A stretch of DNA of 64,000 nucleotides from NCBI RefSeq assembly GCF_041260155.1, contig NC_091928.1:43986637-44050636 (forward strand). Direction: 5' to 3'. Below are positions 1 to 64,000 of the stretch, one piece after another (the first letter of the stretch is position 1; each line of letters begins with the position of its first letter). Below the pieces are notes generated by a model that saw nothing but the letters and a program-made list of their open reading frames with translations, had not been told where the DNA came from and searched no databases. The position numbers were made by a program, and so were the translations under genes. This stretch comes from Ptychodera flava (Eukaryota; Hemichordata; Enteropneusta; Ptychoderidae).

Positions 1-388
1 GTTGCTTGTATAAGGCATGGTGTGTTTTCTTGTATATTTGAACTGTCTATTAAAGGATTTTTCTACTCCAATTTTGTTTTACGTAGAAACGTCCAGTGTT
101 AGACTTGATAGCAAGACCTGTCTAATGACCGGTGTTATCATTGGCCAATTAATTTCTGTCTGGACCAGCATTTATTGCCAACATTTGCAATTTACAAGAC
201 CTGTATTTGCAAGGCTAATAATTTGCTTTTCAACAACCCTTCTTGAGAAGATTAAGAACGTGTATTTGTTCTACCAAACAAAAATAATTGAAATGTTGTT
301 ACAAGGACTGACGGACAAAAAAGACAGAATGATGTCACGGTCACGGTCAAAAACAGCACAGTCATTTGCATTATGTCTCTCTTCGCAG

Positions 389-3300
389 CGAAAAAGTTGA
401 TCGACGAGAAAATGAATGACGTCACCCAGAGAATGGCCGCTGGGGAGGAAATCGACACAGAAGAGGCTGATTTCGTCACTTACATGGTTGCCCAGGGATC
501 GCTTAAGATCGATGAAATTTACGCCAATGCTACAGAATTGCTGGCTGCAGCTGTCGATACGGTCAGGATACCTTGAGATCTTAAAGGATCTATTCAACAT
601 CATAATATTATGGCGATTAGATTCTATAAGATCTAACTAACGTTAACAGACCCACTGTGGTAATTTTTACTTCATTTAGCTATTCGACCTCTTCGACCAC
701 TGTCACTTAACCAGAAAGTATTGTAATGCGTGTACATTATTGGTATTCAAGGTCAATTACACAAGTTTTCATTAAGAGAGAAATGACTTCACCACCCAGT
801 AACGAACCATGAAGAGTTACATCTTAATGCCAAGCATTGACTTAATATCCTATCGATAGTAAAGGTCAACCGTGTTTCATACTGCAGAAGTTGCTCTGCT
901 TTGTCAGAGTATGATTATAATCGTGTTGGACTCTGTTAACCACAAATAACGGGGCTGTTTAGATTAACAAAACTCCACAAATTTAATCTTTGCCAAATCT
1001 CTGTTTCCAAAGAGTGGACAATATCCCCACAGCCATTCTTTAACTTACTATGCCTGTTCCTTTCTTTGCTTCAGACATCAAACACGTTCTTGTGGACACT
1101 CTATTGCGTCGCGAAGCACCCGCATGCGCAAACAGCATTGTATGAGGAAATCAAGCGAGTCGTTCCAATGGGAGAGACACCAACACACGAGCATATCAAC
1201 CAGATGCCGTACTTGAAAGCAGTACTCAGAGAGACCATGAGGTAATTAGGCACCCAACAAATTATTTCGAGCAGTGATTATTTCAGTAAATATCACGTGA
1301 GCACTATTAAATTACATCTTTCACCGTGGACATTAAAAATTCTGCGATATTACTGAACTCCACGAAATTCTTGCAGATATCTTTGGTCCCAAACTGATAA
1401 TCTTTTTGGCTGGTCCCCACCTCAGTGACAAGCACAAAGAGGCAGGTAATGGGAAACCTCCATATATCGAATTACGAAATCTGATTGGTTGAATCATGGG
1501 GCGCTGTCATTGGCTGTTCAATTTTACTTGGAAGTAAAGCTAAAATTATTACAGTTTCATGATGCGAACGAGCCCAGAATTTAACTACGGATTTAATAAC
1601 CATACAGTTTTGAAATATTGGCAGCTACCAGATTAGATTAAAACACACGCGGCAAAAAAAAGATGCACTATGTGCGGACATGCGCAATTAACAACTTCCG
1701 GGAGACCAAAAGCAAGCACAAAAATGGCGGTTTGCCTGTATCTGCGTCTTACTTCGTGCTGTTTGTCTGGTCACGTGAGACGCAGTGATCAGCGAAAAAA
1801 TCTTTCTGAAACAACTAATTTTTCTCTTTCTGTTTCAAACAACGACACAGGTTATACCCTCCGATACTTACTGTTACCCGGATCGTGGAAAAAGAAGTCA
1901 CGGTTGCCGGTTACCGCATGCCAGCTGAGGTTAGTGAATCTCAGCTATTTTCCAGTAACTGAGAAATTTTCCGGGTGAGACAGAAAATAGCGGCACAGCT
2001 TAACAAAATTCGCGCATTATCGTTAAGTCTGACGCTAATGTCCTATTTTGCCAAAGGAAATGTGCGCGCTGTGCGTTCGATTTTAATTTGAATACGGATG
2101 TTAACGTTTCTTTAGAGTTTTCGTAAAGTAAGTTTGATGTAAATTTGAAGTTCATTGAAAATGCCAAGTCATGTTTAATGTGTCGTTGAAAGTTCATTTT
2201 AGCGAGTGTTATGTTGCAACTCTATCAAGCAAGCCTTCTATGCAACTTATCAGCGGTACTACGTCAACCACACAGTCGTTTTATCTTTTCGATTTAAAGA
2301 GAGGGGCATATCTTTTCAAGATATGAAACATTTTTTGACTGTATGTCATGATTCTATCATTTGGAGTATGATAAAGTGGCCATTTCTGAATGTCAAGTTC
2401 AGTATGCAGGCTTTAGGAAAAGCACGGTTCGAATAGGAATTCGGGATAAACGACCAAGGCTGACTTTCTCTTTAACTTTTATCTCCAAGACTCTCTTTGC
2501 CGGACAGACTTGGTTGATGGGGCAAGATCCAAAATCTTTTCCAGATCCAGTTGAGTTCCGACCAGAAAGATGGGTTCGAGACGAAAAAGAGCATTTCTAT
2601 GGATTCAAGTCCTTGCCATTTGGCTACGGACCGCGGATGTGCATCGGTGAGTTTTTTCCTCCTAAGGAGCCTTCACTGTGTCAATGTAGGTACAATTGAT
2701 ATACTTTGACGCCAGTAATGAATACTGATCTTTGCGTCGATATTAAAACTGTAGCAGAGCATTATTTTTTGTTTTTAATTCTCCTGGCATTATAAAGTAG
2801 GCCACAAACTTAGTATTAATTGTGGCCTTATTAACTACATCGGTATTGGGAGTCTGTTTAACTGGAAACTCATGATTTGAAGAACAATTATGTTCTTGTA
2901 TGGTTTCATTGGACGGTTTACGCAGCGCTTGTTGTGATAAGCCCAGAGTTGTAATGTACAAACATCACCAGGCTATCGATTCCTGCTCCTCCACTAGATG
3001 TTGTTGTTAATATTGAGTATTTACACTGTGCTAGCCCATCCTTTTCCCTTGAAATGTCCATCCTTTCGGCAAATTGGTTTTTTAGATATAGCATACAAAT
3101 GACCTGCCACTTTACAACAAACTTTCAAACGGAAACGAAGGACAGATGGGCATGCCAGTGTCGGTGGAGCTAATGCCACGGTCAGACATTGAGGACCTCA
3201 ACTTAATATGCTGTATCTTTAGGCTATTTTTTCAGAACTTTTGTTTTGTGGTTTCCCAGCACTTTCTGCATTGAATCCCTAAACTGTAATTTAATGCCAA

Positions 3301-4554
3301 GTATTAGCATATGAACACAACCTATATGAGTATAGTCTACATGTTATTGTTGAAAATTGTATAATTCAAGTCTAGACCTGTCTTTTCAAGATTAGAATTC
3401 ATTTGTAAACAATAAACAATGATCACTACACACATACAATCTGTTTACAAAAGAAAACTCGAAATGTAGCATGACAAACGGATTAGGGTCAGACACCTTA
3501 GTTGATATACAGAATCAGAATACTGAAAAACTTGCCACAAGTTACTGCTTATGTCCCTTAACATTTAGATAACTTTTAATTTTATCAATTTTGTCTTCAC
3601 TTACATACCATTTCATTTTGTACCATTTTCCCCGAAAGGTAAACGACTAGCAGAACTGGAAATACACTTAGCACTTGCAAGGGTAAGTCTCTTTATTAAC
3701 TCCAGGCGAGGACTGTACATTTAGTCTCTCTCTCTCTATATGAGCATTCGGGTGAAGCCATTTCTCAAACATGTAAGAAAAAAGTTTAAAATAATTTCCG
3801 GGGCTAATTCATCATGATTTAGCCTACGTGTTTTTTCGCTATAAGATCCAATACGGCCGTCTTGTAACCATTTTTATCATTCATATGACTTTTAGACATG
3901 GTCTCTGAACATCATACTTGTGGATGCGCGCATCATCGTTTCGCTATAAGATGCTACATGGAATGCAGGAGATAATATTTAGTGAACACTTTCAATGCTA
4001 AATTTTCTCAAATAATTTGCATTTTGTACACAAATTACTGTTAAATCAAATTAACGTAGTGTGACTTTTAAGGGAATATCGAACCCCTAGTAATGTTTTC
4101 TCAATTTTTTTTTTTTTTTGTAGAGATAAATTAGACTGCAGACAACTGCTTACTATTGTCTATAAACCAAAAATGGAATCTACCATTAATGAATATAGAC
4201 ATTTGAAAGTATATTGAACAAATTAGAAATAAAAACGAAGGATAATCCAGTATTTTACTTCATTGACAGCTATAGGCTGAAATCTTCCGCCTTTGTACTA
4301 TTGACCTTAAAGCCAAGGTGAAACTAAGTTGTGGCTGTGTAGTATACCTTATTTTCTTCTTTCTGCAGAAAATTTTAGAATTTCAGTACACATCTAATTT
4401 TCGGGTTTGATATTTTCCTGTCTCACGCTTTTCATCGTTGCAGTTGTGTCAGAAGTTTATTCTGGAACCGACAACTGACGTAGAGGCCAAGATGACAACC
4501 ATCGTTATGCCAGACAGGCCCCTCAACTTGAAGTTTATTGACAGAACACCATAG
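389..4554 (+). CDS. Mitochondrial-clan cytochrome P450, 3' six exons (5' part outside window)
   Basis: Haem-thiolate monooxygenase of the mitochondrial P450 clan (CYP27/CYP24/CYP10-like), expected to be fed electrons by adrenodoxin and to hydroxylate a lipid or steroid-like substrate; the substrate is unknown. Coding exons by GT-AG sites and homology to the next gene: 389-561, 1075-1241, 1851-1929, 2490-2646, 3639-3682, 4444-4554 (TAG stop). Visible motifs: I-helix oxygen-binding segment AAAVDTTS across the first junction, K-helix ExxR as ETMR, the FRPERW meander, and the haem-binding FGYGPRMCIG with the cysteine ligand, followed by KRLAELEIHLALAR. About 243 codons are present. By comparison with the downstream gene, three N-terminal exons lie left of the window; nothing in 1-388 resembles them. 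No frame break. It is a tandem duplicate of the gene at 8708-17501. Confidence 0.93.
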
Positions 4555-7500
4555 AGCATGCGTGATCGACTTGGCCATCCCTGATTCGCCAATCACTACA
4601 ACCAAAGTGACTTTGAGAAAAGTCTTTCTGGCGCCCGGCAAATAGGTTTCTTTCGTAAAGAGAGACAGGATGAGCTTCACCACTTTTCAGCATTAAAAAT
4701 TTATGCCAAAGTGGTGAACATTTCATTAATAATATTATTCATGTGATTGCTATTATTATATATCTTCCTGTACTCTCAATCAAAATATCTAATGTCTGCC
4801 CATCGTCAACGGTTCAACAGTACCGGATCTAAGACTTTACAAAGTCTAGGTGTGATTACCACAACCTCTTCACTTTGTAATGTACTGTATTATCATCAAC
4901 CTTGCAAGAATTGTCAGCAGCACATGCCATATGTCTGCTGATTAATTTCCGGTTGACCATTTGTCACTTAATTACACCACGATCTCTTTCTGCAATAAGC
5001 AATTGCTGTGTTCGCAAGATGTGTAGACTTAATGTGTCTTAACGGCAAGAATTTTACCTTCGTAAGTCTGTGGGTTAAGTATAAAACTTGTGATAAAGTG
5101 GCTAATGTCATCAGTCTCTGCATACCGACATAGCAGCTGAGTTTATGCAAATATAAATTATACATTTGTATATTAACCAAACTATGGTGCTGCAGGAGAA
5201 GTTAGAATAAAAGTTCAAAATAAATTATGACCATAAGGGATACAACATGGTATTATCAAATATCAAGAAAGCATTCTTTTGGCTTGATCTCCGTCACAAA
5301 CATGTAAACTTTCTAGATTCGAGCATTTGTTCCATAGTTTGGTAGCTGTAGATTTCAAGTTATATTGACTAACAGCTGGTAGGTCCACTCCAGAGATGTG
5401 GAAATGATTTGCATATCAGACAGACTTCAAGCAAGAGTGGTGCTGACTGTCCTTCACTTCCGCTAAGGACATTATAATCGTAATCTCATTTGTGGTCTAT
5501 ACAGCTAAAATTAAATTTAATCATTTTCAGTATTACCCCTAATATCCACTGACAAGTTGTCACATTTTATCTCTTATTTCTCACACAATTCATAAAATTT
5601 TACGGCAAACATATTTATTAAATTCCAGCCCAAGTAAGCACCGCAGTTCCTGGACGGAAGACTATATCGAACGATGTTTTAACTTATCTAGATAATATAT
5701 ATATACTCAAATACGTTTACATAATATATTAAACCTCGTATGTAATTTTGCATTGTCGTCATGGTTATATTTTCTTCTCGCTCTACAAAAATGCCAGCTT
5801 TGCAGTTATGTATTTCTTGTATAAACAGCCCTGAGAACATGTAAGTCTTCGTAAACTGTAATCAGAGCTTTCGAATTGCACATTTGGACTTAAACACTCA
5901 AAGGCACATCTAGTATTGTCTTGGTACATGACACAAACGAATTTATGGTAAATGTTTCTAAAAAGCCGGAATTCTGTTTGTTTTTTGACACTCGCCCTTT
6001 CTCGTCTTACACAGGAACATTTAAGACTCTAATCTGTAATAATGTTGAATGGAAATGTTTGTTTTTTCGTTCTGCTATGTACTATGGCGTAAAATTGCAA
6101 TAATTGTCTCAAGGTTACATTTAAATAAATATTTGTCTCTTAAGTTCACCTTTACCATTTATGTGACGGTAAAAATGTATATAATTTTAAAGCTTATAAA
6201 GCGAAGATTTAGGTTGCGATATTAACCTCAACAAAAGATAAAAGTACCTGTCAGGATGAAAAAACCTGACAAGTGTATTCAGTCACCTCGAGCATTTAGC
6301 TCTGTGTAGCAACTACAAGACTTGATTTTTCTACAAAATTATTAATACTAATATGAGTTTTCCCAGTGTGTAGGATATTTAAATTCCTTTTATATTCATT
6401 GATTGTTCACACACATGGATGAAATAATATCGTAGCGATGTCTGTCTGTGTGTGAGTCTACCTGTCTATTTGTCTGTCTGTTTACACCATAACTCAAGAA
6501 AACCTGAACGGATTCAAGTCAAATTTGATAGATAGGTACCACATGCTTATGGCAAGAACTACACATACTTAGATTTTTGTAGGTGTAGCTTGCATATTAA
6601 CTAAGTTACGAAACATAATTTTTGCACATAACGGTTTCCTATGGAGACAGTAATCACAGTGGCGATCGACGTATATCAAGAAATACCGAACAAAATTTCT
6701 TGAAACTTTTCACAGATGACAATATCAGAACATATGATACTGTGAGTGTCATGGAAATTATCTGCTCATTTGCCAATTTAATGAACTTTTGAAATTAGTG
6801 ATATAACTCCACAATTCCTAGGTATGATACTTGCTACAAAATTGATCTGATCACCGGCCCTGTGGGTGGAGGGACGGTTATCTGATGGATATCTAATTTT
6901 ACAGAGAAGCATTGGGCAGTGTCAAGTTAATGAATAGTTCATTTGCATATTTTATGAAGTTTTGTAATTAGTCATGTAACTCCGAAATAAATGCACCAAA
7001 TTTGATGAATCTGCTGCAGATACTGATCCGACAGATATCTGACTGTGTTGTGAAGCATTTAGTAGTGTGAAGTTAATTAAGGGTTCATTTGCATATTTAA
7101 TGAACTTTGTAATTAGTGATATAACTCCGAAATTACAGCATTAAATTGACAGCATTAAATTTCATGAAACGTGCTAGAGATGTGGTCTATTAGATCTCTA
7201 ATTGACCCAGATATCTGATTGTTCTGTGAAGCGTACTGCTATGATATGAAACTTTTGTAAACCACGTGAGCACATTCAGTTCACATCTGGGTTTGTAATG
7301 TGCTGTAAATCTCGCAATAAACGATACTTGCTACTAGGATGAATGCGTAAAAGTGTTTCTCTTGGTTCACTACGTTAGGACCGAAGATATTTCTTATTTG
7401 TTTTTGTGTCCTCACGCGTGTTCGTTTTTTTCTGTTTTTTGTTGTTTTTTTGGGGGGGAGGCTCCACAAAAAGCCATGTACTGAAAAGGCTTTAGCTTTA

Positions 7501-8330
7501 AGCTTTCTGCCTACAAATCCGTGTTTATGGATTTTGGAAAACGCCGGCATTCTTGCAGCATGTCACATGGTAGTGTAAATGATTGAGGTGAAAAAGAAGT
7601 GTGCACTGTGATTCTTGAATGTTAACTCAAATTACATGGAAACAACCGTGTAAAACATGAATTGAAATTTGCCTAATATATTTTCTACCTAATTATCATT
7701 ATTACACAAAAAACTTCAGGGATTAAAACATTCATTTTATGGAATACTTTAACCTTCCAGTTTTGTCAATTTTGAGCAGCATCTAAGTCATGTCTCGTAC
7801 GTTTGAAAAACAAATTTTTGGTAAGTCACTGTGCTCAGTTTTTCACTATGACAAATTGGCAAATTGTAACCAGGAATTCACAATTTGCATACTCTTTCAT
7901 GATCGTCATTTTTGTGCTCTTCAGCAGGTGCCCTTGACCTGGCCAGAGTTGGATTATCTCAACTAGGCTTTGACTGATATATCCAAACAATCCAGTGATG
8001 CGTTTAAAAATGAATCAGTTTAAGAACTTGCCTTACAGGAATGTGGCTCTATAAACTGCTAGATAACAGTTAGTGTTAAACACGTGCTAGTAGAACTACC
8101 TAATATATGTTTACTTGCGTGTATCCCTAATAAGTATGCGACTATATGATGATTTGGGAGGGGACTTGAACAATTTTGGTCATATAGAAGGGGGAGAATT
8201 GAAAATTTTTAGGGTACTGAGGGGGATCTGAAAAAAAGATTTCAATCGCGATTCCAAATGGTTCAACCCAAGCAACAAACAGTTAACTGTTACGCAAGTA
8301 GGCCGTGTGCCGTGTACCGCTAACCCAAGC
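4555..8330. other. Spacer between the two P450 genes
   Basis: No exon with P450 or other recognisable coding similarity. A loosely repeated segment lies at about 6760-7260. A convincing polyadenylation signal for the upstream gene is not obvious. Confidence 0.6.
6760..7260. repeat. Degenerate tandem repeat, about 145-175 base period
   Basis: The block around TTTGCATATTTAATGAAC, followed by a TGTAATTAGTGATATAACTCC-like segment, recurs near 6768, 6945 and 7088 with diverged sequence between. No coding potential. Confidence 0.55.
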
Positions 8331-8333
8331 GAC

Positions 8334-8384
8334 CGTGGTGCCATGGAGGTAATAGTACTACCTCCATGGTGGTACCAATGGCAC
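8334..8384. repeat. Short hairpin (inverted repeat)
   Basis: GGTGCCATGGAGGTA and TACCTCCATGGTGGTACC form a near-perfect stem around a short loop, about 330 bases before the second P450 start. Confidence 0.6.
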
Positions 8385-8635
8385 TTTTTATAAGGTGGCA
8401 GCCCTCAATCCCTGGTTCTCGCATTGGCGCGAGTTGACATTGACCGTTTATGCAATTTGAATCATTTTGCTCTCTTTTGAGAGGTGTGATCAGTTCTAGA
8501 TTTATTCAGAGATAAGCTGACACATAACCGTGACAAAACCCGCCCCTCTAAAACTTAAGCCCTAAAACTTTGCTGCCTCCAACTTGAAGTTCAAGTGTTT
8601 GCACTTCTATGTTGACAGTGTTACTGTGTTTGTTT

Positions 8636-8707
8636 GCGAGGTCGGTCATTATATAATCACGGGTCACAAGGGTCAAAGAAGTAATTGATAGAAGGCGACG
8701 GGTTATA
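8636..8707 (+). promoter_or_regulatory. TATA-like sequence and DR3 nuclear-receptor-type site before the second P450
   Basis: An AT-rich TATA-like stretch (TATATAAT, about 8650-8657) is followed by GGGTCA at 8661-8666, the spacer CAA, and GGGTCA at 8670-8675. This is a perfect direct repeat with a 3-base spacer, 33 bases before the ATG. DR3 sites of this half-site type bind vitamin D receptor-RXR heterodimers in vertebrate CYP24A1 promoters. Its function here is inferred from sequence only, and the transcription start is not known. Confidence 0.45.
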
Positions 8708-11700
8708 ATGGCATTCATCCGAGCGTCAACGGTGCGCTACCTCAACCGACCGAAATGCGTCACCATCGGGAACATACGGCTCCGCTCCACCGCCAACCTC
8801 GTTAAGGAAGCCGACGGTATCGACAGCAAAGATGTGAAATCTTTGGACGAAATGCCAGGACCCAGTATGCTTCACCTCATGAAAGCTGCACTCACCGGAC
8901 AAATTCAGAAACCTTGGAAGCCGCTTCACCAGTTCAAGCGAGATTACGGACCGATATGGAAGCAAATGCTTGGGTCGAATGTTGTGGTCAACTTAACAGA
9001 GCCAAAAGATTTCGAATTCGTGTTGAGAAATGAGGGAAAATATCCGAGAAGGGTACAGGTCGATCCATGGTTAATTCACAGGCGGGAGCGAAACCTCGGT
9101 CTTGGTGTTCTACTTCAGTAAGTACTCAGTCAAAACGTGAATATCCTTTGCGGTAAAAATATTGCGTTTCGGTATGCCATTCCCTCAGGAAATACGGTGA
9201 GACGGTCGAAAACAGTTTTTGTGTGTGTGGATGTGACCAATAAAATAGAAATAAATGTAGCAGAATCATGAGTAACTTTCGAAAATGCGCAAAAGGTTAA
9301 AGGCACTGTTCGCGATCCCTGGGATTGCCTTTGTTCTAGTCTGTAAGAGGATTATGGAGGTGTGTAGCCTTCTGTTTTCCATTGAAATTGTAATCTGATA
9401 GGTAAATTTCTGATGAGACAATCTGGTGCCAACACATGCGCAAAACGTTAAGGATCAGAGGCTTATTGTAATAGGGTAGTCGGATCACTCACCCTGTTTT
9501 TGGAGGGTCTATGGATCACCGAATATCTGGAATATACACACGACTTGAACATTTCAAGACTGCATGGACAACCGTGCAGGAATTGTATGGATGATTGAGT
9601 AGGTAGATCATTCAATTGTGTCATTCTGAGATTTACGCATTACACAATGCTTTTCGGTATTCAGAAGAGAAAATGTGTTATAAAGAGTGACCATTTCAAA
9701 TTAACGATGTGCTAAGGGAGCCTTTTGTAATTACAGGGGTGGGCCTGGGGAATTCCGTGCGCACCTGTACTGTAAAATGTGAAACCCCCCCCTAACCTCT
9801 TCTCTAAAATTTGACCCCCCTCCCTTGTCTAACATTCTAAAACTTGACCCCCCTCTAATCACTCCAGTATTCTCGCCAGCACAGTCCCTCAACACGAGGG
9901 ACTGTGTCCCCAGGAATGACTGAACCAGTATCAGCTAATCTACATAACAATTGGTTTAACAGTGATTTGAGCTAGGGACAGAAATTATAGGGGATGGCGT
10001 TTTGGGCGGGAGGGTCGCAATTTATCATGCAAGCATTTTTGAAGGATTTAAAAATTTGTGAGAAGGTCATCATATTATGCTCAACTAAAAGGAGGCAATA
10101 TGTGGCTGATATAGTGCTTCACCCAAAAATATCAAATCGTAATACGTGGGAGTCTATCAGGCAATCTATTGGCAATTTTCCCCACACAACAAGCTATATC
10201 TGTACATTTATATATGTTTGATAATATATGTAAATGTACTTTGCTTGAAGTGGGAAGTAAAACGTGTATGCAGTGTGTGCAAGAAATTGTCACTGTATAT
10301 GGTAGTCTGTGAGGAAACTAGGAATAATCTTTTTCCAAAACAAAACTAGGTAAATCTGCGTAATTATGTACTCTTGAAAATTGATATCAATGTACTTGAT
10401 TAGACGTGTGGTTACAAGTGCATGCGTGTGCAAGAAATTGGATTTGGAATGTTAGCGAAATGTTGATTCACTATATATTGTAGTCTATGAGGAAACTAGG
10501 AATATTTTTTTAAATACAAAGCTAGGTGAATCTGTGTATTTATATAGGCCTACTCTTGGTTATTGATATTAATGTATATTGGACTCTGGTGATTCATGTG
10601 GATGCGTGTACAAGAAATTGGATTTTGGAATTTCACCTAAATGTTGATTCACTATACATGGCAGTCTATTAGGAAACTGTGAATATTTTTTTTCAATACA
10701 AAACTAGGTAAATCTGTGCATTAATGTACTCTTGATAATCGATATTAATGTACTTGATTAGACTAGGCTGGTCACAAATGATGCATGTGCAAGAAATTGG
10801 ATTTTGGAATTTCAACGAAATGTTGATTCACTATACATGGTAGTCTATGAGAAAGCTATAAACGATATTTTCCAGTATAAAACATAAAACTAACAATATG
10901 CATTTATGGACGTTTGCTAATTGATATACACTTTGCTACTGTTTTGTATCTTGTCTTTCACCAGTTATAACTCTTCAAGGTGTGTAAGGTTAAATACGAC
11001 GAATTCGGACGCGCAGACGTTTTAGAACGTTTCTGCGCCGATTTAACTCCGGCTTGCCGTAAATAGGTCATGTTGTAGCGCACATATTTACATCAGCTGT
11101 CATTGTTGAAATTGCGCTTTTACCCAGTGTTTTAACCTTATCTCTCATAGCAATAAATGTGACCGACGACCTTGTAATATTTTGACTTCTACGAAGCTGA
11201 TTTTTATTAACTATGAGCGAAAAATTTATATTACTCTCCCTTTTTACGTGGCGCAGGTTACACATTCACCTGGAGATATTTCAAAAAGTAGCGTCACGGT
11301 GGTGACACTACTTTATTAATAGGGCAAACTGATCAGTACGATGTCAAGATTTGATTAGCCAAATTTGGTCAAAATGACATCATACAGAGCGATAGGAAGA
11401 AAGTTCGAAAATTATGTAGTGATAAAATTTTGATATCGTCATTTTGTAGTCGATACTAATGTTAAAATTTCAATATCATAAAAGCTGTAATTTCAATAGA
11501 TATGCATCTGACGTCATGGTATTTATTAAAATTATCTAATTTGCTTAGTGTTTTATAATTGATTCCTTTAGTTAAAGTGAATTATCTCATTTTTCTTTAT
11601 TTCTAAAGACGTGACTTTAACGTCCGTTTCCATGGAAACCAGTTTGGTGACCCCATTGTTATTTCATTTTTGCACTCGCACAATTCTTATTCTATTTTTG

Positions 11701-13619
11701 CACTCACAAAAATGATAATACATTTTAATTTTGACGTAATTCGTCGTACCTGCCGTCATTTTGCTGTAATTCATTGTTACCACTGCATTAAAAAAGTCCC
11801 CTTTTTGTTGTTGATATATAGGGTGTTGGATCTTGTGAACAAAAGAAAAACTTGAACCCGGAAGTACAGTTTAAAATCCATGCGGAAGTGTAATTTTGTG
11901 AGAGACCCAGATGAGAATCAAACTTGTAGTTTTGCTTAGCCTTAGGAAGACTTTAACCGTCTTCGCTTGTAAAACGTTTTTCCTATGTATTTTTATCAGT
12001 GAAGAATCGGACTGGCAGCGCAACAGAGCTGCACTAAGCAAACGGATGATGAGACCACGTGAGGTTGCCACATACAGTGACACTGTCAATGACGTCATCA
12101 CGGACCTGGTCAACTCACTCGTAAGGGACAGAAATAACTATGGCAAAGACAACATTGTGCCTGATATAGAAAATGCTGTCTTCAAATGGTCACTTGATTG
12201 TAAGTACATTTCTGAAGTAAAAATTCATATCGCTTTCGCCAAGATCAATAATGCATGTGAACCAAGGGGAAAGAGCAACAAGCTACTTTCATGATCCCCG
12301 AATGACCTCCACCATCTTAATTGTCATGGTTGGATCAGTCTGATGGCGGACAGCTAACTTAATGTACAGATATCGTACCATGGATGGACAAACGTTCGGC
12401 AACAAAAGTTACATACGATAGGCTGTTACAAACTGCTTGTATTATTATCCAGCATCTTGCATAAGGTCGTGTAACAGAACATATTTACTTTTAAATGTTG
12501 AAAAAATGTCGAAAATAAAAGTTACGTTGGGGCGGAAACTCTCAGGCTTGTGCTTCTTCTGTAAAGTATTGTTTGTAAATGTACAAGTTTGTTCTCTATC
12601 CATATTTTACAGCGGCCTGTTCCGTTATTTTGAACAAGAAATTGAATCTCCTTGACGACAAACCACACCCAGAGGCTCAAGAGTTCATCCAGGCTGTACA
12701 TGATATGTTTGAATCCTTGTTGTGGTTGTTCGTAATCCCGGTTCATCTTCACAAAAGGTTCAACAGTAAACCTTGGAGGAAACAACTCAAATCATGGGAT
12801 ACCATCTATGCATTAGGTAATGTAGATTTGTCTCAAAATCAATCATAGTCTTGTCAAATCAACCGGATTTATCAAGATTAAAACCCTTTTCTACTTTAGG
12901 TTACGTAGTTCAAATTGTACCAATCTTTAATTTTAAAGTTTTGTTCCGAAAAGCAGAATCAGACATAATGTGAATATTCAATTGAATTTGTATCATTGAT
13001 GTCAGAATTCTTTTTACTTAAACAGATTGACGAATCTCCTCGGGTTTGACGTCACACACAATATACATTTATGGAAACTTTGAGGGCAGCATCCATCTGT
13101 AGCTGTAAATTATTCATTTATTGATAATCACCATATTATTACGCGAATCTTTTTTTGAATATTCAGATGGTGCATCTAGACTTCATGATTCTGTTGTATA
13201 AGCATCAGTTTGAAGCAGACAAAAATGAACAAATAAACAGGCAGAGTCTGCTATACATTTTTCTAAACTTCTTCAAGATTTTTTGAATTCTTAGTTTTTG
13301 AGCAAGTCTCAGAATATGCATGGATATCATATGAACACTTACTGTCTAATAAAATTTAATTATAACAGCTAAAACATTAATTGACGAGAAAAGTGAATGA
13401 CGTCACTAAAAGGCTGGCCTCTGGAGAAGACATCGATGTGGAAGGAACTGATTTCATTACGTACTTGTTCATCAAGGGAACGCTTGAGATCGATGAAATT
13501 TACGCCAATGCAACGGAGTTACTCGCTGCAGCGGTCGATACGGTATTCCATAATTCGCCATTTACTTTCATATTATACCACTTAAAAATATTAGTATGAT
13601 AATGTTCAATGTTCTTCTG

Positions 13620-13680
<61 letters not shown>

Positions 13681-16600
13681 TCATCATCATCATTATAATC
13701 TATAATTAGCTTATCAAATGTGGATAAAGAGGCGAGGAATAGTCCTACGGTGTCGTGATGCCACTAAAATGGAAGTTGGGCGCGTAAATCGCACTGGCTG
13801 TGTGGACACCCCTTGTTTTGAAAATCGCTTGCTGCCACGTACATGTTGGTTATGTGTAGTATGCACAACTGAATGAAATATGTTCAAGGTCTTAGTGTAG
13901 TTTTGGCGGACTCGAAATTCTCGCGTAATTTCACAGGTGTTTTACTCCCTCAATTACGTATGGCTTTTACAAGTTTAGAGTCTGCGGGTAAAGTAAGTAT
14001 AGCCTAGTGACCGAAACCACTCGATTTTTCCACTTTGCGTTAAAGGGATATAATCGTCGGACTGCGCCTGTGCGAGTTTCTTGTTTACAAACAATGTATT
14101 TCATGCACGATATCAAGATGCACCTCATCATCATAGCTGCAACGTTTAAATTATACGATGATAGATTATGACAGACATGTTTTAACTTTCATAAATCACC
14201 ATTGTGCCTTAGAAACATTGTTGCCATGGGTCGTATGGGTCCCATACGACCTTTGAGCGCAGTTCCGACGACTTATATCCCTTTAATAGTGCAGCATACG
14301 GTCTGCATGGTTCGAAGTCTACTTTGCTATGTACCTTCATTGTTGAGATTTTCATTTCTGCACCGGATCTATTGGTCTCAGCTGAGTCAGATTGTTGACA
14401 AGTATATAACTCTGAAGTAATTACATACACTGTTTGTGCATTGCAGACTTCAAATACATTCCTGTGGGTCCTGTACTGTTTAGCAAAGCATCCACACGTA
14501 CAGGAATCTTTATACGAGGAAATCAAGCGAGTCGTTCCAACGGGAGTAACTCCAACACACGAACATGTCAACAAGATGCCGTACTTGAAAGCAGTGCTCA
14601 GAGAGACCATGAGGTGAAAGTTGACCCATTTCATAGCTTGATACGATCATCCCCGATTTCCGGTAAACAAATCCGCAATCACCAATGGTGACTTGGCCAG
14701 AACCATAGCGGTGAACACGTTAAGTAGTGTAAAGGTGTTTAGTTTAGTCTGTATACAGTGTTGTGTAACAAAAATGGAACATCTCCACAAGGATTTTAAT
14801 TTCTGTTAATAATACTTACCTTTCAAATTAACTACTCCTACCCTCTTCCCCAAGCTTGACATTCTGTTGTGTTTTTGTGATGGGCTGTTGAAACGGGCTT
14901 AGTATTGTTTGGGCAAGCCGGGAACATTGAATTCATTGTCAGAGATTGTCTACAAACGCCAGTAGCTGAGTACTTAGGAAGTGGTCTCTGGCTAAAGAAA
15001 CTCTCCACGCTTCTGAGGGGTTCAGTTTCCCCGGCTATAACAGAAAGAAAAAGCCAACAACTGAGTACTTAGGAAAGTAACTGAGTACTTAGGAAAGCCT
15101 CCCTAGCTAAAGAATCTTTCCACACTCCTGAGGGGTCCTGTTCACCCTATATACGTAAATTGAATACAAAGACACACACAACCGACCAAAATTTGATTTA
15201 TAGCAGTTTTTAAAAGCAAAAATATTGATAGGTTACAGTAATTTTAAAATGCCATGAGGGTACCTAAAATCGAAGGAAACTGGAATAAATGAGCATATTA
15301 CTTTCTGTGTCACGGTTTGACCAAAGTATAAGCCAGGATTATCCAAGCATCTTTTGTCCCACACACTGTGCTGTTGTATGGCCTCTTCAGAGCATCACAG
15401 TGACTTGGTGACAGGGTGACCCGTGAAGTCTCAACTTGCCGAGGAAATCATCACTGTAACAGAGGCCGGGAACAGAGGAGCAGTCAAATTGCCATGCTCT
15501 TTCACCATCTTAAACTTTCAGCATACAGGAGGCACCTTGAGGCAGTGGTAAGGGTACCGGACTCACTATCGGAGGATGGTGAGTTCGAGACCCGGTAGGT
15601 CCAGAGTAACGGACTCCCTGTCAGAGGATGATGAGTTAGAGATTCCAGCATCGGTGTTGTACCCCTGAGCAAAGCACTTCATTCCTCATTGCTCCATCAG
15701 GTAGAGGGTTATAACTACCTCATCCTGCAGTTGGGTTCGCCTGTTGGATAAGCTTTGTTCTTACATCTTCAAAGTAATTCGAGCACAACATTAACAATTA
15801 AAGTATTTTTGTGCCTTCCTTCCAGAATTTATCCTCCTGTTACCCAGCTCTCGCGCATTCTGGACAGGGATGTTGTTATCAGAGGTTATAGAATTCCCGC
15901 AAAAGTGAGTATGTCAAATGGCATTTTGTGATATTTCAATGGCTCTTCATTTCCTCTTGCCAGGAAAAATATCAAACACAACATATTTTACTTCTCTTTT
16001 CTACCTATGAGAATTTCAATAGTTTTAAATTTTGTGTGCTTCTCATTATTGTTGTTCCATTTGTAAGATGTATTTTTTGGTTCTACTTCTAAAATCTTTT
16101 CAAAAACCTATATATTGTTCCAGCTTGTCAACACAGCTCGTATTACAGCTCACCGCCTCCCAATGAAATGTAGGCAGACGAAAGTCATCAGGATACAGAA
16201 ACAGAGTATAGGCTCCAAGATAGCACTATTTATTTCTTATGTAACTTATACTTCCGGACGTTGTCCCTTCTTCGCCTGTATTCGTAAACATACTTCTTAT
16301 GTGCTATTGTCTATATGAATACAACTAAAATACAATGCAATCATATCATCCCCCTTAAACGTTGATATCATGTTGATATATAATACATGGACGGCCCTAT
16401 TTGTCAACAAGTGAATGTCAGTCATGCTTCTGAGTAGTAAACTGGTATATTTTTCAGAAAGAAGTGTATTCGTAGGGCAGATACTCGTAATTAATTTTCC
16501 TGAAGGAGTAGAAGAAAAAGAAAGAAATTTTGTTTTCTAAAAAGATAGCTTTAAAAAATCGCTGCTCCTGTCACCTTAATTACAGTATAACGTGAATGCT

Positions 16601-17034
16601 GTCATAAGTTTTTATGTCTGGAGCGATTCGTACAGAAGTGCGTCATCTGGCAGTGCATTATCAATCAACATATAGATTTGTTCAACTCGCCTGTGAATTC
16701 GTTAAGTAAGCTGACATATTACGAGAAATGACACGGCTGCCTTTGTGTAATACTCTCAGACTATCATAGGAGGGCACGTTTGGTTAATGGGCCAGGATCA
16801 GGAAAACTTCCCAGATCCACTGGAATTCCGCCCTGAGAGATGGATTCGCGAGGAAAATGAACAGTTCTACGGGTTTAAATCGCTACCATTTGGATTTGGA
16901 CCTAGGATGTGCATTGGTGAGCTTGTTACTTGTCCCTTTCTCTCTGTGTATATATGCATGTATATAATGGTGAGGAAACACAGTCACACACATAGTGTTT
17001 ACATGCACACATACGCTTTTCACACCAAAATGGG

Positions 17035-17079
<45 letters not shown>

Positions 17080-17501
17080 GCTATTCTGATGCAGTGTATT
17101 TTCACTGCAGTTCCAATTTTGTTCAGTTTTTGTATTTAACCATGGTATTCCATCAATGTGACAAAAAGTCCAAGATTACTTTACAAATGTGTCACCAAGT
17201 CAACCATAATCTTCTCTATTTTACCAGGTAAACGGCTAGCTGAACTAGAGATCCATCTAGCTACAATAAGGGTAAGTTTGAATTTTAACATCACATATAT
17301 TTGGATAATACAGTGAAAACAGTTGAAATATCATTTGGTAAAGAACACTCTCATGCCCCTAAATTTCAATAATATTATTGCATTTTACAGTTTTGTGACC
17401 AGTTTACTTTGGAACCGACCTGTGATGTGGAAGCCAAGCTGACAACTATAGCTGTGCCGGATAGACCGCTCAAGCTTCGGTTCATTAATAGAAACACTTA
17501 A
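8708..17501 (+). CDS. Mitochondrial-clan cytochrome P450, complete nine-exon gene with a one-base frame break in exon 4
   Basis: Coding exons: 8708-9117, 12000-12199, 12613-12816, 13369-13542, 14447-14613, 15826-15904, 16760-16916, 17228-17271, 17391-17501 (TAA). All have GT-AG borders and matching phases. The product would be about 514 residues, normal for the family. The N-terminus is rich in Arg/Ser/Thr with few acidic residues, as in a mitochondrial presequence, followed by the PGP hinge. Later motifs are AAAVDTTS (I helix), ETMR (ExxR), FRPERW and FGFGPRMCIG (Cys haem ligand). Exons 5-9 have exactly the lengths of their counterparts in the upstream gene (167, 79, 157, 44, 111). Exon 4 is 174 versus 173 bases: one extra base in the run at 13389-13393 throws the frame into a TGA at 13398. 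Everything else is intact, so this is either a very recent pseudogene or a consensus run-length error. Confidence 0.92.
10240..10920. repeat. Satellite-like tandem repeat of about 180 bases in P450 intron 1
   Basis: The phrase GTGCAAGAAATTGGAT recurs at about 10280, 10430, 10610 and 10790, with the flanking ATGTTGATTCACTATA and TAGTCTATGAGGAAACTA segments in the same order. The first unit is about 30 bases shorter. Lies wholly inside intron 1 (9118-11999). Confidence 0.8.
13619..13693. repeat. (TA)n then (TCA)n microsatellite
   Basis: A nearly uninterrupted TA array of about 58 bases with one TT slip, followed by five TCA units, in the intron after exon 4 of the second P450. Confidence 0.95.
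14955..15150. repeat. Local direct duplication in P450 intron 5
   Basis: A block beginning GTAGCTGAGTACTTAGGAA and running to CTCCTGAGGGGT-like sequence occurs twice, about 115 bases apart. An extra short copy of ACTGAGTACTTAGGAAAG lies between. Confidence 0.7.
15525..15770 (+). mobile_element. tRNA-derived SINE (copy 1)
   Basis: The head has a pol III A-box-like segment (GTGGTAAGGGTACCGG) and a B box (GAGTTCGAGACCC). It is followed by a body with CCTGAGCAAAGCACTTCATT and a CTCATTGCTCC segment, resembling the conserved central domain of V-SINE-type elements. The tail has TGGATAAGC-like sequence. It lies in intron 5 of the second P450. A second copy is at 22604-22790. The element lacks a foldable complete tRNA cloverleaf, so it is not called a tRNA gene. 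Confidence 0.7.
17036..17077. repeat. (GA)n microsatellite
   Basis: About 20 uninterrupted GA units in the intron after the haem-binding exon of the second P450. Confidence 0.95.
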
Positions 17502-18083
17502 AAGCAGTGATTTGCAGACAGCCTTCGCCAAATCCTAGAATGGCAATGATGAACCTAAATGTGTTTTCTACAGAGACCTTTAGACATATAGGCACCAATG
17601 AGATAACAAAAGTCACACATTTACAGACAGGTACATTACGAAACATTACGGCTAATGGCGCGTTAATGATGTCTTTCATAACAAACACTTGTTTGACTCA
17701 AAGATTCAGAATATGAAATATGAATATGAAATATGAATATGAAACAGGTTACTCTCAGTACGCGGAACGTCTGTCTCCGTTTGAACATTTTCAGGGGGAT
17801 TTGCTTCTGATAGAGGGTGACCGCAAGAAATTATAAAAATTTAGTTACGCAAATTCATGTTTTGCAATGTACTAGTAAATTAATGTGATTGTGTGGATCA
17901 AATATCAAATTAAAGACAGCCTACACAGCCTACATTTTCCCTCTTAGTGAATGTTTTTTACATTTGAAGTCAACAAAAATTGTTTACACTATATTCATAT
18001 AAGTTCAAAAACAGTGTATAAGCTCTCATGTTGTATATGTATATACATATTAAAGAGAGCTTATATGGTAAGTCGGCGGCGTC

Positions 18084-18115
<32 letters not shown>

Positions 18116-20000
18116 GATGGATGGATGGATGGGTGGACGTATGTATGGCGTCCACATCAAAAATTCCATAAGCGTAAGACCTACCATCTTAGTATTAAGG
18201 GTACAGATTCACCCAAGGGTGGAGATACGAATTCTTTGAAATGAATATGTTACTGTCAAAAATGCGAATGACGTAAAAATGAAAAATCCTGCAAATTGCT
18301 AAAACTGTATCCACAGGCAAGATAGGATCGAAATTTGGCCTTCAGGTTGCCTCAGTTAATTTTCGTATTCAGCAATTAATTGCAACACACTGCACCAGAG
18401 AAGATGAAAGCTATGTCATTCTTTCTTTCATAAAATTCGTATTGATCGACCTTGATCGACCATGTTTCCACCAGAACGACTCAAAACGATATGCTACTCC
18501 TGGGCGTCGTAAACAAAGGTTTAAGAATAGTTTCATCCCCTACGCTCTTTACAATTATCAAAAAACTTTCCTTTTCATATCTATGTGCTTTTAGAACCAC
18601 TTAATGTCTTATTATGACTTTTAACAGACCAATTTTAATGTGCACTTTTGAAATTGTGAAAAAAAATTAAATGTAAGAATTCAAACTGTCTATGATGGAA
18701 TCTGGTTGCAAAAGTTAATAATTAATAAATAAATAAATAAATAAACTATGACAGTAATCAATCATGTTGAATTGTTTATCACCTTTCAACGTAATGAAAG
18801 AGGCCAGCACAGTTAGTGCCCCGTCGATGGCAACTCGTGTAGTGACGTAGCGTTACCCTGCCATACTGGCATATTGCCCTATTATTCTATATTTTTGTTG
18901 GTAAAATTAACAACTACTTCGATCTGCAGTAACACAAATTCCTTTGCCTATGGTGTCAAGTCGATAGGTAAGACATGATCTCAGGAGGGCGCCACCCCTT
19001 AAATTGTCAGTATAACGTGGAAGGTGAGAACAATCTAGAAATTTTTTGATCTCAATTTACATTATTGAACAATCATAGACTAACCGAAATTTCCATGAGA
19101 TGAATTTTACAGTTACGTAAGTTCAGAAAATGTTTAAAAATGTAGACTGCAAACTGATAAACGAAGACTATCATTGTAGATCGATAGGAGACTATCTGCG
19201 AGATATATAATGTACTCGTAATGTAGTCTATCTACGTGAGACCTTGACGGACTGATTTCTGTATAAAGCTCAGTCTGTTTGACTGTGGTCGCTTTTTTAG
19301 ATATGTAATCATTTGTAAGCATTGTGATTAAATTTTGATATACGTTAGTACCGACTGGGGGACTGGTCAGTTCTTCGGCCTGAGGGGAGGGGCGGTGGAT
19401 TCATGGCGAGAGGGGCACCGTGTTTTTTACTATAGTGATTGGGGAGGGGTTTACCATGGTTTTGAAATACTTCATGGGGGTCCCAAAGTGTTTTTGCACT
19501 AATATTTGACAATACATTGATGCAGTTACATATTTGATAATATTTTGTCATAGCATCTACAACATACATTATGTTTCGTCAACTTTGGTCAAGTCATTCA
19601 TGATATACATCCCTAATTAGGAAAGTTTGTTATATACGCAAATTAGTAATTAGCTAAAATAAAAATGCTAAATGACTTCAACAATGTTGTGGTATTTCCA
19701 ATGTACATAGCACGTAATGTCAACTTTGATTAAGCCAATTCAGATATATATCTCTAATAAGGAAAGTTAATAGATTCTTGGTATGACTTACCTGGATCAT
19801 AGACCCTCGAGAAAAACGAGGGTCTATGCCTGGATACATGATTCGAAATGCTCTATTTTCAACTGATGCAAGAAGGAAGGGTGGTTTGGGCTGCGATGAG
19901 GCCATTATGCCATAAGGGATATGCATATTGGACAAAATTATGATTGACATATATTTTGTTTATAAATGCTTTGTGCTCAATCCTGATCTTTTAAGGAGGT
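17502..20000. other. Intergenic stretch with simple repeats and a small hairpin
   Basis: No gene recognised. It holds (GT)n then ATGG repeats at 18087-18131, an (AAAT)n run at 18722-18745, and a clean hairpin at 19798-19828 with arms CATAGACCCTCG / CGAGGGTCTATG. Confidence 0.6.
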
Positions 20001-21091
20001 TGAAAAAAATACAGACGTTTCGAAGCCATGTTGTAAGTGTAGTCAATGTGATCAGATCAGACATTGAGTCTCCGGGTAGCTGAAGCAGCACGACTGTGGG
20101 GTTCTGAGATGTGGTGGTAGATCTGGTGGTAGAGTCGACGAGGGGGCGTGTACGGGAGATGTCAGAACCCGGCTGAAGGACCACCGAACCAGCAGCACGA
20201 GCGACTGTATGGTGATATAAGTATGTAGCGGGGCATCGAAGATGCACTTCAGCGGATGGAGGTGAACCATGACCAAGAGATACGAGGGCAGGTTGCAGAC
20301 ATGGCCGTCCGAGGTAGGCAATGTGACATTATTAATGTTGGTGCTAACGTCATGCCTCGAAGATACACCGGACGAGAGAGTGGTTGTCTACGGAAATGGC
20401 TGAAGAAGTTTGCAATGTGTTCTAGTCTAGAACAAGTACGACCAGCCAACGTCAACGATGCTTGTGGTACACTTTCCAGTCGGCTTCGTTCCAGCCGTTT
20501 CTATGGTTACCCATTTTCGAATGATTTTCAGTCGATTTTCTTTAATTTTATGTAGAGTAGTTGAACTTTGAGTTTGTAATTGGATATATATTAAGCTATT
20601 TTATTAGTATTTTGTAAGTATTTTAGATGCGTATGTCAGTCGGTAATTTTCAAATGTAAAAGAAGATGAGAACAATCGAGAACGGGATATTCCTAGGTGT
20701 GATCTTATTTCATCTTAAGAAAAAATCAAGGACTGGCGGGAAAATGACCACGTGATCACCGCTGTAATTATGTAAGTCTAGAGACATATGAAACTTTGTA
20801 CAGTAGAGAATTCAGACTAGAGATATTACAGATCAGACCTTTCTGACCTTTGACGGGGAAGGACACGGTCGCCATCTTGTAATAAAGTATACGGTTGGGT
20901 TATAATCTGCATCTTGGTGTGTCAGCTTCAGTTATTGAAAGCATTGCGATCCAGACTGGTACCTCAACTCGTAATTCCCCTAACTACGAGCGCGACAGTG
21001 TAACATCATCATAACTCCGAGGAGTGTTTGGACCTTCACCCTTTCTATGACAGTTCCATTAAATCTACAATCCGGAAGAAACGTGATCAAA

Positions 21092-23521
21092 ATGGCTGGT
21101 TCCGACATCCAAGCTGTTCTCGATGCAAAGTTGGCCGCTATGAACGACCTCTACAATGCGGGAGACTTTACAGCATATAGTGAACACTTTACTGAAGATT
21201 CTGCACTTCTTGCGCCTGGCAAAGGGATACAGGTAGGACGCAACGGTAAGTAAATCGCTATTTCTATTGTGGGTCAACACGGCTCTGCTTGACCTGAAGG
21301 GTTCGTGGATAGACCCAGCTGCTGAACGAGGTGACCACTGTGTACATCAGACCTTGCACAAAGAATTATCACCAGATACTTGTTGGGCAAGCAGGGACCC
21401 ATAATATTATAGTTCCTATTATGTACCGGGTAAATTAATAATTGAGTTGCAAAGTGTTGAATGGATAAGAGGGTAATACAGCCTTGTAGAGTAAAACCAA
21501 CCAACCGACTAGGCCTCAGGCAGCAAGCACGAGTTCACTTTACACCAACTTTACTCCATTTGTATATCAACCCACTTGGACTTTGATATGGACCGTACAA
21601 ACAGTTGTAAATCGAGTGACTTTGGGCGAAAAAGGAGTACAGATTTCAAAATGTAATCTAACATTTTCGAATCACGATTTGACAATAACGAACTCTGGCA
21701 ATTGAACAGATTCATACTTGAATCATCCTCTTTTGCGGTGAAATTGTCAAGCCAACATACATTAGGCTATTGTGAGTAAGTCGCCGCCTAAAATTGAACA
21801 CCGTCAAAACTGACAAGGTCACGCGATCACTTGCAGACTCTGACCTGAGCGTGTTTATGTAGGTTAAAGTTACATCCAGTCATGTTTGGAGAATTGTCAC
21901 CATATACTATTTGTACATATAAATCATCATTATCCTTTCCATCCAAAAGTTTTATTATACAGCCTCTTTTTCACGTTTTCTATTGCAAAGTACAGAAAAC
22001 GGCAGAATCGTTATTCTTACCCCCAACTTGCCCTCCTTTCCCGCTGAGCGGGAAATTGATATGTTACTGCTCGCTGATCTACAAAAACTTGCCCACTCGT
22101 CGGCTGGTACGGAAAGAAAATTGTGCCTTTGAATCACGAGGTCTATCCTGACATACAACTTGTTTGCTCGAATTAGCTATGTTGATTGCCCATTGAGTTG
22201 ATTCTTTCGCCCGATCCATTTCACTTGAGATAGAATGCGCCGAAAATAAGTGACCCTTTAGCATTTGCTCCAAACTCTCTTCAAGGAATCTTTCAATTAT
22301 CTACCCTCTTTTAAAATCACGAATAAAAATTGGTGTCATCATGCACATTTTGGTACAACAGAAACAAATTACCCAAGATCTACCGATATCTGAAATTCAA
22401 AATGGACGCCACCCCGTGTTAACTCTACGGAGCAAAATACAATTTTCGATTTTCGGAAAACTATAACGGTGAAAAGTTTTCTGACACAAAGAGCTTTAAA
22501 TTGAATCCCAACAAGTGGTAGATCAGAAAAGAATGGTAAAAGTTTGAGAGTCCGAATATTTGTCCCCGAGGCGTATACTACATCAAGTTAAACCAAAGAC
22601 CCGTGGGCGAGGCACAGTGAGGCAAGGGTTAGGGTACCGGTCTCACCATCATATGATGGTGAGTTCGAGACCTATTAAGTCTAGGCAACAGACTAGCCGT
22701 CGGAGGATGGTGATTGCGTGACTTTAACGCGGTGCCGTAGGCTTGGGTGAGGCACTTTACCCCTCACTGCTCCACTGGCCTATAAAAATTACTGCAGTTT
22801 CCTTCTTCAGTTTCTTAAACAAAATCATCTTTTTTAAGGTGTCTGAAATTTTACAATGAAAGCTTTTAAATTTCACAGATTTTACCAAATTTGTATATAA
22901 AAATTCTTCAACTAACTGACCACTTTTGATCAAATCATCATTTTCTCTGAAGTCGACGGCCCGATACACGGAACCATATTCAGTTCATATCCGGGTATAG
23001 TGTTTCTGTCACTTCAACACAAATACCGTCAACTCATGCAAACGCCTTACACCGAAGCTCGGGGAAAATTTTAAGATGACTTATTACCATATTTGTTGTA
23101 TCAGTGATGTACATCAGACAATTTGGTACTAAGAATTTTTTTTTCAACCCTTACTTGCAGGCGGCAAGTACTTTCCCTGAGCTTCTGTCTACGAAAAGAG
23201 TGATATTTTCACAAAAATGATCTGGCCTCCACCTTGCAGAAAAACAACCATTGCAAATTTTGTTAAGCTTTAACCAGAGATTTGCTATCATTCTTGACAG
23301 TTGTCCTGGAGAACTTGAAATCGATGAAGGCTGCGGGTGCCGCAAAGTTGGTCTCATCACCACAAGAGGTTCATGGATTCGGAGATATGGCGTACAGTTA
23401 TGGTACATATTCCCTGTTTAAGGAAGACGGATCGTTGTTGATTAGTGGAAAGTATCTCCTTATCTGGAAGAAAATCAACGGCGTTTATTACATACATCGT
23501 GATTGCAACAACACCGACTAG
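21092..23521 (+). CDS. SnoaL-like (DUF4440/NTF2-fold) small protein, copy 1
   Basis: Two coding exons, 21092-21245 and 23301-23521 (TAG), joined in phase (one base plus two), giving 124 residues. Exon 1 begins MAGSDIQAVLDAK and holds the helical NTF2-fold start with FTEDSALLAPGKG. Exon 2 holds FGDMAYSYGTYSLFKEDGS, then SGKYLLIWKKINGVYYIHRD, the C-terminal beta strands typical of this fold. The family includes polyketide cyclases, ketosteroid-isomerase-like enzymes and many proteins of unknown role; no specific reaction can be assigned. An upstream in-frame ATG at 21047 is not conserved in the paralogues, so the MAGSD start is preferred. Introns match in position and phase in all three copies. 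AATAAA follows at 23666. Confidence 0.86.
22604..22790 (+). mobile_element. tRNA-derived SINE (copy 2)
   Basis: Shares with copy 1 the GAGGCA..GTGAGGCAAG start, the A-box-like GGTTAGGGTACCGG, the B box GAGTTCGAGACC, and a GGTGAGGCACTTTACCCC / CTCACTGCTCC core. It lies inside the intron of the first SnoaL-like gene and is probably 3'-truncated. Confidence 0.65.
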
Positions 23522-23665
23522 GAAACGGGAAACTCAGGCTGGAAGGAAGTCACGGTGGCTCTGCAGGTAGACGTTCTACATTTATAAAACGCTGCTGCAT
23601 CTTCAATCTTCTCCTCGATCACTGATGTAATAAACATTTCCTTGAAAGTGAATCAATCACAAGAC

Positions 23666-23671
23666 AATAAA
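23666..23671 (+). promoter_or_regulatory. Polyadenylation signal AATAAA, SnoaL-like copy 1
   Basis: About 145 bases past the stop. The same place in copy 3 (36380-36385) is also AATAAA, while copy 2 has GATAAA near 30757. A second AATAAA lies at about 23737. Confidence 0.6.
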
Positions 23672-23771
23672 ACAAATGTAACAAACGACTGGTGGATCCA
23701 TAAAGAATTGTAATGATGTATTTTGCTAAACTTTTCAATAAAACTGTGCATCGTGAAACACTGATTTCTTT

Positions 23772-25060
23772 GCTCCAGACATTCCCTAAAAGGCTTACAG
23801 CTAGATTTTCCTCATAAGGTAGATAAGTCCGCTGGTCTATATGTTACTTAGTTTTAACGATATCTCTCGTTATCCTTGTACTCTGCTCTAACACTGATTA
23901 TGAAATCCAGGGCTTTGAAATATCGCATCGTACGTGTGACTGTCTAGGTCCTATCTTACCATAGTCGGACCCCCATTACAAGCACGCTTTCAATACCCGC
24001 GTGACGTGCCTCGACTCTCAACTCTGTCCTTTATCGTGACGTACACAGTATAATAGGTATATGCAGTGGTATAATGAACTATCATGTGAATCATCTTTAC
24101 AAAATTGTCATCAAAACAACTTCATTTAATACCATCGTCGATCTCAGAATCTAGCAGGGAGTTCAGATCACATGACGTTTGTTGGGAAGCACGTCGCATT
24201 GTACTTACCAATATAATACCTTCAAAGATATTACACTTTCAAGAGTAAACTTCTTTGAATAAAACATTTATATTAACAAATTTAAATATATATATATAAA
24301 ATCATGAAAACTAATGTCTTAAACTGCATCTCATGCACGTGTCTTCAATGGTTTTAAACGACAAAATAAAAGGCTCTCTCAGACACTGTGCACATCAGAT
24401 TTGGCTCCAACTTATAAAAATAGCTCAAATAGCTCTCTGGGGCTTAACTCTAAGGAGATACAATCTGATGGCTGGCAACAGTCTAACCCCCCCCCCCCCG
24501 AAGTTTTTGATTCTCTTTGATGTTAGTGATTGATATCATCTTATTTACAACCATTTTGGATATCTGCTTATGCGTACATGTAGAAAGTATAAATACATTC
24601 AAAGCTCATTCAAAATACTATATTCAAACTTTAATTTGAAATTTCTGTTAAAACTGATATGTAAATAGTTTCAGTAAAAACAAGCAAATCACAGAATAAC
24701 TGAATGTTTACATATAATTATATATATATATTTATCACTTGAACTGGCCCGTATCTCCACCTGTGTGACGTACACCAGCACAGAAAAGAAATCCATATTA
24801 CCTCTGTTGTACGTCATCAACCGGAACTTTTTTCCTGCAATGGTACCGTTCGTACATGCACGTCGCGACACAGACCGATTTGTCGTGATCGATGCCGTGC
24901 TTTCATGGCATTTTGACAAAAAGGTGACCCGATAAATCCAGATACGGAAACATAGAAGGCATGCCCAACGAAATTTCGAGTCGCTAAAGCTTACATTTCC
25001 CAAGAATCGAATGAGGATACCGTCGATCGTTTGACTCGGTAACGTCTCCAGTAGCAAGGC
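23772..25060. other. Downstream flank of SnoaL-like copy 1, then unassigned sequence
   Basis: From the stop to about 24240 the sequence is homologous to the flank of copy 2 (about 30300-31310), marking the duplicated unit. Beyond this no gene is recognised. Confidence 0.6.
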
Positions 25061-25460
25061 TCAATGTGGATATCGTCGTACCTGGCGATCGCCAAGCGAC
25101 GTCGTACCTGGCGATCCCGGTTGGCGATAAACCCGAAAGATACACCTCAACGAAAGTTCAACTTAATAAATGAATACTGTATAAACTTCGGGAAAGGGAC
25201 ATAGAAGGCACAAATATCGACGAACAACGATAAATTTCCTTCATCACACAAATACTATTCCGTTGTTTCTCGATCGGAATCAAGCCTAAGCTTAAGCTGT
25301 CGAACTGTAGCGTAGCGCTAAACTCTGCAGTGCAGCGCTGTAGAATCCGATGCATTTCGAAAGTTGACTCGGACAACACTCACAACAGAACAGAGTTCCC
25401 GTCAAGTAACAAAATTGGGATAGTACTACGGGCGATATATGTGCTACAGCAAATATCAAA

Positions 25461-25705
25461 GTCCGTAGGCCCTATGACGAAAACATTGACGACTGAGATG
25501 GCCACCGGCGAAGACCGTTGACGGCAGTGCCCACTACAAGCGTACACTGTGTGTGTCATCGATCTGAAACTTTCGGGCTCGCCAAGGCCGTAAACTTATT
25601 TTTTTAAAAGCCACAGCATCTCTAAGAATGATAATTACTGTTTCGATCGTGCCGTTGCATTCGCTTTATAAATATAATTCTAAATATTCTAAATAACTTA
25701 AAATA
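25461..25705. repeat. Left direct repeat flanking the LINE (about 245 bases)
   Basis: Begins GTCCGTAGGCCCTATGACG and ends CTAAATAACTTAAAATA. It matches 26821-27067 with a handful of substitutions and a two-base indel near 25600. Confidence 0.9.
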
Positions 25706-26820
25706 CCAGTGCTTGAAAGAGATTATTACAAGGGCGGTGTTAAGTGCCTTAACATCGACAAACAGATTCGTGCCATCAATGCAATTTGGGTGAAAAGGCT
25801 GGTTTCGGGTAAAGACAGCACTTGGGCTGCCATACCATGGCATTACTTCAAAATCGATGAGTCATGTGATCTACTTCAACAAAATCTGTGTTGGAATTCA
25901 TTGCCAAAACAAGTTTTATCATTACTTCCTGTTTTTTACGTCAATATTTTGAATGCTTGGTACACAGCAAGCGACAACACTAATTTAAACAGACATGTAA
26001 CACAAAAATGGTGTAAGAATATCACATTTTTACAAGTCGCCGATTGGCGATAATTCACAATACGGGCTTTGGACAGAAGGGCAATTTATTCCACTGGAAA
26101 AACTTACTTGTAAGATCATTTACTGTACCCTCTTACAAAATCAACGTTTAGATGCTGATAACGCTAATAAGCTTGATAAATGGTATACTTCACTTGGTGC
26201 AAACCATTTAAAAACCAAAGTCTACAATCAGGCAATCTGGGAAAATATTTACTCGTGCACAAAAGAAACAAAATTGAGAGAATTTCAGTGGAAATTGCTG
26301 CACCGGTTATTACCATGTAATAAATATTTGTTTTATTGGAAGAAAATTGATTCCATGAACTGTCACCTTTGTCAGGTACCAGAATCTTTAGAACACAAAT
26401 ACCTGGATTGTCAGATTGCTAAATATCTCTGGAGGAGAATTACAGGGACTATTTGTAATTATTTGAATAGAAATGTAACTTTATCCAATACTGACATTAT
26501 TTTTAATTGTAACACAAAAAAATTTGTTGGCAAAAAGTTTGATGGCGAAGTCATCAAAGTGTTGATTTTGCTTGGAAAATGGTCAATTCATAAATTTTGG
26601 CTCGGTGACAAGAGTGTACCCTTAAATGTACTGTTCCGACACGAGTGTGTTATGAGATGTAAAGTGGAGAAAGTTTCACGAAGAGATGAATTCGTAGAAG
26701 CTTTTGAAAAAATAATAGATTTTATTTAATTTATTTGTATTTCTTGCAAGTGTAGGAGTTGTTGTATAACATGACCGATGTGAAACTTCCTGACAATTTT
26801 AAATAAAAGATAAAAAAAAA
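25706..26820 (+). mobile_element. 5'-truncated non-LTR retrotransposon (LINE) with poly-A tail
   Basis: Holds the C-terminal part of a LINE ORF2. At 25709-26053 is a post-RT segment (GGVKCLNIDKQIRAINAIWV). After a frame break near 26040 the reading continues to the stop at 26729 through FQWKLLHRLLPCNKYLFYW and a zinc-binding CHLC..HKYLDC segment of the zf-RVT type. An 80-base 3' region then ends in an A-rich tail at 26811-26820, directly before the right flanking repeat. The RT core and ORF1 are missing, so the copy is dead on arrival. The clade (L1/Tx1-like) is not certain. Confidence 0.85.
26274..26729 (+). pseudogene. LINE ORF2 C-terminal fragment (zf-RVT region)
   Basis: Open for 151 codons in this frame. 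It has the LHRLLP and CHLC-x10-HKYLDC zinc-finger-like pattern found after the RT domain in many LINEs. The part before 26040 is in another frame. It is a remnant carried by the LINE, not a host gene. Confidence 0.8.
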
Positions 26821-27067
26821 GTCCGTAGGCCCTATGACGAAAACATTGACGACTGAGATGGCCACCGGCGGAGACCGGTGACGGCAGTGCCCACTACAAG
26901 CGTACACTGTGTGTGTCATCGATCTGAAACTTTCGGGCTCGCCAAGGCCGTAAACTTGTGATATTTTAAAAGCCACAGCATCTCTAAGAATGATAATTAC
27001 TGTTTCGATCGTGCCGTTGCATTCGCTTTATAAATATAATTCTAAATATTCTAAATAACTCAAAATA
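26821..27067. repeat. Right direct repeat flanking the LINE (about 247 bases)
   Basis: Starts exactly after the poly-A tail with GTCCGTAGGCCCTATGACG and ends CAAAATA, matching 25461-25705. Confidence 0.9.
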
Positions 27068-27311
27068 GTATCGTTATCCGTCGCCAGCGCGGTGAAAGCT
27101 ATGTCCGCCGATCGCAGACTTGCCTTGGCATCGCTCCAGCGCGAGACAACGATTGACACGAGCTCGTGACCGAATCCGTATGTCTGATTGGTGGAGATAC
27201 CATTCCATGTATCAAAGTTTAAAATCGCGATAAAAATCATGCAATTTGTTACAATAATTTTGATCCATCACATCAAAGAAAAATAAGAAGACTGTTCATG
27301 TGATAAATATA

Positions 27312-27561
<250 letters not shown>

Positions 27562-28005
27562 CTCTTCGTTTTACCTTTGACTCGGCGGTCACCAGGCCTG
27601 TTTTCGAAAGTTGAAATGGGGATCAACCACTTTTTGGTGTCCGCCAAAAATTAACCCCATCCCCCGCCGAAGAAACTGAACGGTCCCTTAAAGGTGTAGC
27701 GCTATGTCCTTCTCGTAAGTGGGTATCTTATCGATCGGTATGGCATCATTGGTTAAAAAAATTGTGTTGGGGAAACTTTAGATCAAAGTTGATGCCACTG
27801 GTGACTAACAGAAATACTGAGCGATTGGGCAATATTACAGTATCGTATGACTAGGTCACCCTATGTCATTACACGAGATGCCATCGAGAGGGCGTAACAA
27901 TTAATGGCCTCTTCATCACGTGAAAAGGCAATTCATATCATTGCATACCGTTGCATACTGTCATCGGCCTACATTCGAGGTGTTCCGCAAAGAAAGGGAA
28001 TCGAA

Positions 28006-30297
28006 ATGGCTGGTTCTGACATCAAAGCTATTCTCGATGCAAAGATAGCAACTATCAGCGACCTTTATAATGCGGGGGACTTTACAGCATGCAGTGAACT
28101 CTTTACCGAAGATTTTGCACTGCTTGCACCAGGCAAGGGGATACAGGAAGGACGTGATGGTGAGTAAATCTTGACCTAAATGCTTGACCTAAATGGGTCA
28201 AGGACTAGTCTAGTACTCTTGACGGCGTTTGTTGACCTACGCCCAAACTCAGGCCACACTCTAGTAGAGTGTTGGCGAGGGCCAAATATACGCCGCTGAG
28301 AGTATTAGACTTGTTGAGCTGCGGAACGAGGTGACCTCTATTGGCCTCTGTTGAAATCAGACCTTGAACAAGAAATTATCGCGGCCGTATACTTGTCGGA
28401 AAGCAGGGGCCCTAAGTATTAAGTTATGTTAATGTCGTGTACTAGGGAATATTGAGTGAGTTGCAAATCCAATGTGCAAAATCCAAAGTTTTGACCCTTT
28501 CCTCATGTCACGTGAAGTTTGCTTGCGCATGCGTAATTGTATGCATGTCACCAGTTTGACCTAGTTCCGCTGCAGTCGAAGTCAAACCTCTAGAACTTCG
28601 ATGACTTTGATCGCAGGGTTAATGTTTGCAAAGTCTACTTCTGTATTTCTGAGCAATTTTTTGCCTTTTCATGGAATAGTAGGCCCTTTCACCTTCTTCC
28701 ATATCATGTGTTGCTCTCTGGTCTCATCGTATGTACAAGTAAATTTCACTGTTATTAGCGTCATTTGACCCAAACTCTTCTTCAACTACATCAGAGTCAG
28801 AGCTATGTCTGTCACTGCCGGAAGGCAAGTACAGTGACACTGCACTATCAGGGCAGACGATGTTTTAACTTTGATTATTTTGACAATATTTTTGTTCAGC
28901 TTATACAACCAACTTCTTGTTCTACTCCCTACAGCACGTTGAACTGTCCAGTATTCAGCTTGCCAACACAGCCGGCGTATGTGTACTGTGCATATGTATC
29001 ATTAACAAATGACTTTCAGGCTGGACTCTAATTCAATTATTACTAATAGTGTTTACATCTACAGGTTTTGTGTCGACAAAGTGAATAAATAGACCGATTC
29101 AGAACGCTGTACACGTATATGTTGAGGACAGCAAGAAACGGTGTTCGATCATTGCATAAAAATATTTTTAAAAATTATCAACAGTTGCAGCTTTGTCACG
29201 TTACAGGGCCTTTTTGTTGTTTTTCTTATGAAAGTTTATTGGAATTCATATATTTTTAGATTTTTTCGCAATAAAAGTAATAAAATGCGACAAAATGGTT
29301 CTACATTTTGTTTAATTATTACAAAACGTTAGAAGCATTGGACGACACAAAATTTTATTCATTTTTCATTGAATCATCTACCAACCTATGGAATCTGAAA
29401 ATGCAAGCAATAATACTTTCATGCCGCCTTTTACAAAGAGCAAATCTTTTAAGTCCCCCTTTACGAGCCCCCATATTTTCAAGCCCCCAAAAATCGTCCA
29501 GCCGCCCCCCCCCCCCCTTCCCCGGCTCACCACTTTTTTTGTGAACGCAGCCTTAATGCTTACTTCGATTGACTTATATTAGGGAAGAACGACATATGGT
29601 ATGCCTCGGTAACCTTGTGATAAACAAAACGTCTTTTTAAAACATCTGAAATTTTACTATAACAGCTTTTACATAAGGTTGATATCATTCAGAGATTTCA
29701 CGAAATTTTTATACATAATTTTTTTATTCAATGACTTACCTTTGATCAAATCTTCATTTACTCCCAAATCGACGGCCCGATAGTATACTGTTTCTGTCAA
29801 GTTCAGCACTGACTCAACTCATGCAAACGCCATACACCGAAGCTCCCGGGAAATTGACGGTTAGTTTGTCCCAGATTTGTATTCAGTGGTGTACTGACAA
29901 TGTGGTTCTAAACGTTCTTGCTTCACCTCTTACGTGCAGGTGGCAAGTGCTTTCCCCTGAGCTTCTGTGTACAAAAAGAGTCATTGTCAAAAAATTAGAT
30001 TTATCCTAAATCTTATAGGTAAACGACCATTCCATATTTTTTGCGTTGACCGAAGATTTGTTGTCATTCTTGATAGTTATCCCAGAGGCCTTGAAATCGA
30101 TGAAGGCTGCGGGTGGTGTCAAGTTGGTCTCAAAACTACAAGAGGTTAATGGATTTGGAGATCTAGCGTACGGTTGGGGTATATATTCACTGTTTAAGGA
30201 AGACGGATCGTTGGTGACTAGTGGCAAGTATCTCCACATCTGGAAGAAAATTAACGGCGATTACTACTTACATCGTGATTGCAGCAACACCAACTAG
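28006..30297 (+). CDS. SnoaL-like (DUF4440/NTF2-fold) small protein, copy 2
   Basis: Coding exons 28006-28159 and 30077-30297 (TAG), 124 residues, the same exon sizes as copy 1 (154 and 221). Exon 1 begins MAGSDIKAILDAK and ends in EGRDG-type sequence. Exon 2 carries LKSMKAAGGVKL, FGDLAYGWGIYSLFKEDGS and SGKYLHIWKKINGDYYLHRD. The 5' flank resembles that of copy 3. An upstream in-frame ATG at 27904 would add residues not conserved in the other copies. The 3' flank holds a 324-base TTAA-flanked palindromic element missing from the sister genes. AATAAA is replaced by GATAAA. Confidence 0.86.
29940..30018 (+). other. Possible cryptic or poison exon in the intron of SnoaL-like copy 2
   Basis: An acceptor-like TTACGTGCAG and a donor-like ATAG|GTAAAC bound 79 bases about 60 bases upstream of exon 2. 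Copy 3 has the same arrangement at 35891-35966; copy 1 keeps the acceptor (ending 23160). Reading through introduces a stop. There is no proof of use. Confidence 0.25.
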
Positions 30298-30381
30298 GAC
30301 ACGGGAAACTCGGGCTGGAATGAGGTGGCTATTCGCGTAGATGTTGTATCTTTATAAAGCATCGTAATTTCGATCTTTTCC

Positions 30382-30713
30382 TTAAAGGGACAAAGTCGGC
30401 CATTTTCATTAATTTTGTTTGATACGAGATACTACTTATATATTGTTTGACATGTTGAAAGATACTGAATGAAACGGTGACCATGCATATACTCAACCCC
30501 GGTGTTAGACAAGATCAATGAAACCATTGTGAAAATGAATTAATGGTCATGACCATAAATTCATTTTTGCGACGGTTTAATTTAATTTGTCTAAAACGAG
30601 GTGGAACATATGCATGGTCACCCATTCATTCAGTATCTTTCGACATATCAAACAATAAGTAGTATCTCGCATCAAACAAATTTCATGAAAAATGGCCGAC
30701 TTTGTCCCTTTAA
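30382..30713. mobile_element. TTAA-flanked palindromic MITE-like element (324 bases plus duplicated TTAA)
   Basis: The body, 30386-30709, starts AGGGACAAAGTCGGCCATTT and ends in its complement. The inverted similarity runs through most of each half (GAGATACTACTTAT, GAAAGATACTGAATGAA, GTGACCATGCATAT arms). TTAA lies on both sides. Copies 1 and 3 have the uninterrupted site (CTCCTCGATCACTG and CTCCTCAATCTCTG), so the borders are exact. TTAA targeting is typical of piggyBac-type transposition. Confidence 0.88.
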
Positions 30714-31433
30714 TCACTGATGTAATGAACATTTCCTTGAATGTAAATCAATCACAGACGATAAACCAAAGGTAACAGATGACTGGTGGATCCATAACGA
30801 AATTGTAATGATACCTTTCGCTAAACTTAAAAAAAAAATCTGTCATCGTGAACCAGTGTCTTCTTTGCTCCAGGCATTTCCTAAAAATGCTTACTACTCA
30901 AGATCTTATATTAGATCTGGCTCACGAAAATGATAAATCTGCTAGCCTAGGTACCTTGGTTTTTAACGATCTCTTTCGTTACCTTTACACTCTAAGGCTA
31001 ATTTTGAAATCCAGGGCTTTGAAATGTCGTGTTGCAAATGTGAATGTCTAGGTTTTTACCGCCATCGTTTGGCCCACATGACAACAACGTGACGGGCGTG
31101 ACGTCACACGTCTGTAAATGCCATCGTTTATCGAATAATAATAAGAAGATATGTGAAGTGGTACAATAAATTAACATGTGATTAATTTTACGATATTGTA
31201 ATCAAAACAACTTCATTTACCATCCTTAATCTCAAATCTAGCATTGATTTCAGATCACATGATGTTTGTTAGCTGTGTCATACTTACCAATACAATACCT
31301 TCAAAATCGATTGATTTAATTATCAACATTGACACTTGGTTAACGAACGAGGTACTTTTCGGGTTTTTACTGGAAAGTGTTTTGTGTGAGTAGAGAAAAG
31401 AGACTACTAGCAAATCAAAAGTAGGTCAACGTG

Positions 31434-31581
31434 TAGACTCTCTCACAGCCCCTCGTCTGCTACGCAGCTCTATCCTGTACCACGGTCCCCAGGGGACCGT
31501 GCCTCTACCATATGGTGATGCGCCCTCACCGGGTCATGTTTTGAGGCGTAGCCAGCGAGGGGCTATGAAAGAGTCCAGCCG
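31434..31581. mobile_element. Foldback element in the flank of SnoaL-like copy 2
   Basis: Inverted ends GACTCTCTCACAGCCCCTCG and CGAGGGGCTATGAAAGAGTC, with an inner hairpin CACGGTCCCC/GGGGACCGTG. ACGTG occurs at both borders. The sister unit has a single ACGTG with no insert at 36622-36626. Confidence 0.8.
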
Positions 31582-32534
31582 ACGTGGTTGCTTATCAAAG
31601 AAGACGGCCTTCAACGCACTTATGATATGCAATGTAGCCCTGACGTCTGCGTTTTAAGTTGTCGTTGCACATTACACAGCGTGCTTGCTCAAAATCACTT
31701 TTTGCAAAGTTTCGTTCAATTTTCACTAATTTATCAACCAAAGTTTAAAATATTGGTTTTGTTCACCTTTTAGCATGACAAGCAGTTGAGTGAGAAAAAA
31801 AATGAAATTTATACAAATCACCTGAGTTCCTGGCTTGGTTTTTCTCCAATAGTCAACATTTCAATTTCTGTCTGGGTCAAATTTTGTGAAGTTTTCACAT
31901 TATGTACTTTTAATACTATATTAAGAAACGACAATTTTGTTTGGCAGTAAAGTTCTTACATTTCGAGTAAATGTCATTTAGTTTTGCTTATCATAAATTT
32001 AATCAACTTTTTGTACGCCAGTCTTTCAGTACCTGCCATTTAAGAACGAGGATGCAAAATAATATGGTTGATTCTACATATACTCTAGTTTCAAATGAGA
32101 TATGATTTCATATATAGTGTCACGTTTGTGACTTAAATTACTGATACTTTGTCATTAATACCAACATTTAAGTTTTCTTTGATGTTTGGAATAAACTGTT
32201 GCTACCATACTAAACTTCAGTAACTTTGCGTACCAAAATATATAGTATGAGGGAGTTTTCTTGTCATTATTGATAAGAATTATTGCTTTTAAACAAGTGT
32301 GTTAGTTAAGACGCCACTCTATTTTCTTTATAATGTCAGCCCTTAAGCTGATACTTGTTGATAAGATGTTAGCATGGTAGAATAAGTAGCGTCTTGCTTG
32401 TCCCCAAGTCTCTGTAAGTGTTTGGAAAAGGACCCGGGAAAGGGGCCTTTCAGCGAAATTCTGCCATGCTTATGAAAACTACAATTTGAACACCCTGAGC
32501 TGAATACCAACATTTGATTGCCATTGTTGTTTGC

Positions 32535-32693
32535 TAAGGCTGTGAGTGCTGTAAAGTTGGTAGCAACACAATAAGAGGCGAACGGGATTGATCTTGCGTA
32601 CTATTGCGGTACCTATTCCGGATCGCCGCTCACCAAAGACAAGTGTGTCCATAATCTGGAAGAAAATCGATGGCATTAACTAAATACACACAA
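32535..32693 (+). pseudogene. Relic of a fourth SnoaL-like exon 2
   Basis: Matches exon 2 of the three genes: an AAGGCTG..GCTG.AAAGTTG start, a middle GATCTTGCGTACTATTGCGGTA followed by CCTATTCC, and an end ATCTGGAAGAAAATCGATGGC. Stops and indels break it throughout, and no matching exon 1 is seen nearby. It shows an older duplication between copies 2 and 3. Confidence 0.8.
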
Positions 32694-32799
32694 TCCTATT
32701 GAAATCAGATGTGGAGCTGGTGACGGTGCCTTTGCATATTTTTTAGTACCCTCGTCATCCAGGAGTAAGAAGACTATCAGCCAACAACAACAACAGCAA

Positions 32800-32958
32800 C
32801 AAGGTATGAGGCTAAATGGATAAACTACACTGTATGCTCTGTAGAACATGTGAGTTTTCAGTTTGTTTATTTATTTGTTTGTTTTTGTTTTTGTGGGTTT
32901 TCTTTGCATATTGGCGGTTGGAACAGGCTCTAACTAGCCATAAGATATTGAACATACC

Positions 32959-32995
<37 letters not shown>

Positions 32996-33050
32996 ACGTT
33001 GTTGTCGCGAATTCATATACGAGAATTAAGCTTTGTAATGCGATGTAAAA
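32800..33050. repeat. Dispersed repeat with (GTT)n core (copy near SnoaL-like cluster)
   Basis: CACTGTATGCTCTGTAG, then ATTGAACATACCTG, then a (GTT)n run at 32960-32995, then GTTGTCGCGAATTCATATACG. The same order recurs at 41170-41370, and part of it at about 40490-40560. Confidence 0.7.
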
Positions 33051-33474
33051 TGTCTCACCTTGGCCTTGTAAACCACGCCTTTGACTTGACTGTTACCCTT
33101 CAAGGGGCATTAGGCTTGTCCCGGCAATTACAATCAGCTAGTTGATATTTACGCTGATCTCCGATAATTACTCTCTTATTATGCGATTTGATTATAATAG
33201 CCATATTCTTCATAGAGCTTTGTATATCATAAAAGCTGCACATTATCAATGCTAATCTATGCTGTTCAAAAATGCTCTGAGTTGGTTTCAAAATGTCGCC
33301 ATCAAAACAAATAGTATTAATCAAATTTTAACACCACTTACAAATACAATGGTACGTCCCATATGAGTGAGAGCGTAGAGCTAAGAATCCTTTCACTTCT
33401 TTCTGAAGATTGCAGGATACATGAAACTTAAAGTAACAGATATTACAATTTGATAACTTTGAACTTGAAGTAAT

Positions 33475-33506
33475 TTTGTATATATAATATATATACATAT
33501 ATATAC

Positions 33507-33552
<46 letters not shown>
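33475..33552. repeat. (TA)n microsatellite
   Basis: Interrupted TA array just before the duplicated 5' flank of SnoaL-like copy 3. Copy 2 also has a TA array upstream. Confidence 0.95.
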
Positions 33553-33554
<2 letters not shown>

Positions 33555-33729
33555 ATATTACTTTAGTATGACTCTATCACGATATGTCATTGCGCGAGTT
33601 GCTCTCGAGAGGGCGCAATATTTAACGGCATATTTCATCCCGTGTAAAGGCGACAGACAATTCATATCATTGCTAGCTATCATTGGTCTACATTGGAGGT
33701 GTTCAACAAAGAACTTGAACGGAATCAAA

Positions 33730-36246
33730 ATGGCTGATTCTGACCTCAAAGCTATTCTCGATGCAAAGATAGATACCATCAGCGAGCTTTTCAATTCGGG
33801 GGAATTTATAGCATGCAGAGAACTCTTTACTGAAGATTTGGTATTGATGGAACCGGGCAGGGAGGTACAGTACGGACGTGATTGTGAGTAAATGGGTATT
33901 TCTCTTGTGGGTCAACATGACGCTGCGGTTAGCCATATAGGAATAGAAGTAAACTGACCATTTCATTCGAGAAAGTGCACTCTTTTTGTGAACAGTTATA
34001 CACATTACTGTCCGTTTTCTCCATCGTCTATTGATAAATGCCAAGTCTCCTGATCTTCCGTGTGTTTCTCATCTCGTGTACTAGTACGGTATGTTTCACT
34101 ATCCTGATGGTCAAATGACCAAAACTCTCTTCAACTACATAAGAGTCAGATCTTTCTGTCACTGTCGGTATGCAGTGACCGTTACACTGCCCGCTTGGCA
34201 GTAGCAGGACAGTTGCTCTATTAACCTTGACGATATTGACAATATTTGTTATCAGTTCACGCAACATCACTGCGTTCTTGTTCCACTCCCTACTGCAGCA
34301 TGTTGAACATTCCAGTCTTCAGCTTACCAACACAGCCTTTGTATGTGTACTGTGCATTTAATCCTTGACAAATAAGCTTTTTGGGGGCCTATGGCTGGAC
34401 TCTAATTCAATTATCACCAATAGTGTTTACATATACAGGCTTTATCGACAAAATGAATAAATGGTGTGTTTCAGAACGCTGTATACGTATATGTAGGGAG
34501 ACAACAAGAAACGTTAACTGAAGGCCTATTTGATACATTGCATGAAAATATTGAAACAATTATTATCATAGTTGCAGCTTGTGTCACCTTAAAAGGCCTG
34601 TTTATTGCGGTTTTCTTTCAAAATTCAATGACGTTCATACATTTTTAGTTTTTTTCGAAATGAAAGTAAGGATATGCGACAAAATGGGTCTACATTTTGT
34701 TTAAAGCCCCAATAGCTGCTAATTTTATGCATTATTTTCATGATTTTAATTTCAAACCAAAGTTGGTTCATGTGAATGTGCTAACTGAAGGACGTGTATA
34801 GAAGTATCACTGCTCGCTGATTTGGACCTGGCTACACGTTTTAACAGGCTGAATACTAAACGGGTGCCGCACTCATAAAATGGCGCCCCCATGGAAAAAT
34901 ACAAAAAAACAGTATTTCGTGCGCATACACATCATGATCATAAAAGAAACAAGCATGATGCCATTTTCTTGAATGCACAACACACAATGGCCAATATTTT
35001 GTTGTCATAATCTTTATTTTCTCTATCATATGATTAGTTTTTGAAAATGGCGGGAAATCTAAAATGATGGTAAAACGTTTGAATATACATGCCATTTTCG
35101 ACACCCATGACAACGTTTTACACATCTTCAGTCTCTAATGGATCTTACATAATGGAAGCTCTTGGAAAACTTAGGGTATTTTGAGATAGGTTTATTACAC
35201 ATTCGCAACCATTGGGGCTTTAATTATTTCTAACATCAGAACCACTCTGGAAACAAATTTTTTTTTCATTGAATCAGCTACCAAACTATGGAATCTGAAA
35301 ATGCAAGCAATAATAGGAAACCAAAATATTTTCATGCCCCCTAATACACAGGGCAAAACTTCCAAGTCACCCCTTCCATCCCCAACATCTTCAAGTTCCC
35401 CTGAATTCCTCCAGTCCCCCCCCCCCTCCATTTTTTTATCGAGCGCAGCCTTAATGCTTACTTCAATAGACGTATTTTAGGGAAAAAACGACATTGTATG
35501 CCTCGGTAACCCTGTGATAAACAAATCCTCTTTTTTAAACATATGAAATTTTACTATCACAGCTTTTACATTTGTTTTATGAGTTTCTAAGGCTGATATC
35601 ATATGGATTTTACCAAATTTGTATACATAACTGTTTGAATTAACTGACTCACTTTTGATCAAACTCTTTATTTACTCCGAAATCGACGGCCCAATACATC
35701 GAACCATATTCAGTTCAACCCTGGGTAAACTGTTTCTGTCAAGTTCATCACAAATATCGTCCACTAATGCAAACGCCATACACCGAAGCTCCCGGGAATT
35801 TGACGGTGAGTTTGTATCAGATTTGTTGTATCAGTGATGTACATCAGACAGTTTGGTACTAAACATTCTTGTTTCAACCCTTACTTGCAGGCGGCAAGTA
35901 TTTTCCCCTGAGCTTCTGTGTGAAAGAGCCCTTTTGACAGAATTCGATTTGTCCTCCACCCTAAAGGTAAACGACCATAGTTTGTTTAGCTTTAATCAGA
36001 GATTTGTTGTCATTCTTGATAGCTATCGTGGAGACCATGAAATCAATGAAGGCTGCGGGTGCTGCAAAGTTGACCTCGAAACTGCACGAGGTGGTTGGAG
36101 TTGGAGATCTTGCGTACTGTTGGGGTCAACATTCTCTGATTAAAGAAGATGGATCGGTGTTGATTAGTGGCAAGTATCTCCACATCTGGAAGAAAATTAA
36201 CGGCGATTACTACTTACACCGTGATTGCAGCAACACCAACTATTAA
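33730..36246 (+). CDS. SnoaL-like (DUF4440/NTF2-fold) small protein, copy 3
   Basis: Coding exons 33730-33883 and 36023-36246 (TAA), 125 residues. Exon 1 begins MADSDLKAILDAK and is more diverged (FTEDLVLMEPG). Exon 2 has MKSMKAAGAAKL, VGDLAYCWGQHSLIKEDGS and SGKYLHIWKKINGDYYLHRD, and ends one codon later than the others. An open frame runs upstream to 33568, but its extra residues do not match copies 1-2, so the MADSD start is chosen. The intron holds a 515-base TTAA-flanked element. AATAAA is at 36380-36385. No active-site assignment is possible. Confidence 0.86.
34701..35223. mobile_element. TTAA-flanked MITE-like element in the intron of copy 3 (515 bases)
   Basis: The body, 34705-35219, has short inverted ends AGCCCCAATAG / ATTGGGGCT, and TTAA lies on each side. 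The intron of copy 2 has the empty site TTTTGTTTAATTATT at about 29307-29321, giving exact borders. It has no coding capacity and is unrelated to the element at 30386. Confidence 0.82.
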
Positions 36247-36249
36247 ACG

Positions 36250-37445
36250 GGAAACTCAGGCTGGAATGAGGTGGCTCTTTACGTAAACGTTGTGCATCCT
36301 AATGCGCTATCGCGTCTTCAATCTTCTCCTCAATCTCTGATGTAATCAACATTTACGTGCATGTAAATCAATCACAGACAATAAAACAAATGTAACAAGT
36401 CACCGGTGGATCCATAACGAATTGTAATGATACATTTTGCTAAACTTTAAAAACCTATCATCATTTTCCACTGACTTCTCTGCTCACTTTCAAAATCGTT
36501 AACTTTAATCGATTATCTTCATTGACACTTGGGGAACGAACGAGCTACTTTTCAGGTTTTCCTATCAAACTGTTTTGTGCGAGTACAGAAAAGAGAGTAG
36601 CTTCAAATAAGAAATAGGCCAACGTGATGATTTACCAAAGAAGATCGCCTTCAACGCACTTAAGATAACACACTTAAGATATATCTAAAATCTGATGATA
36701 AGATATGCAGTGTAGCCCTGACTTCTCTGCTTAAGTTGCCGTTGCACATTACTCAGCGTGTTTTGCTCAAAATCACTTTTTTGCAAAGCTTCATTCAGTT
36801 TTCATTGATTTTTCATCCAAAGTTTAGAATATTGGTTTGGTTCACCTTTCAGCGTGACTAGCACTTGAGTACGGAAAAAAAAACATAAATTTATGCAAAT
36901 CACCTTTGTTCCTTTTTTTTTCTTCGATCTTCAACATTTCAATTTCTGTCTAGGTCAATTTTTGTGAAATTTTTAAATTATGTACTTGTAATACTATATT
37001 AAGAAACGACAATTTTGCTTAGCCGTAAAAATCTTACATTTTGAATAAATGTCATTTTAGTTTTGCTAATCATGACTTTAATTAACTTTTTGAATGTCAG
37101 TCTTTCAATCCCTGCCATGTTAAGAATAAGGATGCAAAATAAAATTGTCGTTGTTCCTACATATACCCTAGTTTCAAATGAGATATAAAATTTCATAAGT
37201 AGTATCACGTTTTTGACTTAAATTACTGAGACTTTTTCATTAATACCAAAATTTAAGTTTTCTATCCCAAACATAATGTACACCCTTAATTTTTGGAATA
37301 AACTATTGCTACCATACTAACCGTAAGTTTCTCTGCTTTTTAAAATATATAGTATAAGGGTGTTTTCTTGTCATTATTGATAAGAATTACTGCTTTTAAA
37401 CAAGTGTGTTTAAATTAAGACGTCACACTATTTTCTTTATAATGT
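36250..37445. repeat. Duplicated 3' flank of SnoaL-like copy 3
   Basis: Colinear with 30300-32340 apart from the two elements inserted there; similarity ends near TTTTCTTTATAATGTCA in both. Confidence 0.8.
36380..36385 (+). promoter_or_regulatory. Polyadenylation signal AATAAA, SnoaL-like copy 3
   Basis: Same context (AATCACAGACAATAAAAC) as in copy 1, about 135 bases after the stop. Confidence 0.6.
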
Positions 37446-38926
37446 CAAAAGCAGGAGACTTTCTTGGACATCTATTGACAGTTATGTAAGACACAGTAAA
37501 TATTCAATAAATTGAACTCTCTGCGACCCTGGATATCCACAATCCTTGGTACTGCACATTTATCAGATGGCAGTCTTATCATCACCAGCATGTCGTATTA
37601 CACAATACGATTGTGATATGAAGTCTTGCACTGTAGATCAAAATACCATGCAAAAATGCTTTTTGAAGGAAGATGGTCACTACTTTATCTCAATGAAATG
37701 AATAAGCTAATCGGCATGAATTAGAAAATCTACAATCTTCTTTCCAAATTTTGTAATTCATATTTTAAAACGCTGCAACTGGCCAGGTGATGGCACACTT
37801 TCTGCAGGAAACCAAATTAAAATTTTCACTTAGTATGGAGCAATGGTCGCCATATTCCTCTTTCGAAATCACATTATTAAAAAGACAACAAGACGTATGG
37901 AGGACAGTGTTACTTTGTAATGTATATTTTCTAAACTTTGCAAAGTTTAGAACCGATAAAGATTAAAGATTATATCGTTTATTTCAGTATGTATTACCAG
38001 TGCAGTGCAGATTTAGACACGTGTACTAAAGATTTGTATCAGTTGCTCTTTAAGAATTATTTGTAACTAAAAATATTACAAGAGCTAATAGTCATAAGAT
38101 AATTTACTAAGGGTTGGTCCATTTAGTATTCGGGGGCGGCTTGGAAGATTGACCCCGGGGCACTATTTTTTTTGTCCCTGCTTCACCAGGAATTATTTTT
38201 TTCGACTTTGCCGGTGTGAATTAAAGCATTTTTTTCACTCGACCATTCAGAGGATTTTTTCTTTGTGCACATGGGCGCTCTGAAATGCCAATATTTGCCA
38301 TTCTGTTTGTTAAGATGCTGTTCTTCATACGACATGCCTAAAATAATACAGGGAAAGAAAAGTAAACCAGCACAAAGTTTACGTGGAACTATGGGCAAAC
38401 AGAACCTGCTTCAGAATGCTGGAAAGTTGGAAAGAAAATAGAAGCATCCTTTACTAAAGTAAAATTACTGATGGAGACAAATAAGAAATCATCCAGGTCT
38501 CAATCTGTTGGACCACTATCTGCTGTTAGTGATTAATTTTGTTCCAGGTAGGCTAAAAGCTTGTGAAAGATATTATAAAATTGGATTACCCAGGGCATGT
38601 CGAAAATTACAGATGTTATTACATCCCTCGATGTAAGTGCAAATTAGTGCATTAAATTGAATTGGAACATCCGGGGAGTTAGCGGGCCGGTGAACGGTGT
38701 ACCTACCGGTTTTCCATGGTTACCTGGTCCGGTGAAGCCCTTCGACATTTTTCATCAAAATAGACGCTTTACGCTAGATGTAAAATATCCACGCGCGCAT
38801 TGCTAATTTAACTTTCGTTAAAATATGTTTGATGCTGGTCGATAATGGTAAAATTGTTCGAAAATGCCCTGCATGTAACTAAATGTCATACAGCATTAAC
38901 TGTGAAGAGGTATGTAATAAAAATAC
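37446..38926. other. Unassigned intergenic sequence
   Basis: No coding exon or named element recognised; only short unrelated open frames. Confidence 0.5.
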
Positions 38927-39040
38927 TATTGCCTGAATACATAGGTTTATGTGCCCTCGCAGCAGGAGACAATTTGCCCTCTGGCGTCGGGCAACTTGTA
39001 ACCTGCTCTCGGACACATAAACCCATGTATTCAGGCAATA
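38927..39040. mobile_element. Foldback element, about 114 bases
   Basis: Ends TATTGCCTGAATACATAGG and CCATGTATTCAGGCAATA, with further pairing of TTTATGTGCC/GGACACATAAA and GCAGG/CCTGC arms. Flanked by AT-rich sequence. Confidence 0.78.
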
Positions 39041-41169
39041 ATATATGTTATAAAACGGGGTGCCGAAACTTTCAAGCAGAGATGTGCATTATTTTTTCTA
39101 TCATATCTGCTGCCAAAGTTTTTTTCCTTCCATCTTGGCAGGAATTGTGTTTTCAAAGGCAACCTCTCAGAATAATATTTTCCCAAAAAGTTTCCATCTT
39201 AAACAAAGTACAACATGTTCATCCAAGATGCCAAATTACATTTGACTGCAGTGAAACCGTAATCTAGCCAAGAACTTAACTGGATTCCCATATTCTAGAT
39301 TGTCCATTTCGTGAAAGTACAGGCCGTGATTTGGATTATACTGGGAGCGCACCCATAGTTCAGTGTGTGCCAGGGCCAAGCTTGTCTGGTGCCCTGTCCA
39401 ATGTCTGCCGCTGGCTGCGCCTTGCTCACGACAAAGGTCCCTGACCTCCAACCACACGTTTGTTGCTATGCGTATACTAACTTTTCTATATATTTTCTGT
39501 TTGCATACCAAATTTAGAATGACATTACATGCAAAGCGTTTTGTCACTGAGATATGTTGCGGCAGCCAGTGGGTGACAACGAGAAAAATAAACCAGATAA
39601 CTGCGATATGAGTATTTGTAACATTGAAAACAATTGGACATTACTTAGGATGTTGAATATTCGAAACGAATAGCAAACAGTTATATTTCATTTTCAAAAA
39701 TTCTGGTGCACTTTAAGAATCAGAGTCACCTTAGATCATTAGATGACTCGCCTGATGGTCAAAGGGTTTATCTTTTTGACCATTGTGTCAGCTATTGTCC
39801 CTTTCCATCATCAGATATGTAATATCACGTTTTGAGTGAGTGGGCAATACGGAGCATTAACTCATTCAAAATGAATTTCTTTGATTATTGGATAGGAGGT
39901 TTAGTTCGTCCCAAGACTCGCTAAGGGTATCCCGGGAAAAACATTTGGAGATCTGTCTTTGTGGAATATTAATAGTAATAATAAAATCACTTTCCGCATC
40001 ACCATATTTACAATCTGAAATACCTTTGTCGCTTATTCATGTCTTGTAGTCCAGTGCTATCGTGACCTTTGTACTTTCACGGTCCAGTGGTTAGATTACG
40101 GACACGATCGCCAGCACATACCTGGTAACATGCAAATATGGTCTGTTAATCATATTTAAAGTTCATAAATGAGTTTATTACCTATTTCCAGATGACTGAT
40201 TGAAGACGAAGAACACGTCATCAGTCTGTGGTTACTCCCGAGATATGAACACAGAGTAAGAGAGAATATTTGACTTGTCACAACTTGTCGTGTCTGATTT
40301 TAACATGCAGAAACATGGTCTTTGTCAACTGCACATCAGCGCAGAATATGTATCATATTTTGTCAAAATTATCTGCATGTGTCATGCCACGACCTAAACC
40401 CCTCCCCCCTCCGGACAAAGTACCACTTCATTGACACAACTGATTTATAGCCGTGACCTCCTGGATAATGGATGGTCATTCATCAAAACGTTGGCGTCGG
40501 GAACATGCTCCAACACGCGTCAAGGTATTGAATGTACCTATTGTTTGTTTAATGCCAACATCCAAAACACACGAAAGTCATGGCGTCGCTGTCACGAACT
40601 CACACAAAACACATGATTTAAAACGCGTGACATTTGTCTGAAACGTTTTAAGATACTTCCTGATTACTTGTAGAAAAGCAATTTCAGGAAGCACTGAAAT
40701 GTTCTTTTATATACAGCGCCCTCTATCTTTGCATATGGCCACAACTTTGCCGCATTCTCAAAGTGTACGTACCGAAACTCGATATAAAACGAATGTTAAG
40801 AGCTTAGAAGCCAACTTATTCGTTGCCATGCAAACATCACTCTCTTTACCGCCTTTGAGAGAGGTTATCATACATCACTAATTTATCATTGCCTGTCTGG
40901 GTTGTCATTGCTAGGGTGAAACATTGGCTACCTTCTACGGTTCAAATGAAATTCCAACAAACAGATATGAGGAACTGATGGAAAAAATACGGTTGTTGAT
41001 ACATTGTTTGTCATGTGTAGCAATGAGCATTAACAAAAACACTGCGAAAAACTATTTGTATTATAATCACTGGAACCTCTCCGATTATTGGTGTTGTTTA
41101 AGGTATATCAGCAAGTTGACATACTATAGCGCGAAAATCCAAAAACAGTATTCTGCGCTATGACGCTCA

Positions 41170-41245
41170 ATGGCTAAACCACACTGTATGTTCTGTAGTT
41201 AGCGGTGGGAACATGCTCCAACACGCCCAAAGCTATTGAACGTAC

Positions 41246-41313
<68 letters not shown>

Positions 41314-41370
41314 ATTTGTTATTTTTACATTGTTGTTGTCGCGAGATTATATACGAGAACTAAGCTTGTA
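41170..41370. repeat. Dispersed repeat with long (GTT)n core
   Basis: Second copy of the repeat at 32800: CACTGTATGTTCTGTAG, ATTGAACGTACTT, (GTT)n at 41246-41310, GTTGTCGCGAGATTATATACG. A partial third copy (GGGAACATGCTCCAACACGC) lies at about 40498. Confidence 0.7.
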
Positions 41371-42214
41371 ACTTGCCTTCCATAATATCACCTCCGTGAA
41401 AGTATTGTTACTTTCCCACGCTTATATGCTCAGTAAACGCAATCACTTGCCCTATGTACAGTACGGTCGAGTACAAAGAGTGTATTACGTATATTAGACA
41501 ACCTCGGGGGAAGTCACAGTAATTTCAATGCGGGATATGGATGGCCAGTGATAAGCTAAACGTTCTCGCACTTGAATCTGCAACAACGACATCTTGTACA
41601 CAACAAATATAAACAACAACAAATATCTTCAATGTGTGTGTCAATAAGAACACTAAGAGAACTCTCATTGTACTAGAACACCTATGTGTACATTGGCTTC
41701 GCGTTTATGTGTACATTCGCTACACGCACATTTACGAAGATTGCATGAGGCATATATATTCAAGGCACAGTGTACGTGCTCTATGCATGCTGACACTGTA
41801 AGTCCATCAGTAACAAGAAACAGTCAGTCGGGGAGAATTGATCGATTTTTATCAAATGCATTGTGAGTGTTTCATGGAGTTCGAACAACGACCCCAAAGA
41901 CATACCATTGAAATTAGTGGGCTTTCGGAAAAACGATATAGAACGACGAAAAGGCCACCTCTTCCGTTACACCGTTTGAATTTACCGTTGAATTAATTAT
42001 TTGTTTATTTTTCATGGGTGTGGTTGATTCAACCAAGAGTGAAAGGGCAATGAAATCATCGTCTGTTGCAGTGTAGCAATGAATGCCTGTCTTGAAAAGA
42101 ACTCACAAGGGTACCGTTATTCCGATAGAAAACATTCACTACACTATCATCAAAGGCGTACTCATTAAATAACATCATTGGTGTTGAACATCGTCAGTTT
42201 AACATTAGCGAAGG

Positions 42215-42392
42215 CTTTTCATCAGATAATCTTTCCACAGTCACTCGTGAGCTATTCAGCTTTGGGACTATTCGCCCCATAGACGTGTGTACATAAGCGA
42301 GAAAAAACCCGGTTTTTCTCAAGCATACGTACACACGTCAATGGGGCGCATAGTCCAAGAGCGGAATAGATCACAGGGGACTGTGATCTTTC
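42215..42392. mobile_element. Foldback element, about 175 bases
   Basis: Inner arms CGCCCCATAGACGTGTGTAC and GTACACACGTCAATGGGGCG surround a GAGAAAAAAC / GTTTTTCTC core. Weaker pairing continues outward (CACAGTC..GAGCTATTC with GGAATAGATCACAG). Confidence 0.72.
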
Positions 42393-45300
42393 GCACCAAA
42401 AGTCAGTCGATGGCGAAATTTTGATCCTCCATCGTCACACAGGAAAGCCGATTTGCACGTAGATTTGTGTTATCAGGGTCTTCTATTGTAAATTCACAAG
42501 GCCGTTTGTTCTGGCCTCGCTTTGACTACCATATTGTGACGTGAGTGTGAGTTTAATCACATTTGCTGAAATGTTAATTTGAAAAGAATAACACACAGGT
42601 GCTTATTAAGCAGTTGTGATAGTATGTGCCTCGAAAGTGAAAAACGACTTGCAAATTTTCCTCAACGAAATTTTGAACCATTCTCTCACCAAATCAAGAA
42701 CAAAAATCATGGGCCACCGTGCAAAGTTTTATACAATGCAAGATCCGAGTACATGAATATTCCATATTGATTAAGGGTCATTAGCATAGAATTTTAATAC
42801 CGAAACAATGCTCATTAGTGTAATCTGCATATTTGAATATCATTATACCTCGCATCTTGCACTAATAGCAAGTTTAGCACTGAAGAAATAAATTACCTTA
42901 CATGTAGCCTACCGATATTTGAAATCCAAGATGGCCGCCATCATATCCCTGTGTTAACTCTAAAAGAAATAAAATAAAATTTTCGAGTTTCTAAAAACTA
43001 TGACGGTGAAAATTTTCCTTACATGAGCCCCACAAGTGACAAATCAGATGAGAATTGTAAAACTTTGAGAGTCAAAATATCTTGCCGAGAGACGCTTTCT
43101 AACTTAAAGCTATAGTAATTTTTCAGTATTTTTATCCCTCGTATCAACCACGGCTTCTCGGTCTACTGGGAACAGCATTGTGAAATGCCAAGTAGTTGTT
43201 TTGTCGTTGCGAAGTGTTGTGTCTGTGTTTGACATCCATTATTATTGTTGACAATTGAATTCAAGTCCGGACTTGGATTTGATTATCAACACATTAACAA
43301 TGCAAGACAAGAGACACATGTAAGGTATTTGTTGACATGCTGAGTACCGGTTATTTCAACACGTTGTTGGAAGTAGACATAGAAACTGTAGTCGACACAT
43401 GCATCAAGAAGTTGAAAAATACTGTCAAAAGTTACAGTTACTATACATTTGAACAATCAGAAAAAATACTGAAAAATGGAGCAAAATACACTATTTAAGA
43501 TTTGTAAGCTCTACATTGTGATTTATCCCCCGCTTATTTTGTTCTTTCGGTAAAACGAAGTTTCTTTCTTCTGTTCTCTAAATCATGTCGTTAAGTGCTA
43601 TTGTCGAAGACCGCATTCTAGTCCGGACTAAAATTCATTTTGTCAACAACGTGGCATATTTCATATTATGCATTGTGTTTACAGGTCTGCTTCTTGGTAT
43701 TTCGACACACTTTAGAGAGGAGGGTAAAACATTGATCTGTTTTTAAGAACAACTTTTTTAAAAAGTTACAAATATTTACCCTTTCATGTAAGCGTCCAAC
43801 GGTACCGATGCAAGTACACACTTCCATGCGTTTTCACGTTAAACGGACTAAGTCTGAAGTTATTCCCTCGCAGCGTGCCTGAACGTGGTTTTAGGGCCAA
43901 CAAAGTACACGTTACATTCCTACCCAATATTTTACTCTTTACAACACCCTGATAAAGTAGATTAATTCCCTTAGGAAAATGTTGTGATTTCAATATACCC
44001 ATTCTTTTTGTACACTGTAGGCTTTGTTCACAATATTTGTATTTCCGAACGGAATCATGTACCAACCTATACAGGTGCCGCCAACTGTTAATATTTTTTG
44101 AATTTTACAAAATCGACACAAAACATGCTACAAAGGCTGATATACTGATTTCACATATTTTTGACCTTGACCTAAAATTTGGAAAGGAAATTAAAGTGGA
44201 GCTGTTCGTTAACTGCCCTCCCACTGGCATACGCGGAAAATATGCACTCCGATGTCCATGAGCTGCCTGCTCCCTACTCCCCGCCACGTACACTGAGTTC
44301 GAGGTCCCAACTGCCCTCTCCCCACCACATTTTCCATTGACCGCCACGTGTACATCTTTGGACACTGGACAAGTTTTGGACATTGCTTCCCTCTAAGTTG
44401 GGCGCTTCATCATCCCTGAAGTTATATCAACCACGGCATTCCCTTCCTCTGCCTATTTTCCGGTACCCACCGCAAAAAATGTTCTCCCCACCCACTGTAA
44501 AAAAACTAAAATTTCTTCCCGGCCCATTGTAAAAATTGACTTTTTCTCCCCGCCCGCTGAACACCTTTGTGCACGAAAATGTTCGTTGGGGACACCTGCC
44601 TATAGTAAGCTATATGCTGTATTTGTTCACACAATCATTTTGAGTTCGTGAACGGAATCTTGCATCGACAAGTATACTGTCTGTCATGAAATACGACGAA
44701 CTATCAATGTGTGATCAGTCTGAGTCAGGAATAGTAGGTTATTATCTAATCCGTCAGTTGGGAGTCGTTATAACTGAATGCAAAGGTACACACGCACTGG
44801 CATTGGCAATCAACGTTTTGGTTTTGTTGTCGAGTATATGCCGTTGTCCAGCTGAAATGTATCAAACTTACAGAAACATCACCCTTTATGCTAAAAATAA
44901 ATATTGGCGAGTTGAACGAACCCTGAACTATCGAATTTGTCTCAAATGGCGCCAAATATCGGGTATATTCAGAGTGGTCGTTGTGTTGTTACGTTGATGG
45001 CGTCTTTCTACGTCACTTTATAGACATGAGGCAGACGTTGAAATGTTTCCTTCGAGGTTAATAAACTTTTATCATTCTATTGTTACTGGGATTGTAAATT
45101 TAAGCGGGAAGACCAAACTAATATAACGACTTTACGCCTTACAGGGTTTCAAAATCTTCATTACACCAAGATATATCTTCTTGTTGCCATGCCAATCAAC
45201 TGCTTCAATAACCTTTAATATACTTATTCCACACAGTCGCCGAACCATACTGTAAAACTAACCGTCCCTTACATTGAACTTTACGCTCGTTGTCAATTCC

Positions 45301-48300
45301 AAGGCCGCTGCCCTAAGTATGGCATTTACCTTGCTTTTTTATCGATCGATATCTGTCGACAAAACAAGAGAATGACATAAATCTCTGAATACTGGTGGAC
45401 TTTTCTGCCGTAAACATACTTAAGATCGTAACAAACTGTCGACGACAATCTTCCAAAGGCAGGTCGCAGAACCAAGGCCAGAGCGCCGGACAATTTGACT
45501 TGTGTATACAATCTACTTATGACAGTTTCATAAGTAAGAACAGGTAGGAGAAAGAATGTTGCGGTTTGCAAATTTTTTGCAAACTGTAGTTAATGCACCA
45601 AAAGCGAACGATTTATATAATTCGGAAGAATTTTGTCGAAAATATTATGTACAGTAACAACGGCATCATCCCCTGCCTCCCCGTCTGTCTGTCCGTCCGT
45701 CTGTCGGTCTGTCTGGCTGGCTGTATATATGTGCATCTCTGTCTGCCAGTCTGATAGACCGACCGACTGACTAACTTTCTATATCTGTCTCTCTGTCTCT
45801 CCCCTACCCATCTACGACAATACTCTCCAATATTGTATTTAATTTGTCACTGTAGGAAGAGTGTAGGGCGTATGGAGGATGGATTTTTTTTCTCATTCGA
45901 CAGAACCAGACGTTGTGGTGATTATCAGAGAAATAATGAAAAAAAGGCAAATTTGTATGCGTCAGTCGGTTTGCAGCACCGCCTCGCATTAGGCGATTAT
46001 GTCTTTTTGCGAGATTCATTCATGCGCTGAGTTCTTATCGGCCTTACTTATCAGCATGAACACTGCGTGGGCCATCGGTCAGATCGTTAGCGGTCATATT
46101 CCAATTAGATAATAACTTGCGGATAAATACTGTTTATCTCCACCTTGTTGTTGAAACAAGTCACTGGTATTTGGTCACGGTGGTTCTAAAAATGAATCGG
46201 ACGTGACGTCTGCGCGTGAGACTTTTGAAGTCAACAACGCTAGCCATCTGTCGTCGACATTCCAAGCTATACTTTTGAACAGATTCATAGATACACGTTG
46301 CGTAGGCAACACGGCCTACCACCTACGTGAGATGACGTGCAGGCGCAGAACGTGGGTGTACGGACTGTGTACAGCTAGACAAATTGTTTCATAGTAAATA
46401 CGTCATATCGTAGACGTCATACGTAAATTTGTGACGTCATGCAAATTGTTCCTACAACGAGATACTAGTACACAGTGGGTGTCGGTGTTTCCAGTATACG
46501 AAAAAATAGCAGTTCAGAATCGCCTTCTTTCAACATCGCTTCCGGTGATAATAATGAAAAGCCGTCCTGCCGGATTTTTGCGGAAACCTTTCTGAATGGA
46601 ATGCCCCGTTATTTCAGTGCTGTTCAAAATTCTGATAGCAACAGAGCTGTTTACGACATTTTCGACAACCTGAAACGATTTCCAGGGGGATTTCTATTTT
46701 ACCGCCTAAAAGTAATCTTTTGAAAATTGCCAAAGGACCACTGAAATTTGCTTTTGTTTGAATCATAGCTTCACAGAAGAATGAAAGTATTTAAAGAGCG
46801 AACGTTTGCGGCCTATATAGGATATTCAAATATTCAGTAATTGTGTTTTTACCAGGATTTCACACTAGCTAGGCATTTTGAGTTTTAACCTGTCATATCA
46901 GTTTGCTTTCAGAATAACATGCATTTGACACTAAGTCTTCAAATGAGTGCAACAAGAGCCTTTATTAAAAACATGATTTCAATTGTTCGAACAGTTTATG
47001 ATATCGCAATGTGCCATTAGCATCCATCACAATATTTTGCCTCGTTATTCTGTTAAACGCAGATATGTTCAGATTTAAAGTGACTGTGGTAACATACCTA
47101 TGTAGACTTTTGTTTAAAAAGTGGGCCTCACCAAATCGATATTCGAAGATTAAATGTCATCACCAAGTATTAATCTGCCAAATTTACAGGCGATCATGAC
47201 AAAAGGATAAACGTTCATCATTTAAAGACCTCACTGTGTAAACAGGAATAGTTTGTTGTTCCGCAGAGCTCTACTTAGTTCGTAGAGCACGTCTCTGAAC
47301 TACTGAAGACAGAATGGGAGACAAGAACTATAGTACTGCATCCTGACAGACAATTCTTGACGATGAAGGTTTTGAAGCTTCGCTGACATTTTTTGTGGAA
47401 CCAAATTTTAACCAACAGATGTTACGACAGAAAAAGGCGGTAAAGTTAGCGCTTTTCTTTAAAATAAATTCATTGAAACAACTAAATTTAGGATGTAAAT
47501 TAAATAAAAATTACAATGAAGAGCAAAAATCATGTATCTCAGCTAGGACTGCACAAAACTCCTAATCTCCAGAGAGTTGAGTCAGACAGACACTTATGGG
47601 AGAGGAAGTCCTTCTTTGGCTGCAGACTTGATGTAGTCCGAACCGCGGCGTGCAGAGTTTACAGAGCAAATCTAGCGTGAGTGTGAAGGTTTGGAAAGTT
47701 TCCAAGGTCCTGAAATATACACTGACGTGATCCCTAATAGCCAAACTGAAAATCTATACCGTGCCGTATTTATATTTAAAACGATTCTATCGATATCAAG
47801 AAGATATCACAACAATCTAGAATTTCTAATGATATGTTAATTACTGTTCTAAAAATATCTTCACTTGTAGTAAACATGTTTTTCTAGAAAGTTATAAAAA
47901 TGACTAACTAAACTCAAGGCCATGGAGGAGAATGGCCTACATAACACAACAATCAAGGATAAAACTTCAAAATTGATGGTTTTCATAGTGTATTAGAGAA
48001 GTAAATTACCCTAAAATTCAAATTCAAAGTGGTCGCCATTTGCTGTATTCACTGTTTGGGTAGCATTGAATTTTCCATTTCATATAATAAACAAGGCGAT
48101 GAAACTTAATTTTCCCCACAATATTCAAAATGATTCTGTTTGCATTCTAGGACAGAGAAGATTGTGAGATTATGAGATTCAGTCTCTCTATTGCATTTCG
48201 CGTCGGAGAAGTAGCTCTTGCTACACCGTTATATTAGTTTGGACCATTTTCCAATGTTTTCATAATTAACTGATAGACATGGTCAAGTATTTCTTATTTT

Positions 48301-48408
48301 ACGCCAAATAACATGTTAAAATTTCCAGTAGTTGGTTGTTCAACGCTGTGAGCATATATCTATGACGTGAATTGTTATTATTTTTTCAATAATCAGATTA
48401 AATTCAAG
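42393..48408. other. Gene-poor stretch
   Basis: No recognisable exon. It contains CTGT-rich low-complexity sequence at about 45683-45760 and a cluster of ACGTCA motifs at 46390-46446, where TGACGTCA (46432-46439) overlaps the octamer ATGCAAAT (46439-46446). No transcript evidence. Confidence 0.5.
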
Positions 48409-48489
48409 ACTATGTGCTCGAGGGTATGTGACCATTTGTCCGACGTAAGGAGGGCAAATGGTCTTCTGCCCCGAGGGTACATAGTCCCT
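48409..48489. mobile_element. Short foldback element, about 80 bases
   Basis: GACTATGTGCTCGAGGGTAT and its partner CCCGAGGGTACATAGTC, with inner arms GACCATTTGTCC / GGCAAATGGTC. Confidence 0.72.
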
Positions 48490-49660
48490 TGTTTGGGCTA
48501 TAATGTTTTTATTACATGCCTCTCTTACAGTTTTTACTCAAAATATTTACGTTTATTGGCAAATGATAATCAAATGCTTTATTTCCATTTTAGATGAAAA
48601 ACCGTTAAAAATGGAACGATTTTCATCATCAAATGATATATTTAAACTACTGTTTATGCCGTTTATCAAATTTTTTATGCAAAATTTTCCAGAACCGGAT
48701 TTCCTGTGCATAACATGAAATTTCAAGACCTTTATATCAAAAAGTTGTCAAGTTGAAAATAGTTCCGGTTCACTTTCAGTCATGTGATGACTATGCAGCC
48801 CGCGACGTCATCGACGAGTTACCATTGAATCCTATGTAGCGCGCGACGTTCGATATACGAGGCATGTGATAATAACTATTGCAACCTATGGATATACCGA
48901 TTCATAGATATTATAAACAGTTGACGTATCGAATACTGGGTATTTTCAACTTGTCTTTTGAAGTAGACTTAGAAAGTTTGGTTGATACATCAGTTCCACA
49001 CGGGGAAATAGTTATCGAGGAATCAATCACTAATAACGGTCATTCTCAGAATTGTCGAAAATGGTCATGTAGAAACTATATGAGGCCAAATGATAGGTAG
49101 TGCTTTGGGATTCGCTTTGTTTTTATTTTCTTCGTATGCACGTGTTTATATAGGACAACACTTTAAATCAGCTGATATGAACAAAATGGTTTTCTGTGTA
49201 CTTTGTTTTCATCAGTTTGTATCACGTGACTGTGAAGCTAGTTAAATTTTTGACATCTTCAAACATGTTGAAATAGTTGGACAGGGGTGATTAGAGACTC
49301 CAAAAAGACGTTTTAAACTTCACGATCGAAACTTCCCTCAAGCAAAATTAAGCCTCTTTCTTTGTTTTAGTGTAAAGTACAAATCAGGGCAAGGGGTCGC
49401 CTTTTTGGATTTGAGAAAAAATACTGTTACTGTACGCTGTGTTAACTTTGTGAGGCAAATTAAAATATCGATTTTCACACACAAAAACTGAACAAGACTG
49501 TGATTCAGAATCGAGTTTCAAAATAACCTTCCCCCAAGTCGCGAAATACATTCTACCTAAACAGCAACTAATTACATATCAGAAGAAGAAGAAACAAAAC
49601 ATTAAAGGTCACCGATAGCCACCAGAAATACAATATCATGGTGAACAAACTAGACACAGT

Positions 49661-50762
49661 AACCGTGAGGAACAATTCATCAAACATCATGGTTATTCTG
49701 AAGGATCTTCGTGTCAATGATCGACATTATTCAAGTTCATGATTGAGATGTTTCTTTTACTTTATCTGGGTATCCAAGAATCTTAATTAAATTACCATGC
49801 CCTGCCTGTCGCATTTTGATTGGTCGAGCTGAACCACGTGACTGACCACAAATACACAGTAATGGTCTGTTTACATGCCCGTGAATATGAATAATAAGAT
49901 TAACAACTCAAAGTATCGTAACTTTACAGCTGAAACGTAAATCAAAATCAATCATAAAATAAAGTGGAGCACTTGTAGGTTGAGCACTTGTAAGTTGAGA
50001 TACTTTTTTCTGAAAACATACCCGGATTTGCCAATTTTTTACAGCGCGCGTGACAGTGCGTCGCGTATTGCTCAGTTTCTGGGGCCCAGTTGTCGTTCGC
50101 TCCTGAAATTTTCGGAAATTTTGACGGTTTTCTTGGGTTCGCTGATAATATAATGGAAATAACAGACTCCGCTCTGACCATTAACGTTTATTTGTGGGCG
50201 CGGGCTCGAGGAAAGCCAAATTAACGGGCTCGGCAAGCCTCGCCCGTTAATTTTTGGCTTTCCTCTCGCCCTTGCCCACAAATAAACGTTAATGGTCAGT
50301 GCGTCGCCCGTTATTTCTATATTGATTCTCTGCCTTCACTGGAGCAAAACAGGTGTAACATTGACTATTGTGGAGACTATTACGAAGAAAGTTTGCTCCT
50401 CAGAAACATTTTGATAAGACACAGAGTTCAATGCCCTAGCGCGAGCCGATTTCATGGCTGGACAGTTGTGTGTTAATTTGAGACCGTGACAAATTATTAT
50501 TATTATTAAAAATTGTTTAAAATGCACTACACATACGTCTCAGCACATTGTACATAGCTGTATAAAATAATTTAAAAATACAACCACACTAAAAAATTAA
50601 AACAGAAAATTACACATAAAACTGAGTAAAAAAGTAGGTTTTCAAACTGCGCTTAAAACTATCTACACTTCTGGCGGTCTTAATTTCAAATGGCAAATCA
50701 TTCCATAGTAAGGGTGCAAACATATATACAAAGGTACCGAAAAAAAGGCAATGACAAGATGT
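49661..50762. repeat. Segment duplicated, with two losses, at 51501-51838
   Basis: Three blocks (49661-49788, 50324-50492, 50716-50762) recur contiguously at 51501-51838. The two intervening blocks, about 535 and 223 bases, are absent there. The 535-base block ends in the foldback at 50147-50323. Confidence 0.85.
50147..50323. mobile_element. Foldback element, about 177 bases
   Basis: Very regular inverted repeat: CTGACCATTAACGTTTATTT pairs with AAATAAACGTTAATGGTCAG, AGGAAAGCCAAATTAACGGGC with its near complement, and outer GAAATAAC / GTTATTTC. It forms the right part of a 535-base block missing from the duplicate at 51.5 kb. Confidence 0.82.
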
Positions 50763-50775
50763 CCACAAGTTAAAC
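50493..50775 (-). mobile_element. LINE 3' end (L2/CR1-like), minus strand, 5'-truncated
   Basis: On the complement, an open frame reads FAPLLWNDLPFEIKTARS then VDSFKRSLKTYFF and stops at about 50610. The LWN-LP..FK..LKTYF pattern is the usual C-terminus of L2/CR1-type ORF2. The 3' end at 50493-50510 is a short (AAT)n run, as in those elements. The rest is missing. Confidence 0.7.
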
Positions 50776-51402
50776 TTAGCAACAAATTTGGAAGTTCAGG
50801 GTACACATCCGCTTATAACATCTGTTGTTTTCATTTTCTGTATGGTAATGAGTTAGAACGTGCATTTACAATTAATTTCTGCTGTATTTATAGTTAAGTT
50901 AATTAACGTCTGCTGTATTTGCAATTAAGTTGATAAAGTATATAGTTGGGCATTAAGTTGGTTTAGCAGCTCTTAACACCAGCGGGCTCATCTGTAAGCA
51001 TCTTCCTTCAAGAAATAAAGATCCTTATTTATCATCCACAAGCCTCTACTCTGGTCGATCTCTGGTATCCTGCTCGTAAGACGAACATAGTGTTCGTAGT
51101 AATAATATTCAGAGTTAAATTAAACATCATATGTCAATCTCCGATGACACTTCACCATTTCGGTGTCACAATGATGAATTACAGAAGAGTTTGACACCGG
51201 GTATTGGCAGCAAATGTCTCTGCAACTACTGGCCAATATTTTATATTGATGCCTTCGAGAACGTTGGACTCAATTGAGGTTTATTTGTTATACTTGATGG
51301 AAAGTGCTTTTACATGGTGTGTAAATGGTAGTATAAGTATGCCAAAATATATGAAACAATCCACATGTATATATACAAAAGATAAGTGTATCTTCTTCTG
51401 TA

Positions 51403-51414
51403 AAGATATATATA

Positions 51415-51491
<77 letters not shown>

Positions 51492-51500
51492 TATATATAT
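51403..51500. repeat. (TA)n microsatellite
   Basis: Interrupted TA array directly before the duplicated segment at 51501. Confidence 0.95.
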
Positions 51501-51838
51501 AACCGTGAGGAACAGTACATCAAACATCACGGTTATTCTGAAGGATCTTCGTGTCAATGATCGACATTATTCAAGTTCATGATTGAGATGTTTCTTTTAC
51601 TTTATCTGGGTATCCAAGAATCTTAATTGATTCTCTGCCTTCACTGGAGCAAAACAGGTGAAACGTTGACTATTGTGGAGACTGTTACGAAGAAAGTTTG
51701 CTCCTCAGAAACATTTTGATAAGACACAGAGTTCAATGCCCTAGCGCTAGCCGATTTCATGGCTGGACAGTTGTGTGTTAATTTGAGACTGTGACAAACA
51801 TCTACAAAGGTACCGAAAAAAAGGCAATGACAAGATGT
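51501..51838. repeat. Collapsed copy of 49661-50762
   Basis: Contiguous copy of three blocks of the upstream segment, sandwiched between two TA arrays. Junctions show no GT-AG pairs, so it is not a spliced copy. Confidence 0.85.
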
Positions 51839-51840
51839 GC

Positions 51841-51943
<103 letters not shown>

Positions 51944-53022
51944 GTTACATTACATAGATAACATCCCTCGGAGGTGTTAGTAAATAGTATTGTTTATTTC
52001 TGTCAGGTTGCAATCGACCTTTACATTCTTAAGTAATTTCAAAAATAATACACTTCCGTGACACTTCCTAAATGGCTTTGAGTGCAATTCACATTTTATT
52101 TTGCTGGTTGGGAAATCGACAATATACAAGTTAGTTTATTATCTTTACTGTGTCGCTTGACGACCATGCGTGTGTAATGCCCTTACTTTCAATATAGTTG
52201 CACGCAGTTGACGATATGTTTAGGATGCAAATACTGATATTGCATAAATTAATTTACTGATAGTACTTTTGCAAGTCTTGTCGTGCTTAACGAAAAGGAA
52301 AAAAATCTTCAGTTATGAAAAAACCAAATCAACTAAAGTAACTAAATATCAACAGATTGACCAAAGCGAAGCTTTGATCACAAACTGGAAAGAAAGTGTT
52401 TCGGTACTTTCCCGCATATTGATGTCAGACAGTTCCATACGCGTCATGGAAATGTGTTCATATCAGACGCAGAGGTTATGCCCCTTGGTATTTATGCTGG
52501 TTGAGTGCCGTATGGATTTCTTAAAAATTCAAAACTTTCCAATTAGAGCTTTCAACCCCTGTCTGTGTTACAAAACTAGCAGACATGATGCATTGAAACA
52601 TCATTAATATTTGACGCATCATCGATCCAAACAGGTGACGTCATAATTCAAAGTACAGTACGGTTTGGCCTCTATTCGCTGCACTTTTTTCGAACTTGAT
52701 GCAAAATAAATTGCTACAATGAAAGATATTCACCAACTTTGAAAAGATAATAAAAACATTAAACGATTGGATGCTATCATGAGGGGCAACAAGCATCAGA
52801 AAAGGCCTATGGGGCATTAGTGCTGGTCGTGTTGCCATAGTGAAATACACACGGAAATGTTGTTTTTTAATTTCTATTAGTTCCCCTTTTCTTTATGTTT
52901 TCCCGTCACGCAAGCATTGCAGAGACTCTGACAGCAAATTAACCGAACGTGTCACTTCCCCTTTTAAAATTCTCCACTGATGATATAAGCGAACCGTTGC
53001 CGTCATGGTAAAATAAACGCTA

Positions 53023-53216
53023 TTGGAACTGATTTGGGATAAGTGGATCTTCATATTTTTCAAATTTCTCTGAAGTGTTAGGTGCCCTGTAGCTGAATGT
53101 AGATTACAAATTACTCATTAAAACAAGTGTTGAACTTAAAAGAAGAGCAGATTAGGTTACATTGGCAGATTAAACCGACATTATTTCACCATCAAATTAT
53201 CCCAAATTAGTTCCAA
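53023..53216. mobile_element. MITE with TTGGAACTGATTTGGGATA ends, copy 1
   Basis: Terminal inverted repeats TTGGAACTGATTTGGGATA / TATCCCAAATTAGTTCCAA around about 155 bases. Internal GTGTTAGGTGCC and GTAGATTACAAATTACTCAT are shared in opposite orientation with 54236-54434. Confidence 0.8.
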
Positions 53217-54235
53217 GCAAAAGCGTTACACACTGTAATTGTAGCTGCACGGGCGAAGTAAATTCACCTTGTAAATCGAGATGTCGTGGCGAGGAAATTA
53301 TTAACGGCGGGGTTTTTTTAGTAATCAGGGTATAATTACATCGATTTATCACGATGCAAGCGACTTGCCGTGGTTTCTATGGTAGAAACAGGCATTACCT
53401 TGACAACGGTCGTCTCTCGCTTTTCATTTTAACTCATATGCTATACGATCGCCTACATTGCATGGCTGCCCTAACTATAGTTTCCCGTGCTGCATATTTT
53501 TCCCGTTGCGTCATAACAAGCTCTGGAATTGTGACGTCACACATTTTTCAGGGTGTGGCATGTCAGTCGCGATTTTCCCGAAAGCATCACAGAAATAAGG
53601 ATGACGTCCGGGGCAAATTTGAACAAATTTTTCAGTGGATGAACTGACTGCATTAAAATTTCATCTTTTTGTGTAAGTTTTTTTCAAGGTAAGCAGGAAA
53701 GGTAGTTGATTAAAATACTCGCGATGTCATGATGAGAATTTCTCAGACTAAGAGAACATTTTGATACTGAAATAACAGTGGCAAAATTAGCTGTTATTAG
53801 CTGTCTGGCGAGTGATATCGTTGGGATATATGTTCCGTACGTTGCTTGTATTTGGAAGAATATTTTTTTCGATTTTGTACATTTATTACTTCACTAGCCG
53901 ATGACGTCAGCTAGCCGTTCAGTGTTTTCACCGCAGGCACTGTACAATCTAAGAGCAAAAGGCAGATGCTGACGCAAGTTGCTACGTGAAAGCCTGTCAT
54001 CAAACCATTTTTGTGTGTGGGTGATATACGCCTTCAAGACAGTGGACTGTATCTTTCAACTTCGTGTGACAGAGAGCATATCTGTTAACACAAATAGAGA
54101 GAACCAAGAGCAAATTCGCTCTTCAACTTGAAATTGTAGCAAAAGTGGGGATGCTCGTCTATTGCACGGTAAAGGTACGCACCACACTGTATAAGAGGCC
54201 GTTACTGACCGGAGTGCGCAGAACACGATTCGATT

Positions 54236-54434
54236 TCGGAACTAATTTGGGATAATTGAATGATGAAGTAATGTCGATTTAATCTACAAAGATTATCTCA
54301 TCTGCTTTTCTTTTTATATTACACACTTCTTTTTATGAGTAATTTGCGATATTGCAACATTCACCTTTATGGCACCTAACACTTTTGAAATTTTTGCAAA
54401 ATATGAAAATCCAAATATCCCAAATTAGTTCCAA
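54236..54434. mobile_element. MITE with the same ends, copy 2, inverted
   Basis: Ends TCGGAACTAATTTGGGATA / ATCCCAAATTAGTTCCAA. Internal GGCACCTAACACTT and ATGAGTAATTTGCGAT are the complement of segments in the copy at 53023. Confidence 0.8.
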
Positions 54435-55850
54435 TCGCGTTGCAGGCACACGATAAAATGTAAGCTAAAGAGCGCCATTTGGACAGATACTAACTTCTAC
54501 ATTTCACAACTCTTGTCTTGTTTAAAGATTGTGTAGACTTTGTTTTGTTTTTGTTTTTGATGGGTTTTTTTTGCAAAAATAAAACAAAAGACCGAGTGTG
54601 TTCTTCAGGGCACGCACATTGCGGCGGCCATTTTGAATTTCAAAACATGCAAATTAGCAAGAGTTTTGTCTGGTACACGTGCATCACTGTCAGTCGAAAA
54701 TGACAATGTCTAATTCGGAAAATGTGTGCTGATGTTTATTGTTAATCTATAAAAGGTTGAAGAGTTTGTCTCTGAAAGTGGGCTAGCGAAAGTTAAATTT
54801 TTCCATGTTCTAGTCCTTTGCTACTTTAAACGAACGACGACGGTAACTTTGACAATACTTTCATTATTTTGTCCTAGGAAACAAAGTACATCTTCTTTCT
54901 TAAGAATGATCCTCCATTGAAGATATTTGGACTCTCAAACTCTTACAGTTTTATTTTTGTCTGATTCTTGTGAGGGTTTATTTTGACGCTCTTTGGAGTA
55001 AACCTCCTTAGTTTTGTTCAAATTGTGAAGTTTATTTACTCAAAAGAGATAACACAAAGATGGCAGTAATTTCGGAATTTCAAAGATCGGTAAATATTGG
55101 GTAAGTCGTTTTTCTAATACCAACATTTGGACGGTGGTCCACAGGTTTCTATTCTTGATTTAGAAAGAGAATGGTTGCAAGTTTGCTTTAGGAAAATTTG
55201 AGCAAATGTTTAAATGTTTCATTTCAGTAAAAGCCTTGCCAACACAACCCCTTTATGTATGGTATGCAATGTAATCGTTAAAAAAGGAATGCTCACTCTG
55301 ACTTAAAAATTATTCAGCTGTCAATTTGCATCAGACTTACTCTTATACAGGTTGTGTTCACAGGTTGAAATGTTGATAGCTTGGCATAATGATATAACGT
55401 TTGAGGGCAGAACAATGAACTGTACTGTAAAAACAGATCATGAAATACCTGAAAAGTTACAGATAATGGAAGGTTAGGTTTAAAGTAATGACTCGATTTT
55501 ATATATTACAATACAAAATTGATTTTAGTGCATCATTTCTCTTTCTCTTTCACTTATAAATCGTTACAATTCATGGATAAAGTTGTTCTTGTAATTTGAA
55601 CAATTTTGCTATTCTTTGAAAAATGATATCACGTACTGCGGGAGCTGCTGGCGCATGATGTATTATGCGGTCATACAACATCAGACATTATATCATACCT
55701 GTATATTGATGGCGCAAATATTGCGATCTGATTGGTCTAGGCGTGGAAATAACCTTGCTACATTCACAATATTGCACGGTTTGGGACAGGCACAAGCTCT
55801 TACTAGAGAAATTTTCAAATATTTTGACGTCATAAGCAATGATTTCATTT
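54435..55850. other. Unassigned stretch
   Basis: No coding or element signal that I can name. Confidence 0.45.
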
Positions 55851-55854
55851 TAAT

Positions 55855-56263
55855 TATATGATATAATAGCAATAAACCTCCACAGCAATGGGTTTACTAC
55901 TCGATTTTGCCCAGTTTACTCCATACCTGCTGTCGCATGTGTAGGCTACATACATGCGCCCTGAACTGGTCAAAATCTCGTGCGATATCGTCGCTGGGTG
56001 TGGTTTATTGCTTAATTATACAATGTTAAACCGTGACATCCTACTGCGTAGAAATTCCCGCAATGTCATTACTTTGTTATTTGCCTTAATCGCAATTCGT
56101 TATTTAAGCAATAACCCCCGCCGCAAGAGGGTATACACGAGATTTTGGTACAATGCGCGACATATAGCACGAGCCGATAGGCGAGTGCTATATGGAGCGA
56201 ATTGTACCAAAATCGGGTGTATACCCGATTGCGAAGGGGGTTATTGCTATTATATTATATCAA
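55855..56263. mobile_element. Nested or composite inverted-repeat element
   Basis: A tight hairpin at 56107-56249 (AGCAATAACCCCC.. with ..GGGGGTTATTGCT, inner GATTTTGGTACAAT/ATTGTACCAAAATC and TATAGCAC/GTGCTATA) is preceded at 55862-55915 by a further diverged copy of the same end (ATAATAGCAATAAACCTCC, CTCGATTTTGCCCAG). The outer ends pair with the right end of the hairpin. Confidence 0.65.
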
Positions 56264-56779
56264 CTTGTGTGTCTTTGTTGTCTTGCTTGGGTATTTTTGT
56301 CGCTTTAAGCCCATAATGCAGAAAACGTACGCATGAGAGATCGAACGTCGGAAATTCATCGCCCGAGACCGAGCATTTTTATAAGTTTGGATAACGTTGA
56401 CAACAGACGCACACAGTATCCTACGATAAATATGCATTACATGTACGTTCATCAACATTGCATTTTATTCACATGCAACGCGAACACTAACTTGCGACCT
56501 GCTGCAGACACAGAAAATGGGTCAAGAGTTCAAATCACAAGAAAAAGTAACAACTTTTTCGTAAATTTATAACAATAGCCCTGGCTATTTGGCATACTAA
56601 AAATAGATTTGTCTCCGGCTGTTGTCTCATTTTATTATCAAAATTCCTGATGCATGAATGATCAACAATAATATCGTTTAATATTTAGCCTGACAATTTT
56701 ATTTATCCATAGTGATTTTCATCTATGTCTCACTATGCATCTTATCTCATTTCCTTCGTAGTGCGTAACTACTACTCGA

Positions 56780-57036
56780 CTCTGTCTACTTGTCTGTCTG
56801 TCGTTCTGTCTGTCTGTCTTTTTTCTGTCTGCCCCTCTCTTTGCCTGTCTGTCTTTGTCCTGCTATTAGTCTTTAATGTCTGTTTTTTCGTCTCTGTGTC
56901 TATTTTTCTGTCTGCCTCTGCCTGTGTCTGTCGGTCTCTCTTTCCGTCTGTCACTCTCTCCGTCCGTCTGTTGCCTTGTATCAGTACATACAAACATACC
57001 TACATACCTACCTACCTACCTACCTACCTACCTACC
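56780..57036. repeat. CTGT-rich and (ACCT)n simple repeats
   Basis: Long pyrimidine-rich CTGT/CTCT tract followed by a clean TACC array at 56998-57036. Confidence 0.85.
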
Positions 57037-57927
57037 CACATACATACGTACGTCACCGTTTCAGGAATTAGTAACAGACATGGCTCAATTTATACGTTGT
57101 GCATAATTCTAATGGTTTTGCCATAAACGTAGTCTTGATCTTGTTCATATGGTATACAGTTCCCATAGCACTAGAGTTTCCTCAGACCTCTGCCAAAGCT
57201 TTGCTGTTTCCTGTAAATTGAAAATGTCGATTGTGCAGCTAGCTTGCCGTCATTAATTTTCTAATGGGATATCTGAAACATAAACGTGCCAACAGCATAG
57301 TAATAGTGACAGCATCGATAAATTTAAGGTGACAGGATTGTTGTCATGGTACTGAAGAGGGATAAAGTTAACTAAATGCACGGGGTTTGCCAAGGTGTTT
57401 ATCAGAAAATGATAAAAAGGGGGAAAAGTATCTTACGAGAGTTCGAATTCCTCTAAAGGTCAAACCTTCAAGATATTTCTTAACATTTCCTTGTCTTAAA
57501 ACGACCTCTTTCCTTATTGAGAATTTGTTTTGATGTATTATGATCACATGCCTCTGTCTCCCACAACGTTGGGGTTTGAGAAGGCACGTTTCTCACATTA
57601 GATGTGGTTAAGGGAGTTCAAAGTTAAAAATGTGACCCAGACAAAGAGAATTTAGTCATAACCTAACACTAAGAAATTCTCGTTCTGTGTCGAATAATTA
57701 TGGCCCTTTTTTGAATTAAGGGCACATGTGTGAAGAACGCGCTTTTACTAGACTCTGAAGGGAAGACTTAGTGCAAAATTACAGTGAATGCAAGAGATTT
57801 GTGTTTTTTCAGTGACATTTTTGTAAGATGACATCATTCTTATTTACACTGAAGCATACCGATATATTACCATTCAAACTACACGAGAAAAATCATTTTT
57901 ATGTGAGCAGGAAGACGATATCCGAAT

Positions 57928-58081
57928 TCACATTCATTCATTCATTCATTCATTCATTCATTCATTCATTCATTCATTCATTCATTCATTCATTCATTCA
58001 TTCATTCATTCATTCATTCATTCATTCATTCATTCAGTCAGTCAGTCAGTCAGTCAGTCAGTCAGTCAGTCAGTCAGTCAT
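57928..58081. repeat. Compound tetranucleotide array (ATTC)n then (AGTC)n
   Basis: About 26 units of ATTC switch abruptly at 58036 to about 11 units of AGTC. The open frame through it (Phe-Ile-His-Ser then Ser-Val-Ser-Gln repeats) is an artefact of the array. Confidence 0.95.
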
Positions 58082-58250
58082 ATGTAATAAGAGAATAGTC
58101 AAGGGGAATGGACTGAACATAAGCCGACAGGAAAGGAATGTCATGCTGAAATACAAACAAAATCTTGAGAATTATGCCCTCACAATGCAAGCGTTTTCTC
58201 ATGTGCGTCGTTGAATTACAGGTATCAAATAATAAACGAACTAAACGCAC

Positions 58251-58621
58251 TTAAGGCCAAACAAAAAAAATTGTGCCGTTCCGATAACCCAACCTACCCT
58301 ATTTTTTACCTGCCGACCCTAAACTATTTAGAGCTACGTAAAGACGGAAGTAGATAAGAAAAAAACCCGTAAAATCACGCGTTTGTTACTTGGCATTTGA
58401 ATTTTGCTTGAACGAGGATATCTTTTATGTTTTTGTTTCCTTTTATATGTATGATACATTTTTCTGGAAATTTTGTGGCCAGTGTTTGACCGCCCTGAAC
58501 CCCTGCAAATGCATTTTTAAAATAAAAATATTTTTGAAAAAAAAAATTCCTGCCGACCTATATACCCTGTTTTTGCAAACAATGTTATCGTAACAGCACA
58601 ATTTATTTTTGGGGGCCCTAA
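58251..58621. mobile_element. TIR element, about 370 bases
   Basis: Ends TAAGGCCAAACAAAAAAAA..TTGTGCCGTT and the complement AACAGCACAATTTATTTTTG..GGGCCCTAA; CTGCCGACC segments pair internally. No coding capacity. Confidence 0.6.
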
Positions 58622-59590
58622 TTTGTCGATCAAATTATTTTGACCGTGTAAGGATGATTATTGTTCCCCGTTTCTTTTTTGCTCGCGTCTGTCCAACAAA
58701 TAAGTAATGTTTTCGAAAAATGGAAATTTCGTGCTTCTGCCGTTTGATGTATCATACAGTACAGTCAATATAATTCTTGACTTAATTAACTTCAAAAATT
58801 GTCCATTGTGTTACCGTGAAACCTTGGTTTCCAAGCACTTGAAAACAAAACGTGCAAGTTTTATGAAAAGACGCCTTTCGTAAACAGTGAATCAGTGAAT
58901 TTCCGCTGGGTTATTATTTTTCGATTTGTCATTTCCTGTTGACGTGTTGCTTTCGCATGCGGATGTGTGCGCTTTTTCCGACAGCTGATGACGTCATCCA
59001 CTCTGAGCGCTTCATCAGTTGAATTAATACTGGAAAGATGCTCTCTATCACTTTTGACACAGACTGTCGTCATGAAGCCTCCACGTTTGCTATGTAGATC
59101 CGTCAAATAAAGCCTGTTTCTGACTAGACTTTACAAACATGTACACTGAATTGTCAAAATTATAACTTTCGATTTCCGTGTGGGTCACAAGTATGTAATT
59201 ACGCAACGAAATAAACGCCAGAACTGCGATCAGATTGAGAAATTTCGAAGTTTGCTCGTGGCTAATCTTCGGCGTCAAATCACGTTGTCTTGTCATTACT
59301 GATATCGGATAACCTTCAAAAGAGTTCAAGAAAATTGAAAGGTGCAGAAGCTACTCTTAGGATTTCTTTAAGAAATATTATCCATTGCCATGATTTTTTC
59401 ACCGCATTTGTTCGCATAAATATTTAATTTCTTGTTGTGCTCTAAACGTTCTGAGTGCCAAGACATTTTATGGTCAATCTACTATTTTGATTTAGGTAAG
59501 AGAAATAAAATCAGAATTTAAATCCAATGTCCAATTTAACATGTTGGAGCGGTTCTTAATTCATCTAAATGCAGCATATATAATATATAT

Positions 59591-60161
59591 TGTTATGTAG
59601 GTCATTTCCCCCCACACTCATCATGACCTGAGTTCAATTAGTCTAGAACATTCTCAAGGTCACTGCCCTTGATGACCTAACAACCTTGAATTCAATTAGT
59701 CATGTTTGGAATGTTCTGGAAAGTTGATTAGTTGTGTAAGGGAGATAATTTTAGAACAGTAATTAGCATGTCAATAAAAGTTCTAGATTGTTCTTATATG
59801 CCTTTATAAAAGGGACGTGCACAGCTTCCAGTCAGACTTTTGGGATCGTGTCTCTTGTGTGTTACTAAACTCCAGCAGTAGTCATTCTCAAGACTTTTCA
59901 AGACCTTCACTGTCAACGCTGGATTTATACTGTGGACTTTGTGCAGCTTCAAGCCTGCAAGCCAAAGGACTGTTCATTCATCCGACTGACTGTTACAACT
60001 CTGAGACTGGAGCTTTGCCGTCCCAGCTGAGATAAGTAGTCTGTACACTTTTAAAGCTTGTACTCTATCCCGACTTAGCAATTAGTTTTATTTTTGTAAT
60101 AAATTTTGTTTAAACGTTAACTGCTGAGTTCACCCTTTTGTTCGTTTCTCTGCACGTAACA
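59591..60161 (+). repeat. 5' LTR of the Gmr1-like element
   Basis: Starts TGTTATG and ends CGTAACA, an inverted TGTTA/TAACA pair, about 571 bases. It has a TATA box (TATAAAAG) at about 59805-59812 and a polyadenylation signal AATAAA at about 60098-60103. The 3' partner is outside the window, so the borders rest on the terminal inverted pair and the primer site. Confidence 0.85.
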
Positions 60162-60164
60162 AAT

Positions 60165-60181
60165 TGGGGGCTCGTCCGGGA
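60165..60181 (+). other. Primer binding site, proline tRNA type
   Basis: TGGGGGCTCGTCCGGGA lies three bases after the LTR and is complementary to the 3' end of tRNA-Pro, the same primer type used by murine leukaemia virus-like elements. The match stops after 17 bases. Confidence 0.85.
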
Positions 60182-60262
60182 GACGAATATTTTGAGCCGT
60201 TTGACAACATTTTGCCTACCTTTTCAAAACTACTTTAACTGTGAACTCAGCGAAATTCAATC

Positions 60263-61505
60263 ATGGCGGAATTTAAGCCAGACGAATTTATGGATGACCT
60301 TGATCAGGACACATTTAATTCCCTCAGAAAAGACAACCTCATAACACTGGCCAATTTCCTTAAAGTAGATGTCAAAAGATCTATGCGCAAGCGAGAAATA
60401 CAGTTCAAGATTGCAAAACATTTAGTTAATTCTGGCCATTTTGAGGAGTCTGCCTTAAAAGATTATGAGCCTGAGTCTTCCTTCGAACTCAAAAAATTAG
60501 AATTAGAAATACAGGCAGATTTGGAGCTTAAGAAATTGGAATTAGAAAAGGAGAAATTACAAATGGAAGAAAGACAGAGAGAAAAGGAAAGAGAATTAGA
60601 AGAACATCGACTACAGTTAGAAATGAGACGTTTAGAGCTTGGACAGTCAGGAAAATTCTTCCCTTCAGACAAGTTGACATCACTAAGCATTTCAGGTTAG
60701 TTCCCCCTTTCCAAGAAAAGGATGTTGATAAATATTTCCTTCATTTTGAGAAAATTGCTCAGAGTCTGAATTGGCCTAAGGAGTCCTGGTCTATGCTTTT
60801 GCAGAGTGCTTTGGTGGGTAAAGCCAGAGAAATTTACATTCAGTTGTCAGTAGAGCAGGCTTCAGATTATGATTCTGTGAAGGAATTAATTCTCAAGGGC
60901 TATGAGTTGGTGCCTGAAGCTTACCGTCAGAAATTTAGGGATTGTGAGAAGGTGAAGGATCAAACTTATGTTGAATTTGCTCGAACAAAAGAACAACTGT
61001 TTGATCGTTGGTGTTCTTCGAAAAGGTCAGTCAGAATTATGACAAATTACGACAGCTTGTTTTGATTGAGGAATTTAAAAGGTGCATCCGGAGTGACATC
61101 AAGACATTTATCAATGAACAAAAGGCAGATACATTGGAGGTTGCTGCACGTTTGGCCGATGATTATTCATTGACCCACAAATCTTCATTTCTCAGCAAAC
61201 CATCCCAGTCCTTTTCATACAGAAACAATGCAGGTAAATTTAACTCCTCCTTTTCATCCAAGAATTTCTCAAAGGAAAGTAGGAAATCAAATGACAACAG
61301 TTCACAAAGTTCAAGTAACACTCCCACATCATCAGATCCCAAGTCTCAATCTCCTTCTGACAAACAGTTCGGTACACTTTCTTGTAATTATTGTAAGAAA
61401 GACGGCCATTTAATGTCAGATTGTTTCAATTGAAAAGAAAACGTGAAGGTCAAAGTGGTCAAAGTGGATCTAAGCCACCGGCTTTATTTCTTCATCAACT
61501 CAATT
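60263..61505 (+). CDS. Gag of the Gmr1-like element (frame broken)
   Basis: The ATG at 60263 follows the leader. The N-terminal part is acidic, then comes a long charged coiled coil rich in Glu, Lys and Leu (about residues 65-125). After a break near 60675 follows the capsid-like segment (KYFLHFEKIAQSLNW, then VKELILKGYELVPEAYRQKF and FARTKEQLFDRW), resembling the SCAN-like fold of related Gag proteins. After a break near 61020 come LEVAARLADDYSLTH and a Ser/Asn-rich linker. The CCHC zinc knuckle CNYCKKDGHLMSDC is at about 61384-61425. A stop at 61432 follows another one-base shift. The role is RNA binding and particle assembly. Confidence 0.85.
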
Positions 61506-61518
61506 AGAGTCTAATAAT

Positions 61519-61960
61519 GTGTGCAACACATTTTCTGAGGTTAAATCCCTCTTATCCCCAATTAATGAGGTCAAGGTCAATTCTTCTCAAGATAGCATTA
61601 TGGGTATTTTCGAACCATTTATTCACGATGGTTTTATATCACTTTCTAGTGATTTTTCTTCCGCTACCCCTGTCAAAATTTTAAGAGATACCGGGGCTTC
61701 CCAGTCTCTTTTGTTGGCAGATACCCTGCCGTTTCTGAAAAGTCATTTTCAGGTTCTAAAGTTCTTATTAAGGGGGTAGATTGCAATGACTACATTCCTG
61801 TTCCTCTCCATAATGTCTATTTGTCTTCGGACTTTGTTTCTGGACCTGTGGCTTTAGGTATTAGGCCTTTTTTGCCTTTTGAAGGGATTCACCTTCTTCT
61901 TGGAAACGACCTTGCTGGGGACAAGGTCATTACTAATCCACTTGTGACTGATAATCCTAG
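61519..61960 (+). CDS. Aspartic protease of the Gmr1-like element (frame broken)
   Basis: Catalytic DTGA at 61687-61698 in ILRDTGASQSLL, followed after a shift near 61735 by a segment ending in HLLLGNDLAG, the usual C-terminal hydrophobic strand plus loop of retropepsins. It processes the polyprotein. No RT or RNase H follows it: about 150 residues of linker lead straight to the integrase. Confidence 0.85.
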
Positions 61961-62189
61961 TTTAGATCAGGATCCAGAGCCAATTGAACAAGAGATACCG
62001 ATTTATTTCCTTCATGTGCATTACTCGAGCCATGTCAAAGAAAACTTCCGAGAATCAAATACTCTCAAAAATAATGTCACAGATGTTGACTTAAATGACA
62101 CCTTTCTCAGTCAGGTGTTTGACACGGATCATTCCGTTATCCCTCGTGGATTTGAAACTTCCAGTAAAACTTCTGCTGACCAAAGTCAG

Positions 62190-63470
62190 ACATTTTCTAG
62201 ATCAAATCTCATTGCAGAACAACACAAAGACCCAGATATTTTGTCTTTGTTTGACAGGGTAGATGATGAAGGTAAAACTTCAGATAGCTCTGTTTCCTAT
62301 TATACAAAATCTGGTATTCTCATGCGTAAATGGAGACCTCCAGATGTTTTGGTTGATGACGATTGGGCTATAAAACATCAAATTGTGGTTCCAAAGCCCT
62401 ACCGTGCTGAAATATTGCGCCTGGCCCATGAAACGCCCTGGGCTGGTCACTTAGGAGTCAGGAAAACTTATCATAAAATTCTCAGTCACTTTTATTGGCC
62501 TAATCTCAGGCAGGATGTAGCACATTTCTGTAAAACTTGTCACACATGTCAAATGGTAGGAAAGCCGAATCAGACCATTCCAAAGGCCCCTTTACAGCCA
62601 ATTCCTGCATTTCAAGAACTATTTAGTAGGATTCTAATAGACTGTGTTGGGCCCCTACCAAAAACAAGATCAGGAAATGAGTACATGTTGACAATTATGT
62701 GTACATCAACTCGGTTCCCCAGAAGCCATACCATTGAGAAACATAAAGACAAAGACTATAGTGAGAGCTTTAGTCAAATTTTTCACTTTATTTAGCCTCC
62801 CTAAATGTGTCCAGTCTGATCAAGGCTCCAACTTTATGTCTGGTATTTTTCAACAAGTAATGCAGCTAGGCATTAAACAGTATAGGTCATCCGCCTATCA
62901 TCCAGAAAGTCAGGGTGCTCTTGAGCGATTTCATCAAACTTTGAAAAACATGATTAGGACCTACTGTTTTGACACAGAGAAGCAGTGGGATGAAGGAATT
63001 CATTTTCTGCTCTTTGCTGTTAAAGAGTCAATTCAAGAGTCTCTTGGTTTTAGCCATTTGAGCTTGTATTTGGACATACAGTCCGTGGCCCACTTAAGCT
63101 CGTTAAAGAGAAATTCCTATCAGACGATGATGATTGTCTGAATATTTTGCAATATGTGTCAGATTTTCGTACAAAACTCTCTAAAGCATGTGAATTAGCC
63201 AGAGAAAATCTTGAGTCATCTCAGCAGTCAATGAAAACCAAATATGATAAAAGCACCTCAAAACGGAAGTTTGAACCAGGTCAAAAAGTTCTTGTTCTAC
63301 TTCCAATTCCTGGCAAACCACTCCATGCTCGTTACTTTGGGCCATACCTAATTGATAAGAAATTGAGTGATTTAAATTACATCATAATAACACCTGACAG
63401 GCGAAAACAAAAACAGCTATGTCACATAAATATGCTTAAGCCATATTTGGATAGGGATAATCCTACTATA
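62190..63470 (+). CDS. Integrase of the Gmr1-like element (frame broken)
   Basis: The zinc-binding HHCC domain has His at about 62427 and 62448, and the CKTC pair near 62530. The catalytic core has Asp in LIDCVGPLP (about 62640), Asp in QSDQGSNF (62818) and Glu in ALERFHQ (62923), with a DDE spacing normal for Ty3/gypsy integrases. The C-terminal GPY/F module is at ARYFGPYLIDK (about 63330-63365). Frame shifts lie near 62715 (extra base in a C run) and 63050 (missing base). It catalyses insertion of the cDNA. It precedes rather than follows the RT. Confidence 0.9.
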
Positions 63471-63479
63471 ACTCAGCCT

Positions 63480-64000
63480 GTCAGTGCAGTCAGTTCAAGC
63501 CATTATGAAGATAGTGATACTGAAACTGACTTGAGTGAAAATACTCTAAACTCAAAGCTGGGCTCGGTCAAGCTTCAGAACTCAGAAATCCTGGAGAAGC
63601 TGGAGTCTACAAAGTTGGCACACCTCCAGCCAGAACAACAACAACAGGTGAAAGAACTGCTCCACGAATATAAACACCTGTTTCAAGATGTTCCAACGAG
63701 GACAACGTCATCTATCACGACGTTGATGTTGGGGACAGTAAGCCTGTAAAACAACATCCATACAGACTGAATCCAACAAAAGCGAAATATCTCCAGGAAG
63801 AAGTCAAATACCTGCTGGACAATGACTTTATTGAACCCAGTAAAAGTAACTGGAGTTCGCCGTGCATACTTGTTCCCAAATCAGATCACAGTTATCGTAT
63901 GTGCACGGACTTTAGGAAGGTCAACACTTTAACAAAGACAGACACTTTCCCAATCCCGAGGATTGATGACTGCATCGACCGAGTGGGAAAAGCCAAGTAT
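63480..64000 (+). CDS. Reverse transcriptase, N-terminal part, runs off the window
   Basis: After an acidic Ser/Glu-rich linker and a shift near 63705, the open frame reads HPYRLNPTKAKYLQEEVKYL, then WSSPCILVPKSD, MCTDFRKVN and FPIPRIDDCID. These are the standard fingers-region motifs of Ty3/gypsy-type RT (block 1 and the SSPxxLVxK, DxRxVN, PIPRIDD blocks). The catalytic YxDD lies beyond the window. Confidence 0.92.

Follow-up and report, generated by a model that had tools for sequence, protein, structure and literature searches.

Gmr1 elements are described as Gypsy elements in which the integrase is encoded upstream of the reverse transcriptase (RT) (PMC6238403, PMC8220671, PMC3587641, PMC2582038). 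The hosts named for Gmr1-like elements in the literature consulted are cod, Ciona, tetraodontiform fish, frogs, decapod crustaceans, and Lamellibrachia. Because Gmr1-like elements are thus known from crustaceans (PMC3587641) and from an annelid (Lamellibrachia; PMC8220671), they are not confined to deuterostomes: The initial annotation of the locus described here was right to name the Gmr1-like group as carriers of a reversed order, and drew its host range too narrowly in restricting it to deuterostomes. In the analysis of a polychaete survey, the Lamellibrachia Gmr1 clade was not recovered, and Gmr1 is counted there among five multi-phylum clades (PMC8556966); the printed table of mollusc Gypsy clades in PMC6238403 has no Gmr1 row. 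The integrase-first order is unusual and has already been described in several animal groups, and the element reported here is largely ordinary.

An Integrase-First Element at the End of the Window

The window (the whole stretch of 64,000 nucleotides of Ptychodera flava DNA that was analyzed) ends in a 4410-bp stretch that is, in our judgment with high probability, the 5' part of a Gmr1-like, decayed LTR retrotransposon of the Ty3/gypsy type. The features of the element, and of a related LTR elsewhere in the window, are as follows:

59591-60161, + strand: 5' LTR, 571 bp, with TGTTA...TAACA termini
60165-60180, + strand: primer binding site
60263-60697, + strand: N-terminal part of Gag
60613-61181, + strand: Gag capsid region, in two frames, with a weak Ty3_capsid match and then SCAN pieces
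61383-61424, + strand: CCHC zinc knuckle of the nucleocapsid (Pfam E=0.0098, below cut-off)
61687-61955, + strand: aspartic protease, with motifs DTGA (61687-61698) and, in another frame, LLLGND (61893)
62388-62561, + strand: integrase H2C2 zinc-binding domain (Integrase_H2C2, PF17921, E=3.1e-22)
62640-62925, + strand: integrase catalytic core (D 62640, D 62818, E 62923), with one frame break inside
63330-63443, + strand: integrase C-terminal domain of GPY/F type (Integrase_p58_C, PF22938, E=7.1e-11; RYFGPY at 63330)
63590-63746, + strand: linker between integrase and RT, read in the same frame as the integrase C-terminus
63710-64000, + strand: N-terminal part of a Ty3-type RT, about 96 residues, the window ending before the catalytic motif
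47420-47946, - strand: solo LTR, 527 bp, belonging to the family of the element's LTR and diverged from it

The order along the forward strand is hence LTR, primer site, Gag, protease motif, integrase, and RT. This bears out the succession of protease, integrase, and Ty3/gypsy-type RT that was originally read from the letters, by motif, Pfam, and Ty3 matches, respectively, and the opening 4.4 kb with LTR, primer site, and Gag is likewise present as first described. The DTGA lies at the position given for it, and the HHCC, DDE, and GPY/F parts that had been recognized in the integrase correspond to the three integrase domains listed above. The linker of about 150 residues between protease and integrase was estimated about right, as 165 codons separate LLLGND from the start of the H2C2 match. 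The two protease pieces match no Pfam protease family and neither of the two control elements introduced below, and the protease is therefore called from its motifs.

The catalytic core of the integrase matches the Pfam family rve at E=9.4e-6, below the curated cut-off. Searched against the PDB, the H2C2 piece finds Ty3 (E=2.5e-13) and then PFV (E=2.1e-8), and the core piece finds PFV (E=6.5e-9) and Ty3 (E=1.1e-6); among phage records the integrase piece had no match at E 1e-5. The linker, with LQPEQQ at 63624 and LFQDVP at 63678, looks by eye like an N-terminal extension of the RT, and no homologue of it was found in a PDB search with the piece from the integrase C-terminus to the linker or in the two control elements. 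For the RT piece (109 aa), Pfam named no family, whereas the PDB search gave Ty3 RT (4ol8, E=7.8e-21; 7q5b, E=6.7e-20). This piece had no match among phage records at 1e-3 and two matches among plasmid records, both of which are gypsy-type elements.

We took these two elements as controls and searched them with nine pieces of the window. The first, L001, is NZ_CP065945.1, deposited as a plasmid of Bacillus licheniformis; its Ty3/gypsy polyprotein frame is intact and includes a chromodomain, and the record therefore looks like eukaryotic DNA. The second, L002, is NZ_CP087956.1, deposited as a Wolbachia plasmid and probably DNA of the insect host; its Ty3/gypsy element has the ordinary order, with Gag, protease, RT, RNase H, and integrase. 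The RT lies upstream of the integrase in both (7001-7276 and 9410-9757 in L001, 1638-1874 and 3103-4181 in L002), and the Pfam layout concurs, in agreement with the earlier statement that ordinary Ty3/gypsy elements have RT before integrase. The order of integrase before RT in the element of the window is real.

It could be asked whether this order belongs to a single element, and the initial annotation had itself proposed that the reading would fail if the RT came from another element inserted next to the integrase. In such a case two ordinary Ty3/gypsy elements would abut, one contributing its integrase end and the other its RT, and the order would be a false one. The copy is decayed and its 3' part lies outside of the window, so that a fragment junction is possible in principle, and an intervening LTR of an unrelated element would go unrecognized. 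However, Gag and the protease motif lie upstream of the integrase, and Pfam finds no RT match between them and the integrase. The frame of the integrase C-terminus (63054-63749) runs to 63746, beyond the start of the RT frame (63674-64000, with RT recognizable from 63713), and blastn, alignment, and profile searches, which address LTRs of this family, found none between integrase and RT. The insertion of a neighbor thus finds no support, and we consider two abutting elements very improbable.

The LTRs of the Element

The outer ends of the 5' LTR read TGTTATG...CGTAACA, and within it there are a TATAAA at 59805 and an AATAAA at 60098. The primer binding site starts three bases past the LTR end and is complementary, in 16 of 16 bases, to the 3' end of an animal tRNA-Pro.

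A blastn search of the window with the 5' LTR gave a 119-base match (75%, E=1e-14) falling at 47420-47946 (- strand). The global alignment of the two LTRs has 358 identities, 101 mismatches, and 180 gap positions, and scores 425 compared with 272.9 +/- 10.6 and a maximum of 306.5 for 200 shuffles. The optimal alignment pairs the 3' ends only and leaves the 5' end of the element unpaired. The second LTR has the ends TGTTATGTAGGCCATT and CGTAACA, which resemble those of the element, the 5' likeness (TGTTATGTAGGTCATT compared with TGTTATGTAGGCCATT) having been found by reading, outside of the optimal alignment. Reading about 200 bases after this LTR revealed neither a primer site nor Gag, and searches with the internal DNA and protein pieces of the element matched nothing in the window besides the element itself; we therefore take 47420-47946 to be a solo LTR. 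Its presence supports the LTR call at 59591-60161. A profile built from the two LTRs, which matches both of its sources by construction, detected no third LTR of the family within the window, with E allowed up to 1, and a 24-base blastn match of the LTR at 19027-19049 (E=0.009) was taken as chance. An Rfam scan and a tRNA scan of the whole window were both empty.

Elsewhere in the window, an open frame at 26001-26729 (+ strand) matches Pfam zf-RVT (E=2.1e-7) and is probably a remnant of a non-LTR retrotransposon, and a minisatellite with a period of 179 and 3.2 copies occupies 10290-10858.

Gag and Probable Kinship with Gmr1

The N-terminal part of Gag, with its first ATG at 60263, has no Pfam match above the curated score. 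In the capsid region, the weak Ty3_capsid match (E=0.0082) is followed by two SCAN matches that together lie in adjoining frames, both below the gathering score: Positions 1-38 of the 90 in the model are found at 60913-61026 (E=5.4e-4) and positions 41-88 at 61038-61181 (E=2.2e-4). Further weak Pfam matches of the capsid piece are to DUF1759 and Retrotrans_gag, and the control Gag pieces match the same families (both in L002, Retrotrans_gag in L001). SCAN was found in neither control Gag piece at E up to 0.1 (0/2), the L002 piece, of 143 aa only, being a limited control in this respect. The capsid piece has no retroelement match in the PDB, and the zinc-knuckle piece has only weak matches there to HIV nucleocapsid (E about 0.5); a TGA stands just past the knuckle at 61431-61433. 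Two reviews describe SCAN as a derivative of the Gag of Gmr1-like elements or as showing striking homology to it (PMC3424704, PMC4592553), and the SCAN-like C-terminal half of the capsid could be a second Gmr1 trait, weak in score.

The element could instead represent an integrase-first Ty3/gypsy lineage outside of Gmr1 in which the order evolved independently. The spacing from the second D to the E of the integrase, 34 residues here compared with 35 in both controls, would fit such a lineage, although it may be a lineage trait or a 3-base deletion in this copy, and the deletion explains it equally well. The SCAN-like capsid half, in contrast, agrees with the Gag of Gmr1-like elements, and the published accounts consulted either assign their integrase-first gypsy elements to the Gmr1 clade or compare them to it (PMC8220671, PMC6238403, PMC3587641, PMC2582038); we thus hold an independent origin to be very unlikely as well. 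A Ty1/copia element, for which integrase upstream of RT is the normal arrangement (PMC6238403), can practically be dismissed, as the best RT matches are to Ty3 and not of copia type, no copia name occurs among the 22 matches listed, and the integrase C-terminal Pfam family is also present in the gypsy element L002.

The Gmr1-like reading brings together an integrase upstream of the RT, found by Pfam and Ty3 matches and set against controls of ordinary order, and a Ty3/gypsy-type RT, recognized over about 96 residues only. No relative was confirmed in any of four scans, of which three covered viral contigs (queried with the integrase piece, the RT piece, and an RT alignment) and one covered genome contigs (queried with the same alignment); these scans used a few short peptide patterns, which mostly reach close relatives. 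Taken together, it is unlikely that the element is either an integrase-first Ty3/gypsy element outside of Gmr1 or a Gmr1 lineage in a phylum without a prior report; if it were, the order would have arisen more than once or be more widespread than thought.

State of the Copy

The coding region at 60245-64000 is divided into eight stop-to-stop pieces in three frames, and the copy is therefore nonfunctional as it stands and cannot make its proteins. Seven junctions separate these pieces across about 3.7 kb; the one that divides the protease from the zinc knuckle might be a natural gag/pol boundary. A weak hint that the frame breaks reflect decay and not an assembly error comes from a cytochrome P450 exon in the same window, which is open over 154 codons. 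Given consensus lengths of 6058-6465 bp for fish Gmr1-4, the 4410 bp probably represent about two thirds of the element, and the catalytic part of the RT, the RNase H, and the 3' LTR would follow past the window end.

The P450 exon itself lies at 8657-9121 (+ strand, E=1.3e-8), its nearest solved structures being mitochondrial P450s (vitamin D 24-hydroxylase, CYP11A1), and a second P450 stretch is perhaps present at 11902-12294 (+ strand), where the match is weak (E=0.083).

Putative Mechanism and Origin of the Order

As is established for LTR retrotransposons in general, the LTR would drive transcription of an intact copy, and tRNA-Pro would prime its reverse transcription. Translation would yield a Gag-Pol polyprotein from which the protease would release integrase and RT-RNase H as separate enzymes, and the DDE integrase would carry out integration. 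The swapped order would alter the layout of the polyprotein and not the enzymes.

Judged by sequence resemblance, the order may more likely have arisen when a gypsy integrase moved inside pol than through acquisition of a copia one, because an ordinary gypsy element carries a similar integrase (H2C2 piece compared with L002, 36.6% identity, E=2.5e-24). It has been proposed instead that a precursor of copia and rGmr1 elements acquired its integrase separately (PMC3601003).

Comparison with Known Elements

With Ty1/copia elements the element shares an integrase upstream of the RT and differs in having an RT of the Ty3 type. The ordinary Ty3/gypsy element L002 has a homologous integrase, as seen in the zinc-domain piece, and an RT with 40.5% identity, whereas its RT precedes its integrase and its Gag piece is without a SCAN match. 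In the tetraodontiform Gmr1-4 elements, gag and pol are tabled as one open frame, whereas the decayed copy described here has its eight pieces in three frames. Compared with Gmr1-like elements in general, the part of this copy that the window contains is broken and incomplete, and the copy is likened to them by domain order and, tentatively, by capsid. It shares with them the integrase before the RT and the Ty3-type enzymes, and perhaps the SCAN-like capsid half, and we regard it as one more, decayed, instance of an integrase-first Ty3/gypsy pol, here with what may be such a capsid half.
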